This document shows, in pieces, positions 1 to 64,000 of a DNA stretch of 64,000 nt. This DNA comes from Microvirga lupini (GTDB taxonomy: Bacteria > Pseudomonadota > Alphaproteobacteria > Rhizobiales > Beijerinckiaceae). The position numbers and the translations under genes were made by a program. Numbering within the stretch: the stretch's first letter is position 1; the number at the start of each line of letters is the position of its first letter. The notes beneath the pieces were generated by a model. That model searched no databases. It had not been told where the DNA came from and saw only the letters and a program-made list of their open reading frames with translations. The stretch is taken from positions 62,001 through 126,000 of the forward strand of contig NZ_JACHWB010000007.1 of assembly GCF_014191055.1 (NCBI RefSeq), in the 5' to 3' direction.

Positions 1-30
1 GAGGGCTCAGGTTTGTGCCAGTCTTTGAGA

Positions 31-61
31 CAATAAAAAGGCGCGGCCGGAGCCGCGCCTT
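31..61 (-). terminator. Intrinsic terminator of pnp
   Basis: Read on the minus strand, a 10-bp perfect stem (AAGGCGCGGC with its complement, tetraloop TCCG) is followed at once by a T-rich run. It lies 28 bases past the pnp stop codon and has the textbook form of a Rho-independent terminator. Confidence 0.85.
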
Positions 62-88
62 CTGTTCTTCCGTCAGGCTTAACGCCAG

Positions 89-2263
89 TTACTCGCCGGC
101 CTGCTTCTGCTGGTCGCGCTGGGCGCGTTCCGCATCGCGTTCGGCCTTGAGCTGCTCTGTGATGTCCTCACCGGTCTCCTGGTTGACCACCTTCATGGAG
201 AGACGGACCTTGCCGCGCTCGTCCATGCCGAGGAACTTCACCTTCACCTTGTCGCCTTCCTTGACCACGTCGGTGACCTTGCCGACGCGGTTCTTGGCGA
301 GCTCCGAGATGTGCACGAGGCCGTCGCGCGAACCGAAGAAGTTCACGAAGGCGCCGAACTCCATCACCTTCACAACCGTGCCCTCGTAGATCGTGTTGAT
401 CTCGGGCTCGGCCACGATGGAGCGGATCCAGTTGTAGGCCGCCTTGATCGACTTGCCGTCGGCCGACGCGATCTTGATGAGGCCGTCGTCGTTGATGTCG
501 ATCTTCGCGCCGGTCTTCTCCACGATCTCGCGGATGACCTTGCCGCCCGAACCGATGACTTCGCGGATCTTGTCGACCGGGATCTGCATGGTCTCGATGC
601 GCGGGGCATGCTCGCCGAGCTCGGCGCGCGGCGCGGTCAGCGCCTTGTTCATCTCGGCGAGGATGTGCGTGCGGCCGGCCTGAGCCTGGTCCAGCGCCAC
701 GCGCATGATCTCTTCCGTGATGCCGGCGATCTTGATGTCCATCTGGAGCGAGGTGATGCCCTGCTCCGTTCCGGCCACCTTGAAGTCCATGTCGCCGAGG
801 TGATCCTCGTCGCCGAGGATGTCGGACAGAACCGCGAAGCGCTCACCCTCGAGGATGAGGCCCATGGCGATGCCCGCCACCGGACGGCGCAGCGGCACGC
901 CCGCATCCATCAGGGCGAGCGAGGCGCCGCAGACGGAGGCCATGGACGAGGAGCCGTTGGACTCGGTGATCTCGCTGACGACGCGGATCGTGTAAGGGAA
1001 CTCGTGAGAGGCCGGCAGCATCGGGTGGATGGCGCGCCAGGCGAGCTTGCCGTGGCCGATTTCGCGGCGGCCGGGCGATCCCATGCGGCCCGTCTCACCG
1101 ACGGAATAGGGCGGGAAGTTGTAGTGCAGCAGGAAGGTTTCCTTGCGGGTGCCCTCCAGCTCGTCGATGAACTGCTCGTCCTCGCCGGTGCCGAGCGTGG
1201 TCACGACCAGCGCCTGGGTCTCACCGCGGGTGAACACGGCCGAGCCGTGAGTGCGCGGCAGGACGCCCACTTCCGACTGGATCGGACGGACCGTCTTGAG
1301 GTCGCGGCCGTCGATGCGCGAGCCGGTGTCGAGGATGTTCCAGCGCACGACCTTGGCCTGGGCTTCCTTGAAGACCGCCTTGACCTTCTCGGGGTCGAAC
1401 TTCGGCTCGCCGTCGGCGGGAAGAAGCTCGGCCATCACCTTCGCCTTCACGGCGTCGACGGCGGCGTAGCGGTCCTGCTTCTTGGTGATCTTGTAGGCTT
1501 CGCGCAGGTCTGTCTCGGCGATGGCGAGAACGGCCTTCTCCACCTCGGACACGTCGGCCGGCTGGTAGTCGCGCGGCTCCTTGGCGGCCTTCTCGGCAAG
1601 GCGGATGATCGCCTCGATCACCGGCTGGAAGTGCTTGTGGCCGAACATCACGGCGCCGAGCATCACGTCTTCCGCCAGTTCCTTGGCCTCGGACTCGACC
1701 ATCAGAACGGCGTCGGCCGTGCCGGCGACCACGAGGTCGAGGGAGGTCTGGTCCATCTCCTGCAGCGGCGGGTTCAGCTTGTACTGACCGCCGATGTAGC
1801 CGACGCGGGCGGCGCCCACGGGACCCATGAAGGGCACGCCCGAGAGGGTGAGGGCAGCCGAAGCGGCAACCATGCCGACGATGTCAGGATCGTTCTCGAG
1901 ATCGTGCGAGAGCACGGTCACGACAACCTGGGTGTCGTTCTTGTAGCCCTCGACGAAGAGGGGGCGGATCGGGCGGTCGATGAGGCGGGAGACGAGGGTC
2001 TCCTTCTCGGTTGGACGGCCTTCACGCTTGAAATAGCCGCCCGGGATGCGGCCGGCGGCGTAGGTGCGCTCCTGGTAGTTCACCGTGAGCGGGAAGAAAT
2101 CGAAACCGGGCTTCGGCTCCTTGGCCGACACGACGGTGGCAAGAACGGTGGTCTCACCGTAGGTGGCGACGACGGCGCCGTCGGCCTGGCGGGCCATCTT
2201 GCCCGTTTCGAGCACGAGCTTGCGGCCGGCCCAGATCAGTTCTTCGCGTTGAATATCGAACAT
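89..2263 (-). CDS. pnp: Polyribonucleotide nucleotidyltransferase (PNPase)
   Basis: Cytosolic 3'-to-5' phosphorolytic exoribonuclease that degrades mRNA and usually works with RNase E. The 724-residue protein has the family's full length and order: two RNase PH-like domains with a helical linker, then a KH domain ([12 protein letters not shown] near residue 560) and an S1 domain ([13 protein letters not shown]) before a charged tail. The start is the ATG giving [13 protein letters not shown], the usual PNPase N-terminus; an upstream in-frame ATG at 2314 would add 17 unconserved residues. It follows rpsO in the same direction, the near-universal rpsO-pnp pair, with a hairpin between them. A terminator follows the gene. 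Confidence 0.97.
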
Positions 2264-2435
2264 GCTTTTTCGTCTTTCATGACAGCAGGAGCGGGGGCTC
2301 GATGCCATGAGCAAGACGGCAAGAAGCTCGTGCCGGCGGGCAAGCCCACCTCATAAGCTCCTTGCGATCCTGCCATGGTCATCGCGTCGGCCGTCTCCTC
2401 AGAGGACACCGGGACTTGATCGTCGACCGGTGTAG

Positions 2436-2463
2436 AAACCGTCCGGAGCCGGGCTCCGGACGG
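2436..2463 (-). terminator. Hairpin between rpsO and pnp
   Basis: On the minus strand CCGTCCGGAGCC and its complement form a stem of about 10-12 bp followed by TTTCTAC, 17 bases after the rpsO stop. It could be a partial terminator, or an RNase III or mRNA-stability hairpin; the rpsO-pnp spacer of E. coli holds processing sites of that sort. The T run is short, so read-through into pnp is plausible. Confidence 0.6.
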
Positions 2464-2479
2464 AAGTCGTTTGAAAAGC

Positions 2480-2749
2480 TTAGCGGCGGATGCCGAGCTT
2501 CTCGATCAGCGTGCGGTAGCGGCTCTCGTCCTTCTTCTTCAGGTAGTCGAGAAGCGAACGGCGCGACGACACCATCTTCAGGAGGCCACGACGGGAGTGG
2601 TTGTCCTTGTTGTGGCTCTTGAAGTGACCGGTCAGGTTGTTGATCCGCTCGGTCAGAATGGCAACCTGCACCTCGGGGGAGCCGGTATCGCCAGCCTTCT
2701 GGGCGAATTCCTTTACAAGCGCGTTCTTGCGCTCAGCCGTAATCGACAT
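2480..2749 (-). CDS. rpsO: 30S ribosomal protein S15
   Basis: Primary 16S rRNA-binding protein of the small-subunit platform, which nucleates S6, S18, S11 and S21 assembly. At 89 residues it is exactly the usual length and starts [16 protein letters not shown]. The rRNA-contact segment around [16 protein letters not shown] and the C-terminal IEKLGIRR are intact. An AAAGGA-like ribosome site precedes the ATG. It leads the rpsO-pnp unit. In other bacteria S15 represses its own translation through its leader; about 150 bases of leader exist here, but I cannot fold a specific S15 target by eye. Confidence 0.97.
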
Positions 2750-2899
2750 CGTGTGTCCTTTCAGGTTGGTTTTATAAGGAGACCTTGGCCTTCAGGGCTT
2801 CGGTCCGGGGCATCCGGAAGGGCCGGGCCGGGATGTCGTCCAGCGCGGTCCGAACTCGGACGCGTCTTTCAGGGCTAAAAGCCTGCCAAAAGATGGCGC

Positions 2900-2928
2900 A
2901 CCATACACGAAATGCGCCCGAGTGCCAG
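2900..2928 (-). promoter_or_regulatory. Candidate sigma70 promoter of rpsO-pnp
   Basis: The minus strand carries CTGGCA, 17 bases, TATGGT, each box matching four of six consensus positions. It would give a 5' leader of about 140 bases. Spacing is ideal but the box scores are only fair. Confidence 0.4.
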
Positions 2929-3048
2929 AAAAATCGTTTTTCTCAAGCGGGGCAATAAGATGCGCCGATTTGGGCCATTCCCTGGCGGAACAAGTCTTTC
3001 AGGTCACGGTTGGTGAACGAGACACCCCCAACACAGGAAACCGATATC

Positions 3049-3591
3049 ATGACTGCCACCACAGGCATGGCCGATTTGACGTCCTCGGAAGACATCCGGA
3101 ACATCTTCATCACCGGGCTGGAAAACGCCCACGCCCTCGAGAAGCAGGCCATTCAGCTCATGGAGCGGCAGGTCGAGCGGTTCGAAAACTATCCGGAGAT
3201 GTCCGACCTCCTGCGCCGGCACATCGTCGAAACGGAAGGCCAGATCCGCCGCCTCGACGAGGCTCTGCACAGCTTCGGGGCGGACCGCTCGATCTTGAAG
3301 GACATGGCCACCCAGTTCATGGCCAACCTGGCGGCGGCCGGTCATATGCCGATGGCCGATGAGGTTCTCAAGAACACCTTCGCCAACCATGCCTTCGAGA
3401 ATTTCGAGATCGCATCCTACAAGTCGCTGATCGCCATGGCCGAGGCGTCCGGGAACCAGAAGTTCATCCCGGCCCTCCAGGAGAGCCTGCGCGAAGAGGA
3501 AAAGACCGCTCAGGCGGTCTACGACATGATCGTGCCGATCACCCAGAAGTTCCTGATGCGCTCGGCGCAGGGGCTGAAGGCCGACCGGTAA
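3049..3591 (+). CDS. Ferritin-like DUF892 (YciE/YciF-type) protein
   Basis: A predicted four-helix ferritin-like protein of 180 residues. Members of this family (YciE, YciF) are cytosolic, stress-linked and often bind a di-iron centre. The repeated helices with acidic and His positions fit: EDIRNIFITGLENAHALEKQ, then RHIVETEGQIRRLDEAL, then ENFEIASYKSLIAMAEASG, and a last helix with LREEEKTAQAVYDMI. The ATG at 3049 was chosen because AGGAAA lies 8 bases upstream; a TTG at 3010 is in frame but lacks a site. It is a lone plus-strand gene between minus-strand core operons, so it is its own unit. Exact function is unknown. Confidence 0.8.
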   Translation: MTATTGMADLTSSEDIRNIFITGLENAHALEKQAIQLMERQVERFENYPEMSDLLRRHIVETEGQIRRLDEALHSFGADRSILKDMATQFMANLAAAGHMPMADEVLKNTFANHAFENFEIASYKSLIAMAEASGNQKFIPALQESLREEEKTAQAVYDMIVPITQKFLMRSAQGLKADR

Positions 3592-3609
3592 GGTTTGCAT
3601 TCCTCTGAC

Positions 3610-3690
3610 GTCATGGCCGGGCTTGTCCCGGCCATCCACGTTTTGGAAGGCTAAAGACGTGGATCCCCGGACTTGTTCCGGGGATGATAG
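3610..3690. repeat. Dispersed palindromic repeat, double stem
   Basis: Two palindromes joined by complementary arms: TCATGGCCGGG-CTTGT-CCCGGCCAT, then ATCCACG...CGTGGAT, then CCCCGGACTTGTTCCGGGG. It is non-coding and lies between the convergent ferritin-like gene and truB. Its core resembles the element at 5093. This type of multi-copy palindrome is common in Hyphomicrobiales genomes. It may also end transcription from both sides. Confidence 0.7.
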
Positions 3691-3701
3691 GTGAGGGTAT
3701 G

Positions 3702-4622
3702 CTAAGCCCCTAGATTGAACACCCGGTGCGGCACCAATTCGCCGCGCTCCACGTCGCCTACGGCGATGAGCACGCCGTTGCAGGTGGCGTACACCTTCCC
3801 CGAGAGCGGCGCCTCGCGGCCGCGCAGGATGATCGACTGGCCGCGCATGAGGCGCCCGGCCATGTCGCGGCTCACCGCGATGGATGGGATTTCGCTGAGC
3901 GCCGCCTCCACCGGGCGCAGGGCCGCCGGATCGGTGGCGACGTCGTCGACCGTGACGGCGTCGTGCTCCGTGAACGGGCCGACGCGGGTCCGCCGGAGCG
4001 CCGCGATATGGCCGAGACAGCCGAGCGCCCGGCCGAGATCGCGGGCGATGGCCCGGACATAGGTGCCCTTGCCGCAATCGGCCTCGATGATCGAGCGGTT
4101 GCCGTCATGATGCACGAGGGCAAGGCGGTCGATCTCAACGGTGCGCGGCTGCAGCTCCACCACCTCCCCGTCACGCGCTAGGTCATAAGCGCGCTCGCCG
4201 GCGATCTTGATGGCGGAAAAGCGCGGCGGCACCTGCTGGATCGACCCGGTGAAGCGCGGAAGGAAGTCTTCGATGTCCGACGGATCGGGCAGCCTGTCCG
4301 TGCGCTCGACAACCTCGCCCTCAGTATCGTCCGTGGTGGTCTCCGCCCCCCAGGCGACGGTGAACACGTAGGATTTGCGACCGTCCATGACGAAGGGCAC
4401 GGTCTTGGTGGCTTCGCCGAGCGCAATCGGCAGGATGCCGGAGGCGAGCGGATCGAGGGTGCCGGCGTGTCCGGCCTTCTTGGCCGAGAGGCCGCGCTTG
4501 ACCACCGCCACCGCATGGGTCGAGGTCATGCCGACGCCCTTGTCGAGAATGATCCATCCGTTGACGTCGCGCTTCTTCGGTCGGTCCCCATGGGGCCTCC
4601 GCTGCGGGCGTTCCTCGCTCAT
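3702..4622 (-). CDS. truB: tRNA pseudouridine(55) synthase TruB
   Basis: Converts uridine 55 in the T-loop of nearly all tRNAs to pseudouridine and also acts as a tRNA folding chaperone. The catalytic segment GHAGTLDPLASG is present with Asp57 as nucleophile, and the rest matches the TruB I fold. A basic N-terminal extension (about residues 1-18) is common in this order. The ATG overlaps the rbfA stop by one base (TGATG), which argues for translational coupling; a GTG three bases earlier is an alternative. It is last of the rimP-nusA-infB-rbfA-truB unit. Confidence 0.96.
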   Translation of the reverse strand: MSEERPQRRPHGDRPKKRDVNGWIILDKGVGMTSTHAVAVVKRGLSAKKAGHAGTLDPLASGILPIALGEATKTVPFVMDGRKSYVFTVAWGAETTTDDTEGEVVERTDRLPDPSDIEDFLPRFTGSIQQVPPRFSAIKIAGERAYDLARDGEVVELQPRTVEIDRLALVHHDGNRSIIEADCGKGTYVRAIARDLGRALGCLGHIAALRRTRVGPFTEHDAVTVDDVATDPAALRPVEAALSEIPSIAVSRDMAGRLMRGQSIILRGREAPLSGKVYATCNGVLIAVGDVERGELVPHRVFNLGA

Positions 4623-5053
4623 CACTCTTGCTCGTTGTCGTCGTCGGAAAGGTCGGGGCCGGATCGGCCCGTGTCGCGGGCCACACGCTCGGTGCGCAGG
4701 AGCGCGTCGATGCGGGCGGCCTCGTCGAAGCTCTCGTCGCGGCGGAAGCGCAGGTCGGGGGCGAATTTCAGGTTCACCCGGCGGGCGACCTCCTGGCGCA
4801 GCAGCTTCTTGTTCTTCTCCAGAGCTTTCAGCACCGCGTCCTCATCCTTGCCGCCGAGCGGCATGATGTAGGCGGTAGCGAGCTTGAGATCCGGCGACAT
4901 GCGCACTTCCGGAATCGTGATAACGTTCCTCGTCAGCACATCGTCCTGCAGGTCGCCGCGGGAGAGAACTTCTGCGAGTGCATGGCGGACAAGCTCGGCC
5001 ACGCGCTGCTGGCGCTGGGAGGGTCCAGTGGTTTGTTCGAAACGTTTGGCCAT
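4622..5053 (-). CDS. rbfA: Ribosome-binding factor A
   Basis: Small KH-type protein that binds immature 30S subunits near helix 1 of 16S rRNA and aids late maturation. The 143 residues include the expected motifs: [19 protein letters not shown] at the N-terminus and the KH region [19 protein letters not shown]. The acidic C-terminal tail is usual in alphaproteobacteria. It sits between infB and truB, the standard arrangement, but is separated from infB by 107 bases that hold an inverted repeat. Confidence 0.96.
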
Positions 5054-5092
5054 TGTTATATCTCCGGGGTTGGACCGGATCGTTCAAAAGGG

Positions 5093-5121
5093 GTCATGGC
5101 CGGGAGCGACCCGGCCATGAC
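5093..5121. repeat. 12-bp inverted repeat between infB and rbfA
   Basis: GTCATGGCCGGG, a 5-base loop, then CCCGGCCATGAC: a perfect 12-bp stem. The core resembles the repeat at 3610. It lies inside the nusA operon and could reduce read-through or protect the upstream mRNA. Confidence 0.75.
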
Positions 5122-5160
5122 ATTGAAGAGAGATTGCGGTGGGGCGAAGACGGAGGCTGC

Positions 5161-8058
5161 TTACAGCGACCGCTTCACCTCTTCCACGCGGTAGCACTCG
5201 ATGAGGTCGCCGACGCGCATGTCCTGGTAGTTCTCGAAGGACATACCGCATTCCTGACCCGAGGTGACCTCGCGGGCATCGTCCTTGAAGCGCTTGAGCT
5301 GCGAGAGCTTGCCCTCGTGGATCACAACGTTGTCGCGGATCAGGCGGACATGGGCGCCGCGCTGGACCACGCCGTCGAGGACGCGGCAGCCGGCGATCTT
5401 GCCGACCTTCGACACGTTGAACACCTCGAGGATCTGCGCCTCGCCGAGCCGCTCCTCGCGGAGCGTCGGAGCCAGCAGTCCGGACATCGCCGCCTTCACG
5501 TCATCCACGAGGTCGTAGATGATGTTGTAGTAGCGGATCTCGATGCCGGCACGCTCGGCCGCCTCGCGCGCTTCCTTGTGGGCACGCACATTGAAGGCCA
5601 GGATGATGGCGCCCGAGGCTTCCGCCAGGGTGACGTCCGATTCCGAGATGCCGCCGACGCCGGCCTGGACGATACGGGCGGCCACTTCCTCGTTGCCGAC
5701 CTTCTCAAGAGCACCGACGATCGCTTCCGCCGAGCCCTGCACGTCCGCGCGAACCACGAGCGGGAATTCCTTGCGGCCCGCTCCGGCCTTGAGGTCGTGC
5801 ATCATGTCGGCGAGCGTGCGCCCGGCCGAACCCATGCGGGCCGCCTGACGCTCGCGCTTCTGGCGGGTGCGGTATTCGGTGACCTCGCGGGCGCGGGCCT
5901 CCGACTCGACCACCGCCACGCGGTCGCCGGCCTCGGGCGTGCCGTTGAAGCCCAGAACCTCGACCGGGACGGAGGGACCTGCCTCCTTCACGTTGGCACC
6001 GAGATCGTTGATCAGGGCACGCACGCGACCCCACTCGGCGCCGGCCACGACGATGTCGCCGGTGCGCAGCGTTCCGCGCTGCACGAGCACGGTGGCCACG
6101 GGCCCCCGTCCGCGATCGAGCTTGGCCTCGATGACGGTTCCTTCCGCCGAGCGCTCGGCATTGGCCTTGAGCTCGAGAATTTCCGCCTGCAGCTGGAGAC
6201 CTTCGAGAAGGGTCTCGAGACCGTCGCCTGTCTTGGCCGAGACCTCGAACTCGAGGGTCTCGCCGCCCATGGACTCGACCACGATGGAGTGCTGCAGCAG
6301 CTCGGTTCGCACCCGCTGCGGGTTCGCGTCGGGCTTGTCGATCTTGTTGATCGCCACGATCAGGGGCACGCCGGCCGCCTGCGCGTGATTGATCGCCTCG
6401 ACGGTCTGCGGCATGACGCCGTCATCGGCCGCCACCACCAGCACCACGATGTCCGTCACCTTGGCGCCGCGGGCGCGCATGGCCGTGAAGGCCGCGTGAC
6501 CCGGCGTGTCGATGAAGGTGATCTTGCCGCCGAGCGGCGAGGTCACCTGATAGGCGCCGATATGCTGCGTGATGCCGCCGGCTTCGCCGGACACCACGTT
6601 GGTCTTGCGGATCGCGTCGAGCAGCGAGGTCTTGCCGTGGTCGACGTGGCCCATGATGGTCACGACCGGCGGACGGGTGACGAGGTTCTCGTCCACGTCC
6701 GGGGTGTCGAACAGGCCTTCCTCGACGTCCGACTCCGCAACGCGCTTCACCGTGTGGCCGAGTTCTTCCGCCACGAGCTGCGCGGTATCGGCATCGATCA
6801 CGTCGGTGATCTTGTGCATCTGTCCCTGCTTCATCAGGAACTTGATCACGTCCACGGCGCGCTCCGACATGCGGTTGGCGAGCTCCTGGATGGTGATCGT
6901 CTCCGGAATCGTCACCTCGCGGGCGATCTTTTCCTTCTGTTCCACCTGGCGGTGGCCCATAAGCCGCTGATTGCGGCGCCGGAAGGCGGCGAGCGAGCGG
7001 GTGCGCTCCTCTTCGCCCGAGGTCGCGTTGGCGAGCGTCAGACGTCCACGGCGCTTCTCCTCGCCGGGAGCAGCCTTGGGAGTCTTCGGCAGGGCTGCGG
7101 GCTTCGCGGCAACGCCGGGACGACGGATGGTGCGTGCACCCTCCTCGTCATCCACCAGGGCAGCGCGGGCGGCCATGGGAGGAGCCGTGCGGGCATGGGG
7201 CTTCGCCGTTTCCGGATCGGGTACGACCGGGGCGGCAGGGCGGGCCATATGGTTGAGGCTCGGCGGACGGCCACCCGTGGTGCCGACGCCGGGACGGCTG
7301 AAACCACCCGGACGGGGACCATCAGAACGCGGGCCGCTGGGGCGCGGACCGTCGGAACGAGCGCCGGCGGGACGCGGCCCATCCGTGCGGGGACGATCCG
7401 GGCGCGGACCCTCGAAGCGGCCACCTTCCTGGCGCGGAGCACCGGTGCGGGCTGCGGGAGCGGCGCCCTGAGCGGAACGCGGAGCCTCCTCGCCGAGACG
7501 GCGGCGGGCTTCGTCCTCGGCGCGGCGCTTGCGCTCCTCGTCCTGACGGCGGCGCTCGTCCTCCTCGCGCTTGCGGGCTTCGGCGGCTTCGCGCTCCTGG
7601 GCCTCGGCGGCCTCGCGCTCGGCGCGGCGGGCTGCCTCTTCGGCCTGTCTCTTGCGGTCTTCCTCGTCGCGGCGGCGCGCGTCGACGAGCGCGTTCATGC
7701 GCGCATCGCGCTCCTGCTCGGAGAGCGTCTGCAGCACCATGCCGCCAGACCGGGGGGTGTTCGGAGCGGACCGCTGCGGGCGGCCACCCTGGGCGGGCGC
7801 AGCCGGCTTCGGCGTTGGAGCCGCAGGCTTGGGCGCAGCCGCGGGGGCCGCTGCCTGTTGTGGCGCGGGCCTGCTGTCTTCCTTGGCCCCGGCAGGGCCA
7901 ACGGCAGGGCGACGCTTGACCGTCTCCACCACGACCGACTTGGAACGGCCATGGGAGAAGCTTTGGCGCACCGTGCCTTGCTCGACGGGTCGCTTCAGAG
8001 ACAGCGTCTTGGACGACACGTGAAGAGTCTTGTCGCCCTGGTTTTTCGTATCAGTCAT
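5161..8058 (-). CDS. infB: Translation initiation factor IF-2
   Basis: GTPase that brings fMet-tRNA to the 30S P site and promotes subunit joining. At 965 residues it is the long alphaproteobacterial form. Order: a basic start ([15 protein letters not shown]), a Pro/Ala-rich stretch, a long charged coiled-coil segment rich in Glu and Arg (about 120-200), a repetitive DGPRP segment (about 215-260), then the G domain with GHVDHGKTS near residue 470, [15 protein letters not shown] and [10 protein letters not shown], and the C-terminal beta-barrel and tRNA-binding domains. The ATG overlaps the upstream gene's stop in ATGA. Confidence 0.97.
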
Positions 8059-8726
8059 TCCGCCTCAGTTCCTGCGGGTTTCATAATCGTGGGTTCGCCG
8101 GTCTCGTCGCCGAGGCCAGTTTGATCGGCGCCGATGCCGCGAAAGACGCGGTAACGTTGCCAGCGGTTCAGAAAGCCGTCGCTCCCAGCGCCCGCGACGA
8201 GGGCAGCATGTATCACATGTGACCGGCCTAATGCCAAATCCAATTCGTCATTCGACAATTCTTGGATGACCGGAAAGCTAGATATTGCCTCGCCGAGGCG
8301 TTTTCGCAACTGGTTCGCCAATTTTCTTCGCCCATCTTCGGCCGCCTCTGCGGCATGAATAAGGGCAACGATGGGCTTATCCGTGATCGCCGACTCGACT
8401 TTGTGGAAGCCGGTGATCACCGATCCGGCCTTGTTGGCGAGCGACAGGCCCTGGCGAAGGTCGTCCCGGAGAAGACGTTCGATATCCTGCGCCAGGGTCT
8501 CCGGCACCCTCGCGTCGGTCTTGAATGCGCGGGAGAAGAGGCGACGTTTGGCCGCCTCTTCCACCATGTCGTAGCGAGCCGTGACCCAGGCCCCCCGGCC
8601 CGGCAGCTTGTTCCTAAGATCGGGCACGACCTGCTGGTCGGGCCCGAGGACAAAGCGGATCAGTCCCGCGGGGCTGTTCGCCTCGCGGGTGACGATGCAG
8701 GTGCGCTCCGGTTCATGCCGCGGCAC
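8055..8726 (-). CDS. YlxR-type RNA-binding protein with L7Ae-like domain
   Basis: The conserved partner between nusA and infB. The N-terminal YlxR/DUF448 domain has the hallmark [10 protein letters not shown] and [11 protein letters not shown] segments; an L7Ae/L30e-like RNA-binding region follows ([30 protein letters not shown]). Its role is unsettled, with proposals ranging from ribosome assembly to RNase P and transcription regulation. I start at the GTG at 8726, preceded by GAGGT and lying after the nusA stop; a longer frame from 8813 would overlap nusA by 56 bases. At 223 residues it fits relatives in this order. Its stop overlaps the infB start. Confidence 0.9.
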
Positions 8727-8757
8727 GGGTGCTGACCTCGCTTTGCCATAACCGGAT

Positions 8758-10377
<1,620 letters not shown>

Positions 10378-10389
10378 CGAGGTCGCTCC

Positions 10390-11019
10390 TTAGTTTGGTT
10401 TCTTCTGATCGGACGGGTCCTGCGGCTCATCGGGCGCATCCACCACATCCGTGTCTTCATCAAGGTCGTCCGTGGTCGGCGCCGTTCCCCGGCGCAGCGA
10501 TTCACGGATCAGGTCATCGGTCAGAACGAGGTGAGCCTCGCCTAGATCCGTCAGGGGCAGGCGCGCGATGGGGTCGAGACCCTCCTTCACGTCCGGCAAC
10601 TCGACAACGAGCTTTCCGTTCTCGACGCCCCGGAGAAAACCCCGGAACCGCTTGCGGCCTTCGAGCGGCACGGCCATCTCGATCTTGGCATCGTAGCCGG
10701 TCCAGCGCTTGAAATCGCTCTCACGCACGAGCGGCCGGTCGATCCCCGGCGAGGAGATCTCGAGGTGGTAGGCCGTGTCGATGGGATCCTCGAGGTCGAG
10801 CACCGGCGAAATCGCCCGGCTCACGGTCTCGCAATCGCTCACCGACATGGTGCCGTCCGGCCTCTCGGCCATGATCTGCACCGTGCATCCATTCGCGCCG
10901 GTGACCCGCACCCGCACGAGGTTGAAGCCCAGATCCTCGATCACAGGCTCGACGATGGTCGCCACTCGGGCTGCCACGCCGTTCTCGGTAATCAGCCGCT
11001 TGTCGCGTTCGTTTGTCAT
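10390..11019 (-). CDS. rimP: Ribosome maturation factor RimP
   Basis: Cytosolic factor for early 30S assembly. The frame is open further upstream, but the conserved part begins [31 protein letters not shown], so I use the ATG at 11019 (209 residues). RimP hallmarks include [26 protein letters not shown] and an SM-like C-terminal domain. It is first gene of the rimP-nusA-ylxR-infB-rbfA-truB unit. The longer frame would pass through the leader terminator hairpin and is not credible. Confidence 0.94.
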
Positions 11020-11048
11020 GGCTCTCCGCACGCTCCGGCATTCAGGCA

Positions 11049-11082
11049 ATAAAAAAGAGCGGACCCGGCGGGGCCCACTCTT
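11049..11082 (-). terminator. Leader terminator (attenuator) upstream of rimP
   Basis: On the minus strand AAGAGTGGGCCC and GGGTCCGCTCTT form a 12-bp stem with two G-U pairs and a CGCC tetraloop, followed by TTTTTTAT. It lies between the predicted start of transcription and the rimP ATG, so it would stop transcription before the first gene. A smaller hairpin (GCAGC-GTCAA-GCTGC, 11088-11102) precedes it. No gene upstream on this strand needs it. Confidence 0.8.
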
Positions 11083-11121
11083 GACCAGCAGCTTGACGCT
11101 GCAACCAGAGCTGACGTCGAA

Positions 11122-11150
11122 CTTATAGCGATTCAAGTCAAAAAAAGCAA
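11122..11150 (-). promoter_or_regulatory. Predicted sigma70 promoter of rimP-nusA-infB operon
   Basis: The minus strand reads TTGCTT, exactly 17 bases, TATAAG: four of six and five of six consensus matches. Transcription would begin near 11115, giving a leader of about 95 bases that carries the attenuator. Confidence 0.7.
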
Positions 11151-11270
11151 GAGTCCTGCAAAAGGACCGTCGGGCACCGCCCTCGGTCACGACAAGGGAC
11201 CTCCGGAAAGGTCGTCAGTCGCCGCCACGCTTCGCTTATGATAAGGGATCGGTGTTCTTGGAGCCGTTCC

Positions 11271-12269
11271 GTGAAGCTGTCCCGCCTCATCATTGTCCTG
11301 GCGCTGCTGCTCGCGGCGGGAGCGGCCATTTGGCGCTTCAGCCGGCCGCAGGAGGTGGCTCTCGTGTCGCCTCGGCGCGGCGAGGCCGCCGAGATCGTCT
11401 ATGCCACGGGCATCGTCGAGCCCCGCACCTGGGCCAAGGTGACGCCCCTGCTGCGGGAGCGGATCATCGAGCTGTGCAATTGCGAGGGCGAGGCAGTGGA
11501 GAAGGGGGCCGTGCTGGCCCGCCTCGACAGCCGGCAGCCGGAGGCGACCCTGGCCGAATTGCGTGCGCGCCAGAAGCTGAACGCGTCCGATTACGAGCGG
11601 ATCGCCGCCCTCGTGGAACGGCGGGTGGCGAGCGAGCAGGCTCTGGACCGGGCCCGCAGCGAGCTCGGCCAGATCCAGGCCCTCATCGCCGGCCAGGAGA
11701 CGCGGCTCGAATCCTATGTCCTGCGAGCGCCGGTGAGCGGCGTCGTGCTGCGCCAGGACGGGGAGGTCGGGGAGGTGGCCGAGCCCGGAACGGTTCTGTT
11801 CTGGGTGGGCGAGCCCAAGCCCCTGCAGATCGAGGCCGAGGTGAACGAGGAGGACATCCCCCGCGTCACGGTCGGGCAGCGCGCCGTCCTCAAGGCCGAT
11901 GCCTTTCCGGATCAGGCGCTGGAGGCGAAGGTCGACTCGATCACCCCGAAGGGCGATCCGGTGGCCAAGACCTACCGGATCCACCTGGCCCTGCCGGATA
12001 ACACGCCGCTGCGGATCGGCATGACCGTAGAGGTGAATGTGATCGCCCGTGTCGCGTCCGAGGCTCTCCTCGTGCCCACCAATGCCCTTCGCGGCGCCAG
12101 CCTCTTCGTGGCGGAGGACGGCGTGGCGAGGCGCCGTGACGTGAAGGTGGGGATCCGCGGCACGGGCAACACGCAGATCCTCGAAGGCCTGAACGAGTCC
12201 GGCCGGGTGATCACGCCCTTCCCGGACGATCTCGCGGACGGCACGAAGGTCTCGGAAAAGGGGAGGTAA
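11271..12269 (+). CDS. HlyD/MacA-type periplasmic adaptor of an ABC exporter
   Basis: Membrane-fusion protein anchored by one N-terminal segment (LIIVLALLLAAGAAIW) with the rest in the periplasm. A biotinyl-lipoyl half-motif, a short coiled-coil hairpin (LAELRARQKLNASDYERIAAL) and the second lipoyl half (RAPVSGVVLRQDGEVGEV) are followed by beta-barrel and membrane-proximal domains. I chose the GTG at 11271 because TTGGAG lies 7 bases upstream; an ATG at 11238 is in frame. Two bases separate its stop from the permease start, so the three genes form an operon. The substrate is unknown. Confidence 0.85.
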   Translation: MKLSRLIIVLALLLAAGAAIWRFSRPQEVALVSPRRGEAAEIVYATGIVEPRTWAKVTPLLRERIIELCNCEGEAVEKGAVLARLDSRQPEATLAELRARQKLNASDYERIAALVERRVASEQALDRARSELGQIQALIAGQETRLESYVLRAPVSGVVLRQDGEVGEVAEPGTVLFWVGEPKPLQIEAEVNEEDIPRVTVGQRAVLKADAFPDQALEAKVDSITPKGDPVAKTYRIHLALPDNTPLRIGMTVEVNVIARVASEALLVPTNALRGASLFVAEDGVARRRDVKVGIRGTGNTQILEGLNESGRVITPFPDDLADGTKVSEKGR

Positions 12270-12271
12270 GC

Positions 12272-13519
12272 GTGCGCCTCATCCTCGAACTCGCCCTGAC
12301 CCATATCGCCGGGCGCGGCCGCCAGACCATCGTGGCGATTCTCGGTGTGGCGCTCGGCGTGGGCTTTTCCATCGCCATGGCGGCCCTGATGCAGGGCACC
12401 GAGAAGGATTTCATCGCCCAGCTCGTCGACACCATGCCGCATGTGCAGATCTCGGATGAGCGCCGCACGGCGCGCCGGCAACCGGCGGAAGACCTCTTCG
12501 CCGCGGCCCAGTTCGAGGGTCTGCGGCCCAAGGAGGACCGGCGCGGCATCCTCAATCCGGCGGCCGCTTTCGCCTCACTGCGCTCCTGGGTGCCCGGCCG
12601 CATGGCCCAGAGCCTGCGCACGCAGGGCGTGGTCCGCTATGCGGGTCGCGATGTGGGGGTGTCCATCATCGGCATCGAACCGGAAACCGAGGCCCGGGTC
12701 TCGTCGGTGGCGGGCGATTTCGTCGAGGGCAGCTTCGATTCCCTGCGGGCGGGAGGCAACAACATCCTGATCGGTGACAGGCTCGCGCGCCGGATCGGCG
12801 CCTCGACGGGCACCACGATCCAGGTGGTCGCACCCACCGGGCAGTCGCGGGGCTTTCGCATCGTCGGGCAGTTCCACACCGGCAACGTCGCCCGCGACGA
12901 GGGCGAGGCCTATGTGCTCCTGAAAAGCGCCCAGATCCTCTCCGAGCGTCCCAACGCCATCAACGACATCCGCCTGCGCCTGGACGATCCGGAAGCCGCA
13001 CCCCGTGTCGCCCGCCAGGCGGAGGCCGAACTCGGCTACAAGGCTGTGCCCTGGCAGGAGGCGAACGAATCGCTTCTGGAGGCGCTCGTGGTCCGCAACG
13101 TGGTCATGTACACGGTGGTGGGCGCGATCCTGCTGGTGGCAGGCTTCGGCATCTTCAACATCATCTCTACCATTACTCACGAGAAGGCGCGCGACATCGC
13201 CATCCTGAAGTCGCTCGGCTTCACCCAAGGCAACATGCGCCGACTGTTCCTCCTCGAAGGATTGGCCTTGGGGCTGGCCGGCTCGCTGGTGGGCTGGCTT
13301 ATCGGCTTTGTGCTGTGCTTTGTCCTGTCCCAGGTGGAGTTCAAGGTCTCGGGCGCCGCCATCGGGCGCGAGATGACCAACCTGCCGCTGTTCTGGAGCC
13401 CCTGGCACTACGCCATCGCGTCGGCCTTCGCGCTGATCTCGTCGGGGGTCGCCGGCTATCTTCCGGCCCGGCAGGCAGCGCGGCTCAACCCGGTCGACAT
13501 CATCCGGGGGGCCACATGA
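12272..13519 (+). CDS. FtsX/MacB-type ABC exporter permease
   Basis: A 415-residue inner-membrane protein of the MacB/LolC/FtsX superfamily. One membrane helix (IVAILGVALGVGFSIAMAAL) precedes a large periplasmic domain (about residues 45-265), then three helices (VVMYTVVGAILLVAGFGIF, GLALGLAGSLVGWLIGFVLC, YAIASAFALISSGVAGYLP). Such proteins are mechanotransmission permeases moving lipids, lipoproteins or drugs from the periplasmic side. Start GTG with GGGAGG upstream. Its stop overlaps the ATPase start as ATGA. With the adaptor it recalls MacAB or DevBCA systems, not LolCDE, which lacks an adaptor. Confidence 0.88.
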   Translation: MRLILELALTHIAGRGRQTIVAILGVALGVGFSIAMAALMQGTEKDFIAQLVDTMPHVQISDERRTARRQPAEDLFAAAQFEGLRPKEDRRGILNPAAAFASLRSWVPGRMAQSLRTQGVVRYAGRDVGVSIIGIEPETEARVSSVAGDFVEGSFDSLRAGGNNILIGDRLARRIGASTGTTIQVVAPTGQSRGFRIVGQFHTGNVARDEGEAYVLLKSAQILSERPNAINDIRLRLDDPEAAPRVARQAEAELGYKAVPWQEANESLLEALVVRNVVMYTVVGAILLVAGFGIFNIISTITHEKARDIAILKSLGFTQGNMRRLFLLEGLALGLAGSLVGWLIGFVLCFVLSQVEFKVSGAAIGREMTNLPLFWSPWHYAIASAFALISSGVAGYLPARQAARLNPVDIIRGAT

Positions 13520-14217
13520 GCCTTCTCATCGAAGCCGATCATCTCACCCGCGTCCTGCCCGCCACCGTGCCGGTGACCCTCGTGCGGGACGTGTCGCTGA
13601 GTGTGGACGAGCACGAGTTCATCGCCATTACCGGCCCGTCCGGCTCGGGCAAGTCGTCGCTGCTCTACCTGCTCGGGCTCCTCGACCGTCCGACGAGCGG
13701 GCATTTGAGGATCGCCGGGCAGGATACGTCGTCGCTGAATGACGATGCTCTCGCCCACCTGCGGCTCGAGATGCTGGGCTTCGTGTTCCAGTTTCACTTT
13801 CTCCTGCCGGAATTCTCAGTGCTGGAGAACGTGATGCTGCCCATGCGCAAGGCGGGACGCCTGTCCTCCACGGCCATGCGCGAGCGCGCCGCGAGCCTGC
13901 TGGAGGAGCTCGGCCTTGCGGGGCATCTCGACAAGCGCCCGGACCAGCTCTCCGGCGGCCAGCGCCAGCGCGTGGCCGTCGCCCGTGCGCTCGCCAACGA
14001 TCCCCATGTGGTGCTGGCCGACGAGCCGACGGGCAGCCTCGACAGCAAGAGTTCCGAGCAGGTGTTCCAGATCCTGCGCGACCTCGTGAAGAAGCGCGGC
14101 AAGACGGTGATTGCCGTCACGCACGACATGGACATCGCGGCGCGCGTGGACCGGCGCATCCATCTCGTCGATGGTCGGGTGGTGAGCGACGAGCGCGTGG
14201 CTCAGGCGGCTGTCTGA
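13516..14217 (+). CDS. MacB/LolD-type ABC ATPase
   Basis: Cytosolic ATPase of the exporter, 233 residues. It has Walker A GPSGSGKSS, the signature LSGGQRQRVAVARAL, Walker B VVLADEPTG and a switch His in VIAVTHDMD, all intact. FQFHFLLPEFSVLENV is typical of the LolD/MacB ATPase group. It starts at the ATG overlapping the permease stop. It is the last gene of the three-gene operon and ends three bases before the convergent trmB. Confidence 0.92.
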   Translation: MSLLIEADHLTRVLPATVPVTLVRDVSLSVDEHEFIAITGPSGSGKSSLLYLLGLLDRPTSGHLRIAGQDTSSLNDDALAHLRLEMLGFVFQFHFLLPEFSVLENVMLPMRKAGRLSSTAMRERAASLLEELGLAGHLDKRPDQLSGGQRQRVAVARALANDPHVVLADEPTGSLDSKSSEQVFQILRDLVKKRGKTVIAVTHDMDIAARVDRRIHLVDGRVVSDERVAQAAV

Positions 14218-14220
14218 CGA

Positions 14221-14904
14221 CTAGACCCGTACGAAGGTCAGGTAACTCGGTACGCGGCCTTCGCGGATGGCCTTGGCCTCGTAGCGGGTGCCCGGCCAGC
14301 CTTCATAGGGCTTGCGCCAGTCGTCGGCCCGGGTGGCGGTCCAGCGGAAATGCGGGGAGCGCAGGATCCGGGCGAGCACCCAGCCGATATAATCGTCGAT
14401 ATCGCTGGCAAAGCGCAGCTCGGCGCCCGGCTTCATCACGCGGGCGAGCATCTCCAAAGTCTCGTCGGAGACGAGGCGGCGCTTGCGCTGCCGGCGCTTG
14501 GGCCAGGGATCGGGATAGAGGATGTAGACCCGGTCGAACGAGGCGTCGGGCAGACTCGGCAGCAGATCGGTGACGTCTTCGTCCCAGACCCGGACATTGT
14601 CGAGATGCTCGTGCTCGATCACGGCCAGGAGCTTGGCCATGCCGTTCACGAAGGGCTCGCAGCCGATGATGTTCACGTCCCGATGGGCGCGGGCTTGCGC
14701 CGCGAGATGCTCGCCACCGCCGAAGCCGATCTCGAGCCAGGTTTCGCACGCCTGGCGGTTCGGGAACTGGCCCGCGGGGTCGCTGCCCGGGACCACGCGG
14801 ATCGCGGGCAGCAGGTTCTGAACGAGATCGTCCTGTCCGGCGCGAAGCTTCTTGCCTTTCCGGCGACCGAAGAAGGCACCGGCGCGTTCCGAGGCTTCGC
14901 TCAT
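14221..14904 (-). CDS. trmB: tRNA (guanine-N7-)-methyltransferase
   Basis: SAM-dependent enzyme making m7G46 in the tRNA variable loop. The 227 residues show EIGFGGGEHLAAQA (SAM site), the family motif FDRVYILYPDPWPKRRQRKRR and the C-terminal WTATRADDW. I use the ATG at 14904, preceded by AGGAG, giving MSEASERAGAFFGRRKGKKL, a typical start in this order. It lies downstream of metK, which makes its cofactor; the pairing metK-trmB is conserved here. Confidence 0.96.
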   Translation of the reverse strand: MSEASERAGAFFGRRKGKKLRAGQDDLVQNLLPAIRVVPGSDPAGQFPNRQACETWLEIGFGGGEHLAAQARAHRDVNIIGCEPFVNGMAKLLAVIEHEHLDNVRVWDEDVTDLLPSLPDASFDRVYILYPDPWPKRRQRKRRLVSDETLEMLARVMKPGAELRFASDIDDYIGWVLARILRSPHFRWTATRADDWRKPYEGWPGTRYEAKAIREGRVPSYLTFVRV

Positions 14905-14957
14905 GGGACAAATGCTCCTGAAAACAGCACGGCGCTTTCGTGCAGGACCATGCATTT

Positions 14958-14989
14958 AGAGCCGGCCCTCCTTCCGGGGAACCGGCTCT
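14958..14989 (-). terminator. Hairpin after metK
   Basis: The minus strand has AGAGCCGG and its perfect complement around a GC-rich loop, about 50 bases after the metK stop. The following T run is poor, so this may be a partial terminator between metK and trmB. Confidence 0.4.
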
Positions 14990-15041
14990 CTCTGATGAGG
15001 CTTACAGTGGCCGAATTGTCGCCGGCCCGTCGACGCTCCTC

Positions 15042-16220
15042 CTAGCGGAACGCCGCCTTGAGCTTGTCGGCGAGGTCCGTGCGCTCCCAGGAGAAGCCAC
15101 CGTCCGCATCCGGCTTGCGGCCGAAATGGCCATAGGCGGAAGTGCGGGCATAGATGGGCCGGTTGAGGCCGAGATGCGTGCGGATGCCGCGGGGCGAAAG
15201 GTCCATGGCGTCCATGAGCACGGCCTCGAGCTTGCCCTCGTCCACCTTGCCGGTGCCGTGCAGGTCCACGTAGATCGACAGGGGCTTCGCCACGCCGATG
15301 GCGTAGGAGAGCTGGAGGGTGCAGTTGTCGGCGAGACCGGCCGCCACCACGTTCTTGGCCAGATAGCGGGCCGCGTAGGCCGCCGAGCGGTCCACCTTGG
15401 TCGGATCCTTGCCGGAGAAGGCGCCGCCGCCGTGGGGAGCCGCGCCGCCATAGGTGTCGACGATGATCTTGCGGCCGGTGAGGCCGCAATCGCCGTCGGG
15501 GCCGCCGATCACGAACTTGCCCGTGGGGTTCACGTGCCAGATGGTGTCAGCCGAGATCCAGCCTTCCGGCAGGGTCTGGCGGATATAGGGCTCGACGATC
15601 TTGCGCACGTCGTCCGACGAGAGGCTCTCGTCGAGGTGCTGCGTCGAGAGAACGATCTGCGTGGCGGCAACCGGCTTGCCGTTCTCGTAGCGAACGGTGA
15701 CCTGGCTCTTGGCATCGGGGCCGAGCTTGGCGGCATCGCCCTGCTTGGCCTTGCGGGCCGCGGTCAGGTTCTCGAGGATCTTGTGGGCGTAGTAGATCGG
15801 CGCCGGCATGAGGTCGGGCGTTTCGGTGCAGGCATAGCCGAACATGATGCCCTGGTCGCCCGCGCCCTCGTCCTTGTTGCCGGAGGCATCGACGCCCTGG
15901 GCGATGTGAGCCGACTGGGCGTGCAGGTACACGTCGATCTCGGCATTCTTCCAGTGGAAGCCTGCCTGCTCGTAGCCGATGTCCTTGATGGCCTCGCGGG
16001 CAAGCCCGATCACCGTGTCCTTGGTGATGGAATCAGGGCCGCGCACCTCGCCGGCGATGACCACGCGGTTGGTGGTGGCGAGGGTCTCGCAGGCGACGCG
16101 GGCTTCCGGCTCTGCGGCCAGATAGGCATCGACGACGGCATCGGAGATCCGGTCGCAGACCTTGTCCGGATGCCCCTCGGACACAGATTCGCTGGTGAAA
16201 AGATAGCTCGAACGCCGCAC
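15042..16220 (-). CDS. metK: S-adenosylmethionine synthetase
   Basis: Forms SAM from methionine and ATP as a cytosolic tetramer. The 392 residues begin [20 protein letters not shown], with the family hexapeptide-like segments GACDQG replaced here by [12 protein letters not shown], and [19 protein letters not shown] downstream. The start codon is GTG with AAGGA 9 bases upstream. It lies in the lnt, PraR-like regulator, metK, trmB series. The 106-base leader can form two mutually exclusive stems (see separate entry). Confidence 0.97.
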
Positions 16221-16252
16221 GACGGAATTCCTTCAGGCAATAGAGAAGGCGG

Positions 16253-16299
16253 AGCCTGCGGATCCCCGCAGGTCTGAAACCATGCTCATGCCGCAGGCT
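16253..16299 (-). promoter_or_regulatory. metK leader with alternative stems
   Basis: In the minus-strand RNA, AGCCTGCGG (16299-16291) and CCTGCGG (16272-16266) can both pair with the same CCGCAGGCT (16261-16253): a 9-bp long-range stem or a 7-bp hairpin with a GGAT loop. Competing pairings of this kind are a feature of RNA switches. I do not recognise a SAM-II, SAM-V or SAM/SAH consensus, so the ligand and even the function are open. Confidence 0.45.
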
Positions 16300-16326
16300 T
16301 CGAGAAAGGTCAAGCGAACGTGTTCT

Positions 16327-16740
16327 TTATGACGAACGCTCTACCTCTTCTTGGACGGCGAGGGACGCGACAAGCTGGACGATGCTTTTGCGGACTTTGG
16401 GGTTCTTGATACCCGTGAAATTCCGGACGAGCTGCAGGCCCTCCGGGGTCGACATCATGTCTGCCACGTAAGTGGGTGGGTTCTCCTCGGCAAAACCGGG
16501 TGTAGGCTTCGTGCTCTCGATGCCGTTGAGAAAGAAATGAATGTCGACCCCGAGGATCTTCGCGATCTCGATCAGACGAGCGACGCTGATCCGGTTCATG
16601 CCTTTCTCGTATTTCTGAACCTGCTGAAAGGTCAGGCCGAGCATGTCGCCAAGCTTCTCCTGGCTCATCCCGATAGACACGCGGCGCATGCGCACGCGGC
16701 TTCCCACTTCCTTGTCGATAGAGCCCGTCGATTTCTTCAT
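16327..16740 (-). CDS. XRE-family regulator, PraR/PhrR-like
   Basis: A 137-residue DNA-binding protein. The helix-turn-helix covers about residues 12-66, with MSQEKLGDMLGLTFQQVQKYEKGMNRIS as the central part. The C-terminal half carries IDIHFFLNG-like and MMSTPEGLQLVRNF segments found in rhizobial PraR/PhrR proteins, which repress quorum-sensing or biofilm genes or respond to low pH. The ATG at 16740 follows GGAAGTGGGG; an ATG at 16782 lacks a site. Its neighbours lnt and metK are the usual ones in this order. Whether it senses anything is unknown. Confidence 0.85.
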   Translation of the reverse strand: MKKSTGSIDKEVGSRVRMRRVSIGMSQEKLGDMLGLTFQQVQKYEKGMNRISVARLIEIAKILGVDIHFFLNGIESTKPTPGFAEENPPTYVADMMSTPEGLQLVRNFTGIKNPKVRKSIVQLVASLAVQEEVERSS

Positions 16741-16789
16741 TGGCCCCACTTCCTTACCGGATTCACTGTCACGCAAGGTCATGGGTTAC

Positions 16790-18388
16790 TTAAGGAAAAG
16801 TTGAATGGCGCCCACGACGTACAACCAGCAGCATTAAGCAGATGACAAGCGTAACCGTCAAAGAAAACTTGCCCCATTTGCTGTAAACAGTGGCAGGTTC
16901 CGCAACTGGAAGAGTTGAATCTAGAATGCCTTCAACTGAGAGTGGAATGCGATCCACTATGCGGCCGAAAGGATCGACAATGGCCGAGATCCCCGTGTTG
17001 GCGGCGCGCACCAAAGGCAGTGCTTCCTCGACGGCGCGCAGGCGGGCTTGAGCAAAGTGCTGGTAGGGGCCCGGAGTCTCACCGAACCAGGCATCGTTGG
17101 TCACATTCAATATGAGATTGGGGCGAGGGCCATCGCTCAGAATCTCTCCCGGAAAGATGGCTTCGTAGCAGACCGTGGCGGCCACCGGCGGCAGACCGGG
17201 GATGGATAGCGTCATGCGCTTCCCGGCGGGCTCGAACCCACCCGGGATATGCACGAACTGGCGCAGACCCACCGCCCGGATCACGGCATCGAGCACCTTC
17301 GGCACGTACTCGCCGAACGGCACCAGATGCACCTTGTCGTAGGAGCCGAGGATCGTGCCCCGATCGTCGATCACCTGGATGGCGTTGTAGAACTTGCCCA
17401 CCGCCTCGCCGGGCAGTGGTTCATCCATGCGGGCCGCTCCTGTGATCAGGACGGAGCCGGGCTCAAGGAGGGCAGCAATCTGGGCGAGCGAGCCCGCATC
17501 CCGATGGAGGAGGAACGGAAAGGCCGATTCGGGCCATACGATGTGCGTCGGTGCAGCCCCATCGCGGGCCGGTCTCGCACTCAAGGACAGGTAATGCCGC
17601 ATGATGGCGTCGCGGTTGCGCGGGTTGAACTTGGCGTCCTGGGGCAGGTTCGGCTGCATGATGCGCAGGCGGACATCGGGCACACTGGCGGAAGCCTCCG
17701 CCGGCACACGCCAGAAGCCGAAGCCGGCGAGGCCCAGAAGCAGCACGGCTGCGAGAACCGGCGCCATCCAGCGGGCGCGGGTTGTCTGTCCGCTGGCCAG
17801 GACAGCCGGAGCCGCGCCGATGCAGAGGCTCAGAAAGGTCAATCCATAGAGGCCGACCAGGGAGGCGGTCTGCATCAGCCAGAGATTCTGGCCGAGCGCC
17901 ATGCCCGGACTGTTCCAGGGAAAGCCGGTGAAGAGATGGCCACGCAACCACTCGGCCACGGTGACGCCGAGCGCGAAGGCCAGGATGCGCCGGGCGTCAG
18001 GCAGCCAGAGCAGGCGGGCGAGCGCAAAGCCGAAGGCGGGGAAGAAGGCCAGAAGCGCCGGCAGGCCCAGGACCCCGAAGGGCATGGCCCAGGCGAACTG
18101 ATCGGCCTCGACCAGAAAAGCCGCGCCGAGCCACCAGAGCCCGGCAACGAAAGTGCCGAAGCCCCAGAACCAGCCCAGCAGGGCCGCGGCCTTGAGGGGA
18201 GCCCAGCGGGACGGCCCCTCCTTCATGGTTCCGTCGAGGAGCCAGATGGCTGGTACCAAAGATAGAACAAGCGCCGGCAGGAATCCGAAGGGCGGCATGG
18301 CCAACGCGCCAGTCGCGCCAGCCGCGAAGGCCGCAAGCCATCGGCGCCAGCCTCGCAGGAGGCTGGTGCGCTTTGCCAGCAGGATCAT
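16790..18388 (-). CDS. lnt: Apolipoprotein N-acyltransferase
   Basis: Inner-membrane enzyme adding the third acyl chain to the N-terminal Cys of lipoproteins. About seven hydrophobic segments occupy the first 230 residues, followed by a periplasmic nitrilase-like domain with the catalytic triad visible as WPESAFPF (Glu near 286), [12 protein letters not shown] (Lys near 352) and VCYEAIFPG (Cys near 407); the spacing agrees with E. coli Lnt. A final membrane helix closes the 532-residue protein. Its start overlaps the corC stop in ATGA. Confidence 0.95.
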
Positions 18389-19419
18389 TCGGCGGCAGCG
18401 CTTTCAGGGCGCGCGGCGACCGGTTTGCCCTCGGTGATTTCCACTTCTGTCGAGGCCACGGCGCGGCGATGGATGCGAAGCCGCTTCACGCGCCGGGGGT
18501 CGGCGTCCAGAACCTCGAATTCGAGGCCGGCCGGACCGACGATCACTTCGCTGCGGGATGGCACGCGGCCGGCGAGCGTCACGATGAAGCCGCCGATCGT
18601 GTCGATGTCCTCGGCGCCCTCCTCCTCGGTGAGGTCGACGCCGAGCGTCTCCTTGACCTCGTCGAGGCTCGCGCGGGCATCGGCGATGGTGGTGCCGTCG
18701 GCGGCCTGGGTGATCGTGAGCGTCGCATCCTCGTCGTGCTCATCCTCGATGTCGCCCACCACCATCTCGACGAGATCCTCGATGGACACGAGACCATCGG
18801 TGCCGCCGTATTCGTCAATGACGAGGGCCATGTGGGTGCGCGTCGCCTGCATTCGCACCAGGAGGTCGATGGCCGGCATGGAGCGCGGCACGAACAGCAC
18901 CGGGCGCAGGATATTGGCGGAGGCCAGCATCATCGACAGGTCGATCTGTCCGAGGCTCGGCGCAGCCGCCTCGTCACCGGCGCCGGCTTCCGAGGCGCCG
19001 CCATCGGCCCGCATGGCGATGAAGTCGAGGAAGTCCCGGATGTGGACCATGCCCTTGGGATCGTCGAGCGTCTCGCCATAGACCGGCAGGCGCGAGTGAC
19101 CGGCCGTACGGAACAGGCTGAGCAGCTCCCCGAGATTGGTCTCGGCCGCCACCGCCACGATGTCGGCGCGGGGCACCATCACGTCCTCCACCCGGATCCG
19201 GTGGAAGGACAGCACGTTCTTGAGCATCGCCCGCTCCTGGGGCGAGAAGTCCGTGTCCTCGACGGTTTCCGCGAGAACATCCTCAAGATCATGGCGGATG
19301 GATTCGCGGGATTTCAGGCCCAGCCGGGTCAGAACCCGGTCGTACCAATGGTCGCGTGTGTCGTCTGTCTCGGTGAGGGTTCGGACAGGGCGTTCGCTAC
19401 GACTTCGATCTTCGTTCAT
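18385..19419 (-). CDS. CorC/TlyC-type CBS-domain protein
   Basis: A 344-residue soluble protein without the DUF21 membrane part: two CBS domains ([14 protein letters not shown] about 75; [17 protein letters not shown] about 165) and a C-terminal CorC_HlyC domain ([14 protein letters not shown]). Older annotation as haemolysin is unsupported. Relatives bind adenine nucleotides and help Mg2+/Co2+ handling. Position between ybeY and lnt is conserved in many proteobacteria. Confidence 0.92.
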
Positions 19420-19439
19420 TGCTCTGGGTTGTCAGCCGT

Positions 19440-19916
19440 TCAAGCTGCCATATCGCGATAGGGATCGGCGATGCCGAGGGTGGCAAGCGCCTTGACCTCA
19501 AGACCTTCCATGATCTCCGCCTCCGCCTCGACCTCGTGGTCGTAGCCGAGGAGATGCAGGACTCCATGGACGATCAAATGGGCAAAATGATGCGCGAGCT
19601 CCTTGGATTCCTCCTCGGACTCACGCACCAGCGTTTCGTACGCTAGAGCAATATCGCCCAAATAGCGAGGGCCTGTCGCACCAGGCTGCTCGGGGGAGGG
19701 GAAAGACAGCACGTTGGTGGGCTTGTCCTTGCTCCGCCAGGTGCGGTTCAATTCCCGGATCTGGGCGTCGTCGGTGAGCATGACGCTGGCCTCGAACGCG
19801 CCATCCGCCTCGTAGGTGACGGCAAGCGCGGCCTCGGCGGCCTTCTGGGCCAGGGCCTCCGCGTCTTCGAGGCGGTTCCAGTCCCCCGCCTCGATCATGA
19901 TGTCGAGGGTGATCAC
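19440..19916 (-). CDS. ybeY: Endoribonuclease YbeY
   Basis: Zinc-dependent endoribonuclease for 16S rRNA 3'-end maturation and ribosome quality control. The zinc motif is complete as HGVLHLLGYDHEVE near residues 117-130, and the upstream NRTWRSKDKPTNVLSFP segment is the family signature. It has 158 residues. Its ATG overlaps the phoH stop. The phoH-ybeY-corC-lnt order is classic. Confidence 0.96.
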   Translation of the reverse strand: MITLDIMIEAGDWNRLEDAEALAQKAAEAALAVTYEADGAFEASVMLTDDAQIRELNRTWRSKDKPTNVLSFPSPEQPGATGPRYLGDIALAYETLVRESEEESKELAHHFAHLIVHGVLHLLGYDHEVEAEAEIMEGLEVKALATLGIADPYRDMAA

Positions 19917-21010
19917 GGCCGGCGGTCCCGATAATCCTGGCGCGGCGGTTCCGGCGGCGCTTCGCGGGCAGCCTTGTCGTAGGCAGTCACGATGCGGCGC
20001 ACGAGATCGTGGCGCACCACGTCCGCCTCCTTGAAGGTCACGCGGGCGATGCCTTCCACCCCGTTCAGGATACGCGTAGCCTCGACGAGCCCGGATTTCT
20101 GCCCCGGCGGCAGGTCGATCTGTGTCGGGTCCCCGGTGATGATCATCCGCGAGCCCTCGCCGAGACGGGTCAGGAACATCTTCATCTGCATCGACGTGGT
20201 GTTCTGGGCTTCGTCCAGCAGGACCAGGGCGTTGGTCAGCGTGCGTCCGCGCATGAAGGCGAGCGGCGCGATCTCGATCATGCCGGTCTGCAGGCCCCGG
20301 TCCACATGGCGCGCTTCCATGAAGTCGTAGAGCGCATCGTAGATCGGGCGCAGATACGGATCGACCTTCTCGCGCATGTCGCCGGGCAGGAAGCCGAGGC
20401 GCTCGCCCGCTTCCACGGCAGGCCGCGAGATGATCAGGCGGTCGACTTGGCCTGCTTCGAGCAGCGACACCGCATAGCCCACGGCCAGCCAGGTCTTGCC
20501 GGTGCCGGCCGGGCCTTCGGCGAAGACGAGCTCGTTGGTCTTAAGCGCCTTGATATAGGTGTTCTGCGAGGCGTTGCGGGCACGCACCGGCCCGCGCCGG
20601 CGCGTGGAAATCTGATCGAAGGCGGTCAGTCCCGGAGCGGGCTGCTCCTCGGCAGCCGGGAAGAGACTGCCCTGGAGGGTGCTCTCCTCGATGGCGCCGT
20701 CTACGTCGCCGGTGCCGAGGGCTCCGCCCTGGCGGGCGCGCTCGTAGAGGCCTTCCAGCACGCGCCGGGCCATCTCGGAGGCTTCCGGCGTACCCTTCAC
20801 GGTGACCCGGTTGCCGTTGGCGATGGCCGTTACGTCGAGGCGCCGCTCCAGATGGGCGAGGTTCTGGTCGTATTGTCCGAAAACGAGGCTGGCGAGGCGA
20901 TTGTCGTCGAAGGTGAGGATGATTTCGGCCTCTTCGACGACGCCGGGATGCAAGCCGCTGGGGTTACGTCCCTTTTGTGCACGTGCGGTCGCGTTGTCCG
21001 CTGGGCTCAA
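19913..21010 (-). CDS. phoH: PhoH-family ATPase
   Basis: Predicted RNA-linked P-loop ATPase (YbeZ type), 365 residues. An N-terminal KH-like region (NRVTVKGTPEASEMARRVLEG) precedes the ATPase domain with Walker A GPAGTGKTWLAV and Walker B ALVLLDEAQNTT; TGDPTQIDLP follows. YbeZ partners YbeY in other bacteria, and the overlap of the two genes supports coupling here. Biochemical role is still poorly defined. Confidence 0.94.
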   Translation of the reverse strand: MSPADNATARAQKGRNPSGLHPGVVEEAEIILTFDDNRLASLVFGQYDQNLAHLERRLDVTAIANGNRVTVKGTPEASEMARRVLEGLYERARQGGALGTGDVDGAIEESTLQGSLFPAAEEQPAPGLTAFDQISTRRRGPVRARNASQNTYIKALKTNELVFAEGPAGTGKTWLAVGYAVSLLEAGQVDRLIISRPAVEAGERLGFLPGDMREKVDPYLRPIYDALYDFMEARHVDRGLQTGMIEIAPLAFMRGRTLTNALVLLDEAQNTTSMQMKMFLTRLGEGSRMIITGDPTQIDLPPGQKSGLVEATRILNGVEGIARVTFKEADVVRHDLVRRIVTAYDKAAREAPPEPPRQDYRDRRP

Positions 21011-21079
21011 ATGCCTCTCCTCTGATGATCCGCTGCCGGTGTGGCGACGGACGAATATGGGGTCTCGCAGGGAAAGGAT

Positions 21080-22438
<1,359 letters not shown>

Positions 22439-22548
22439 GAGGTCGGCCTGTTCTGCTTGCAATCGGGCGGGCGAAGATGAGCGCCCTTTTAAGCCTTTTA
22501 TGCGTGCAAGAGAATAGCGGCCGTTTGGCTCAAGGATTTTAATGCCCT

Positions 22549-22650
22549 GTGTCATCCCCGGCGAGCCGCAGGCGAGGGAAGGGGATCCATAGCCCGGCGC
22601 TTGATCGTGGCTTCCCTTCCCCTCCGCTGCGCTCCGGCCGGGAATGACAC
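22549..22650. repeat. About 100-bp imperfect palindrome, copy 1
   Basis: Ends are GTGTCAT...ATGACAC. Inner arms are CCCCGGC...GCCGGG and GGGAAGGGGATCCATAG pairing with CTTCCCTTCCCCTCC. Nearly the same layout occurs at 24652 and 31526. It lies between the GST gene and miaB. Confidence 0.85.
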
Positions 22651-22657
22651 CAAGGCT

Positions 22658-23341
22658 CTACTCCCGGAAAGCACCCTCGACCGGGGCTGACAATTCCGCG
22701 TCCGCTGCGAGGATTTCGGACACGACTTTCGCGAAGGCTGGTCGGCTGCTCAGCCGCTCATACCAGCCGGCTAGGTTCTCATACCCCCTTAACGAAGGCC
22801 CAGCGAGGCGCCGCGTCCAGAACACCGTCATGAACACTGCGATATCCGCGGCGGAAAACGCTCCGCAGAGATAATTCCGGCCCTGGAGCTGACGGTCGAG
22901 CGTGGTGAAGTGGTCGGCCAGCACAGGCTCGGCCTCGCGGGCCTTCAGCTCCTTGGCCTCCCAGCGCTCAAGATCCTCCGGCTTCGGCTCGGTCCGGTGC
23001 ATGAGGAAGCGCAAGGGGGCCAGCATCACCTCGTCGGCGAAGAGATCGAAAAGGCGGCAACGGGCGCGCTCCCGGGGATCGGCAGGGTAGAGGGCCGGCT
23101 CGGGGTAAGCGTCTTCCAGGTATTCGACGATCACGGTCGAATCGTAGAGAGACAGATCCCCGTCGACGAGGACCGGAACCTGTCCCTTCGGGTTGAGCGC
23201 CTGCACGTCCGGGTGCTTGGGCGAGTAGCCCCTGGTCTGGGTGAAGGCGACCTCGATGCGCTCGAAGGCAAGCCCCTTCTCGTAAAGGGCAATCTCGACC
23301 TTACGCGAGAAGAGGCTGACGGGACCGGAATAGAGCTTCAT
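22658..23341 (-). CDS. Glutathione S-transferase family protein
   Basis: A 227-residue cytosolic protein with a thioredoxin-like N-terminal domain (MKLYSGPVSLFSRKVEIAL, then NPKGQVPVLVDGDLSLYDSTVI with the GSH-binding DS pair) and an all-helical C-terminal domain. The N-terminus resembles stringent-starvation-protein-like GSTs. It may conjugate glutathione or act as a non-enzymatic partner. It is monocistronic or shares transcription with the small gene upstream, which ends 21 bases before its likely ribosome site. Confidence 0.85.
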   Translation of the reverse strand: MKLYSGPVSLFSRKVEIALYEKGLAFERIEVAFTQTRGYSPKHPDVQALNPKGQVPVLVDGDLSLYDSTVIVEYLEDAYPEPALYPADPRERARCRLFDLFADEVMLAPLRFLMHRTEPKPEDLERWEAKELKAREAEPVLADHFTTLDRQLQGRNYLCGAFSAADIAVFMTVFWTRRLAGPSLRGYENLAGWYERLSSRPAFAKVVSEILAADAELSAPVEGAFRE

Positions 23342-23362
23342 CGAAAGCCTTTCGAATTGTGC

Positions 23363-23602
23363 TTAGCGGCCAAGGGACGGCGGCAGATGATCCTGCCAGG
23401 AGGCCTCATTCAAGCCCTCCACGTCGGCCCGCGACAGACCGATATCATGCAGCGCATGGTCGTCGAGTTCGTACAGGATCTTGGAGGTCCTGCGCCGGTC
23501 GAGCCAGGCCTCATAGCGCAAAAGCAGATTCATGAGCGTGTTCCCATGATTGCGGTGGGTGGTGTGGAACCCAAGATTTGCTGTGGCATAACCGGTCGCC
23601 AT
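23363..23602 (-). CDS. Small DUF1127 protein
   Basis: A 79-residue basic protein. The DUF1127 segment is about residues 27-62: LRYEAWLDRRRTSKILYEL and HDIGLSRADVEG. Such proteins bind RNA or modulate phosphate and carbon metabolism in Agrobacterium and Rhodobacter; the role here is unknown. GAAGGAG lies 7 bases before the ATG. A second ATG at codon 24 would give a more typical 56-residue form. It is divergent from a LysR gene 124 bases away. Confidence 0.82.
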   Translation of the reverse strand: MATGYATANLGFHTTHRNHGNTLMNLLLRYEAWLDRRRTSKILYELDDHALHDIGLSRADVEGLNEASWQDHLPPSLGR

Positions 23603-23726
23603 GACGGTTCTCCTTCAATGGCGTTTTACTGGAGAGAAATGTGCTCCTGTGATAGGTTATAAGCAAACGAGAAGTTCTTCAGTTTAGCCCAAGCAAATCT
23701 TGGGCAAAGCACCTCAAGGGCCTGCC

Positions 23727-24698
23727 ATGTCCCGCCGTCGTTTCCCGCCCCTCAACGCTCTGCGCGCCTTCGAGGCTGCCGCCCGTCATCTCAGTTTCGA
23801 AAAGGCCGGTGGCGAGATCGCCGTCACGGCGAGCGCCGTAGGCCAGCAGGTCAAATCCCTCGAAGCCTGGCTCGGGCGGCCGCTTTTCGTGCGCCAGCCG
23901 AGCCGGGGCGTGGTGCTGACGCCCTTGGGCGAGCGCTACGCCGCCTCGCTCTCCGACATCCTCGACCGCCTCGACGAGGCAACGGCCCAGGCCCTGCGAT
24001 CCGACCGGGCCAACGTGATCACGGTGAGTTCCATGCCGAGTTTCGCCTCCGGCTGGCTCATTCCACGGCTCGGGTCATTGAAGGAGCGGCATCCTGACCT
24101 GGAGGTGCGGGTCTCGGTCGACACGCGGCTGACCGACTTTGCCCGCGAGGACGTGGATGTGGTGATCCGCTTCGGACAGGGGAACTATCCAGGCCTGCGC
24201 ACCGATCTGCTGATGGAGGAATTCTTCTTCGCCGTGTGCAGCGCATCGTTGCTGAACAATCCGAAGCGTCCCTTGAGAGAGCCTGCGGATCTGCGCCACC
24301 ACACCCTGGTGCACGAATCCGTCTACAGCATCCCGGATTACACCACCTGGGACCGCTGGCTGGCCGCCATCGGTGTCGAGGGTGTGGACACCTCCCGCGG
24401 CCCGAGTTTCCCTCACACCTATCTCTGCCTGCAGGCGGCCGCCTCCGGCCAGGGCGTGGCGCTGGCGACCAGCGTCCTCATCGGCGACTATCTCCAGGCG
24501 GGCCGCCTGGTTCAGCCCTTCCCGCATCAGGTGAAGGGAGCCTACCGCTACTACGTCGTCTGCCCCGAGGCGATGGCGGACCGGCCAGCCATCGCGGCGT
24601 TCAGAGCCTGGCTGCTAGACGAGGCAAAGGCGCAGGAAGCGGAGGGTCGTAGTGTCATTCCCGGTCGGAGCGAAAGCAGAGAGGAAGGGAATCCATAG
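23727..24698 (+). CDS. LysR-family regulator, GcvA-like
   Basis: A 323-residue transcription factor. The N-terminal winged helix (LNALRAFEAAARHLSFEKAG, then TASAVGQQVKSLEAWLG) is followed by a substrate-binding domain to about residue 300 in the GcvA branch style (FVRQPSRGVVLTPLGE). ATG at 23727 has AAGGG 6 bases upstream. The last ~15 codons (SVIPGRSESREEGNP) and the stop lie inside the dispersed palindrome at 24652, so this tail was likely gained by repeat insertion. Target genes are unknown; the divergent DUF1127 gene is a candidate. Confidence 0.88.
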   Translation: MSRRRFPPLNALRAFEAAARHLSFEKAGGEIAVTASAVGQQVKSLEAWLGRPLFVRQPSRGVVLTPLGERYAASLSDILDRLDEATAQALRSDRANVITVSSMPSFASGWLIPRLGSLKERHPDLEVRVSVDTRLTDFAREDVDVVIRFGQGNYPGLRTDLLMEEFFFAVCSASLLNNPKRPLREPADLRHHTLVHESVYSIPDYTTWDRWLAAIGVEGVDTSRGPSFPHTYLCLQAAASGQGVALATSVLIGDYLQAGRLVQPFPHQVKGAYRYYVVCPEAMADRPAIAAFRAWLLDEAKAQEAEGRSVIPGRSESREEGNP

Positions 24699-24751
24699 CG
24701 TTGCATGTGCGAGTGGATCCCCTTCCCGGTCCTGCGGGCCGCCGGGGATGA
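24652..24751. repeat. About 100-bp imperfect palindrome, copy 2
   Basis: Same family as 22549 and 31526: GTGTCATTCCCGG...GGAAGGGAATCCATAG...GTGGATCCCCTTCCC...CCGGGGATGA. The left arm encodes the C-terminus and stop codon of the LysR gene. Confidence 0.85.
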
Positions 24752-24757
24752 ACCTGC

Positions 24758-25528
24758 TCACGCCGCCCTCAGCGCCCGCCGCACCTCGGCCTCGGCGAAG
24801 GCGGTCGCCTGCTTGCGGCTGCCGTTGAAGGGCATCGGCTCGCCCCAGGTCACCACCACATCGAGCGGGATGCCCCGGATGAACATTTTCAGATGGGGCG
24901 CGAGCTCCATGTCGCCGTACCAGGCGATGAAGGGGCGGTCGCGCCGGGTCACGGGCAGGCCGAGGCGATGGGTGTAGGTGATGGCGAGCGGCTGCAGGAG
25001 CACGCGCTCGACGCTGTCATGCATGAGCGCGGTCTGGGCCGCGCCCACCAGGGAGGAGCGGAAGGGCAGGAGCCGGTTGCCGTCGCCCGTGGTGCCTTCG
25101 GCGAACAGCACGATCACCTCGCCCTTCACCAGCCGGTGGGCCAACGTGTCGTTGACCTCGGCCGTCGCCTTGCGGCGCTGGCGGTCGATGAAGACGGAGC
25201 GCTGGAGCCTTGCCATAGAGCCTACCACGGGCCAGCCCTCGATCTCGGATTTCGCGATGAAGGAGAGCGGATGGAGCGACCCGATCACCGGAATGTCGAG
25301 CCACGAGACGTGGTTCGACACCACGATGGTCGCCGCCCGGCCGGGCGGCGTGCCCCGCTCGATCACCCGCACGTTGAAGATTTTAAGAAGCGCCCGGTGA
25401 AACCACACGGGCAGCACGTGCAGGGTGGCCGACCAGCCGAGGCGCAGGGCCAGCATCTGCAGGGGCACGAGCACAAGGCTGCACAGACCGAGCAGCGCCA
25501 GCCTGAAGGCGACGGCGAGTGTCGTCAC
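24758..25528 (-). CDS. 1-acyl-sn-glycerol-3-phosphate acyltransferase-like protein
   Basis: PlsC-family enzyme of 256 residues with an N-terminal membrane segment (LALLGLCSLVLVPLQMLAL). The catalytic HX4D motif is in SNHVSWLDIPV and the glycerophosphate motif appears as LFAEGTTGDG. Likely acylates lysophosphatidic acid or a related lysolipid such as a lyso-ornithine lipid (OlsA); I cannot tell which. Its start overlaps the Fur-family gene by four bases. Confidence 0.87.
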   Translation of the reverse strand: MTTLAVAFRLALLGLCSLVLVPLQMLALRLGWSATLHVLPVWFHRALLKIFNVRVIERGTPPGRAATIVVSNHVSWLDIPVIGSLHPLSFIAKSEIEGWPVVGSMARLQRSVFIDRQRRKATAEVNDTLAHRLVKGEVIVLFAEGTTGDGNRLLPFRSSLVGAAQTALMHDSVERVLLQPLAITYTHRLGLPVTRRDRPFIAWYGDMELAPHLKMFIRGIPLDVVVTWGEPMPFNGSRKQATAFAEAEVRRALRAA

Positions 25529-25980
25529 GCGTCGTCCTTGTCCAGCGGTACCGCATAGAGTTCGAGCCGGTGGTAGACCACCTTGTAGCCGAGGCGTCTG
25601 GCGATCTGGTTCTGGAGCGCTTCGATCTCCTCGGAGCGGAACTCGATCACGTCGCCGGTCTCGAGATTGATCAGGTGGTCGTGGTGCTCACGGGCGGCCT
25701 GCTCATAGCGCGAGCGTCCGTCGCGGAAATCGAGCCGCTCCAGAATGCCTTCGGTCTCGAACAACTTCACCGTGCGATAGACCGTGGAAAGCGAGATGCG
25801 GTCGTCGACCTGTGCCGCGCGCCGATGCAGTTCCACCACATCCGGGTGGTCCTCGGCCGAATCGAGCACCTGCGCGATGATCTTGCGCTGCCCCGTCATG
25901 CGAAGGCCCTTCTCGCGGCAGGCGCGCTCGATGGCGTCCGACCGGCGCGTTCTGGCGGATGTGCTGTTGCGTGTGGCCAA
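25525..25980 (-). CDS. Fur-family metalloregulator (Fur/Mur)
   Basis: A 151-residue repressor. The winged helix includes MTGQRKIIAQVLDSAEDHPD and ISLSTVYRTVKLFET; the dimer domain carries the metal site HHDHLI (residues 99-103). No CxxC zinc pairs are present. In Hyphomicrobiales the orthologue in this position usually acts as a manganese-responsive Mur, while iron control is by RirA/Irr; the second Fur-type gene at 39522 is Irr, which supports that reading. Not proven by sequence. Confidence 0.88.
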   Translation of the reverse strand: MATRNSTSARTRRSDAIERACREKGLRMTGQRKIIAQVLDSAEDHPDVVELHRRAAQVDDRISLSTVYRTVKLFETEGILERLDFRDGRSRYEQAAREHHDHLINLETGDVIEFRSEEIEALQNQIARRLGYKVVYHRLELYAVPLDKDDA

Positions 25981-26030
25981 GGCTGAAAGGTCTCCTTGGG
26001 CAGCCTTATACGGGACAGAAACGAAGCGGG

Positions 26031-26516
26031 CTATAGGTCCAGGGCCATGGTCAGCGCCGAAGCCCGCGTGCCATCGGCCTTGTGGTAATAGCCCTCCCGC
26101 CGTCCGGTCTCGCGAAACCCGGCGCGGCGGTAGAGGGCGATGGCCGGCCCGTTCCCCTCCTCGACCTCCAGATGCACGCGGGCGACGCCGCGACGGGACA
26201 GAGCGTCGAGATGGTGGGTGAGCAGGGCGCGCGCCTGGCCCTTCCCCCGCGCCTCAGGGACGATGGCCACCGTGATGATCTCCGCCTCGTCCAGCACGGT
26301 CCGCGACAGGATGAAACCCGACGGCTTGGTGGTGCGGCCGAGGAAAAGCCCGTCCGCCATGACACTGCGCTCTCCGAGCAGGCGCTCGAAATCGAGGGTG
26401 CTCCACGGCCGCGGGAAGGCCGAGGCGTGGATCGCCGCGAGTCGTGCGGCGGCCTCGGTGCCGACAGGCTCCACATGGGGCGCAGGCGGATGGAGGAAGC
26501 GATCGAGAATGCTCAT
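26031..26516 (-). CDS. rimI: Ribosomal protein S18-alanine N-acetyltransferase-like
   Basis: GNAT acetyltransferase of 161 residues. Motif A for acetyl-CoA is VAIVPEARGKGQARALL, followed by VHLEVEEGNGPAIALYRRAGF, as in RimI. It sits 11 bases after tsaB, the usual companion, and acetylates the N-terminal Ala of S18 in E. coli. Substrate in this organism is inferred from context. Confidence 0.9.
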   Translation of the reverse strand: MSILDRFLHPPAPHVEPVGTEAAARLAAIHASAFPRPWSTLDFERLLGERSVMADGLFLGRTTKPSGFILSRTVLDEAEIITVAIVPEARGKGQARALLTHHLDALSRRGVARVHLEVEEGNGPAIALYRRAGFRETGRREGYYHKADGTRASALTMALDL

Positions 26517-26527
26517 GGCGAGAATTC

Positions 26528-27211
26528 TTACTGCCTGGCGATTCGCGCCCCGTCCTGCGGCTTGGCGTCGGGATCGCGCAGATAAAGCGGCTTCGGCAGG
26601 GCTTGGGCCGGGTCGGCGAGCGCCCCGAGGCGCGCCACCCAGGCGATGTCGGGGAAGGCCGACACATCGCTGATATGCGCCTCGACTCCCTGAACCCGGG
26701 CCTCGGCGGCCAGCATGGGGGCGGCCGATCCGGCCACGATGATCGGCCCCGAGCCGAGAAGCCGCATCGCGTCGCGGTAGGTCATCAGCCCCGGCGGGAT
26801 GATGGTGCGCCCGCCCGGCGCGATAGCCTGGATGTAGAGGTGGCCGTGCTTGGCGTCGATGGCGGCGGTAAAAAGCCCGCGTCTGTCGCCGGTCATGAGC
26901 GGCGCCAGGAACGCCGACAGGGTGGCGACGCCCACAACCGGAATGCCGGCCGCCAGGCCGATGCCGCGGGCCGCGCTGATGCCGACCCTCAGGCCCGTAT
27001 AACTGCCGGGACCGACCGTCACGGCGACCCGGTCGAGACTCTCGAAACCGCCGTCCACCTGGGCGGAGAGGCGGTCGAGGAGCGGCATCAAGGCCTCCGC
27101 ATGGCCGCGCTCCATGGGGATGGTGTCGGCCGCCAGGGGCACGGTCTCGCCGGCCTGGACGATGCAGGCCGAGCAGGCGCCGAGGGCGGTATCGATGGCA
27201 AGGACGCGCAA
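26528..27211 (-). CDS. tsaB: tRNA threonylcarbamoyladenosine biosynthesis protein TsaB
   Basis: Scaffold paralogue of TsaD required for t6A37 formation in ANN-decoding tRNAs. The 227 residues open with LAIDTALGACSACIV and show VTVGPGSYTGLRVGISAARG, the family signature; catalytic metal residues of TsaD are lacking, as expected. It lies between nfu and rimI. Confidence 0.94.
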   Translation of the reverse strand: MRVLAIDTALGACSACIVQAGETVPLAADTIPMERGHAEALMPLLDRLSAQVDGGFESLDRVAVTVGPGSYTGLRVGISAARGIGLAAGIPVVGVATLSAFLAPLMTGDRRGLFTAAIDAKHGHLYIQAIAPGGRTIIPPGLMTYRDAMRLLGSGPIIVAGSAAPMLAAEARVQGVEAHISDVSAFPDIAWVARLGALADPAQALPKPLYLRDPDAKPQDGARIARQ

Positions 27212-27336
27212 CGTCAGTCTCCGTCAGGTCGTGCCGTTTCTTTAGAGCATGACCGGGAGGAGTGGGAACCCGGTTTGTGGCTTCCCTGTAATTTTGAGCC
27301 TATGCAGATCCAAGGAAGAACCCAAAGCTCTGATCA

Positions 27337-27367
27337 AACGAAAAGCGCGGCTGCAGGAGCCGCGCTT
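27337..27367 (-). terminator. Intrinsic terminator of nfu
   Basis: On the minus strand AAGCGCGGCT, loop CCTGC, AGCCGCGCTT: a perfect 10-bp stem followed by TTTCGTTT, starting 34 bases after the nfu stop. Confidence 0.85.
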
Positions 27368-27400
27368 CGGTCGCAAAAACAGGTTGGAATCGACCGATCC

Positions 27401-27961
27401 TTAGACGGCCTGCACCTCGCGCACGTCCGGCAGGAAGTGGCGCAGCAGGTTCTGGATGCCGTGGCGTAGGGTGGCGGTGGAGGATGGGCAGCCCGAGCAG
27501 GCGCCCTTCATCACGAGATAGACCGTGCCGTCCTTGAAGCCCCGGAAGGTGATGTCGCCGCCGTCGCCGGCCACGGCCGGGCGGATGCGGGTCTCGAGCA
27601 GTTCCTTGATGGTCTCGACGGTGGCGGCGTCCGCATCGTCGAAGAACTCCTCGCCGTCCTCCTGCGTGGCGCCATAGCCGTTGGCGAAGAGCGGCGCGCC
27701 GGTCATGAAATGCTCCATGATCGCCCCGAGGATCGCAGGCTTCAGGTGCTGCCACTCGCCATCCGCCTTGGTGACGGTGACGAAGTCGTAGCCGAAGAAC
27801 ACGCCGGTGACGCCCGGCACGGCAAAGAGGCGCTGGGCCAGCGGCGAGACTTCGCCCTGCTCGGGGGTCTTCGCCTCGAACGTGCCTTCGGGCATGACCA
27901 CGCGGCCGGGCAGGAACTTCAGGGTAGCCGGATTGGGAGTCGCTTCAGTCTGGATGAACAT
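27401..27961 (-). CDS. Nfu-type iron-sulfur cluster scaffold
   Basis: Carrier of Fe-S clusters with 186 residues. An N-terminal Nfu_N domain (MFIQTEATPNPATLKFLPG) precedes a NifU-like C-terminal domain with the cluster motif CSGCPSST. This is the mitochondrial NFU1-like architecture common in alphaproteobacteria. It is followed by a strong terminator. Confidence 0.94.
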   Translation of the reverse strand: MFIQTEATPNPATLKFLPGRVVMPEGTFEAKTPEQGEVSPLAQRLFAVPGVTGVFFGYDFVTVTKADGEWQHLKPAILGAIMEHFMTGAPLFANGYGATQEDGEEFFDDADAATVETIKELLETRIRPAVAGDGGDITFRGFKDGTVYLVMKGACSGCPSSTATLRHGIQNLLRHFLPDVREVQAV

Positions 27962-28133
27962 GGCTTTTGGGTCCTCTGCGCCGGTTCAAGGCCGGCCGAG
28001 CGGGGGATTTAGAATTATTCTAACAGATTCCTGTCCCAATGTGGATCGAATCGGGTCGAATTCCAAGAGGAGAAGCAATCCGGGACCGCCATGCGGGGCT
28101 GCGGGAGCGGCATCCGGGCTGAGAAGTCGCTGA

Positions 28134-28631
28134 TTACCCCGCCAGCGCGTCGATCTGCTCGTCCGACAGGCTCCCGGGCACGATCACGATGGGGACCGGG
28201 AAGGAGGCGGCGGCGCGTCCGCCAAGGGTGGAGACGAGAGGGCCCGGCCCTTCCTTGGCACTGCCGGCGGCGAGCACCAGGAAGGAGATGTCCTCGTCCT
28301 CCTGGATCAGCTTCATGATCTCGTCCGCCCGGGTGCCGACGCGGATCACCTGCTCGGGCTCGACACCGGCCGCATTGCGGGCTTCGCGGGCAGCAGCATC
28401 GAGGAGCTTCTGGGCTTCCTCGCTCGCCTCCTCGATCATGGCCTCGCCCACGCCGATCCACTCGAAATTGTCGGGTGGATCGACGACCGCCAGCATCACC
28501 ATGCTGGCGCCTGTGCGAACCACGCGGCGGGAGGCGAAGTGCACCGCGCGGGCGCATTCCGGGGTCTTGTCGACCACCACCATGAATTTCGGCCTGTGGC
28601 CCGATTCGTAGGATCGGCGCTTGTCGCTCAC
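28134..28631 (-). CDS. Universal stress protein family
   Basis: A single-domain UspA-like protein of 165 residues. FMVVVDKTPECARAVHFA at the start and SFLVLAAGSAKEGPG then VPIVIVPGSL at the end follow the USP fold, although the ATP-binding G-2x-G-9x-G motif is degenerate. It stands between trpS and nfu, a conserved spot in this order. Function is unknown. Confidence 0.85.
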   Translation of the reverse strand: MSDKRRSYESGHRPKFMVVVDKTPECARAVHFASRRVVRTGASMVMLAVVDPPDNFEWIGVGEAMIEEASEEAQKLLDAAAREARNAAGVEPEQVIRVGTRADEIMKLIQEDEDISFLVLAAGSAKEGPGPLVSTLGGRAAASFPVPIVIVPGSLSDEQIDALAG

Positions 28632-28721
28632 GGCACGCTCTCCTGATGAACCCGGATGCTGCCCTGCCTTTGGGGCAAGGGCAAGCGGGTCTCACGCCGC
28701 TCTTTTAAGCAGCCCATGTGG

Positions 28722-29762
28722 TCAGCGGGCGCGCACGAAGCCCACGATGTCCTTCACCGCATCCATGGTTACGGAGGCGAGCGCCCGCGCCCGCGCGGAG
28801 CCGTCCGCCAGCACCGCGTCGATATGGCCGGGATCGGCCATGAGGCGGCGCATCTCGTCGGCGACCGGCGAGAGCTTCGTCACCGCCACGTCCACCAGCG
28901 AAGCCTTGAAGCCCGAGAACTGCGCGCCGCCATGCTGGCGCAGCACCTCCTCCGGCGTGGTGTCCATGAGCGCCGCATAGATCGCCACGAGGTTCTCGGC
29001 CTCGGGCCGCGCCTTCAGACCCTCGACCTCGGAGGGCAGAGGCTCGGGATCGGTCTTCGCCTTGCGCACCTTCTGGGCGATGGTGTCGGCGTCGTCCGTG
29101 AGGTTGATGCGCGAATAATCGGAGGGGTCCGATTTCGACATCTTCTTCGAACCGTCGCGCAGGGACATCACCCGGGTGGCCGGGCCCTGGATCATGGGCT
29201 CCGTCAACGGGAAGAACGCCTCGCCGAAGCCGTGCGCCGCGATCGACTCGGCCCAGTCGTTGTTGAACTTCTGGGCGATGTCGCGGGTGAGCTCCAGGTG
29301 CTGCTTCTGGTCCTCGCCCACCGGAACGTGGGTGGCGCGGTAGACCAGGATGTCGGCCGCCATCAGGCTCGGGTAGGCGTAGAGGCCCACCGACGCGTTC
29401 TCCCGGTCCTTGCCGGCCTTGTCCTTGAACTGGGTCATGCGGTTGAGCCAGCCGAGACGGGCGACGCAGTTGAACACCCAGGCGAGCTCCGCATGCTGGG
29501 GCACCTGGGACTGGTTGAAGACGATGTGGCGCTTGGGGTCGATGCCGGCGGCGAGGAAGGCGGCGGTCACCTCCCGGATCTGCCGGGTGAGGTCGGCTGG
29601 GTTCTGCGGCACGGTGATCGCGTGCATGTCCACGACGCAGTAGATGCAGTCGTAGTTCTCCTGCATGGCCACGAAGCGCTTGATGGCCCCGAGATAATTC
29701 CCGAGATGAAGGTTTCCCGTGGGCTGAACGCCCGAGAATACCAGCTCTTTGAACTGCGCCAT
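28722..29762 (-). CDS. trpS: Tryptophanyl-tRNA synthetase
   Basis: Class I synthetase of 346 residues. The HIGH-type motif is [13 protein letters not shown] after FSGVQPT; the KMSKS motif is complete in [14 protein letters not shown] use the ATG giving [17 protein letters not shown]; the frame extends 38 codons further without conservation. It is downstream of murJ, a frequent neighbour. Confidence 0.96.
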
Positions 29763-29894
29763 CGCCTTGAACTCCCGCGGGACATGCATGCGAGCCGAAG
29801 GATCCTCGCGCTGCCCCAAACCAATTTTCAATGCATCGTCTCGACGGAAGGCGAAAGACCCGCCTTTCCGGAACATGCTTCTCTGCGGCGCGGG

Positions 29895-31451
29895 TTATGA
29901 CAGGCCCGCGTCGGGACGCAAGGGTTGTGACGATTTTTTCGTGAGAGAGACCCAATCGTCGCGGGTCAGGGCGCCAGTCGCGAAGGCGGCAAGCGCATAA
30001 AGCACCAGGCCGCCGAGGCAGAAAGCCGCCAGCACGAGAGGCTCGGCCTCGGGAAGCATATTTTGAGCGCCCAGGAGCCCAAGGCTCATGAGGAGGGCAG
30101 CAAGTGCGGTTCGCACGAGACGGCTGAGGGTGTCCAGGCCGGGAGACCAGAGGCCGAATCGGAGCAGACCCAGGATCACCGCGCCCGCATGCCCGAGGCA
30201 GCCGAGGCTGACCCCCAGGGCAATCCCGGTCTGGCCGAGCGACCAGGCGAGGAGGAGGGAGGCGGTCACGGTCACGACGAGGCCGAGGGCCGCCGCCGCG
30301 AGTGCCGCTCTCAAGGAGCCCAGGGCGAAGAGGGTCTGGCTCAGGACCTTCCCCACCGTTGCGAAGGGAAGCCCCAGGCTGAGGGCCATGAGCACCAGGG
30401 CGGTGCCCTCGGCATCGGCCGCCTCAAAGGCGCCGCGCTCGAAGAGAACCGTGCTGATGGGACGCGCGAGGAGGAACAGGGCGGCGCTGGCCGGCAGGGC
30501 GAGCAGCAGCGCCACCTCAAGTGCCCGGTTCTGGGCCGTGACGAGAGCGAGCGTGTCGCCCGCCTGGTGGCGCCGGGCCAACTCCGGCAGGAGCAGGCCT
30601 GCGCTCAGGCCCGCCATCAGGCCGAGCGGAAGCTGCATCACCCGCTCGGCATAGTAGAGCCAGGAGACGCCGGAGGGCCAGAACGAGGCGATCTGGGTGG
30701 CGGCGAGAAAGAAGATCTGCACCGCGCCGCTGGCTACCAGGACGGGCAGCCCTGCCAGGAGCAGGCTCTTCAGAAGCGGCGACCAGCGCGGTCGGCGAAA
30801 GCGCACGAGTCGGGGTCCGCCTTTCAGGAGTGCCACGGCCACGATGGCGAGCTGGATCAGGCCGGCGAGGGATGAGGCGGCGGCAAGCCAGGCGGCTTTT
30901 CGGGCGAGCGGAAGATCGAAGCCGCTCTCGAGCGCGATGAGCGCCAGGATCAGCCCGCCATTGACCGCCAGCGGCGCAAGCGCCGTCGCGGTAAAGCGCC
31001 CGCGCCAGTTGAGAACGGCCGCCGCGATGGAGGCAAGCGTCACGCAGATCACGATCGGAAAGGACAGGCGGGTATAAAGCGCGACCAGCGCCAGCGTCTC
31101 GCCATCGTCGTGAAGGCCCGGCGCGAGGAAGAAGGCGATAAGGCCCGCTCCGATTTCCACGAGACCCGTGAGCACCAGCAGCACAAGGGCGAAGGCGCCG
31201 AGCGTATCGCCTGCAGCTTCCGCTGCCTCGTCCGCTCCCAGACGGCTCAAGGTCGGCACGAGCGCCGGATTAAGCCCGCCCTCGCCGAGGATGCGACGCA
31301 CGAGGTTCGGCAGACGGAAGGCCGCCAGAAACGCATCCGCCACCGGGCCGGCACCCAGGGCCTGCGCGAACAGCACGTCGCGCGCGAAGCCGAGGATGCG
31401 CGACGCAATGGAGCCGAGGCCGACCAGAAGGGAGGAGCGGATGAGCGACAT
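29895..31451 (-). CDS. murJ: Lipid II flippase MurJ
   Basis: Inner-membrane MOP-superfamily protein that flips lipid II for peptidoglycan synthesis. The 518 residues hold about 14 hydrophobic helices. The start MSLIRSSLLVGLGSIASRIL and segment RDVLFAQALGAGPVADAF are family hallmarks with the conserved Arg and Asp. The ATG at 31451 fits these; the open frame runs 40 codons further up into a dispersed palindrome and is not credible. Confidence 0.94.
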   Translation of the reverse strand: MSLIRSSLLVGLGSIASRILGFARDVLFAQALGAGPVADAFLAAFRLPNLVRRILGEGGLNPALVPTLSRLGADEAAEAAGDTLGAFALVLLVLTGLVEIGAGLIAFFLAPGLHDDGETLALVALYTRLSFPIVICVTLASIAAAVLNWRGRFTATALAPLAVNGGLILALIALESGFDLPLARKAAWLAAASSLAGLIQLAIVAVALLKGGPRLVRFRRPRWSPLLKSLLLAGLPVLVASGAVQIFFLAATQIASFWPSGVSWLYYAERVMQLPLGLMAGLSAGLLLPELARRHQAGDTLALVTAQNRALEVALLLALPASAALFLLARPISTVLFERGAFEAADAEGTALVLMALSLGLPFATVGKVLSQTLFALGSLRAALAAAALGLVVTVTASLLLAWSLGQTGIALGVSLGCLGHAGAVILGLLRFGLWSPGLDTLSRLVRTALAALLMSLGLLGAQNMLPEAEPLVLAAFCLGGLVLYALAAFATGALTRDDWVSLTKKSSQPLRPDAGLS

Positions 31452-31525
31452 GAACCTCGGACTTAGCCAGTTCGCGTCGCATCGTGCAACTCTCCCACTG
31501 GTTCCAGGGTAGGAAGTGCTGCCTG

Positions 31526-31625
31526 GTGTCATCCCCGGCGCACGAAGTGCGGGAAGGGGATCCACCGGCACGCTCAGCCCTATGGATTCCCTTCCCCTCC
31601 GCTATGCTCCGGCCGGGAATGACAC
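31526..31625. repeat. About 100-bp imperfect palindrome, copy 3
   Basis: GTGTCATCCCCGGC...GGGAAGGGGATCCA...ATGGATTCCCTTCCCCTCC...GGCCGGGAATGACAC, the same layout as 22549 and 24652. It lies between murJ and the DsbA-like gene. Confidence 0.85.
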
Positions 31626-31651
31626 CGAGGATGAATTTGCGAAGTGGTTGA

Positions 31652-32278
31652 TCAGCCCCTCGCCTGTGCAATGGCCTCGCGCTTCTGGGCCAGCGTCATG
31701 CCGCCCGCATAGGATTGCGTGGCGACCAGGAAGGACGGGGTTGCGACGAAGCCCAGGGACTCGCCGAGCTTGAGCGTGTCCTTCATCCACTGCGCCGTGC
31801 GATCCGTGTTGGCGGCTTCCTCCAGGCGCTTCCGGTCGCCGCCGAGGCGCTCGGCTTCCGCGAGCACCCGCCCGCCATCCACCGCGCCGCGCAGGCGGAA
31901 CAGGGCGAGGTGCAGGTCGAGATAGGGCTCGGGGCCGTGGAGCTGGAGATAGGCGAGTGCCGCCTTGTGGGCCGTGACGGACGGGATGCCGAGTACGGCG
32001 AAATTCACCAGCACGTAGGAGAGGTCGGGCTCCGCCTTCAGGAGCGCCGGCAGGTCCCCGGCCGAGCGTTTGCACCAGGGGCAGTTGTAATCGAAATACT
32101 CGATCATGATCACGTCGCCATGCTTGTGACCAAGCCGCACGGCGGACGGCAGGTTCAGCGTGTCCTCGACCAGCTCGATGGGGACGAGCTGCGGCTCCGG
32201 CCCGGATTGCGCGAAGGCGGGAAGGCCGGTGCCGGATGCGGCGAGACCGGCCAGAAGGGTGCGGCGGGACAGGATCAT
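31652..32278 (-). CDS. DsbA-family thiol oxidoreductase, exported
   Basis: A 208-residue periplasmic thioredoxin-fold protein. The N-terminus ILSRRTLLAGLAASGTGLPAFA is a Tat-style signal (SRRTLLAG) with cleavage after about residue 23. The redox motif is CPWC at 66-69 in YFDYNCPWCKRS. The helical insert resembles BdbD/DsbA group proteins (thioredoxin_4). It probably forms or shuffles disulfides in exported proteins; the partner is unknown. Confidence 0.86.
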   Translation of the reverse strand: MILSRRTLLAGLAASGTGLPAFAQSGPEPQLVPIELVEDTLNLPSAVRLGHKHGDVIMIEYFDYNCPWCKRSAGDLPALLKAEPDLSYVLVNFAVLGIPSVTAHKAALAYLQLHGPEPYLDLHLALFRLRGAVDGGRVLAEAERLGGDRKRLEEAANTDRTAQWMKDTLKLGESLGFVATPSFLVATQSYAGGMTLAQKREAIAQARG

Positions 32279-32456
32279 GACAAAGCGAACTCAGCGGGAT
32301 GGAGTCTCCTCGTGCCGTTCGATCATGGCGATGGCAAGGCCAAGGTTTGCCCACTCGCACACTCGTGAAAGATCGCGTCCGAGCACGAAGCCTGGCTATT
32401 GAGTTGCATCGGGCATCGATCCTGCCGACAATCCGTGCACCATGTGAGGAAGCCCG

Positions 32457-33356
32457 ATGAGTCCCGTGTTCAGCCACAACGCGTTGGCCTTGATTCGGCT
32501 CGCCTATGCGAAGCAGATCCTGGCGGCTGCCGGAATCGGGGACGATCACAGGCTTGAAGAGGCATTCGCAGCGGTTGCGCGCGAGCGTTTCCTCGGTGCG
32601 CCGCCGTGGGTGATGTCGCGCGGTGCAAGGGGTTACGAGACCGTGGCCTCGCACGACCCGGTTGTGCTCTATCAGGATGCGCTCTTCGCGCTCGCGTCCG
32701 ACAAGGGTGTCAACAACGGCAGCCCATCCCTCCATGCCCGCTGCCTCCACGTCTTATCGCTGCGTGCGGGTGAGCGCGTGGCCCATATCGGCGCGGGAAC
32801 GGGCTATTACACGGCGATGCTCGCGCATCTCGTTGGAGCACAGGGGCATGTGCTCGCGGTCGAGTTCGACTCCGTTCTCGCCGAGCGCGCGCGGACGAAT
32901 CTGGCTGACCTGCCCAACGTCACCGTCGTGCAGGGGGACGGGGCCGAATGGCCGCGCGAGGATGTGGATGCGGTCTATGTGAATTTCGCCGTGGAGCGAC
33001 CGGCCGAGACCTGGATCGAGCATCTGCGACTGAACGGACGTCTCATCTTTCCCCTCGGCGTTCCGCGGCCGAAGAAGAGCCCCTGGGGAGGCACGCACTC
33101 GCTTCACGGCGCGGGGTTGTGCGTGACGCGCAAGAGCGCCGGCCTTGCCGTGCAATGGCTCGGCCACGTGTCCTTCGTCTGCGCGGAAGGGTGTCTGTCG
33201 CAGCCGGGGGAAGACAGGCAGGCGCTGCAGGCCGCCTTCGAGAGCGGCGGCATGGAGTTCGTACGCAGCCTGATCTGGCGGCAGAGCGCTCCGCCGGGAC
33301 GGTCCTGCTTCACCGGTTCCGGCTGGGCCCTGTCCTATGACGAGGTGCCGGAATGA
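32457..33356 (+). CDS. Protein-L-isoaspartate O-methyltransferase-like
   Basis: SAM-dependent methyltransferase of 299 residues with PIMT features: RERFLGAPPWVM near residue 43, and motif I VAHIGAGTGYYTAMLAHLVG. It has a longer C-terminal part than standard PCMT (about 210 residues) and lacks a clean LPYG-type motif, so it may methylate something other than isoaspartyl residues. It ends 7 bases from the convergent GGDEF-EAL gene. A good ribosome site (GAGGAAG) precedes the ATG. Confidence 0.75.
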   Translation: MSPVFSHNALALIRLAYAKQILAAAGIGDDHRLEEAFAAVARERFLGAPPWVMSRGARGYETVASHDPVVLYQDALFALASDKGVNNGSPSLHARCLHVLSLRAGERVAHIGAGTGYYTAMLAHLVGAQGHVLAVEFDSVLAERARTNLADLPNVTVVQGDGAEWPREDVDAVYVNFAVERPAETWIEHLRLNGRLIFPLGVPRPKKSPWGGTHSLHGAGLCVTRKSAGLAVQWLGHVSFVCAEGCLSQPGEDRQALQAAFESGGMEFVRSLIWRQSAPPGRSCFTGSGWALSYDEVPE

Positions 33357-33363
33357 TTCGGGG

Positions 33364-36003
33364 TCACGCCCCCTGCCATGAAATGATGAAGGAGGGCACG
33401 TCGCTCGCCGGCATCGGGCGTCCGAAATGGTAGCCCTGGACCAGGTCGCAGCTCATGCGCTGCAGGAGAGAGGATTGGAACGCCGTCTCGACGCCTTCCG
33501 CCACCACCTCGATGTCGAGATTGTGTCCGAGGCTCAGCACGGCCTTCACGATGGCCGCGTCCCCCGCGTCCGATTCCAGGCCCTGCACGAAGCTGCGATC
33601 GATCTTGAGCGTGTTCACCGGAAAGCGCTTGAGATGGGACAGGGAGGCATAGCCCGTGCCGAAATCGTCCAGCGCAATGGTGACGCCCTCGGCGCTCAAC
33701 GTGCGCAGGGCCCGCTCGACCAGCTGGGTGCTGGACCCGAGGAATACGCTCTCGGTGACTTCCACCTCAAGGTAGCGCGCCGGCACGCCTGTTCGCCTCA
33801 GCTCCTCGAGCACCCGTTCGGCATAATCGTCGCGCCGGAACTCGGCCGCCGACGCATTGATGGCGATGCGCCCGATGCTCAGCCCGGCATCGAGCCAGCC
33901 GCGCATGTCGGACAATACGCAGGAGCGCATGCGTTCGCCGATGGCGGTGCCGAGTTCGGTGTCGTTGAAAGCCGGGGCGATCTTTTCGGGCGATTGGATG
34001 CCGCCGCGCGGGTGCTGCCAGCGCAACAGGGCCTCGAAGCCGCCAAGAGCGCCGGAGGCCAGCACCACCTTGGGCTGGTAGAACGGCATGATCCAACCGG
34101 ATTCGATCGCTTTCGCTGCCACCTCCAGGGCCGAGGCCGTCCGCTGCGCCTCCTGGCGCAGGGCCGGAATAAACATCTTGAACGCGCCGCGCCCGGAGCT
34201 CTTGCTGTGATAGAGCGCCAGATCCGCCTGCTTCTGGAGATCTTCGGGGCTGGTTCCGGCCCCGCATGCGACGGCACCGCCGATGCTGGTGCGGCAATCG
34301 AGTGCCTTCCCGCTCCGCTTCAGCGGCTCCTGCATCCGTGACAGGATCGTCCGGGCGATCTCGGCAACCTCCTCCTCGCCGGCGACGTCGGACAGGATCA
34401 CGGCAAACTCGTCGCCACCCAGGCGGGCCACCACATCGGTGCTCGCCACCCCATCGCGCAAACGCTGGGCGAATTCCTTCAGGAGATCGTCGCCGGCATC
34501 GTGGCCGAACCGGTCGTTGATCTGCTTGAGATGGTCGAGATCCATGACCAGGAGGCCGACGGCCCGTGAATCGTCAGAAACCCCGTCCAGGGCGTGCTTG
34601 AGGCGCTCGCGAAAGAACCGCCGGTTGGCGAGGCCGGTGAGGTCGTCGTGGTATGCGGCCCGGTGCAGCTGCTCCTCGGCGACCTTGCGGTCGTGGATGT
34701 CCTCGACCGTTCCGTACCAGCGGATCACCGTGCCGTCCTCGGCAAAACGCGGGATCGCCCGGCTCCGGAACCAGCGGTAGCTTCCATCCGCAAGGCACCC
34801 GCGACATTCCACGTCCAGTGCACCACGGGTGCGGACAGCCTCGAACCAGTTCTCCCGAACGAAGGGGAGATCCTCGGGATGCACGGCCGTGGCCCAGCCA
34901 GATCCTTCCGTTTTGTCGGTCGTGCCCCCCATGAGCTGGCTCCAGCGGGAGGAGGTGGAGATGACGTTGCCCTTTGCATCCGCCGTCCAGGGAATCTGCG
35001 GGTTCAGCTCGACCGAATAGCGGTAATGCTCCTCGCTTTCGCGCAAGGCGGCCTCGCTGCGCTGCCGCTCGATGGCCAGGGCCGCCAGATGCGACACTCC
35101 ATCGATGCTCGCCATCTCGCTTTGGGTCGGGGACCGCGGCTCGGCATAGTAGAAGCCGAAGGTGCCGAGCACATCGCCGGAGCGTGTGAGAATCGGCTTC
35201 GACCAGCAGGCCTGCAGGCCGTGCTGCAGGGCGAGATCGCGCCAGGGCGCCCAGAGCGGATCGCTCGCGATATCCGAGACGATCACGGTGCTGCGGCGGT
35301 AGGCGGCGGTGCCGCATGATCCGACAGCCGGCCCGATGGGCAGGTTATCGATGGCCGCGTTGTAGGCTGCCGGAAGGTTGGGTGCTGCTCCGTTCCGGAG
35401 CAGCTGGCGCAACGGATCGAAAAGAAGGACCGAGCAGCGCGCCCCGTTGATCTGGTCTTCGGCCAGCCGGCAGAGAGCCGTCAGCACTTCGCCGAGCGGG
35501 CGTCCGGCAGCGATCATCTCCAGAACCCGCGTATGGCCCTGGTGGGTCAGCTCGGCAAGCTTGCGGTCATGGATGTCCTGGGTGGTGCCATACCAAAGCA
35601 TGACCGCGCCGTCCGCATTTCGGCGTGCTCCGGCGCTGGAGCGGAACCACCGGTAGCTGCCGTCGGCTGTTCTGATCCGATATTCGCATTCGTAGGAGGC
35701 GCCTGATGCGAGGGTGTCGCGGCGGGCCTGCTTGAGGCGTTCGGCATCATCCGGATGCACGAATTTCATCCAACCGAATCCCAGCAGGTCTTCGAGAGGG
35801 TGGCCGACCATGTCCGCCCAGCCCGGCCCGATATAGAGGATATTGCCTTCTGTATCCGAAACCCACGGAGTCTGGTGGCTCAGCTCGATTGCGTAACGGT
35901 ATAAATTCTCTGTTTCGGAAAAGCTACCCTCAGGCGCTTCAAATACTTTCTCGCGGTGACTTCTACCTCCTGGGAAAGGAGTTATGAATTGGCTGCGCTG
36001 CAT
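33364..36003 (-). CDS. PAS-GAF-PAS-GGDEF-EAL cyclic-di-GMP signalling protein
   Basis: An 879-residue cytosolic sensor without membrane segments. Domains: PAS with PAC (about 30-150), GAF (165-320), second PAS/PAC (325-445), GGDEF (450-615) with intact RLGGDEFAVIL, and EAL (625-875) with FEALLRWQHP, INASAAEF, EVEVTES, DDFGTGYASL, KIDRSFV and EGVET. Both output domains keep their catalytic residues, so it could both make and break cyclic di-GMP, depending on the signals bound by PAS and GAF. It is a single transcription unit. Confidence 0.93.
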   Translation of the reverse strand: MQRSQFITPFPGGRSHREKVFEAPEGSFSETENLYRYAIELSHQTPWVSDTEGNILYIGPGWADMVGHPLEDLLGFGWMKFVHPDDAERLKQARRDTLASGASYECEYRIRTADGSYRWFRSSAGARRNADGAVMLWYGTTQDIHDRKLAELTHQGHTRVLEMIAAGRPLGEVLTALCRLAEDQINGARCSVLLFDPLRQLLRNGAAPNLPAAYNAAIDNLPIGPAVGSCGTAAYRRSTVIVSDIASDPLWAPWRDLALQHGLQACWSKPILTRSGDVLGTFGFYYAEPRSPTQSEMASIDGVSHLAALAIERQRSEAALRESEEHYRYSVELNPQIPWTADAKGNVISTSSRWSQLMGGTTDKTEGSGWATAVHPEDLPFVRENWFEAVRTRGALDVECRGCLADGSYRWFRSRAIPRFAEDGTVIRWYGTVEDIHDRKVAEEQLHRAAYHDDLTGLANRRFFRERLKHALDGVSDDSRAVGLLVMDLDHLKQINDRFGHDAGDDLLKEFAQRLRDGVASTDVVARLGGDEFAVILSDVAGEEEVAEIARTILSRMQEPLKRSGKALDCRTSIGGAVACGAGTSPEDLQKQADLALYHSKSSGRGAFKMFIPALRQEAQRTASALEVAAKAIESGWIMPFYQPKVVLASGALGGFEALLRWQHPRGGIQSPEKIAPAFNDTELGTAIGERMRSCVLSDMRGWLDAGLSIGRIAINASAAEFRRDDYAERVLEELRRTGVPARYLEVEVTESVFLGSSTQLVERALRTLSAEGVTIALDDFGTGYASLSHLKRFPVNTLKIDRSFVQGLESDAGDAAIVKAVLSLGHNLDIEVVAEGVETAFQSSLLQRMSCDLVQGYHFGRPMPASDVPSFIISWQGA

Positions 36004-36260
36004 ATAACGGACTTAAAAATACTGCCGAAGGAAGACCAAAATCTTGGCTGACATCAATTCTCCTGTCCATCCATACGAAGATCCATAAGGTCAGAAAGGT
36101 AAACCGGATCAGTCATGGCTCCTTCCGGTTGAAGCTTCACAAGCATAGCTTGAGCAGAAAAATATTCGTGCTGCAGAGACGGGTGCATCCTTGAGCGGCT
36201 ACGCGAAGGAACCGTTAACGATATTCGCCAATCACCCCGAAGATCTTCTCCGCCTCATGC
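36004..36260. other. Intergenic region, GGDEF-EAL / fabI
   Basis: The gap between the two minus-strand genes (36004-36335) has no credible gene. It is AT-richer than its surroundings near 36010-36160 and must hold the promoter of the GGDEF-EAL gene, though no box pair is convincing. The fabI terminator occupies the right end. Confidence 0.6.
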
Positions 36261-36292
36261 AAAAGACCGGCCAGCTTGCGCTGACCGGTCTC
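36261..36292 (-). terminator. Intrinsic terminator of fabI
   Basis: Minus-strand AGACCGGTCAGC, tetraloop GCAA, GCTGGCCGGTCT: 12 bp with one G-U pair, then TTTTG. It lies 44 bases past the fabI stop. Confidence 0.85.
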
Positions 36293-36335
36293 GAATTATT
36301 CGGAATGAGTGATGTTCGAATGCAGGAATCCGGAG

Positions 36336-37166
36336 TTACTCTTCCTCGCCCGTCACGCCGGCCGCATCCTGGGCCTTGAGCACCTCGGGGCGCGGCATGG
36401 AGATGATGTTGTAGCCAGCATCCACGTAGTGGATTTCGCCCGTCACGCCGCTGGAAAGGTCGGAGAGCAGGTAGAGGGCCGAGCCGCCCACATCCTCGAT
36501 GGTGATGTTCTGGCGCAGGGGCGAATGGGCCTTCTGGTAGGTGAACATCAGGCGCGCATCGGCGATGCCCGCGCCCGCCAGGGTCCGCACGGGGCCGGCC
36601 GAGATGGCGTTGCAGCGGATGCCCGTCGGGCCGAGGTCGTTGGCGATGTAGCGCACGGAAGCCTCGAGCGCCGCCTTCGCCACGCCCATGACGTTGTAGT
36701 TCGGCATGACCCGGGTGGAGCCGCCATAGGTCAGAGTCAGGAGCGACCCGCCCTTGCGCATGCGCTTGGCGGCGCGCTGGGCGATCTCCGTGAAGGAGAA
36801 GCAGGAGATCACCATGGTGCGGGAAAAGTTCTCGCGGGTGGTGACGTCGACGTAGGAGCCCTTGAGCTGCGACTTGTCGGAGAAGCCAATGGCGTGGACC
36901 ACGAAGTCGAGCCCGTCCCAGGCCTTGTCGAGGGTGTCGAACACCTGGTCCACGGAGGCGAGATCCTCCACGTCACAGGGAACGACCAGGTTGGAGCCGA
37001 GCGACTGCGCCAGTGGGGTCACGCGCTTGCCGAGCGCCTCGCCCTGATAGGTAAAGGCGAGTTCCGCGCCATGCTGCGCCAGGGCCTTGGCGATGCCCCA
37101 GGCGATGGAATGGTCGTTCGCGACGCCCATGATGAGGCCGCGCTTTCCTTGCATCAGACCGCTCAC
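36336..37166 (-). CDS. fabI: Enoyl-ACP reductase (NADH) FabI
   Basis: Last step of each fatty-acid elongation round. The Rossmann motif is GLIMGVANDHSIAWGIA, and the catalytic Tyr-x6-Lys is in YNVMGVAKAALEAS. I use the GTG at 37166 because AGGGGG lies 6 bases upstream, giving about 276 residues; the ATG at 37184 and a longer frame to 37283 are alternatives. It is the third gene of fabA-fabB-fabI, divergent from irr, an arrangement widespread in Hyphomicrobiales. Confidence 0.94.
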   Translation of the reverse strand: MSGLMQGKRGLIMGVANDHSIAWGIAKALAQHGAELAFTYQGEALGKRVTPLAQSLGSNLVVPCDVEDLASVDQVFDTLDKAWDGLDFVVHAIGFSDKSQLKGSYVDVTTRENFSRTMVISCFSFTEIAQRAAKRMRKGGSLLTLTYGGSTRVMPNYNVMGVAKAALEASVRYIANDLGPTGIRCNAISAGPVRTLAGAGIADARLMFTYQKAHSPLRQNITIEDVGGSALYLLSDLSSGVTGEIHYVDAGYNIISMPRPEVLKAQDAAGVTGEEE

Positions 37167-37324
37167 GTGGGTCCCCCTCTGCATCGGCTCCAGAGTGCGA
37201 CGCCAATTGTTATGAAAGTGTGCATCGCGAGCCGGAATTGTGGTGTGATTGAGCGTATCCATGCGAGGTCCCCTTGAAATCACCGGGGCTTCGCATGGTG
37301 CCGTCTCAAGTTTGTGACAATGTC

Positions 37325-38548
37325 TTACCCGTTGTAGCGGCTGAAGACGAGTGTGGCATTGGTGCCGCCAAAGCCGAAGGAGTTCGACAGGACGGTGTCG
37401 ATCCGGGCGTCGTCGACCCGCTTGCGCACGATGTTCATGTCGGCGAATTCCGGATCGATCTCGTCGATATGGGCGCTCTCACAGATGAAGCCGTTGTTCA
37501 TCATGAGCAGCGAGTAGATCGCCTCCTGCACGCCGGTGGCGCCCAGCGAGTGGCCGGTGAGCGATTTCGTCGCGGAAATCGGCGGGCACTTGTCGCCCGA
37601 GCCGAAAACCGTGCGGATCGCCTCGATCTCCTTCTGGTCGCCCACGGGGGTCGAGGTGGCGTGCGGGTTGATGTAGTCGACTGGGTTATGGACGTCTTTG
37701 AGCGCCATGCGCATGCAGCGGATCGCGCCCTCGCCGGACGGCGCCACCATGTCGTAGCCGTCGGAAGTCATGCCGTAGCCGACGATCTCGCCATAGATGC
37801 GGGCGCCGCGCGCCTTGGCGTGCTCCAACTCCTCCAGCACCAGAACCCCCGCGCCGCCCGCGATGACGAAGCCGTCGCGGTTGACGTCATAGGCGCGAGA
37901 GGCGCGTGACGGGGTGTCATTGTACTTGGTGGACATGGCCCCCATGGCGTCGAAGAGGTTGGACATGGTCCAGTCCAGATCTTCGCAGCCGCCGGCGAAC
38001 ATCACGTCCTGCTTGCCGTACTGGATCATCTCGTAGGCATTGCCCACGCAGTGGTTCGAGGTCGCGCAGGCGGACGAGATTGAATAGTTCACGCCCTTGA
38101 TCTTGAACCAGGTGGCGAGCGTCGCGGAAGCCGTGGACGACATGGCCTTGGGCACCGCGAACGGACCAATTCGCTTGGGGCCCTTCTCGCGGGTGATGTC
38201 GGCCGCTTCCACGATGATGCGGGTGGAGGGGCCGCCCGAGCCCATGATGATGCCGGTGCGCTCGTTGGAGATGTCGCTCTCCTCGAGGCCGGCATCGCGG
38301 ATCGCCTGGTCCATGGCCACATGGTTCCAGGCCGTGCCCCGGGCGTGGAAGCGCATGGCGCGCCGGTCGACGATCTCCTCCGGGTTCAGGCTCGGGGCGC
38401 CCTGCACCTGGCAGCGGAAGCCGTATTTGGCGAAGTCCTCGGCCTTGCTGATGCCGGATCTCGCTTCGCGCAGAGAGGCCAGCACCTCCTGGGTGTTGTT
38501 GCCGATGGACGAAACGATGCCCATTCCGGTGACGACGACGCGCCTCAT
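37325..38548 (-). CDS. fabB: 3-oxoacyl-ACP synthase I (FabB)
   Basis: Condensing enzyme needed for unsaturated fatty-acid elongation. The 407 residues carry the active-site Cys in [10 protein letters not shown], His in [11 protein letters not shown] and the Lys/His pair in [12 protein letters not shown]. It begins [16 protein letters not shown]. With FabA it forms the anaerobic route to cis-vaccenate. Confidence 0.96.
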
Positions 38549-38669
38549 AGCCTACCCTCTATCTAAGGACCTTCACGGCCTGCCTTAACGATTCAACACG
38601 TAAGGCCGACGATGCGCATTCTCAACAGTGAGCCATGCGAATGGGATGAAGCGTGATCCCAAGAACGAA

Positions 38670-38694
38670 GGCCCTGCCGTGGAACGACAGGGCC
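38670..38694 (-). terminator. Hairpin between fabA and fabB
   Basis: Minus-strand GGCCCTG...CAGGGCC with inner CGT/ACG pairs, followed by TTCGTTCTTG, 46 bases past the fabA stop. Partial termination here would lower fabB-fabI expression relative to fabA. Confidence 0.6.
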
Positions 38695-38739
38695 GGTTCT
38701 TTAAAAAAGATCGCGCTTTGTCAACAGTTTGGATCAGAA

Positions 38740-39261
38740 CTACCCGCCCGCCGGGGCTTCGGCCTGGAACAGCCCGACGCGCATGTCCTTGGCCTCATAG
38801 ATCCGGCGACCATCGGCTTCGAGCCAGCCGTCGGCGATGCCGAGCACGAGCTTAGAGCGGAAGACGCGCTTGAGATCGACGCCGTAGACCACCTTCTTGA
38901 CGGTGGGCAGCACCTGATCGGAGAACTTCACCTCGCCGACGCCGAGCGCCCGGCCGCGGCCCGGAGAGCCGCCCCAGCCGAGGAAGAAGCCGGTCATCTG
39001 CCACAGGGCATCGAGGCCAAGGCAGCCCGGCATCACCGGATCGCCCTTGAAATGGCAGGGGAAGAACCAGAGGTCCGGCCGCACATCGAGTTCCGCCACC
39101 ACATGGCCCTTGCCATAGGCGCCGCCGTCCTCACCGATGGAGGTGATGCGGTCGAACATCAGCATGGGCGGGAGCGGCAACTGCGCATTGCCGGAGCCGA
39201 ACAACTCTCCGCGCCCGCAGGCAAGGAGCTCTTCATACGTAAAGCTGGACTGGCGGGCCAT
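38740..39261 (-). CDS. fabA: 3-hydroxydecanoyl-ACP dehydratase/isomerase FabA
   Basis: Hot-dog-fold enzyme that dehydrates and isomerises C10 intermediates, the branch point to unsaturated fatty acids. The catalytic His and Asp are in [20 protein letters not shown]. The ATG at 39261 follows AAAGGA; an ATG seven codons earlier lacks a ribosome site. About 173 residues, the usual length. Confidence 0.95.
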
Positions 39262-39450
39262 GCCGGATGCCGATCCTTTCATGATGTCGCACGAGCGGCC
39301 GCGGGATACCCCAGGGCCATGGATGCGGCTCTGGTAGCACAGGCTTGGCCATCCATCAAAGCACCTGCGCGAGGATTCTTTGCAGCCTCAAACCTGATCC
39401 CAACAACCTTGCCAAGAACCCTGCTTCCCATGAGCCATGTGGGGGCAGCC

Positions 39451-39479
39451 TTGCGGCAACCCTCTCGCTTTCCTATGAT
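39451..39479 (+). promoter_or_regulatory. Predicted sigma70 promoter of irr
   Basis: TTGCGG, exactly 17 bases, TATGAT (four of six and five of six). Predicted transcription start near 39486, giving a leader of about 36 bases. TTAGAAGCGCGCATTC just downstream faintly recalls an iron-control element but is not a clean palindrome. Confidence 0.55.
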
Positions 39480-39521
39480 GGTGATGTTAGAAGCGCGCAT
39501 TCGTCCATTCAGTTCCGTGAC

Positions 39522-39992
39522 ATGACCGATCCTTTGTCCGCCTACATCGCATCCACCACCGCTCCGGCTCACCGGAAGGGTTGCCCCGTGTCCGAATTGC
39601 GGGACAAGCTGCGTCGCGTGGGTCTGCGTCCGACCCGTCAGCGCGTGTCCCTGGGCTGGCTTCTGTTCGGCAAGGGCGACCGGCACATCACGGCCGAGAT
39701 GCTCTTCGACGAGGCGTCCCGCGCCCGCGTTCCGGTGTCGCTCGCGACCGTCTACAACACCCTGCACCAGTTCACGGAAGCCGGCCTCCTGCGCCAGCTC
39801 GCGGTGGACGGCGCCAAGGCCTATTTCGACACCAACCCCACCGAGCACCACCATTTCTTCCTGGAGGAAGAGGGCGAGCTCGTGGACATGCCCTCCTCGG
39901 GGCTCAGCGTCGCCGACCTGCCCCAGCCGCCCGAGGGCATGGAGGTGGCGGGCGTCGAGGTGATCGTCCGCCTGCGCCGCAAGGGCGCCTGA
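39522..39992 (+). CDS. irr: Iron response regulator Irr
   Basis: Fur-superfamily regulator of rhizobia that acts when haem is low. The 156 residues include the winged helix (LRPTRQRVSLGWLLFG, VSLATVYNTLHQFT) and the diagnostic haem-binding HHH at 109-111 in PTEHHHFFLEE. An N-terminal Cys-Pro in KGCPVSEL (residues 20-22) resembles the haem regulatory motif that drives haem-dependent degradation in Bradyrhizobium Irr. It is divergent from fabA-fabB-fabI. The ATG at 39522 opens the conserved part; a longer frame is open upstream. Confidence 0.93.
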   Translation: MTDPLSAYIASTTAPAHRKGCPVSELRDKLRRVGLRPTRQRVSLGWLLFGKGDRHITAEMLFDEASRARVPVSLATVYNTLHQFTEAGLLRQLAVDGAKAYFDTNPTEHHHFFLEEEGELVDMPSSGLSVADLPQPPEGMEVAGVEVIVRLRRKGA

Positions 39993-40046
39993 GAACCTGC
40001 ATCCTTTTCGGGAGAGCGGCGTCCCCGTTTAGCCCATCGCGCGCGG

Positions 40047-40166
40047 AAAAGTGGCCCCGGTTTTCGCTAGCCCGGCCCGCTGGGTCCGCCTCAACGAGGC
40101 GCAGCTTAAGGGATTGAGCATCGGATCAATCCCAAAAGTGCCTTCCACTTTTGGGCCCGATACTCC
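40047..40166. repeat. REP-like repeat pair, family 2
   Basis: GGAAAAGTGGCCCCGGTTTTCGC at 40047 and GAGCATCGGATCAATCCCAAAAGTG...CACTTTTGGGCCCGATACTCC at 40116 follow the form of dispersed Hyphomicrobiales repeats. Related sequence ends the window at 63893-64000. Confidence 0.6.
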
Positions 40167-40168
40167 AG

Positions 40169-41044
40169 ATGCCGCTCAGCCATAGCCTCATTGCCCTCTT
40201 CGTCACGCTCCTCTGGGGCCTGAGCTTCGTGGTCATCAAGCTTGGGGTCGGCACCACGCCGCCCCTGCTGCTGGCAGCCCTTCGCTTCCTTTTCGCCGCC
40301 GTCCCGGCGGTTTTTTTCGTTCCACGTCCGAAGACCCGCTGGACGAACGTGGTGGCTTACGGGTTCTTCCTCGGCGTCGCCCAGTTCGGGCTGCTTTTTG
40401 CCGCCATCGCGTTCGGCATGCCGGCGAGCCTCGCCTCCGTGGTCATGCAGGCGCAGGTCTTCTTCACGATCCTCTTCGCCGCCATCCTGATGAACGAGCG
40501 GCCCGGGCCCCATCAGGTCGTCGGCGGCGTTGTTGCCGGCCTGGGTCTCGTCCTCATCGCCTGGCCCCGCATGACCGGCGGGGGCGCCGGGCCGTTTCTC
40601 ATGACGGTGATCGCCGCCGGTTGCTGGGGCGTGGCCAATATCGTGTCCAAGCGGGCCGGGAGGGTCGACATGCTGGGCTATATCGTCTGGTCGAGCCTGG
40701 TCGCGCCGCTGCCGCTGCTGGGGCTGTCCCTGTGGCTCGACGGTCCGGATCAGGTGATGGCGGCGTTCACCCGGATGGATGGCGGGACGCTGGCGGCGGT
40801 GGCCTATCTCGCCTATCCGACCACGATCTTCGCCTTCGGGATCTGGGCCTATCTGCTCTCCCGCCACCCGGCCGCCACGGTGACACCCTTCGCGCTCTTC
40901 GTGCCCGTAGCCGGCATCCTGGGCTCGGTTCTGATCCTGGGCGAGGCCGTGCACCCGATCGAGGCCGTCGGCGGAGCGGTGATCGTGCTGGGGCTCGCCT
41001 TCAACGTCTTCGGCCTGCGCCTCGTGGGGCGCAGGGCGGTTTAG
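40169..41044 (+). CDS. EamA-family (DMT) transporter
   Basis: Inner-membrane protein of 291 residues with about ten hydrophobic helices in two EamA repeats; FVTLLWGLSFVVIKLG is the classic first helix, and AAGCWGVANIVSKRAG starts the second repeat. Drug/metabolite transporters of this group usually export amino acids or metabolites; the substrate is unknown. The ATG at 40169 follows repeat DNA, so the ribosome site is poor. Confidence 0.87.
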   Translation: MPLSHSLIALFVTLLWGLSFVVIKLGVGTTPPLLLAALRFLFAAVPAVFFVPRPKTRWTNVVAYGFFLGVAQFGLLFAAIAFGMPASLASVVMQAQVFFTILFAAILMNERPGPHQVVGGVVAGLGLVLIAWPRMTGGGAGPFLMTVIAAGCWGVANIVSKRAGRVDMLGYIVWSSLVAPLPLLGLSLWLDGPDQVMAAFTRMDGGTLAAVAYLAYPTTIFAFGIWAYLLSRHPAATVTPFALFVPVAGILGSVLILGEAVHPIEAVGGAVIVLGLAFNVFGLRLVGRRAV

Positions 41045-41059
41045 GACGAGCCGTAGCCC

Positions 41060-41206
41060 TCAGCGGATGAAGCCGAAGCCCACGAGCCCGTAGACGATCA
41101 GGAAGATCGCCACGAAGACGTTGAGGAAACGGGGCGCGACCAGGGAGGCGATGCCCAGCACGATGGCAAGGATCGGGAGCAGCTTGAAGCTCAGGTTCAG
41201 ACTCAT
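41060..41206 (-). CDS. Small DUF3096-type membrane protein
   Basis: A 48-residue reading frame translated by hand: MSLNLSFKLLPILAIVLGIA, then SLVAPRFLNVFVAIFLIVYG and LVGFGFIR. It has two hydrophobic helices with a short PRF turn, as in the DUF3096 family of tiny inner-membrane proteins. Function unknown. It lies between the convergent EamA gene and the SH3 gene. Confidence 0.75.
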   Translation of the reverse strand: MSLNLSFKLLPILAIVLGIASLVAPRFLNVFVAIFLIVYGLVGFGFIR

Positions 41207-41279
41207 GGAAGAAGGCTTTCGCGCATAGGGTTACGATGTTGCCTTCTAGCCCTGCAATTCTTGAAAAATCGGTAAAGGC

Positions 41280-41813
41280 CTACTCGACCGTCTCGTTGGG
41301 ATAGACGCCCCAGAGCTTTTCCTGCTGGATGAAGCCATCCACGTCCCGGGCACCGTCCATGGTGATCATCACCCGGCACCATTTGCCGTCGCAGCCCTTG
41401 ATGTTGGTGATCACGCCCGGCTGAAGATGAGCCACCACGGCGCTCTTGTCGTCGGCGCGGTCGAACAGGCTGATCGGAGGCTGGTTGCCCTTGGCCCAGG
41501 GCATGGCGAGGGCCGTGCGGCGCCCCGACAGGAGCGAGTGGAGAACCCAGCCCTCAGTGCCCTCCGAATCGCGGATGCGGCGCCAGGTCTCGTATTCGGC
41601 GATGATCTCCACGGGGAGACCGGCGCGCTGGAACACCCAGGCGGTTCGGTGGTCCTTGGACGGTCCCTCGCGCAGGTTCACCCGGTCGGTCTTGAGGCTG
41701 ACATAGCGGGGCACGGGCAGGCCGGTGCCCAGGCGTCCGCCCGGAGGCTGCTGCGCAAGAGCCGCGCCAGTGCTCAGGCTCGCGACAGCAAGGGCAAGGA
41801 TGATCTTGCGCAT
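41280..41813 (-). CDS. Exported SH3-domain protein
   Basis: A 177-residue secreted protein: signal peptide RKIILALAVASLSTGAALAQ, then two bacterial SH3 modules (RVNLREGPSKDHRTAWVFQ about 40-100; LQPGVITNIKGCDGKWCRV about 120-165). GGAGG lies 5 bases before the ATG at 41813. Such proteins often bind cell-wall peptides, but no enzyme domain is present. Confidence 0.86.
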   Translation of the reverse strand: MRKIILALAVASLSTGAALAQQPPGGRLGTGLPVPRYVSLKTDRVNLREGPSKDHRTAWVFQRAGLPVEIIAEYETWRRIRDSEGTEGWVLHSLLSGRRTALAMPWAKGNQPPISLFDRADDKSAVVAHLQPGVITNIKGCDGKWCRVMITMDGARDVDGFIQQEKLWGVYPNETVE

Positions 41814-41978
41814 GGTTCCTCCGAACATGACTTTGTCTTGGATGGCCGGCTCTGGTAGATAAGCTTGACGGATGCCGCCATGTGGCGGGTCGTCCCCTTT
41901 GATGACTGAGCCAGGGTTAAGAGAGCGTGAAACTCGTTACAGTTCGCGGTTTTTTCGGTGTTGGGGGCATGTGAGCCG

Positions 41979-42971
41979 ATGAAAAAAAGACCCGTGGTCG
42001 TTGTCACCCGCCGCCTGCCCGACGTGATCGAAACGCGCCTGCGTGAATTGTTCGACACGCGCCTCAATCTCGAGGACAAGCCGCTCTCAGCCGAAGAGCT
42101 TAGCGAGGCCGTCAAGACGGCCGACGTGCTGGTTCCCACCATCACCGACGAGATCGATGCGGGCGTCATCGGGCAGGCCGGACCCAACCTGAAGCTCATC
42201 GCCAATTTCGGCAACGGCGTCGACAACATCGACGTCTCGGCCGCGGTGGCGAAGAGCATCACCGTCACGAACACGCCGGGGGTTCTCACCGAGGACACGG
42301 CCGACATGACCATGGCGCTGATCCTGGCGGTGGCCCGCCGCATTCCCGAGGGTGCCCGCGTGATCCCCGACGGAGACTGGGCCGGCTGGTCGCCCACCTG
42401 GATGCTGGGGCGGCGCATCACCGGCAAACGCCTCGGCATCGTCGGCATGGGTCGCATCGGCCAGGCGCTGGCCCGGCGTGCGAAAGCCTTCGGGTTGTCC
42501 ATCCACTACCACAATCGTCGCCACGTGCCGCCGAAGATCGAGACCGAGCTCGAGGCGACCTACTGGGAATCCCTCGACCAGATGCTGGCCCGCATGGACA
42601 TCGTGTCCGTGAACTGCCCGCATACGCCCGCCACCTATCACCTGCTCTCGGCCCGGCGCCTGAAGCTCATGAAGCCCGACGCGATCCTGGTGAACACCGC
42701 CCGCGGCGAAATCATCGACGAGGGGGCTCTCACCAAGCTCATCGAAGCGGGCGCCATCGCGGGTGCGGGCCTCGACGTGTTCGAGGAGGAGCCGGCCGTC
42801 AATCCGCGCCTCGTGCGGCTGGCCAAGCAGGGCAAGGTGGTGCTCCTGCCCCATATGGGCTCGGCGACGCACGAGGGGCGCGTCGCCATGGGCGAGAAGG
42901 TGATCGTCAACATCCGCGCCTTCGTGGACGGCCACAAGCCACCGGATCGCGTGCTGCCCAGCATGCTGTGA
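41979..42971 (+). CDS. D-2-hydroxyacid dehydrogenase (glyoxylate/hydroxypyruvate reductase type)
   Basis: NAD(P)-dependent enzyme of 330 residues. The nucleotide site is GIVGMGRIGQALARRAKAFG, followed by catalytic Arg in NTARGEIIDEGAL, Glu in DVFEEEP and His in LPHMGSATHEGR. Closest in style to GyaR/glycerate dehydrogenases that reduce glyoxylate or hydroxypyruvate, useful in one-carbon and photorespiratory-like metabolism. The ATG at 41979 gives MKKRPVVVVTRRLP. Confidence 0.9.
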   Translation: MKKRPVVVVTRRLPDVIETRLRELFDTRLNLEDKPLSAEELSEAVKTADVLVPTITDEIDAGVIGQAGPNLKLIANFGNGVDNIDVSAAVAKSITVTNTPGVLTEDTADMTMALILAVARRIPEGARVIPDGDWAGWSPTWMLGRRITGKRLGIVGMGRIGQALARRAKAFGLSIHYHNRRHVPPKIETELEATYWESLDQMLARMDIVSVNCPHTPATYHLLSARRLKLMKPDAILVNTARGEIIDEGALTKLIEAGAIAGAGLDVFEEEPAVNPRLVRLAKQGKVVLLPHMGSATHEGRVAMGEKVIVNIRAFVDGHKPPDRVLPSML

Positions 42972-43043
42972 CATCAATGCCGAACCCCGCAGCAAGGGCG
43001 ACTCGGCGGCGACGATCGAGGCTCTTCTGATCTGACGTTCAAG

Positions 43044-43063
43044 AGGGGCGGCTTTGCGCCCCT
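43044..43063 (+). terminator. Weak terminator hairpin after the dehydrogenase
   Basis: AGGGGCG, loop GCTTTG, CGCCCCT: a perfect 7-bp stem 72 bases past the dehydrogenase stop. The following bases are not a T run, so efficiency is doubtful. Confidence 0.35.
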
Positions 43064-43232
43064 ATCCGTGTTTGGACGGCATGCCTGACACCCACAGCCC
43101 TCACCTGGATGTGAACATGTGGGCTGCGTCACGATGCAACTGAAAACCACCTTGAGCATAAACATATGTGAGTGCGGCTAAGAACGGAGTTTGGCCAGAA
43201 CAGGGCTGCTCTTCTCCTCAGCAACGATCTGT

Positions 43233-43952
43233 ATGACCAACCCCCTGATTTTAAAGCTTGAACAGCGCGACCAGCTCTCCGACGAAGAGAAGAGGACGCT
43301 GGAAAACGCGATCTCGCGCATTCGGGTGGTCGAGGCCGACGAGGACATCGTGCGGGAGGGCGACCGCCCGGCCGAGAGTTCCCTGCTCCTGGATGGATTT
43401 GCCGCCCGCTACAAGATCGTGTCGAACGGACGGCGGCAGATCTCCGCGCTCCATGTGCCCGGCGACTTCCTCGATCTGCACAGCTTCCTGCTGAAGACGA
43501 TGGATCACGGCGTTCTGGCGCTGACCACCTGCCGGATCGCCACCGTGCCGCACACGACTCTTGAGAAGATCACCGACGAATATCCGCACCTCACGCGGTT
43601 GCTCTGGCTCAATACGCTCATCGATGGGGCCATCCACCGGGAATGGCTCACCGCCATGGGGCGCCTCTCGGCGACCGCCCACATGGCGCATCTGATCTGC
43701 GAGCTTTACCTGCGCCTCAGGGCCGTCGGCCGCGCCGAGGGGGACACGGTCCAGCTGCCGATCACCCAGGCGGAGCTCGGCGACACCCTGGGGCTTTCGA
43801 CCGTCCACGTGAACCGCGTGCTGCAGGAGCTGCGCAAGGAAGGGCTGATCCGTTTCCAGGGCGATGCGCTCACCATTCTCGACTGGGAGCGGCTGAAGAC
43901 GGTGGGCGAGTTCACCTCCACGTATCTCAGCCTGCAGAACGAGGACCGCTAA
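43233..43952 (+). CDS. Crp/Fnr-family regulator
   Basis: A 239-residue transcription factor: N-terminal cyclic-nucleotide-binding-type barrel (about 20-140) and C-terminal winged helix with ITQAELGDTLGLSTVHVNRVLQELR. The N-terminal Cys ligands of Fnr are missing, so it is not an oxygen-sensing Fe-S protein. Relatives in this order are abundant and mostly uncharacterised. Its 3' end overlaps the convergent amine oxidase gene by 26 bases. Confidence 0.88.
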   Translation: MTNPLILKLEQRDQLSDEEKRTLENAISRIRVVEADEDIVREGDRPAESSLLLDGFAARYKIVSNGRRQISALHVPGDFLDLHSFLLKTMDHGVLALTTCRIATVPHTTLEKITDEYPHLTRLLWLNTLIDGAIHREWLTAMGRLSATAHMAHLICELYLRLRAVGRAEGDTVQLPITQAELGDTLGLSTVHVNRVLQELRKEGLIRFQGDALTILDWERLKTVGEFTSTYLSLQNEDR

Positions 43953-45204
43953 GCTTGGCGGCGATCTCGCCGGCGGCCCGCTCGCCCTCCTCCCAGGCAC
44001 CGCCCGCCGTGCCCCATTGAGCGCGCGAGAGCGCCTCGCCGGCAAACCAGATCCGCTCGCCCACTGGCGCCTTCAGGGTGTCGCGGATGGCGGAGAGCCC
44101 CGGTGGCACCACCGCCCAGGAGGCGCGCGACCACGGATCGTTGCGCCAGGCGGTGCCGTGCAGGGCCGTGAGACTGCGGATGGCCCGGTGGCCGAAATGC
44201 TCCGCCAGAACGTCGCGGGCGAACCGGAAAGGCGCGTGGGCATCCCGCCGGTCGAAGCTGGCTGCGATAGGCTGGTCGAGCTCAAAGAAATGGAACGGCG
44301 TGCTGTCGATGCAGGTGAGAAGGCCCGGCGGCTCCCGGCGCGTGCCGGTGAGGCTGGCCAGCCGATCCGCGCCGCGGAACGGCGAATCCGGCCAGTGCAG
44401 CACCACATGCTCGTAGACGCCCTGCGTGAAGCCGTGGATTGCCTCGTGGACGGCCTGCGGCAGGGCGGGCGCGAAGCGGATCGCGTCCTGCTGCAGCACC
44501 GCCATGGGGGTGGTCACGATGACGGCTTTTCCGCGCAGCGTTCCGACGGCGGTCTCGACCCGCACGCCCGATCCCGACCAGTCGATGGCGCGGACGGGAG
44601 CTTCCAGTTGAATTGGCAGGTCCTTCCCAAGCCTTGCCACATAGGCGCCGAGCCCTCCGGCGATGAAGAGATTGTCGGCATATTCCATGCTCGGGAAATC
44701 GTGCAGGCTGACCTCCTCGAGCGGCCGCCCTGAGACCAGCCCATGGATGGCCGCCACCCGGTGCCCCTGCGGCCCCATGGGAGGCAGAACCTTCGCGGCT
44801 GCCTGGTCCTCACGGGCTTTCGCCGCCTGAGTCATGGCCCTGTCGGCCATGGCGAAGGCGCGGTCGAGCGCTGCTCGCTCAACCCTGCGGCCTGCCCGGC
44901 CCCGCACGAAGAAATGCCCGTCCACGGGAGCCCGGCGCAGGGGCTCGCGCCGCTCCCGACCGAGCTTCACCAGCGGGTTGATCGGGCCCGCATGAAGCCA
45001 GTGGGCGCCAAGATCCAGCGGATGGCCCTTGAAGCGTCGCGTCAGCGTGCGACCACCGATGCGGTCCCTAGCCTCCAGGAGCGTGACCGTCAGCCCGTGG
45101 GCCATGAGATGCCGCGCCGCCGCAATGCCGGCGCTGCCCGCGCCGACGATGATCACGTCTGGATCCGCCACAGGGGCAATCCACGATTCGATTTCCAACG
45201 ACAC
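43927..45204 (-). CDS. Flavin-containing amine oxidase
   Basis: FAD enzyme of about 425 residues: dinucleotide motif VIIVGAGSAGIAAARHL, then EARDRIGGRTLTRRF (the GG doublet signature) and a C-terminal FAD segment IWFAGEALSRAQWGTAGGAWEEG. MAO/polyamine-oxidase superfamily; the substrate is unknown, and no signal peptide is seen. I use the GTG at 45204; the frame runs on to 45450 but into the divergent gene's coding region. It could supply aldehydes to gabD-type enzymes nearby, which is speculation. Confidence 0.85.
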   Translation of the reverse strand: MSLEIESWIAPVADPDVIIVGAGSAGIAAARHLMAHGLTVTLLEARDRIGGRTLTRRFKGHPLDLGAHWLHAGPINPLVKLGRERREPLRRAPVDGHFFVRGRAGRRVERAALDRAFAMADRAMTQAAKAREDQAAAKVLPPMGPQGHRVAAIHGLVSGRPLEEVSLHDFPSMEYADNLFIAGGLGAYVARLGKDLPIQLEAPVRAIDWSGSGVRVETAVGTLRGKAVIVTTPMAVLQQDAIRFAPALPQAVHEAIHGFTQGVYEHVVLHWPDSPFRGADRLASLTGTRREPPGLLTCIDSTPFHFFELDQPIAASFDRRDAHAPFRFARDVLAEHFGHRAIRSLTALHGTAWRNDPWSRASWAVVPPGLSAIRDTLKAPVGERIWFAGEALSRAQWGTAGGAWEEGERAAGEIAAKLSGPRSAG

Positions 45205-45301
45205 AGGCTCCACACCCCTCGCTTTGCGACGGCTTCGTTCATAAGTAAGCTCCGCGCCATACAGCAAGCTTGGCCTTGAAGTTCGAGGAGACGAAGGACA
45301 G

Positions 45302-45991
45302 ATGCTCATCCAGTCGGTTTTCGCGGCGGCCCGCGAGGTCTTCTCGCCCGCGCTGCGGCGCATTCTCTGGAAATCGATCGGATTGACCCTGGCGCTGCTC
45401 GTCCTGGTCTGGCTTGGCCTGACGAAGCTCTTCGACATCTTCCTCACCAATCACGATCTCAGTGCCACCTATCCGATCATCGACAGCTTCGCGTTCTTCC
45501 TCGCGGGCTTCGGGCTCTTCGTGGCCCTGGTCTATCTTCTGCCGGCGGTCTCGGCCGTCGTGGCGGGCTATTTTCTCGACGACGTCGCCGAGGTGGTGGA
45601 GCACAAGGATTACCCGGCCGATCCGCCGGGCCGGGCGCTGCCCTTCGGCAAAGCGATCCTCTACGGCATCCGCTTCGCCGGCCTGTCGCTGCTGGTGAAT
45701 CTCGTCGCCCTGCTGCTGTTCTTCATCCCCGGCATCAATATCGGGGCGTTCTTCGTCGCCAACGCATATCTGCTCGGGCGCGAATATTTCGAGCTCGCGG
45801 CGGGCCGCTTCTGGCCGGCCGAGGATGTGGCGCGCCTGCGCGTCGAACACCGGGGCACGGTGCTGGCCGCCGGCGCTGTCCTGGCCGGTCTCGTGCTCGT
45901 GCCGGTGGTGAACCTCATCACGCCGGTCTTCGGCGCCGCGATGATGGTTCACCTGCATAAGAAGCTCACCCGCGGCCGGGCGGCGATCTAA
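45302..45991 (+). CDS. EI24/CysZ-like membrane protein
   Basis: A 229-residue inner-membrane protein with about four to five hydrophobic helices (LTLALLVLVWLGL, FLAGFGLFVALVYLLP, LLVNLVALLLFFIPG, GAVLAGLVLVPVVNLI). The motif GREYFELAAGRF is typical of the EI24 domain. E. coli CysZ imports sulfate; whether this one does is unclear. Divergent from the amine oxidase. Confidence 0.82.
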   Translation: MLIQSVFAAAREVFSPALRRILWKSIGLTLALLVLVWLGLTKLFDIFLTNHDLSATYPIIDSFAFFLAGFGLFVALVYLLPAVSAVVAGYFLDDVAEVVEHKDYPADPPGRALPFGKAILYGIRFAGLSLLVNLVALLLFFIPGINIGAFFVANAYLLGREYFELAAGRFWPAEDVARLRVEHRGTVLAAGAVLAGLVLVPVVNLITPVFGAAMMVHLHKKLTRGRAAI

Positions 45992-46048
45992 GACCGCCGC
46001 GAAGGGCAGGCCTCCCTCGGCAGCCGCTAAAAGGACGGGCTTCTCAGT

Positions 46049-47152
46049 TCAGCGGCTCGCCTGCTGGCCGACGGCCGGACCGGAGGCCCGTTCCGGGTGG
46101 AAGTCGGAGGCAGACCCTCCTGACCGGGGGGCGAGCAGGTCTGGCGTTGTTTGCGTCGCATTGCGCTTGAGGTCGAACTGACCGGTCTTGCGGAAGCGCA
46201 CCAGATAGCTCGGCACGATGGCCTCAATGGTCGTGGGCGTGATGCCCAGGCCCTGGAGCGTGCGGCCCTCGGCGACGGCTTTGTCCGACACCACGTTGTC
46301 GCTCTCGAGCAGGATCGCCTGGTCGCGGGTGGTGACAAGCTCGTTCGGCAGCAGGCCGAGGGTCAGCCAGTCGAGCGTGCCCAGGACGCCGCCCATGGCC
46401 CGGGCGGCATTGCCCGGCACGGGCACGATAGCGCGCTTGCGTTCGGTGACCTCGAACACGAACTCCATCATCTGGCGCATCGTGCGGATCTCAGGTCCGC
46501 CGAGCTCATATGTGCGGCCGGTCGGGACCCGGCCGTCTACCGCCGCCACGATGGCGGCCGCTACGTCGCCGGCATAGACCGGCTGGAAGCGGGTCTCTGC
46601 GCCGGGCAGGGGCAGCACGGGGAGCATGCGGGCGAGCGTCGCGAAACGGTTGAAGGAGCTGTCGCCCGGTCCGAACAGCAAGGAGGGGCGCAGGATCACC
46701 GCATCCGGGCGCTCCCGGAGCAGGCCCGCCTCGCCCTCGGCCTTGGTGCGGGCATAGGCCGATTCCGAGTTCGCATCCGCCCCGATGGCCGACACATGGG
46801 TGAAGGAAACGGCCTTCTTGGCCAGCCGCGCGATCATGGCCGGCGCCTGAGCCTGCAACGTGTCGAAGCGCTGACGGCCGGTTTCCTGAAGGATGCCCAC
46901 GAGATTGATCACATGGTCGGCCCGGGCGACCGCATGGGCGACCGAATCCTCGTTCCGCAGGTTGGCATGGATCGGGTGGATCTGCCCCACCTTTCCCAAG
47001 GGGAGGAAGTTCGCCATGTTCGGCTGCCGGGTCGGCACGAGCACCCGGTAGCCGCGCTGGGCGAGAAGGCTCACCACATAGCGGCCCAGGAAGCCCGACC
47101 CGCCGAAGACGGTGACGATTTGCTGCTCAGGCGTGCGAAGGGCACCGATCAT
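46049..47152 (-). CDS. NDUFA9-like SDR-family NAD-binding protein
   Basis: Atypical short-chain reductase of 367 residues with GGSGFLGRYVVSLLAQRGY at the N-terminus and VSAIGADANSESAYARTKAEGE. It belongs to the complex-I NDUFA9-like group, in which alphaproteobacterial members are found as assembly or accessory proteins. The ATG at 47152 has GGAGAG upstream. Catalysis is not expected to be certain, since the YxxxK is present only as YARTK. Confidence 0.85.
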   Translation of the reverse strand: MIGALRTPEQQIVTVFGGSGFLGRYVVSLLAQRGYRVLVPTRQPNMANFLPLGKVGQIHPIHANLRNEDSVAHAVARADHVINLVGILQETGRQRFDTLQAQAPAMIARLAKKAVSFTHVSAIGADANSESAYARTKAEGEAGLLRERPDAVILRPSLLFGPGDSSFNRFATLARMLPVLPLPGAETRFQPVYAGDVAAAIVAAVDGRVPTGRTYELGGPEIRTMRQMMEFVFEVTERKRAIVPVPGNAARAMGGVLGTLDWLTLGLLPNELVTTRDQAILLESDNVVSDKAVAEGRTLQGLGITPTTIEAIVPSYLVRFRKTGQFDLKRNATQTTPDLLAPRSGGSASDFHPERASGPAVGQQASR

Positions 47153-47331
47153 GAAACTCTCCTGCCCGGATAAGAACGTGGTCCAGAGCTTGGGTGTGAA
47201 ATTTTGAATCTCTCTAGTCAAACGCCGTTGACCTGTGAAGAGGTGCAGGCTGAAGAAAGCACATCTGCCGCGTTTTCAGCGATTGACGCGCCGCCAGAAG
47301 CACCGTAAACGAAGCCTCGCCGGTAAGGCAT

Positions 47332-47416
47332 GCCCAGGTGGCGGAATTGGTAGACGCACTGCTTTCAGGTAGCAGCGGGTAACACCGTGGAGGTTCGAGT
47401 CCTCTCCTGGGCACCA
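47332..47416 (+). tRNA. tRNA-Leu (anticodon CAG)
   Basis: Cloverleaf read by eye: acceptor GCCCAGG with CCTGGGC, D arm around GCGGAATTGGTAGACGC, anticodon stem CTGCT/AGCAG with loop TTCAGGT (anticodon CAG, reading CUG), a long class II variable arm CGGGTAACACCG, T arm GAGG-TTCGAGT-CCTC, and an encoded ACCA end. This is the major leucine isoacceptor in GC-rich genomes. Confidence 0.96.
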
Positions 47417-47652
47417 ACAATCCCTTAAGGGGTTGATCCGCAAAGACTTCTCAGTCAATCAAAGGCTTGAAGGCGCCCGAGTGATGCACACGGGGCTTCT
47501 TCGCCCATCACATGGCATCCGTCATATTCAAAAGCTGAAAGCGAGCGGCCTTCACAGGTCGCCTGAAGACCTGTCTCGGTTGGTCCAGGAAAGGCGGAGC
47601 CTCGTTCCGTGAGCAAGGCTCCTGAAACAACAGGGTGCGGCGTGTAGAGGCT

Positions 47653-49104
47653 TCAGCGTCCCGATTGCGTCACCAGCTTGGTGATGAGGTAGGGCTCGAC
47701 GGCATCCGATCCGCCCTCGGAGCCGTATCCCGAATCCTTGATGCCGCCGAAGGGGAGTTCCGGCAGGGCGAGGCCGTTGTGGTTGATGGTCGTCATGCCG
47801 GCCTCGATCCGCATCCCGAGCTGATGAGCCGTATCGGTCGACCCGGTGAAGGCGTAGGACGCCAAGCCGAAGGGCAGGCGGTTGGCCTCCGCGATGGCAT
47901 CTTCCAGGGTCGAGAAGGGATTGACGATAGCCACGGGTCCGAAGGGCTCCTCGTTCATCAATCGGGCGTCCTTCGGCACATTGGCGATGACCGTCGGCTC
48001 GAAGAAATAGCCCTTGTTGCCGATGCGCCGGCCGCCGGTCTTGACCTCGGCTCCGCGCTCGACGGCATCCTGGATCAGGCTCTCCAGCGCCGGGATGCGG
48101 CGCTCGTTGGCGAGCGGGCCCATCTGCACCCCGTCCTCCAGCCCGTTGCCGACCTTGATACCCTTGGCGGCCGCGGTGACAGCGTCGAGGAAGGGCTCGA
48201 AGCTTCCTTCCTGAATTAGGAACCGGGTCGGGGAGACGCAGACCTGGCCGGCATTGCGGAACTTGGAGCCGGCGAGAACCCTCACGGCCTTCTGCAGATC
48301 GGCATCGTCGAAGACGATTGCAGGCGCGTGGCCGCCAAGCTCCATGGTGGAGCGCTTCATGTGCTGCCCCGCAAGGGCAGCGAGCTGCTTGCCGACCGGT
48401 GTCGAGCCGGTGAAGGAGATCTTGCGGATGACCGGATGGGCGATGAGATATTCCGAGATCTCGGCTGGATTGCCGTAGACGAGGTTGATCACGCCTTCCG
48501 GAACGCCGGCCTCGACGAAGGCACGGATCAGCTCTGCCGGCGAGGCCGGGGTTTCCTCGGGAGCCTTCACGATGATCGAGCAGCCGGCCGCCAACGCCGC
48601 CGAGAGCTTGCGCACCACTTGGTTGATGGGGAAGTTCCAGGGCGTGAAAGCCGCAACGGGGCCGACCGGCAGCTTGACGGCCATCTGCATGACGCCAGGT
48701 GCCCTGGCCGGGATGATCTGGCCGTAGGTGCGCCGGGCTTCCTCCGCGAACCAGTCGATGATGTCGGCGCCGGCCCCGATCTCGCCTTTGGCCTCGGCAA
48801 CCGGCTTGCCCTGCTCGCGGGTCATGATCCAGGCGATCTGGTCCTTGCGCGTGCGCAGGATGTCGGCGGCCCTGCGCATGATCGTGGAGCGGTCATAGGC
48901 CGACAGGCTGCTCCAGGTCCTGAAGCCCTTCTCGACGGCAGCCAACGCGGCATCGAGGTCCTCCCGGCGGGCATGGGCAACCGTCCCGATGGTTTCGCCC
49001 GTGGCCGGATCGAGAACCGGAATGACGCCACCCTGGGCGGCAGGACGCCATACGCCGTCAATCAGGAGCTGCGTGTCGGGATAGGCCTGGGTCATCGCAT
49101 TCAT
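47653..49104 (-). CDS. gabD: NAD(P)-dependent succinate-semialdehyde dehydrogenase-like
   Basis: Aldehyde dehydrogenase of 483 residues. The catalytic Cys is in [12 protein letters not shown] and Glu in [12 protein letters not shown]; the NAD site [16 protein letters not shown] is intact. The GabD-type sequence and the adjacent gabT support the second step of GABA catabolism, succinate semialdehyde to succinate. It starts 63 bases after gabT and is likely co-transcribed. Related enzymes also oxidise glutarate semialdehyde or alpha-ketoglutarate semialdehyde. Confidence 0.88.
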
Positions 49105-49167
49105 GGCTGGATCGGTTCCGTGGAGTGGAGGAATGGCCTGTATCAGGTGGGGAGGCCTATGGCGAAT

Positions 49168-50457
49168 TCAAAAGGCCGAGAAGGCTGCTTCGACCGCCTC
49201 TTCCAGAATGTCGAGCCCTTCAGCCAATGTCTCATCGGCAATGGTCAGCGGCGCGAGCAACCGGATCACGTTGAAGCGGGTACCGCAGGAGATGAGAATG
49301 AGGCCGCGCTTTTCGGCTTCCGCCACGATGCGGGTGGTCAGTTCCGATGCCGCACGCTTCGAGGCTCGATCCTCGATCAGCTCGAAGGCCACCATGGCGC
49401 CCAGCCCGCGGATGTCGCCGATCCGCTCCATGCCCTGGCGCTGAGAGAGGGTCTTCAGGCGAGACGTCATCCGCTCGCCGATGTTGGTCGCGCGCTCGCA
49501 CAGGCTCTCCTCCTCGATCACGTCGAGAACCGCATGGGCTGCGGCGACCGCGAGCGGATTGCCGGCATAGGTGCCGCCAAGACCGCCGGGATGGGCGGCG
49601 TTCATGATCTCGGCCCGGCCGACGACCGCGGAGAGCGGAAAGCCGCCGGCCAGTCCCTTGGCCATGGTGACGAGATCGGGCCTCACGCCGGAATGCTCGA
49701 TGCCGAACATTTTCCCGGTGCGGGCCATGCCGGTCTGCACCTCGTCGGCGATCAGAAGGATACCGTGCCGGTCGGCGATCTCACGCAGCCGGATCAGAAA
49801 CTCCGCCGGCGCGACATGGAAGCCGCCCTCGCCCTGCACCGGCTCGACGATGAAGGCGGCGATGCGCTCCGGATCGATGTCTGAGGAGAGAAGCCGCTCG
49901 ATCTCGTCGATGGCTGCTTCCGTGGTGATGCCCATGAAGGGGTTGGGGAAGGGGGCATGGAAGATCTCGGCCGGGAAGGGGCCGAAGTTCTTTTTGTAAG
50001 GCGCGACCTTGCCCGTGAGCGCCATGCCCAGCATCGTGCGGCCATGGAAGGCGCCGCTGAAGGCGATGATGCCGGAGCGTTTGGTGTAGGCGCGTGCGAT
50101 CTTGACGGCGTTCTCGACCGCCTCGGCTCCGGTCGTGACCAGCATGGTCCGGTTCTCCGCGCCTGTGGGGGCCAAGGCGTTCAGCCGCTCGGCGAGACCG
50201 ATATAGCTTTCATAGGGCGCCACATGAAAGCAGGTATGCGTGAAGCGAAGCGCCTGCTCTTGAACGGCCGCCATCACTTTCGGGTGCCGGTGGCCCGTGT
50301 TGTTGACCGCGATGCCGGCGGCGAAGTCGATGTAGCGCTTGCCGTCCACATCCCACAATTCCGCATTCTGCGCCCGGTCGGCAAAGATGCCGCGCGTGGA
50401 CACGCCACCGGCGACGGCGGCTTTCTGGCGGGTTTGCAACTGTGCGGAAGCAGGCAT
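49168..50457 (-). CDS. gabT: 4-aminobutyrate aminotransferase
   Basis: PLP enzyme (class III) of 429 residues, taking GABA and 2-oxoglutarate to succinate semialdehyde and glutamate. The start is MPASAQLQTRQKAAVAGGVS; ADEVQTGMARTGKMF carries the PLP Asp and TMAKGLAGGFPLSAVVG the Schiff-base Lys. The ATG at 50457 was chosen over a frame open to 50790 that overlaps the next gene. It lies downstream of the hydrolase in the same direction, but 40 bases away and with no copy of the local operator. Confidence 0.93.
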   Translation of the reverse strand: MPASAQLQTRQKAAVAGGVSTRGIFADRAQNAELWDVDGKRYIDFAAGIAVNNTGHRHPKVMAAVQEQALRFTHTCFHVAPYESYIGLAERLNALAPTGAENRTMLVTTGAEAVENAVKIARAYTKRSGIIAFSGAFHGRTMLGMALTGKVAPYKKNFGPFPAEIFHAPFPNPFMGITTEAAIDEIERLLSSDIDPERIAAFIVEPVQGEGGFHVAPAEFLIRLREIADRHGILLIADEVQTGMARTGKMFGIEHSGVRPDLVTMAKGLAGGFPLSAVVGRAEIMNAAHPGGLGGTYAGNPLAVAAAHAVLDVIEEESLCERATNIGERMTSRLKTLSQRQGMERIGDIRGLGAMVAFELIEDRASKRAASELTTRIVAEAEKRGLILISCGTRFNVIRLLAPLTIADETLAEGLDILEEAVEAAFSAF

Positions 50458-50497
50458 GACAGGCACCTTTGTCTGAAATGATGTTGGATCGATTGCG

Positions 50498-51448
50498 TCA
50501 CATGACGTTCTGTTTGACGGTTTCACACACTTCCCAGAATGCGCCTTCCGCAGCCTGTGACACGGCTGCATGGCCCATGAAGTTGTGAATGAGAGAAGGC
50601 ATGCAGCGATAGGCGACGGGCACGCCGTCCCGCTCGAGCCTCTCGGCAAAAGCATTCCCCTGGTCGCGCAGAATGTCGTTCTCGGCCGTGAAGATTGCCG
50701 TTTTCGGAAGATCCGACACTCGCGTTGCAAGAAGCGGCGAGACGCGCGGATCTTCGGCCAGCGCGGGATCGGCGAGATACTTCTCGCCAAACAATTTCAT
50801 GAGAGCATGATCGAGGCCGAAACCCGTTCCGAACGCGTGATCGGACGGAAAGCCCGGCGAGCGGTCGAGATAGTGCCTGAAGTCCGTGACCGGATAGAGA
50901 AGACAGAGGAAATGGAAAGGCTGGCGGCTTGCTCCAAAATGGAGCGCGACATTGATCGCAAGATTTCCTCCGGCACTGTCACCCATGAGACTGATCCGTT
51001 TGGGATCAAGGCCGAGGCTTGCGGCATTCTCAAGCGTCCAACGTGCCGCCAGAAGAGCATCGTCCAAGGCAGCCGGGAAGGGATGCTCGGGGGCTCTTCT
51101 GAAATCGACGAAGATCACGGCCGCCTTGCAATGCCGGGCAATGTTCATCGACTGTCGGCTATAGGCCTGAGTATCGCCCAGGACGAAGCCGCCACCGTGG
51201 AAGTAGAGGAGGGCAGGCAGGGGCTTGAGCCCGTCGTTCGGCCGGTAGATGGAGATCGAGAAGCGGCCATTACCTTCCGGAAGTGTCATCGTTTCGGCAT
51301 GAACGCCACCGGACGGTTCAAGGCTCCGTTCAAAATATTTCTGGCTGTAGCCGGCCCGCATGACGTCGACGGGAATCTCGTTCACGGGCACCGTCCGCGC
51401 AGCCCTGCCTTCCTCCAGCATTCTGGCTATGCTCGGATCAAGCTTCAT
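50498..51448 (-). CDS. HSL-family alpha/beta hydrolase
   Basis: A 316-residue esterase/amidase-like protein of the hormone-sensitive-lipase group: oxyanion motif HGGG (84-87) in YFHGGGFVLGD, nucleophile Ser158 in GDSAGG, acid Asp258 in TAENDILRD and His288 in SLIHNFMG. All triad residues are present. It is divergent from paiB, with the shared TGCGCA palindrome between them, 35 bases from its ATG. It may cleave an ester or amide in the pathway below; the substrate is unknown. Confidence 0.88.
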   Translation of the reverse strand: MKLDPSIARMLEEGRAARTVPVNEIPVDVMRAGYSQKYFERSLEPSGGVHAETMTLPEGNGRFSISIYRPNDGLKPLPALLYFHGGGFVLGDTQAYSRQSMNIARHCKAAVIFVDFRRAPEHPFPAALDDALLAARWTLENAASLGLDPKRISLMGDSAGGNLAINVALHFGASRQPFHFLCLLYPVTDFRHYLDRSPGFPSDHAFGTGFGLDHALMKLFGEKYLADPALAEDPRVSPLLATRVSDLPKTAIFTAENDILRDQGNAFAERLERDGVPVAYRCMPSLIHNFMGHAAVSQAAEGAFWEVCETVKQNVM

Positions 51449-51483
51449 TCATTTCCTCTCAAATCGGATGAATGACCATTGCA

Positions 51484-51497
51484 TTTTTGCGCAAAAA
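51484..51497. promoter_or_regulatory. TGCGCA operator, site A
   Basis: TTTTTGCGCAAAAA, a perfect 14-bp palindrome between the divergent hydrolase and paiB genes, 35 and 33 bases from their starts. One of six or seven similar sites in the block. Confidence 0.7.
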
Positions 51498-51530
51498 GTC
51501 AAACGATGTGTCGAGTAGGGGGAGGATTCT

Positions 51531-52148
51531 ATGTTTGTGCCTGCGCAGTATGTAGCAAAAAATCCGCGAGCCATTGTCGAGGCCTACTCCTTTGGGCTTC
51601 TGGTGACCACGGATGCCAATGGGCTGCATGCCACCCAGACCCCAATCTTCTTCGAGACTGATGATCCGGAGGAGATGCGGCTCGTCGGGCACATCGCGCG
51701 CCGCAATCCGCAAGCCGCTGGCCTTGCCCATGGGCAGCCGGCGCTCGTCGTCTTCACGGGGCCGCACGCCTACATCTCCGGCAACTGGTACCAGAGCAAG
51801 CCGGAGGTCCCGACCTGGAACTACGTCTCCGCCCAAGTCTCCGGGGTTCTGGAGCCGCTCGACGAACCCGAGCAGAAGAGGGCCGTGCTCGAAAAGACCG
51901 CTCAAAAATTAAGTGCTTACGGAGAAGGGGCTTGGGCGATGGACGATGCGCCTGAGGGGCGGGTGGAGGTTCTGCTGCCGTATATCCGCTCGTTTCGCAT
52001 CGTCGCCCACAGTATCCAAGGCGCGTCCAAGCTCAGCCAGTCTCATCCGCAGGATGATCGGGATCGGGTGATCGCCCGATTGAAGGAAAGGGGGCACAAC
52101 GGTGATGCGGAGATCGCTCGGGTGATGGAATTGAAGGATCCATTCTGA
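51531..52148 (+). CDS. PaiB-type FMN-binding protein
   Basis: A 205-residue split-barrel flavin-binding protein of the PaiB family (MFVPAQYVAKNPRAIVEAY; ISGNWYQSKPEVPTWNYVSAQ is the hallmark). In Bacillus subtilis paiB is paired with paiA, a polyamine acetyltransferase, and was first described as a negative regulator; an FMN-dependent enzyme role is equally possible. GGGGGAGG lies before the ATG. Its placement beside polyamine- and amide-acting enzymes fits that history. Confidence 0.88.
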   Translation: MFVPAQYVAKNPRAIVEAYSFGLLVTTDANGLHATQTPIFFETDDPEEMRLVGHIARRNPQAAGLAHGQPALVVFTGPHAYISGNWYQSKPEVPTWNYVSAQVSGVLEPLDEPEQKRAVLEKTAQKLSAYGEGAWAMDDAPEGRVEVLLPYIRSFRIVAHSIQGASKLSQSHPQDDRDRVIARLKERGHNGDAEIARVMELKDPF

Positions 52149-52197
52149 ACCGCTTCATTCACAACAGCCTATTGCCAAGGCGTAAGATTTGAAATAA

Positions 52198-52211
52198 TTT
52201 ATGCGCATAAA
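52198..52211. promoter_or_regulatory. TGCGCA operator, site B
   Basis: TTTATGCGCATAAA, a perfect 14-bp palindrome ending 14 bases before the C45 gene's ATG. A TTGCCA and an AATAAT lie just upstream, so a bound protein would cover the start of transcription. Confidence 0.75.
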
Positions 52212-52225
52212 ATTGAGGCGCATTA

Positions 52226-53353
52226 ATGCAAGTCACCCAGTTCCCCCTTGTTGAAATCAGCGGATCGCCGCGGGAGCGTGGGCGGCAGTATGGCGTTGCT
52301 GCGGCAGACCGGATCGCCGAAGGGATTCGTCACTATACTCAGCAATTTTCCAGCTTCGGCCTAGATGCTCGGAGCATCCATCGTCACGTTTCCGAATACA
52401 TCGCGCGTATCCGCGAGTTCGATCACAGGCTGGTCGATGAAATGTACGGCATCGCCGAAGGAGCCAAGGTCGAGATCGATGCCATCCTGCTGCTGAATGC
52501 CCGCACCGAATTGCTGCATGAAGCCCGCGTCATCGCAAAGAAGGTGCGAACCAAGGAAACGCCTGATGGTTGTACGGGCGTGGTGATCCTTCCGGAAGCC
52601 GCGGAGGGCGGGCGCCTCATTCATGCTCTGAACTGGGACTGGAAGGCGGAATGCGCCACCACCGGGGTGGTGCTGCGAATCGTGCAGGATGACGGACCTG
52701 ATATCCTCACATTCACCGAAGCGGGATCGCTTGCGAGAACAGGATTGAACTCCGCCGGCATCGCCATCACGGCCAACTACATCGAGTCCGATCAGGACTT
52801 CAAAAGCCCCGGCGTTCCGCTTGCGCTCATCCGGCGAAAAATCCTTGAATCCGCCAACTATGCCAAGGCGATCGAACTTATCGTCTCGACGGACAAGCTG
52901 ATCTCGAACAATCTCATTCTCAGCCACAAGGATGGTGTCGCGATCAATTTCGAATGTGCTCCGGCCGAGACCTTCGCGATCTATCCCGAGGACGGGATGA
53001 TCGTGCATGCGAACCACTGGACCAGCCCGGCGGCTCTGTCAAAGTACAAGGATGTGGGCATCCTCAATACGCCTGACAGCTTCTACCGCGATTACCGGGT
53101 GCGTGAATTGCTGAAGAGCAAGCGCATGCCGCTGACGCAGGCCGATGTGGTGAGCGCCCTGAGCGACGATTTTGGAACACCCTGGTCCGTCTGCCGTCCG
53201 CCTCGCCCCAATGTTCGCGGCGATTTGACGGCGACCGTCGCCATGTTCCTGCTCGATGCCGCGACAGGCTCGATGAAGGTGACGCCCCTGCCGGCGCTCA
53301 ACCCTGTCGGCAGCACCTATACACTTGCACGAGAACCAGCTCTGGCAGCATGA
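52226..53353 (+). CDS. C45-family Ntn-hydrolase (acyltransferase/amidohydrolase)
   Basis: A 375-residue member of the family of isopenicillin-N acyltransferase. These are made as inactive precursors that cut themselves before a Cys, which then becomes the N-terminal nucleophile; here Gly115-Cys116 in TPDGCTGVV is that site. NWDWK (136-140) and GLNSAGIAIT (173-182) are the other family motifs. No signal peptide, so it acts in the cytoplasm. It likely hydrolyses, or less likely forms, an amide bond of an imported compound. It heads an operon with an ABC importer, 13 bases ahead of the first permease. Confidence 0.86.
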   Translation: MQVTQFPLVEISGSPRERGRQYGVAAADRIAEGIRHYTQQFSSFGLDARSIHRHVSEYIARIREFDHRLVDEMYGIAEGAKVEIDAILLLNARTELLHEARVIAKKVRTKETPDGCTGVVILPEAAEGGRLIHALNWDWKAECATTGVVLRIVQDDGPDILTFTEAGSLARTGLNSAGIAITANYIESDQDFKSPGVPLALIRRKILESANYAKAIELIVSTDKLISNNLILSHKDGVAINFECAPAETFAIYPEDGMIVHANHWTSPAALSKYKDVGILNTPDSFYRDYRVRELLKSKRMPLTQADVVSALSDDFGTPWSVCRPPRPNVRGDLTATVAMFLLDAATGSMKVTPLPALNPVGSTYTLAREPALAA

Positions 53354-53366
53354 GATCGGAGGCGGC

Positions 53367-54311
53367 ATGGCAACATATCTGGCCCGACGTCTGAGCATGA
53401 TGTTGCTCACGCTGTCCTTGGTGGCCGTCACAGTCTTCGTCCTGGTCAGGCTCGTGCCGGGCGACAGCGCCAGTTTGATGCTCGGCGAAGCGGGGTCTCT
53501 GGAACAGCTTGCCATTCTGCGAGCCCGCTGGGGTCTCGACCAGCCCTGGCCGATCCAGTTTCTCTACTGGATCAAGGGCCTGCTGTCGGGAGATTTCGGC
53601 GTCTCCACCCGCACGGGCGAGCCGGTCTTGGCCTTGATCCTGGCACGATTTCAGGTCAGCGCCGTCATCGTGCTGGCCGCCATGACCATCGCGGTCCTGG
53701 TCGCCGTGCCGGTCGGCCTCTATGCGGCCTGGAAGCAGAACAGCTGGGCGGATCTCGCCGTTGTTTCCGTCGCGACGCTGCTGCTGTCGATTCCGAGCTT
53801 CTGGCTCGGCCTTCTTCTGCTTGTGGTGTTCGGCCTCAAGCTCAGTTGGCTTCCGATTCTCGGCTATGTCGGTTTCGGAGAAGATTTTTCGCGCGCCCTG
53901 TCCTTCGTCATCCTGCCGGTTGCAACGCTTGCTCTCATCGAGATCGGAGTGCTGGTGCGCATGGCGCGGGCCAGTGCGATCGAGGTTCTTCGCCTCGAAT
54001 ACGTGACCCATGCCCGCGCGAAGGGCATGCCGGAATGGCGCGTCCTGGCGTTCCACGTCTTTCCCAATGCCTTCGCGCCGACGCTGACGCTGATCGGGTT
54101 GATCCTGGGCAACCTGCTCGGCGGCATCGCCGTGCTCGAGACGGTCTTCACCTTGCCTGGTATGGGGCGGCTTCTCGTGGAATCGATCTTCGCCCGCGAT
54201 TATCCGGTCGTGCAGGGATGTCTCCTTCTCACGGGCGTGATCTTCGTCCTCATCAACCTGATCGTGGATATGCTCTATCCGATCTTCGATCCCCGTGTTG
54301 CGAGGGCTTGA
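53367..54311 (+). CDS. Oligopeptide-type ABC permease, DppB-like
   Basis: A 314-residue inner-membrane subunit with about six helices. The first helix MMLLTLSLVAVTVFVLVRL and the periplasmic GDSASLMLG segment match DppB/OppB. The coupling loop EYVTHARAKGMPEWRVLAFHV carries the EAA motif that docks with the ATPase. CGGAGG precedes the ATG at 53367. Second gene of the C45-led operon. Confidence 0.9.
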   Translation: MATYLARRLSMMLLTLSLVAVTVFVLVRLVPGDSASLMLGEAGSLEQLAILRARWGLDQPWPIQFLYWIKGLLSGDFGVSTRTGEPVLALILARFQVSAVIVLAAMTIAVLVAVPVGLYAAWKQNSWADLAVVSVATLLLSIPSFWLGLLLLVVFGLKLSWLPILGYVGFGEDFSRALSFVILPVATLALIEIGVLVRMARASAIEVLRLEYVTHARAKGMPEWRVLAFHVFPNAFAPTLTLIGLILGNLLGGIAVLETVFTLPGMGRLLVESIFARDYPVVQGCLLLTGVIFVLINLIVDMLYPIFDPRVARA

Positions 54312-54314
54312 GGG

Positions 54315-55127
54315 ATGCCGATGAAGCTCAATCTGATCATCGGGCTGCTGATCGTCCTCCTGCTTGGGGGCGCTGCCCTCATCGGTGCCGCCTGGACTCC
54401 CTATCATCCGATGCAGCTGGATATGCTGAACCGTCTTGCGCCGCCTTCGTTTGGGCATTGGCTGGGCACCGATGAGTTCGGCCGCGATGTCCTGAGCCGT
54501 CTCATGGCCGGTGCCACGACCAGCATCGCCATTGCCGTGACGACGGTTCTAATGGCAGTCTCCGCCGGCATGATCATCGGCCTCGTCTCGGGCAGCGTTC
54601 GTGGCTGGACCGATCGGGGCCTGATGGCCGTCACCGACGCGCTCTTGGCCTTTCCAGGAATCCTTCTTGCTCTGGCGTTGATCGTGATCCTGGGTGCGGG
54701 CCGCACGGGAATCATCCTGGCACTCTCTCTCGCCTATCTGCCGGCGGTGATCCGGATCGTTCGCAGCGCGGTGCTGTCGATCCGCGAGAAAGAATATGTC
54801 GAGGCCTCGCAAGTCATCGGCAATTCCCAAGCCTATACGATGTTCGTCCATATCCTGCCGAACTGCCTCGCGCCGATCTCCGTGATGGCCACATCCATGT
54901 TCGGCTGGGTGATCCTGGCCGAGAGCGCGCTCTCCTTCCTGGGGCTCGGCGTCGCGCCGCCTGCACCGACCTGGGGAAATATGCTCTCGGCCAGCCAACC
55001 CTATTTCGAGCGCGCCTTGTGGCTGAGCCTCGCGCCGGGGGCATGCATTGCCCTGGCCTTGCTGGCAACGAACCTGATCGGCGATGCCCTTCGGGATCGG
55101 TTCGATCCACGGAGGCTCCAGGCATGA
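54315..55127 (+). CDS. Oligopeptide-type ABC permease, DppC-like
   Basis: A 270-residue partner permease: one N-terminal helix, the HWLGTDEFGRDVLSRLMAGA signature of DppC/OppC, further helices, and the EAA loop EYVEASQVIGNSQAYTMFVHI. It starts 3 bases after the first permease and overlaps the ATPase start in ATGA. Confidence 0.92.
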   Translation: MPMKLNLIIGLLIVLLLGGAALIGAAWTPYHPMQLDMLNRLAPPSFGHWLGTDEFGRDVLSRLMAGATTSIAIAVTTVLMAVSAGMIIGLVSGSVRGWTDRGLMAVTDALLAFPGILLALALIVILGAGRTGIILALSLAYLPAVIRIVRSAVLSIREKEYVEASQVIGNSQAYTMFVHILPNCLAPISVMATSMFGWVILAESALSFLGLGVAPPAPTWGNMLSASQPYFERALWLSLAPGACIALALLATNLIGDALRDRFDPRRLQA

Positions 55128-56764
55128 CCGCCCAGATTCCTTTGCTGGACGTCAGAAATATCGAGATCCAAGCAGCAAATTCCACGTCCATCGTGAAGAG
55201 CGTCAATCTGACTTTGGCCCATGGAGCGATGGCTGCGCTTGTCGGCGAATCCGGCAGCGGAAAAACCATGGCGTCACGGTCCGTTCTTCGCCTGCTGCCA
55301 CCGGGCGTCAGGATGACCAGGGGCGAAATCCTTCTGGAAGGCGAGAATCTTGCCGAAGCGTCCGAGAAGCGGATGCGGCAGCTGAGGGGGCGGTCTCTTG
55401 GCATGATCTTCCAGGAGCCCATGGTGTCTCTCAATCCTGCCATGAGCGTCGGCGCCCAGATGGCGGAAGCGCTGCGCCTGCATACCTCCCTGTCTCGTCA
55501 GGAGATCAGGCAGCTTTGCATCGAGATGCTGGAGCGCGTGCGGATCAGCAATGCGGCAGGCTGCCTGACCGCCTTTCCACATGAGTTTTCCGGCGGCATG
55601 CGCCAGCGGATCATGATCGCTTCCGTGATGCTGCTGCGGCCCAAGCTCCTGGTCGCCGATGAGCCGACAACGGCCCTGGACACCCTGGCCCAGCGCGAAG
55701 TGCTGGATCTGCTGACGGAGCTCGCGCGCGATTTCAACACGGCGGTCCTGCTCATCACGCACAATCTCGGTCTTGTCGCGCGCTACACGGAGAACATGAC
55801 GGTGCTGCGCGAAGGTCGTGTTGTCGAAGCCGGAAAGACCGCGTCGATCATCGCGCATCCCTACCAGACCTACACCCGGAAGCTCATCGCAGCCGCAAAG
55901 GCGAGTCAGGGGCTTGCTGATGATGTGATTCCGCCTGACGCGCCGGCTGTGCTCCGCGCCACTGACGTATCCGTGACCTATGGTGCGCGAACCCATGGCC
56001 GAGGTCATGGCGCGGCGGCAGTTTCCGAGGTGAGCCTGGATATCCGCAAAGGCGAGACCGTTGCAGTCGTCGGAGGTAGCGGCTCCGGCAAGACGACCCT
56101 CGGTCGGGCGTTGCTGGGATTGGTTCCGCTCTCCTCCGGCCGCGTTGAGTTCGAGGGCAGAAATATCATCGACGGCAAGGGAGCGATCCGCCGTGAGGCC
56201 CGGCTCGGCTGCCAGATGGTATTTCAGGATCCCTATTCCTCACTGGATCCACGCCAGCGGATCGGCTCGATCGTTCATGAGCCGCTCCGCCACGTTCAGG
56301 ATATGGCACCGGCCGACAAGGAGCGGCGCGTCAGCGAGGTTCTTGCGGAGGTGGGCCTGTCCGGGCTCGAGCGGCGCCTGCCTCACGAACTCTCGGGAGG
56401 GCAGCGTCAGCGCGTGGCTATCGCACGGGCGCTTGTGCGGCGTCCGCCCTTGGTGGTCGCGGACGAGCCGGTCTCCGCTCTGGATATGACGATCCAGGCA
56501 CAGGTTCTGGAACTGATCCGCGACCTTCAGGCGAGCTACGGTTTTGCATGCCTGTTCATCAGCCACGATCTGACGGCGGTCCGCCGGGTCGCCCATCGGG
56601 TGATCGTGATGGAAGCGGGTCGCATCGTGGAGCAGGGAGCGACCGAAGATATCCTCGGCGCGCCGCAGCACCCTTACACCGCGCGCCTGATCGAGGCCGC
56701 TCCGATGATCGGTGATCCTGCCGGACTCCGCCCGGCCGCCGATCGAGCGAAGGTCCTTCCCTGA
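55124..56764 (+). CDS. Fused oligopeptide-type ABC ATPase (DppD-DppF)
   Basis: A 546-residue protein with two ABC modules. Module 1: GESGSGKT (41-48), SGGMRQR, LVADEPTTALD. Module 2: GGSGSGKTT, SGGQRQRVAIARAL, VVADEPVSALD. This GsiA/YejF-like fusion replaces two separate ATPases. All catalytic motifs are intact. It powers import of the substrate bound by the adjacent binding protein. The ATG overlaps the permease stop. Confidence 0.93.
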   Translation: MTAQIPLLDVRNIEIQAANSTSIVKSVNLTLAHGAMAALVGESGSGKTMASRSVLRLLPPGVRMTRGEILLEGENLAEASEKRMRQLRGRSLGMIFQEPMVSLNPAMSVGAQMAEALRLHTSLSRQEIRQLCIEMLERVRISNAAGCLTAFPHEFSGGMRQRIMIASVMLLRPKLLVADEPTTALDTLAQREVLDLLTELARDFNTAVLLITHNLGLVARYTENMTVLREGRVVEAGKTASIIAHPYQTYTRKLIAAAKASQGLADDVIPPDAPAVLRATDVSVTYGARTHGRGHGAAAVSEVSLDIRKGETVAVVGGSGSGKTTLGRALLGLVPLSSGRVEFEGRNIIDGKGAIRREARLGCQMVFQDPYSSLDPRQRIGSIVHEPLRHVQDMAPADKERRVSEVLAEVGLSGLERRLPHELSGGQRQRVAIARALVRRPPLVVADEPVSALDMTIQAQVLELIRDLQASYGFACLFISHDLTAVRRVAHRVIVMEAGRIVEQGATEDILGAPQHPYTARLIEAAPMIGDPAGLRPAADRAKVLP

Positions 56765-56765
56765 C

Positions 56766-56793
56766 TTGGCCAATGAAGTCGCTTGCCAATAAT
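56766..56793 (+). promoter_or_regulatory. Candidate promoter of binding-protein gene
   Basis: TTGGCC, 16 bases, AATAAT, just ahead of operator C. The same order (TTGCCA, then AATAAT, then operator) is seen before the C45 gene. Box quality is fair. Confidence 0.4.
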
Positions 56794-56797
56794 CAAT

Positions 56798-56811
56798 TTT
56801 ATGCGCAAAAA
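56798..56811. promoter_or_regulatory. TGCGCA operator, site C
   Basis: TTTATGCGCAAAAA, 46 bases before the ATG of the binding-protein gene; 13 of 14 positions are compatible with one or other perfect copy. Confidence 0.7.
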
Positions 56812-56857
56812 TATGATAAAGAATATGCCAAAGGGAAAAACCAGCAGGAGAGCGGAC

Positions 56858-58435
56858 ATGGCTCAAGATATGGGTGCGAAGAAGGTTATGGGTTGGACGT
56901 TAGGGCAGGTTGGTTTATCGGCGGCCATCGCATTATGCCTGCTTTCAAGCCAATCTTATGCGCAAAAGACGAGCAGCCGGATTACAGTTGCCCTGGAGGA
57001 AGACCTCCGAGGCCTCGATCCGCGCCGGGATCGGGACGGCATGTCGGATCCGGTCCATATGCATGTGGTCGAGGGTCTTCTGGGCTATGTGGACGATCTG
57101 AGTGTCCGTCCGATGCTCGCCAGCTCCTTCACCATCGGCGACGACGGTAGGTCCTATACGTTCAAGCTGCGCGAGGGCGTGCGCTTCCATAACGGCAAGC
57201 CTTTGACCTCCGCGGAGGTGAAATGGTCCTGGGACTATGTCATGGCGGCAGATTCCATCTGGCGCTGCAAGGCGGTGTTCGACGGGCCGATCAAGGTCGC
57301 CGGCGTCGAGGCCCCGGATGCCCGGACGATCGTCTTCAGGCTCGATCAGCCGAACGGGAGCTTCATCTATAATCTCGCGCGAACCGATTGCGCGGGAACG
57401 CCGATCCTGCATCCGGAATCCGTCGATGCGGATGGCAAGTGGAGGGGCGTGATCGGGACCGGCCCATTCCAGCTCGGCGAGCGCCGCATCGGCCAGTACA
57501 CGGAGGTCAAGCGCTTCCCTGACTATGCCCTCAGCAATGCCGAGCCGAGCGGGCGCGTGGGCAAGAAGGAAGCGCTGGTCGAGACCGTTCGATTCACGGT
57601 CGTGGCGGATCCATCCGCAAGGCTGGTCGGCCTGCGTTCCGGCGATCTGGACATCACGCCCCTGACGGCAGAGGTGGTGGATCAGATCGAGAAAGATCCG
57701 AAGCTCCATGTCACCTCGTCCGATACGACCGTGTGGTATGCCCTGCTGTTCGGTATGAACGATCCGCTCCTGAAGGACGTGCGCATGCGCCGGGCCATCG
57801 CGGCGGCCATCGACCGGACTGCCGTGGCGCAGGGCGTCTCGTTCGGCCAGTGGTCGGGTTCGGCAACGCCGGTGCCGGGCGCAAGCCTGCTCTATACGCG
57901 CCCTTCGTCTGAAGACGAGGTTGCTTCCCTGACCCGCGCCAAGGCCCTGCTGGCCGAGGCGAAGTATGCCGGACAACCCATCAGCATTATCGCCAACAAA
58001 GCCCTGCCGATGATGTTCAACCAGGCCGTCATTATCCAGAGCATGCTGCAGGCGGCCGGGATCAACGCCAATATCGAGACGCTGGAATGGGGATTGCAGC
58101 TTGATCGGTATACGAAAGGCACCTATCAGGCGCAGTCCTTCGCCTATTCCGGCCGCTTCGATCCGATGGGCGCATGGGAGCGCATCGTCGGGCCGGAATC
58201 GCGCAAGGTCTGGAAGGACGAAGAGGCCATCACCCTGCTCAACAAGGGCATGAAGACCGCCGATCCGGCGGAGATGAAGCAGATCTCGGACCAGCTTTAC
58301 AAGAAGTTCATCAACGATGTCCCGGCTGTCAGCCTCTACAACGTAAAGGTCTTCTATGGGGTCAGCGACCGGCTGGCAGGCGTCAAGGCATCTCCCCTGG
58401 AGGTGGTGAGGGTCTGGAACGTTTCGATCAAGTAA
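56858..58435 (+). CDS. Periplasmic substrate-binding protein (SBP_bac_5)
   Basis: A 525-residue exported protein of the peptide/nickel-binding class. Signal peptide: helix VGLSAAIALCLLSS with cleavage after SYA near residue 36. DLRGLDPRRDRDGMSD and YTFKLREGVRFHNGKPLTSA are class hallmarks. AGGAGAG lies 8 bases before the ATG. It captures the substrate for the permease-ATPase encoded upstream. It has its own operator and promoter, so it can be made in excess over the membrane parts. Ligand unknown: this class also binds opines and other amides. Confidence 0.91.
   Translation: MAQDMGAKKVMGWTLGQVGLSAAIALCLLSSQSYAQKTSSRITVALEEDLRGLDPRRDRDGMSDPVHMHVVEGLLGYVDDLSVRPMLASSFTIGDDGRSYTFKLREGVRFHNGKPLTSAEVKWSWDYVMAADSIWRCKAVFDGPIKVAGVEAPDARTIVFRLDQPNGSFIYNLARTDCAGTPILHPESVDADGKWRGVIGTGPFQLGERRIGQYTEVKRFPDYALSNAEPSGRVGKKEALVETVRFTVVADPSARLVGLRSGDLDITPLTAEVVDQIEKDPKLHVTSSDTTVWYALLFGMNDPLLKDVRMRRAIAAAIDRTAVAQGVSFGQWSGSATPVPGASLLYTRPSSEDEVASLTRAKALLAEAKYAGQPISIIANKALPMMFNQAVIIQSMLQAAGINANIETLEWGLQLDRYTKGTYQAQSFAYSGRFDPMGAWERIVGPESRKVWKDEEAITLLNKGMKTADPAEMKQISDQLYKKFINDVPAVSLYNVKVFYGVSDRLAGVKASPLEVVRVWNVSIK
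56955..56968. promoter_or_regulatory. TGCGCA operator-like site F, inside coding sequence
   Basis: CTTATGCGCAAAAG falls in the signal-peptide codons of the binding-protein gene (SYAQK). It matches the core and A/T flanks and could be an auxiliary operator or chance. Confidence 0.4.
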
Positions 58436-58453
58436 GATCGAACAGCTGATCAT

Positions 58454-58496
58454 TCATGAATCTGCCGGCGCTCTCGCGGTGCCGGCAGATTCATGA
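58454..58496. terminator. 16-bp perfect inverted repeat after binding-protein gene
   Basis: TCATGAATCTGCCGGC, 11-base loop, then the exact complement. No T run follows, so it may act as an mRNA 3' stabiliser, or as a barrier lowering read-through into the GntR gene rather than a true intrinsic terminator. Confidence 0.6.
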
Positions 58497-58527
58497 TAAG
58501 TCCCTCCGAAATAATCGTAAGGTTGTT

Positions 58528-59151
58528 ATGGCAAAGTCACGAGAATCAGCGGAGCAGTTGGCTCGTCTTACGCATGACATCCGCAACGACATTGTGTTCG
58601 GTGCCTACGAACCTGGAACGTGGCTGAAGCTGAGCGATCTTCAGGATCAGCATAAGGCGAGCGCTTTTCACATCCGCAGGGCGCTCGATCAGCTGAAAAG
58701 CCTGAAGCTGGTCGACCATGTCGCCAATGCGGGATTTCGTGTCGCCACGCCTGACGAGGCAGTGCGCCAGGAGACGCGCTTCGTGCGCACTGTGCTGGAG
58801 CGCGGCGCGGCCCCGCTGATCGTCGCGCGGGCCACGGAAGAGGACATCAGCGAACTCCTTGGCCTGGCTCAGGCGTTCGATCAATCCATCGAAGCGGAAG
58901 GTCGGCGCGTCCAGTCGCGGATCAACCATGAGTTCCATGACAAGCTCTATGGCATCGCCAAGAACGCGGTGCTCAGTGAGATGATCAAGGAATTGCGCAG
59001 CCGCAGCCATCACACCACCACAGGCCGCTGGCGATCGATCGAAGGCCTCAAGGCCAGCAGCCAGGACCATTTCCGAATGGTCGAGGCGATCAAGGCTCGC
59101 GACCCACATGAGCTGGAGCGTCTGATCGTCGGGCACATCGAGGCATTCTGA
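58528..59151 (+). CDS. GntR-family (FCD) transcription regulator
   Basis: A 207-residue regulator. The N-terminal winged helix (about 12-75) includes IVFGAYEPGTWLKLSDLQDQ and SAFHIRRALDQLKSLKLV; the FCD effector domain has metal-type His/Asp positions in NHEFHDKLY, RSHHTTTGRW and DHFRMVEAI. The ATG at 58528 has AAGG 6 bases upstream. It is the only DNA-binding regulator of classical type inside the TGCGCA block and so the best candidate for binding those sites. FCD regulators usually bind a pathway organic acid or amine-derived ligand. Confidence 0.87.
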   Translation: MAKSRESAEQLARLTHDIRNDIVFGAYEPGTWLKLSDLQDQHKASAFHIRRALDQLKSLKLVDHVANAGFRVATPDEAVRQETRFVRTVLERGAAPLIVARATEEDISELLGLAQAFDQSIEAEGRRVQSRINHEFHDKLYGIAKNAVLSEMIKELRSRSHHTTTGRWRSIEGLKASSQDHFRMVEAIKARDPHELERLIVGHIEAF

Positions 59152-59175
59152 CCGGATTGCCGCTGCTCAAAAAGG

Positions 59176-60018
59176 TTAGCGAATGCCATCCCAGCAGGCG
59201 CGCGATAGCTCTGCGATGCGCCGCGTGGCTGCCGCATGGCCGGGAAGGCCGTCCGGCATGGTCTCGGGCACGTTGTCGGTGATGGCGCACAGGATGTAGA
59301 GCGGCTGATCGTTTCTGAACACGATGCCCGCGTCCATCCATCCCCGCTGCCCGCGTCCGGTCTTGTTGGCGACCTTCGTGGTCAGAGGCAGAAGAGCGGG
59401 AATCATGTTCCTGAACCGCTGCCAGCTGAGGAATTGCAGCGCCATCGCGCAGAGCTCGGTGGTGACGCCGAGACGGGCTGCGACACTGGCATCGGACGTT
59501 CCGCGAAGGATCAGATCGAGGAGGAGAACCTGATCGCGGGCCGTTGTCGTGGTCACGGCCTCGAGGGCATGATTTCCAGGCAAGCCGACGGGAGGAAGCT
59601 TGGTGCGATGAACCGTATCCTTCATGCCGATGCGAGCGCAGTACCGGGTCAGATCGTCGAGATCCAAATCCTTCATCACCTCATAGGTGCAGATATTGTC
59701 GCTGGTGATGATCATCTGGAGGATGGCATCCCTCATCGGGATGAGAAGGCCCGGCGTCATGTACTGGCACACGCCGGACACGATGCCCTTCTGCAGATGC
59801 TCCTCGATCACGACCGGCTGGTCGAGATCGAGCCGCCCTTCATGAACGGCATTGAGGGCCGCCATCATCACGGAGGTCTTGCGCACGCTCGCTGCCGGCA
59901 GGACCCGGTCTCCATGCCGGCTGAACTCCTCTCCTGTCCGGAGATTCCTGACATGCCAGTAGATGTCGAAGTCAGGCGTGTCGGACACTTCGTCCAGACG
60001 GCCCTTGAGCGTCTCCAT
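59176..60018 (-). CDS. Class-A beta-lactamase-like serine hydrolase
   Basis: A 280-residue protein of the beta-lactamase2 type with the three serine motifs: SVRK (44-47), SDN (106-108) and KTG (219-221). A TTTTARD segment follows where class A enzymes have theirs, but no Glu is seen at the usual Glu166 distance before it, and there is no signal peptide. A true resistance enzyme is therefore unlikely; a cytoplasmic amidase, lactamase for another ring, or esterase is more probable. Operator D lies 22 bases upstream. It is convergent with the GntR gene. Confidence 0.85.
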   Translation of the reverse strand: METLKGRLDEVSDTPDFDIYWHVRNLRTGEEFSRHGDRVLPAASVRKTSVMMAALNAVHEGRLDLDQPVVIEEHLQKGIVSGVCQYMTPGLLIPMRDAILQMIITSDNICTYEVMKDLDLDDLTRYCARIGMKDTVHRTKLPPVGLPGNHALEAVTTTTARDQVLLLDLILRGTSDASVAARLGVTTELCAMALQFLSWQRFRNMIPALLPLTTKVANKTGRGQRGWMDAGIVFRNDQPLYILCAITDNVPETMPDGLPGHAAATRRIAELSRACWDGIR

Positions 60019-60040
60019 GGTTCAGGATCTCCATGAGTGA

Positions 60041-60054
60041 GTTTTGCGCAAAAG
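60041..60054. promoter_or_regulatory. TGCGCA operator, site D
   Basis: GTTTTGCGCAAAAG with a perfect 12-bp core, 22 bases upstream of the beta-lactamase-like gene on the minus strand. Confidence 0.7.
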
Positions 60055-60205
60055 ATGAGGTGTTCTTACCGGATTGTGAGAACAGCCTCAAGCTCATCAA
60101 GAGGGCAAGTTGCCGAACAAAAGTGCTTTTAACACGAATTAAAAAGGAAATTCCAAGTTCTCAAGCGTCAAGTTAGGCTTATAAGGATCGCTTGCGTCTT
60201 TAAAT

Positions 60206-60219
60206 TTTATGCGCATAAT
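60206..60219. promoter_or_regulatory. TGCGCA operator, site E
   Basis: TTTATGCGCATAAT, 13 of 14 identical to site B, 39 bases before the HDAC-like gene. The 240-base gap 60019-60258 between divergent genes holds sites D and E and is AT-rich. Confidence 0.72.
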
Positions 60220-60258
60220 GCGGCCGCATGATCCTTCCGCATTCGAGCCAGGGTTCCC

Positions 60259-61299
60259 ATGAAAGCCGTCTTTGCGCCAGCCAGCCAGCGTCATGACCCT
60301 GGTTCCTTCCTGTGCCGGGGCGCTCTGCAAACGATCCTGGAGCAGCCGGCGCGCGTGCGGAACCTCCTCAACGGCGTGCAGGAGAGCGGTCTCGCGATCG
60401 TTGCTCCGCGCGATTTCGGCCTTGATCCGATCCTGGACATCCATGCGGCGGATTATATCAACTTTCTGCGCACGGCTTATGCGGATTGGCAGGCGATGCG
60501 CGCGAGGGGCGTCTCTGCGAGCGAGACCGTGCAGTCCAGCGGCTTCTCATTGCGCCATCGCCATGCCCGTGTTCCGAACGCCGTTTCCGCTCGTGCCGAC
60601 TACTATCTGTCCGGCGGCTGGGCGCCCCTGGCCGAAGGCACCTTTGAGGCGGCTGTTGCCTCGGCGCATTCCGCCGTTGAGGCCGCCGAAATCGTACTGG
60701 CGGGCGGTGGTGAAGCCTTTGCGCTCTGCCGTCCCCCGGGGCATCATGCCTATGCCGATCTCGCTGGCGGCTTCTGCTATATCAACAACGCTGCCGTTGC
60801 CGCGCAAAGGCTCGTCAGGGATCTGAGGCGCGTCACGGTTTTAGATATCGACGCCCATCACGGAAACGGCACGCAGGGTATCTTCTATGAACGCAGCGAC
60901 GTGCAGTTCGTCTCGCTGCATGCGGATCCGACCCATGTCTACCCGTTCTATTGCGGCTTTGCCGATGAGACGGGCCATGGCTCCGGTGCGGGCTTCAATC
61001 TCAATCTGCCTCTGACCATTGGTTCGCGGGACGATGCTTTCATCGACGCCCTGAGACATGCCCTTGGCGCCATCCGCGATTTCCGTCCCGGCGCCCTCGT
61101 GGTGTCGCTCGGCCTCGATATCCATGAGGACGACCCGACGAAGCTTCTGAGCATCTCCGGCGACGGTCTGGCCCGGATCGGAGCCATGATCGGCGCCGAG
61201 CGCCTGCCGATCGTGGTGATCCAGGAGGGTGGCTATGACATCGGCAAGCTCTCCGGAAACCTCCGCAGCTTCCTGGACGGCTTCGTCGGTGCGCGATGA
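60259..61299 (+). CDS. HDAC-family amidohydrolase, acetylpolyamine-amidohydrolase-like
   Basis: Zinc hydrolase of 346 residues. RPPGHHA gives the catalytic His pair (162, 163); zinc ligands Asp198 and His200 are in DIDAHHGNGTQ, and Asp287 in LGLDIHEDDP; Tyr326 lies in EGGYD. Length and spacing match bacterial acetylpolyamine amidohydrolases (AphA of Mycoplana), which deacetylate N-acetylputrescine and acetylspermidine. It is likely cytosolic. It precedes an aminotransferase by 48 bases, so product amine could pass straight on. Other acylated amines are possible substrates. Confidence 0.9.
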   Translation: MKAVFAPASQRHDPGSFLCRGALQTILEQPARVRNLLNGVQESGLAIVAPRDFGLDPILDIHAADYINFLRTAYADWQAMRARGVSASETVQSSGFSLRHRHARVPNAVSARADYYLSGGWAPLAEGTFEAAVASAHSAVEAAEIVLAGGGEAFALCRPPGHHAYADLAGGFCYINNAAVAAQRLVRDLRRVTVLDIDAHHGNGTQGIFYERSDVQFVSLHADPTHVYPFYCGFADETGHGSGAGFNLNLPLTIGSRDDAFIDALRHALGAIRDFRPGALVVSLGLDIHEDDPTKLLSISGDGLARIGAMIGAERLPIVVIQEGGYDIGKLSGNLRSFLDGFVGAR

Positions 61300-61347
61300 A
61301 AGCCTTCAACTCTCAACGATCCATCGCATGATAGAGGAGACGGTTCG

Positions 61348-62721
61348 ATGAAAATGCCTGACATGTCCGATCTCGCCAGCTGGCAGTCGATCGACCGTGC
61401 CCACCACATCCATCCGTTCACGGATCAGAAGGCGCTGCGAGCATCCGGATCCAGAATCATCTGCAAGGGTGAGGGCGTCTACCTGCAGGATGTCGAAGGC
61501 AACCGCTATCTGGACGGCATGGCCGGTCTCTGGTGCGTCAATGTCGGCTATGGCCGGCAGGAGCTCGTCACCGCGGCAACCCGGCAAATGGAGGAGCTTG
61601 CCTATTACAACTGCTTCTTCAACACCTCGACGCCCGCCGCAACGCGCCTGTCCCAGCTTCTGGCCCAGGTGACGCCGGACGGCTTCAACCAGTGTTTCTT
61701 CACCAATTCAGGCTCAGAGGCCAACGACACGGTGCTGCGCTTCGGGCGGCATTACTGGGCGCTTAAAGGCAAGCCGGAAAAGACGATTTTCATCAGCCGC
61801 CGCAATGCCTATCACGGCAGCACGGTCGCGGCCGGGAGTCTCGGCGGCATGGCCTGGATGCATTCGCAGGGCGGTCTGCCGATCCCCGACATCGCGCATA
61901 TCGATCAGCCCTATTGGTATCACGAGGGTGGTGACGAGACGCCGGAGGAATTCGGCATCCGCGTCGCCCGTCAGCTCAAGGCCAAGATCCGCGAACTCGG
62001 ACCTGATCGCGTCGCCGCCTTCATCGCGGAGCCGATCCAGGGATCTGGGGGCGTCATCATCCCGCCGTCCACCTACTGGCCGGAGATCAAGAGGATCTGT
62101 GCCGAGAACGAGATTCTCTTCATCGCCGATGAGGTCATCTGTGGGTTCGGACGTACCGGAAAATGGTTCGGCTCCGAGTTCTACGACCTGAAGCCCGACA
62201 TGATGAGCATGGCGAAAGGCCTTTCATCAGGATATGTACCGATTGGCGCCGTGATGATGAGCGACGAGGTGGCCGACACCCTGGTGGCCAACGGCTTCCT
62301 GTCCCACGGCTTCACCTATTCGGGCCATCCGCTCGCCTGCGCGGTTGCCGTGCGCAACATTGAGATCATGCTCAACGAGAGGCTGGTCGAGCGGGTGGAA
62401 AGCGACATTGGGCCCTATTTCCAGGAAAAGTGGGCTTCATTGAAAAATCATGCTCTTGTGGGCGAGGCTCGCTCAATCGGCCTGATCGCGGGTCTGGAGA
62501 TGGTCAAGGATAAGTCTCGGCGTGAGAAATTCCCCACGACCGCGCGTGTCGGCCTTTTCTTCCGCGAGGCCGCCTTTCGCAATGGGTTGGTGCTGCGCGC
62601 CATCGGCGACACCGTCGTGGCCTCGCCACCCCTGGTCATCACTCATGCCGAGGTCGATGAGCTGATCGAGAAGCTCGGGCGGACCCTGGATGAGACGGAG
62701 CGCTACGTGCGCACTCTATAA
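61348..62721 (+). CDS. Class III omega-aminotransferase (putrescine/beta-alanine:pyruvate type)
   Basis: PLP enzyme of 457 residues. Asp261 in IADEVICGFGRTG holds the PLP ring nitrogen and Lys290 in SMAKGLSSGYVPIG the Schiff base; NSGSEANDTVLRF is the phosphate site. The DEVICGFGRTG form is typical of SpuC-like putrescine-pyruvate and related diamine or omega-amino acid aminotransferases, distinct from the GABA enzyme at 49168. With the HDAC-like enzyme it would turn a freed diamine into an aminoaldehyde. AGAGGAGA lies before the ATG. Confidence 0.9.
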   Translation: MKMPDMSDLASWQSIDRAHHIHPFTDQKALRASGSRIICKGEGVYLQDVEGNRYLDGMAGLWCVNVGYGRQELVTAATRQMEELAYYNCFFNTSTPAATRLSQLLAQVTPDGFNQCFFTNSGSEANDTVLRFGRHYWALKGKPEKTIFISRRNAYHGSTVAAGSLGGMAWMHSQGGLPIPDIAHIDQPYWYHEGGDETPEEFGIRVARQLKAKIRELGPDRVAAFIAEPIQGSGGVIIPPSTYWPEIKRICAENEILFIADEVICGFGRTGKWFGSEFYDLKPDMMSMAKGLSSGYVPIGAVMMSDEVADTLVANGFLSHGFTYSGHPLACAVAVRNIEIMLNERLVERVESDIGPYFQEKWASLKNHALVGEARSIGLIAGLEMVKDKSRREKFPTTARVGLFFREAAFRNGLVLRAIGDTVVASPPLVITHAEVDELIEKLGRTLDETERYVRTL

Positions 62722-63055
62722 CCTGCCGGAGATCCTCGTCGGACGACATCCACGTGGGCATTCCAGCAGGATCAGCAACTTCAGGCCGCTCGGGTGATAA
62801 ACACGGGTGGTATGGATGGGCTTGTCCATGATGCCCCTCCGGAACCCGGTATCGATCGGTTTCGCAAGATCACCCTGCCGGCCTTCGCCTCGTCACGGCC
62901 AGCCGAAGAGAGGTCGAGTCTCACGATTCGTGATTCACCGGCGGCCTCTCTCGATCCCTTGCGCTGGATCAAAGCATTTCTCCAGCTTCAAGCGCATAAT
63001 ATCCGCGATTGATGGTCCGGCGACCACTCGCTGGGGCAAGCAGAGGGAGACGGCG
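62722..63055. other. Intergenic region after aminotransferase
   Basis: This 334-base stretch holds no credible gene: short frames exist on both strands but lack ribosome sites and family features. A weak operator copy lies at 62987-63000, and the promoter for the stress protein is expected nearby. Confidence 0.6.
62987..63000. promoter_or_regulatory. Weak TGCGCA-like site G
   Basis: TTCAAGCGCATAAT matches site E at 12 of 14 positions (it keeps GCGCATAAT) but lacks the left T of the core. It lies 55 bases before the universal stress protein gene. Confidence 0.3.
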
Positions 63056-63892
63056 ATGATCAAGGACATCATGGTGCATCTGGATGGAAGCCCGGACGAC
63101 GAGATCCGGCTTGAATATGGCCAAGCCATTGCCGCCATCGATCGGGCCCACCTGATCGGCGTCTTCACCAATCCGCTGCCGGATCTGTCGATTGCCATGC
63201 CGTTCGACGGAGGTGCTGCCGCCGTCGCGCAGGTTGTCTCCGACCTGGAAGAGCAGGCGCGCCGGGAGGGTGATGCGACGGCCAAACGTCTGACCGAGAG
63301 GCTCACCGGGCTTCAGACCCCAAGCGAGCTGCGCCGTTTCGACGAGACCCCCGGCACCATGCCGATCAAGGTTGCGGAACAGGCCCGGTATGCCGATTTG
63401 TTCGTGACGACACGCCCGTATGGTGCAGGCGAGGAACCTGTCTGGCTGGACCTTGTCGAGACCGTCCTGTTCGGCAGCGGGCGCGGCCTCATGATCGTGC
63501 CTCCCGGCCGTCATCGTCAGGGGCCGGTTCAGACTGTTCTCGTGGCCTGGAACGGCAGCCGCGAGGCCGCTCGGGCGGTGAGCGAGGGATTAGATTTCAT
63601 CGAGAGGGCCACTCGTGTCGTGGTCCTTATGATCGGGCATCGAACCGGGGCGGAGACCGGATCAGAGATCAAGGCCCACCTCAATCGACATGGCATCATG
63701 CCCGAGATCATTGCCGTCGAAAGCGAGGGGCGGCGGGTTGCGGACATTGTGTTGGAGGAGGCCAAAAGCGTCTCGGCCGATCTGATCGTCATGGGCGGGT
63801 ACGGCCATACCCGCCTGCGGGAACAGATCTTCGGTGGCGCGACCCTCGATATGCTGACGCTTTCGGATCGCCCGGTCTTGCTGGCACATTAA
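63056..63892 (+). CDS. Universal stress protein, two-domain
   Basis: A 278-residue cytosolic protein with two USP halves. The first (MIKDIMVHLDGSPDDEIRLE) is degenerate; the second (VQTVLVAWNGSREAARAVSEGL) ends with LIVMGGYGHTRLREQIFGG, a full G-2x-G-9x-G ATP site. AGAGGGAGA precedes the ATG at 63056. The frame is open 83 codons upstream but without conservation. Possibly part of the same regulon through weak site G. Confidence 0.87.
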   Translation: MIKDIMVHLDGSPDDEIRLEYGQAIAAIDRAHLIGVFTNPLPDLSIAMPFDGGAAAVAQVVSDLEEQARREGDATAKRLTERLTGLQTPSELRRFDETPGTMPIKVAEQARYADLFVTTRPYGAGEEPVWLDLVETVLFGSGRGLMIVPPGRHRQGPVQTVLVAWNGSREAARAVSEGLDFIERATRVVVLMIGHRTGAETGSEIKAHLNRHGIMPEIIAVESEGRRVADIVLEEAKSVSADLIVMGGYGHTRLREQIFGGATLDMLTLSDRPVLLAH

Positions 63893-64000
63893 AGTATCGG
63901 ACATGAATCCGAACTCACGTCCGATGCTTCAAGTTTTTGGTTTGACGCATCTTTCCACGCGAAACCGATGCCCACTTTTGCGTTCGATGCTCCAGCTTTC
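63893..64000. repeat. REP-like repeat, family 2, running off the window
   Basis: ATCGGAC...GTCCGAT forms a hairpin at 63897-63931; then CACGCGAAACCGATGCCCACTTTTGCGTTCGATGCTCC resembles the element at 40116-40166. It may continue beyond 64000. Confidence 0.55.

Follow-up and report, generated by a model that had tools for sequence, protein, structure and literature searches.

The closest described counterpart of the leader analyzed here is the rimP-leader of Naville and Gautheret (2010, PMC2965389), who placed rimP first among the genes regulated by attenuation. In the parts of that study consulted here, most species, among them Firmicutes, have a leader with an intrinsic terminator whose GGGc...gCCC stem is conserved in sequence and followed by a U-tract, and NusA is proposed as the sensor. 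Those same parts report no larger conserved element for the general form and give an antiterminator, with a second tandem terminator, for several gammaproteobacteria only. The original prediction for our locus had referred to a rimP leader with a terminator in gammaproteobacteria; such a leader is indeed described, and by the 2010 account the range given was too narrow. According to the account in PMC12288461 of work by Mondal (2016), NusA stimulates a terminator in the leader of the Bacillus subtilis nusA operon and so controls its own amount. For Escherichia coli, the sections used from PMC6511841 place two terminators, t1 and t2, upstream of rimP in the metY-rimP-nusA-infB leader, and a table in PMC5955585 lists RF01770 (rimP) as a gammaproteobacterial rimP leader. 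Within a partial literature, the titles and abstract openings name no rimP or nusA leader from alphaproteobacteria; some may be included in the supplementary lists of the 2010 study.

The leader studied here lies in a 64,000-nucleotide stretch of Microvirga lupini DNA (the window), and its features, like the genes it precedes, are read on the minus strand. The operon opens with rimP (10390 to 11019, ATG at 11019; 209 amino acids; NF000932, 252 bits, cut-off 185) and continues with nusA (8758 to 10377; 539 amino acids; TIGR01953 NusA, 437 bits, cut-off 253), a gene for a YlxR/RnpM-like RNA-binding protein (8055 to 8813; NF006622, 251 bits, cut-off 184), and infB (5161 to 8058; 965 amino acids; TIGR00487 IF-2, 796 bits, cut-off 424). 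The RnpM model gave the product of 8055 to 8813 a score of 53 bits, under its cut-off of 80. The promoter (11122 to 11151) combines a -35 element CTTGCT (11151 to 11146) with a -10 element TATAAG (11127 to 11122), and the spacer between TTGCTT (11150 to 11145) and TATAAG is 17 nucleotides. The hexamers and spacer are thus present as originally described, and the label "well-formed" was generous, with TTGCTT agreeing with the E. coli -35 element at three of six positions and a sigma-70 promoter scan of 9000 to 14000 returning no promoters. The alphaproteobacterial promoter consensus is CTTGAC/CTATAT. Against this consensus, the hexamers here score 9 of 12; 71% of 129 leaders carry a match of at least 9 of 12 ahead of the hairpin, versus 3.4% of letter shuffles. 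Spacing from the -10 element, the sole guide used, would place the transcription start at 11115 (11114 to 11116), and the 5' end of the leader reads GUCAGCUCUGGUUGCAGCGUCAAGCUGCUGGUCAAGAGUGGGCCCCGCCGGGUCCGCUCUUUUUUA.

The promoter is followed by a GC-rich terminator hairpin of 12 bp (11055 to 11082; core GAGUGGG...CCGCUC), in which 11082 to 11071 pair with 11066 to 11055 around a CGCC loop, and by a tract of six U's (11051 to 11056) directly at the 3' end of the stem. The stem spans approximately +34 to +61 from the inferred start, which agrees with the claim of a terminator 35 to 65 bases after the promoter. The remainder of the leader (11020 to 11050) holds a likely Shine-Dalgarno GGAG ahead of rimP, read by eye. 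This order of promoter, hairpin with U-tract, and rimP is as had been claimed and is seen across the genus, family, and order. A terminator scan of 9000 to 14000 found six sites versus 2.3 expected, the site in the rimP leader having 12 pairs and the remaining sites 5 to 9. The 66-nucleotide leader folds at -29.7 kcal/mol versus a shuffled mean of -20.8 (z of -3.25; 1 of 200 shuffles equally good), and the core pattern has one match in the window versus none in 100 shuffles. Judged from these sequence features and from the comparison with relatives, transcription attenuation ahead of rimP-nusA-infB is highly probable.

Conservation of the hairpin in relatives, on which the original prediction had staked itself, is borne out. 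It stands upstream of rimP in 80 of 80 named relatives (the best 80 of 238 found), of which 75 have six or seven U's in the following eight positions, three have four, and two have none or one. Across the genus and family, the core pattern is matched in 92 of 98 loci and, in a wider window, also in L051; the 80 named loci and the genus and family loci are not independent because the two sets overlap. RimP is present in 113 genomes of the genus and family, of which 98 supplied these loci, the remaining 15 being family genomes; variants of the hairpin were recognized by eye in L048, L058, L074, and L078, and no hairpin was found in one of the 98 (L091). A model of the leader, R1, was built from the 51 leaders of alignment A1, which are 51 of 87 distinct core-matching leaders after near-identical rows were dropped. 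Four of the ten lower pairs of the terminator core are invariant in these 51 rows, a conservation that is partly selection because the rows were picked by the core pattern.

At the level of the order, R1 matches 86 of 121 genomes at an E value of 0.01 or better and finds no match in 35. Of the 86, 80 were checked, and all 80 have RimP beside an R1 match: in 70, coordinates place RimP 14 to 364 nucleotides downstream of the match (median 89), and in the other ten, tblastn of the loci locates it there. In three genomes (G121, G190, and G224) the rimP site is the second-best match. In the class, R1 matches 14 of 115 genomes, M. lupini included, with RimP beside the match in 7 of the other 13. The hairpin itself reaches wider in the class than R1 does: the core with its U's is found in 36 of 48 rimP upstream regions versus 2.5% of shuffled ones. 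The 48 regions were our own choice out of 99 RimP-bearing class genomes and include one from the same family; two loci (L208 and L239) had been dropped for want of a RimP match. A U-tract directly follows the hairpin in 90 of 98 family-level, 35 of 45 order-level, and 36 of 48 class-level loci, where 19 of the 45 order-level loci came from stretches chosen by an R1 match. The exact core pattern occurs once each in 14 of 21 genomes searched, every time upstream of rimP, and is absent from the other 7. Little could be learned from a plain alignment of six class-level regions, in which one row came from a wrongly chosen stretch.

Ahead of the terminator lies a second hairpin, P1, with the inner hairpin GCAGC-gucaa-GCUGC (11088 to 11102). 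Each of its seven pairs is changed on both sides in some rows, in the 51 leaders as well as in 49 further order-level leaders, and its cells are paired in 77% and 71% of cases, respectively. RNAalifold, given the plain alignment, places P1 with four pairs. The order-level set A3 comprises 57 of 73 loci, the 16 omitted including several in which no hairpin was seen near RimP. The original prediction, which proposed aligning the leader across the order in search of covarying pairs, made no reference to P1 or to a competing stem. The count of double-change cells exceeds that of shuffles: 78 versus 34 for the whole structure with the stem written out (14 to 38 when slid), and 55 versus 33 for leaders outside the model, which had been aligned by fitting to it. 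The number of pairs changed on both sides is not clearly above that of shuffles, at 10 versus 8.8 in the 51 leaders (115 of 500 shuffles) and 9 versus 7.6 in the non-model leaders (55 of 500), and p values of this kind are too small since the sequences are kin. The 37 nucleotides ahead of the hairpin fold more stably than their own shuffles, with a mean z of -0.76 in the family, -0.74 in the order, and -1.00 in the class, and the segment farther upstream shows no excess (0.09, -0.04, and -0.07).

Folding of the growing M. lupini transcript suggests how P1 and the terminator might be coupled. In the predicted folds, the terminator and the outer stem of P1 share a strand, AGAGU (11077 to 11081). 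In the outer stem it pairs with an upstream GCUCU (11107 to 11111), the 5' side of this antiterminator stem, and in the terminator with a downstream GCUCU (11060 to 11056) in the 3' arm. The upstream copy is the predicted partner at all seven lengths tried, from 39 to 57 nucleotides, and the terminator is favored from 60 nucleotides. The read-through fold, which includes an upper hairpin, is computed at -24.8 kcal/mol and the terminated fold at -29.7, a gap of 4.9 kcal/mol. As AGAGU pairs with either GCUCU copy, the two computed folds are predicted to be mutually exclusive.

It can be hypothesized that RNA polymerase initiates near 11115 and that P1 folds first, its outer stem holding AGAGU on the upstream GCUCU, while a short upper hairpin, GGGCCC/GGGUCC, would stack on the outer stem to give the read-through state. 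Once the downstream GCUCU emerges, it could take the place of the upstream copy and so close the full 12-bp stem beside the U-tract, and transcription would stop before rimP. The choice between read-through and termination would be set by pausing at the U-tract, and NusA, by prolonging pauses and aiding hairpin formation, would raise termination. Under this proposal, high NusA would lead to less rimP-nusA-infB transcription through more termination in the leader. The promoter-like hexamers, P1, the hairpin, the U-tract, and the order and conservation of these parts come from sequence and comparison, and the two exclusive folds from computation; termination in cells, the role of NusA as effector, and the direction of control are what we infer.

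Comparative support for the exchange of strands is uneven. The pair adjoining CUC/GAG is formed in 55 of 77 leaders versus 38.5 when permuted, and none of 5,000 permutations did as well, a value made too small by kinship among the leaders; two further inner pairs of the outer stem are not enriched in the same 77 (14 versus 16.8). These 77 are the distinct leaders left from 108 rows after removal of 20 without CTC or a recognized core and of 11 repeats. The arm is paired at 0.66 versus 0.54 with a shuffled 5' segment, and 52 of 65 leaders lie above their own control; individually strong pairing, beating 95% of a leader's own shuffles, is seen in just 13 of 65. A partner-swap test gave a weak difference (-5.88 versus -5.40 kcal/mol, p of 0.008), with 39% of swapped partners pairing equally well in the median case. 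Read by eye, the outer stem is UCC/GGA or CAUC/GAUG in several genera, where it barely overlaps the terminator core. Because support is uneven and the overlap small in several genera, we put forward mutual exclusion as a prediction for the M. lupini clade and do not claim it order-wide. A bolder version, an order-wide RNA switch in which AGAGU is exchanged between two GCUCU copies in the M. lupini clade, P1 serves as a sensor of an operon protein, and the hairpin is read by sequence even where it has ceased to terminate, could be entertained only tentatively, and we lean against it.

Taken as a whole, we read the region as a rimP-leader in alphaproteobacterial form, a cis-acting attenuator in which NusA would raise termination, and assign this explanation a probability of roughly 0.6. 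NusA is a natural candidate for the sensed factor because it is encoded in the operon, has the B. subtilis precedent, and was proposed in 2010; by analogy with these cases, the chances that it is the factor sensed appear to us evenly balanced. The use of such an attenuator would probably be to hold NusA at a constant level.

It is also conceivable, and in our view unlikely, that the attenuator senses something other than NusA, be it how fast transcription and translation run, a cold-shock protein, RimP, or IF2, acting via P1 or the hairpin. A structure such as P1 kept upstream of the terminator would suit a signal of this kind, as would a hairpin sequence kept without its U-tract in some lineages, as if it were read. 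Cold-shock-protein antitermination has been proposed for the E. coli operon; PMC6511841, in the sections used, cites and disputes this proposal, its authors finding Northern blots at odds with it. A rimP 5'UTR-ORF fusion was also reduced in an E. coli rho mutant, and the excerpted discussion names indirect effects among the possible causes (PMC7815308). Set against these points, no candidate site of binding emerged, and the precedent that has been tested experimentally, in B. subtilis, is NusA, as PMC12288461 relates in the portion seen.

The lineages without a U-tract also bear on a reading in which termination is secondary and the hairpin acts mainly as a pause or after transcription, in mRNA protection or maturation, or through the leader RNA itself. 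The hairpin is kept and the U-tract absent in L034, L038, and L058 and in L112, L120, L124, and L127, four genomes of one family; at Salinarimonas-type loci, the U-tract is interrupted. A broad hairpin script flags L034, L038, L058, L112, and L127 as lacking the U's; it takes chance hairpins at some loci (L078, L120, and L200, for example), so its class count was left unused. In L034, we observed by eye a second long inverted repeat just 3' of the hairpin, GGACC...GGTCC with an inner GCGCAT/ATGCGC. The lineages without U's are not accounted for by a plain terminator: either the hairpin is in decay there or something reads the stem. Conservation of the stem sequence, in A1 rows that were selected by the core pattern, would fit the latter. 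RNase III cuts the E. coli metY-nusA-infB transcript, as cited in the part of PMC5371410 consulted, which would favor a role after transcription. At most loci examined, a U-tract directly follows the hairpin, as it does in an intrinsic terminator, and we consider a mainly post-transcriptional or pausing role distinctly improbable.

The genes upstream bear on whether the hairpin belongs to rimP. Of the 80 named loci, 16 have a divergent exporter gene ahead of rimP, as in the window, and 18 have a same-direction trmB that ends within approximately 510 nucleotides of rimP; upstream genes were identified in these 34, and the other 46 are without an assignment. In the window, the exporter cluster comprises three genes on the plus strand (11238 to 14217), between trmB and rimP and divergent from the latter, that encode an RND/HlyD-type adaptor, a LolC/E-like permease, and a LolD/MacB-like ATPase. 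The statement that there is no upstream gene to terminate thus applies here, where the neighbor is divergent, and does not extend to relatives with a same-direction trmB. As far as these sequences can tell, the leader stays while the upstream gene varies between species, and it belongs to rimP. A terminator of the upstream gene is unlikely because that gene changes and the hairpin lies downstream of the promoter. The trmB arrangement could likewise favor an insulator that shields rimP from upstream transcription and exerts no control; such a device appears very improbable, as the hairpin lies downstream of the promoter-like hexamers of rimP and also occurs, as in the window, next to a divergent upstream gene, and a plain insulator would have no need of P1.

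Scarcely credible is a 3' arm that acts as a boxA-like GCUCUUU, binding NusB-S10 and blocking the hairpin: the rrn leader of the M. lupini genome has TGCTCTTTGACA, which we take to be boxA-like, about 185 nucleotides before 16S at a contig end, and shares GCTCTTT with 11060 to 11054, but these are seven letters alone that any GCUC arm before U's would give, and the reading receives low weight as CCCACUUUU replaces these letters at a number of class-level loci and GCUCUUU is not kept across the class.

A wider regulon of R1-like elements was considered and rejected. The M. lupini genome has one strong R1 site; the next match (E value of 0.036) looks by eye like an ordinary terminator, and the third falls on the opposite strand of the rimP hairpin. 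A second R1 match away from rimP is present in 13 order-level genomes, and none of these 13 matches lies beside RimP or has the GAGTGGG core. By eye, they resemble ordinary GC-rich terminators with other cores; neighboring frames were listed for three of them.

The products of the operon under discussion are general factors that act in transcription and in the assembly of ribosomes. An attenuator found order-wide and visible class-wide would offer a short, testable RNA through which alphaproteobacteria may set their levels of NusA and IF2. With P1 and the lineages without U's, it could further be tested cleanly whether the hairpin does no more than terminate or is read as a signal as well.

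Placed beside the described systems, the leader is most readily compared with the rimP-leader, using the motif as worded in the consulted parts of PMC2965389. It shares the hairpin and U-tract between the rimP promoter and rimP, two of the 80 named loci being without the U-tract; the GGGc...gCCC stem, which the group carries; and the confinement of the motif to rimP, as the 14 of 21 genomes with the exact pattern, all at rimP, illustrate. M. lupini itself differs by pairing GGGC with GUCC, one G-U off the motif; many relatives have ACCC or GCCC, and many class-level loci read GUGGGCC...GGCCC. A further difference is that a covarying P1 and a competing stem precede the terminator here. RF01770 occupies the same place ahead of rimP; a genome search and a local scan gave no RF01770 match at the locus up to an E value of 10, and its gathering cut-off was not reached. 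Rfam matches to Xoo2, the L20 leader, and mir-296 (E values of 0.14, 1.3, and 2) were far below their cut-offs and were rejected. The E. coli leader, as partially consulted, belongs to the same operon and likewise places terminators ahead of rimP, whereas metY and several promoters precede them there and a tRNA scan of the M. lupini window found no tRNA near rimP. Set side by side by the description available, the B. subtilis leader and ours both have a terminator before nusA; stimulation by NusA belongs to B. subtilis, and a role for NusA here would follow by analogy. The kind of element is therefore known already, as a rimP-leader, and what is new here, on the evidence of aligned leaders and predicted folds, is the covarying hairpin P1 ahead of the terminator across the order, the putative strand exchange in the M. 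lupini clade, and the lineages that keep the hairpin without its U's.
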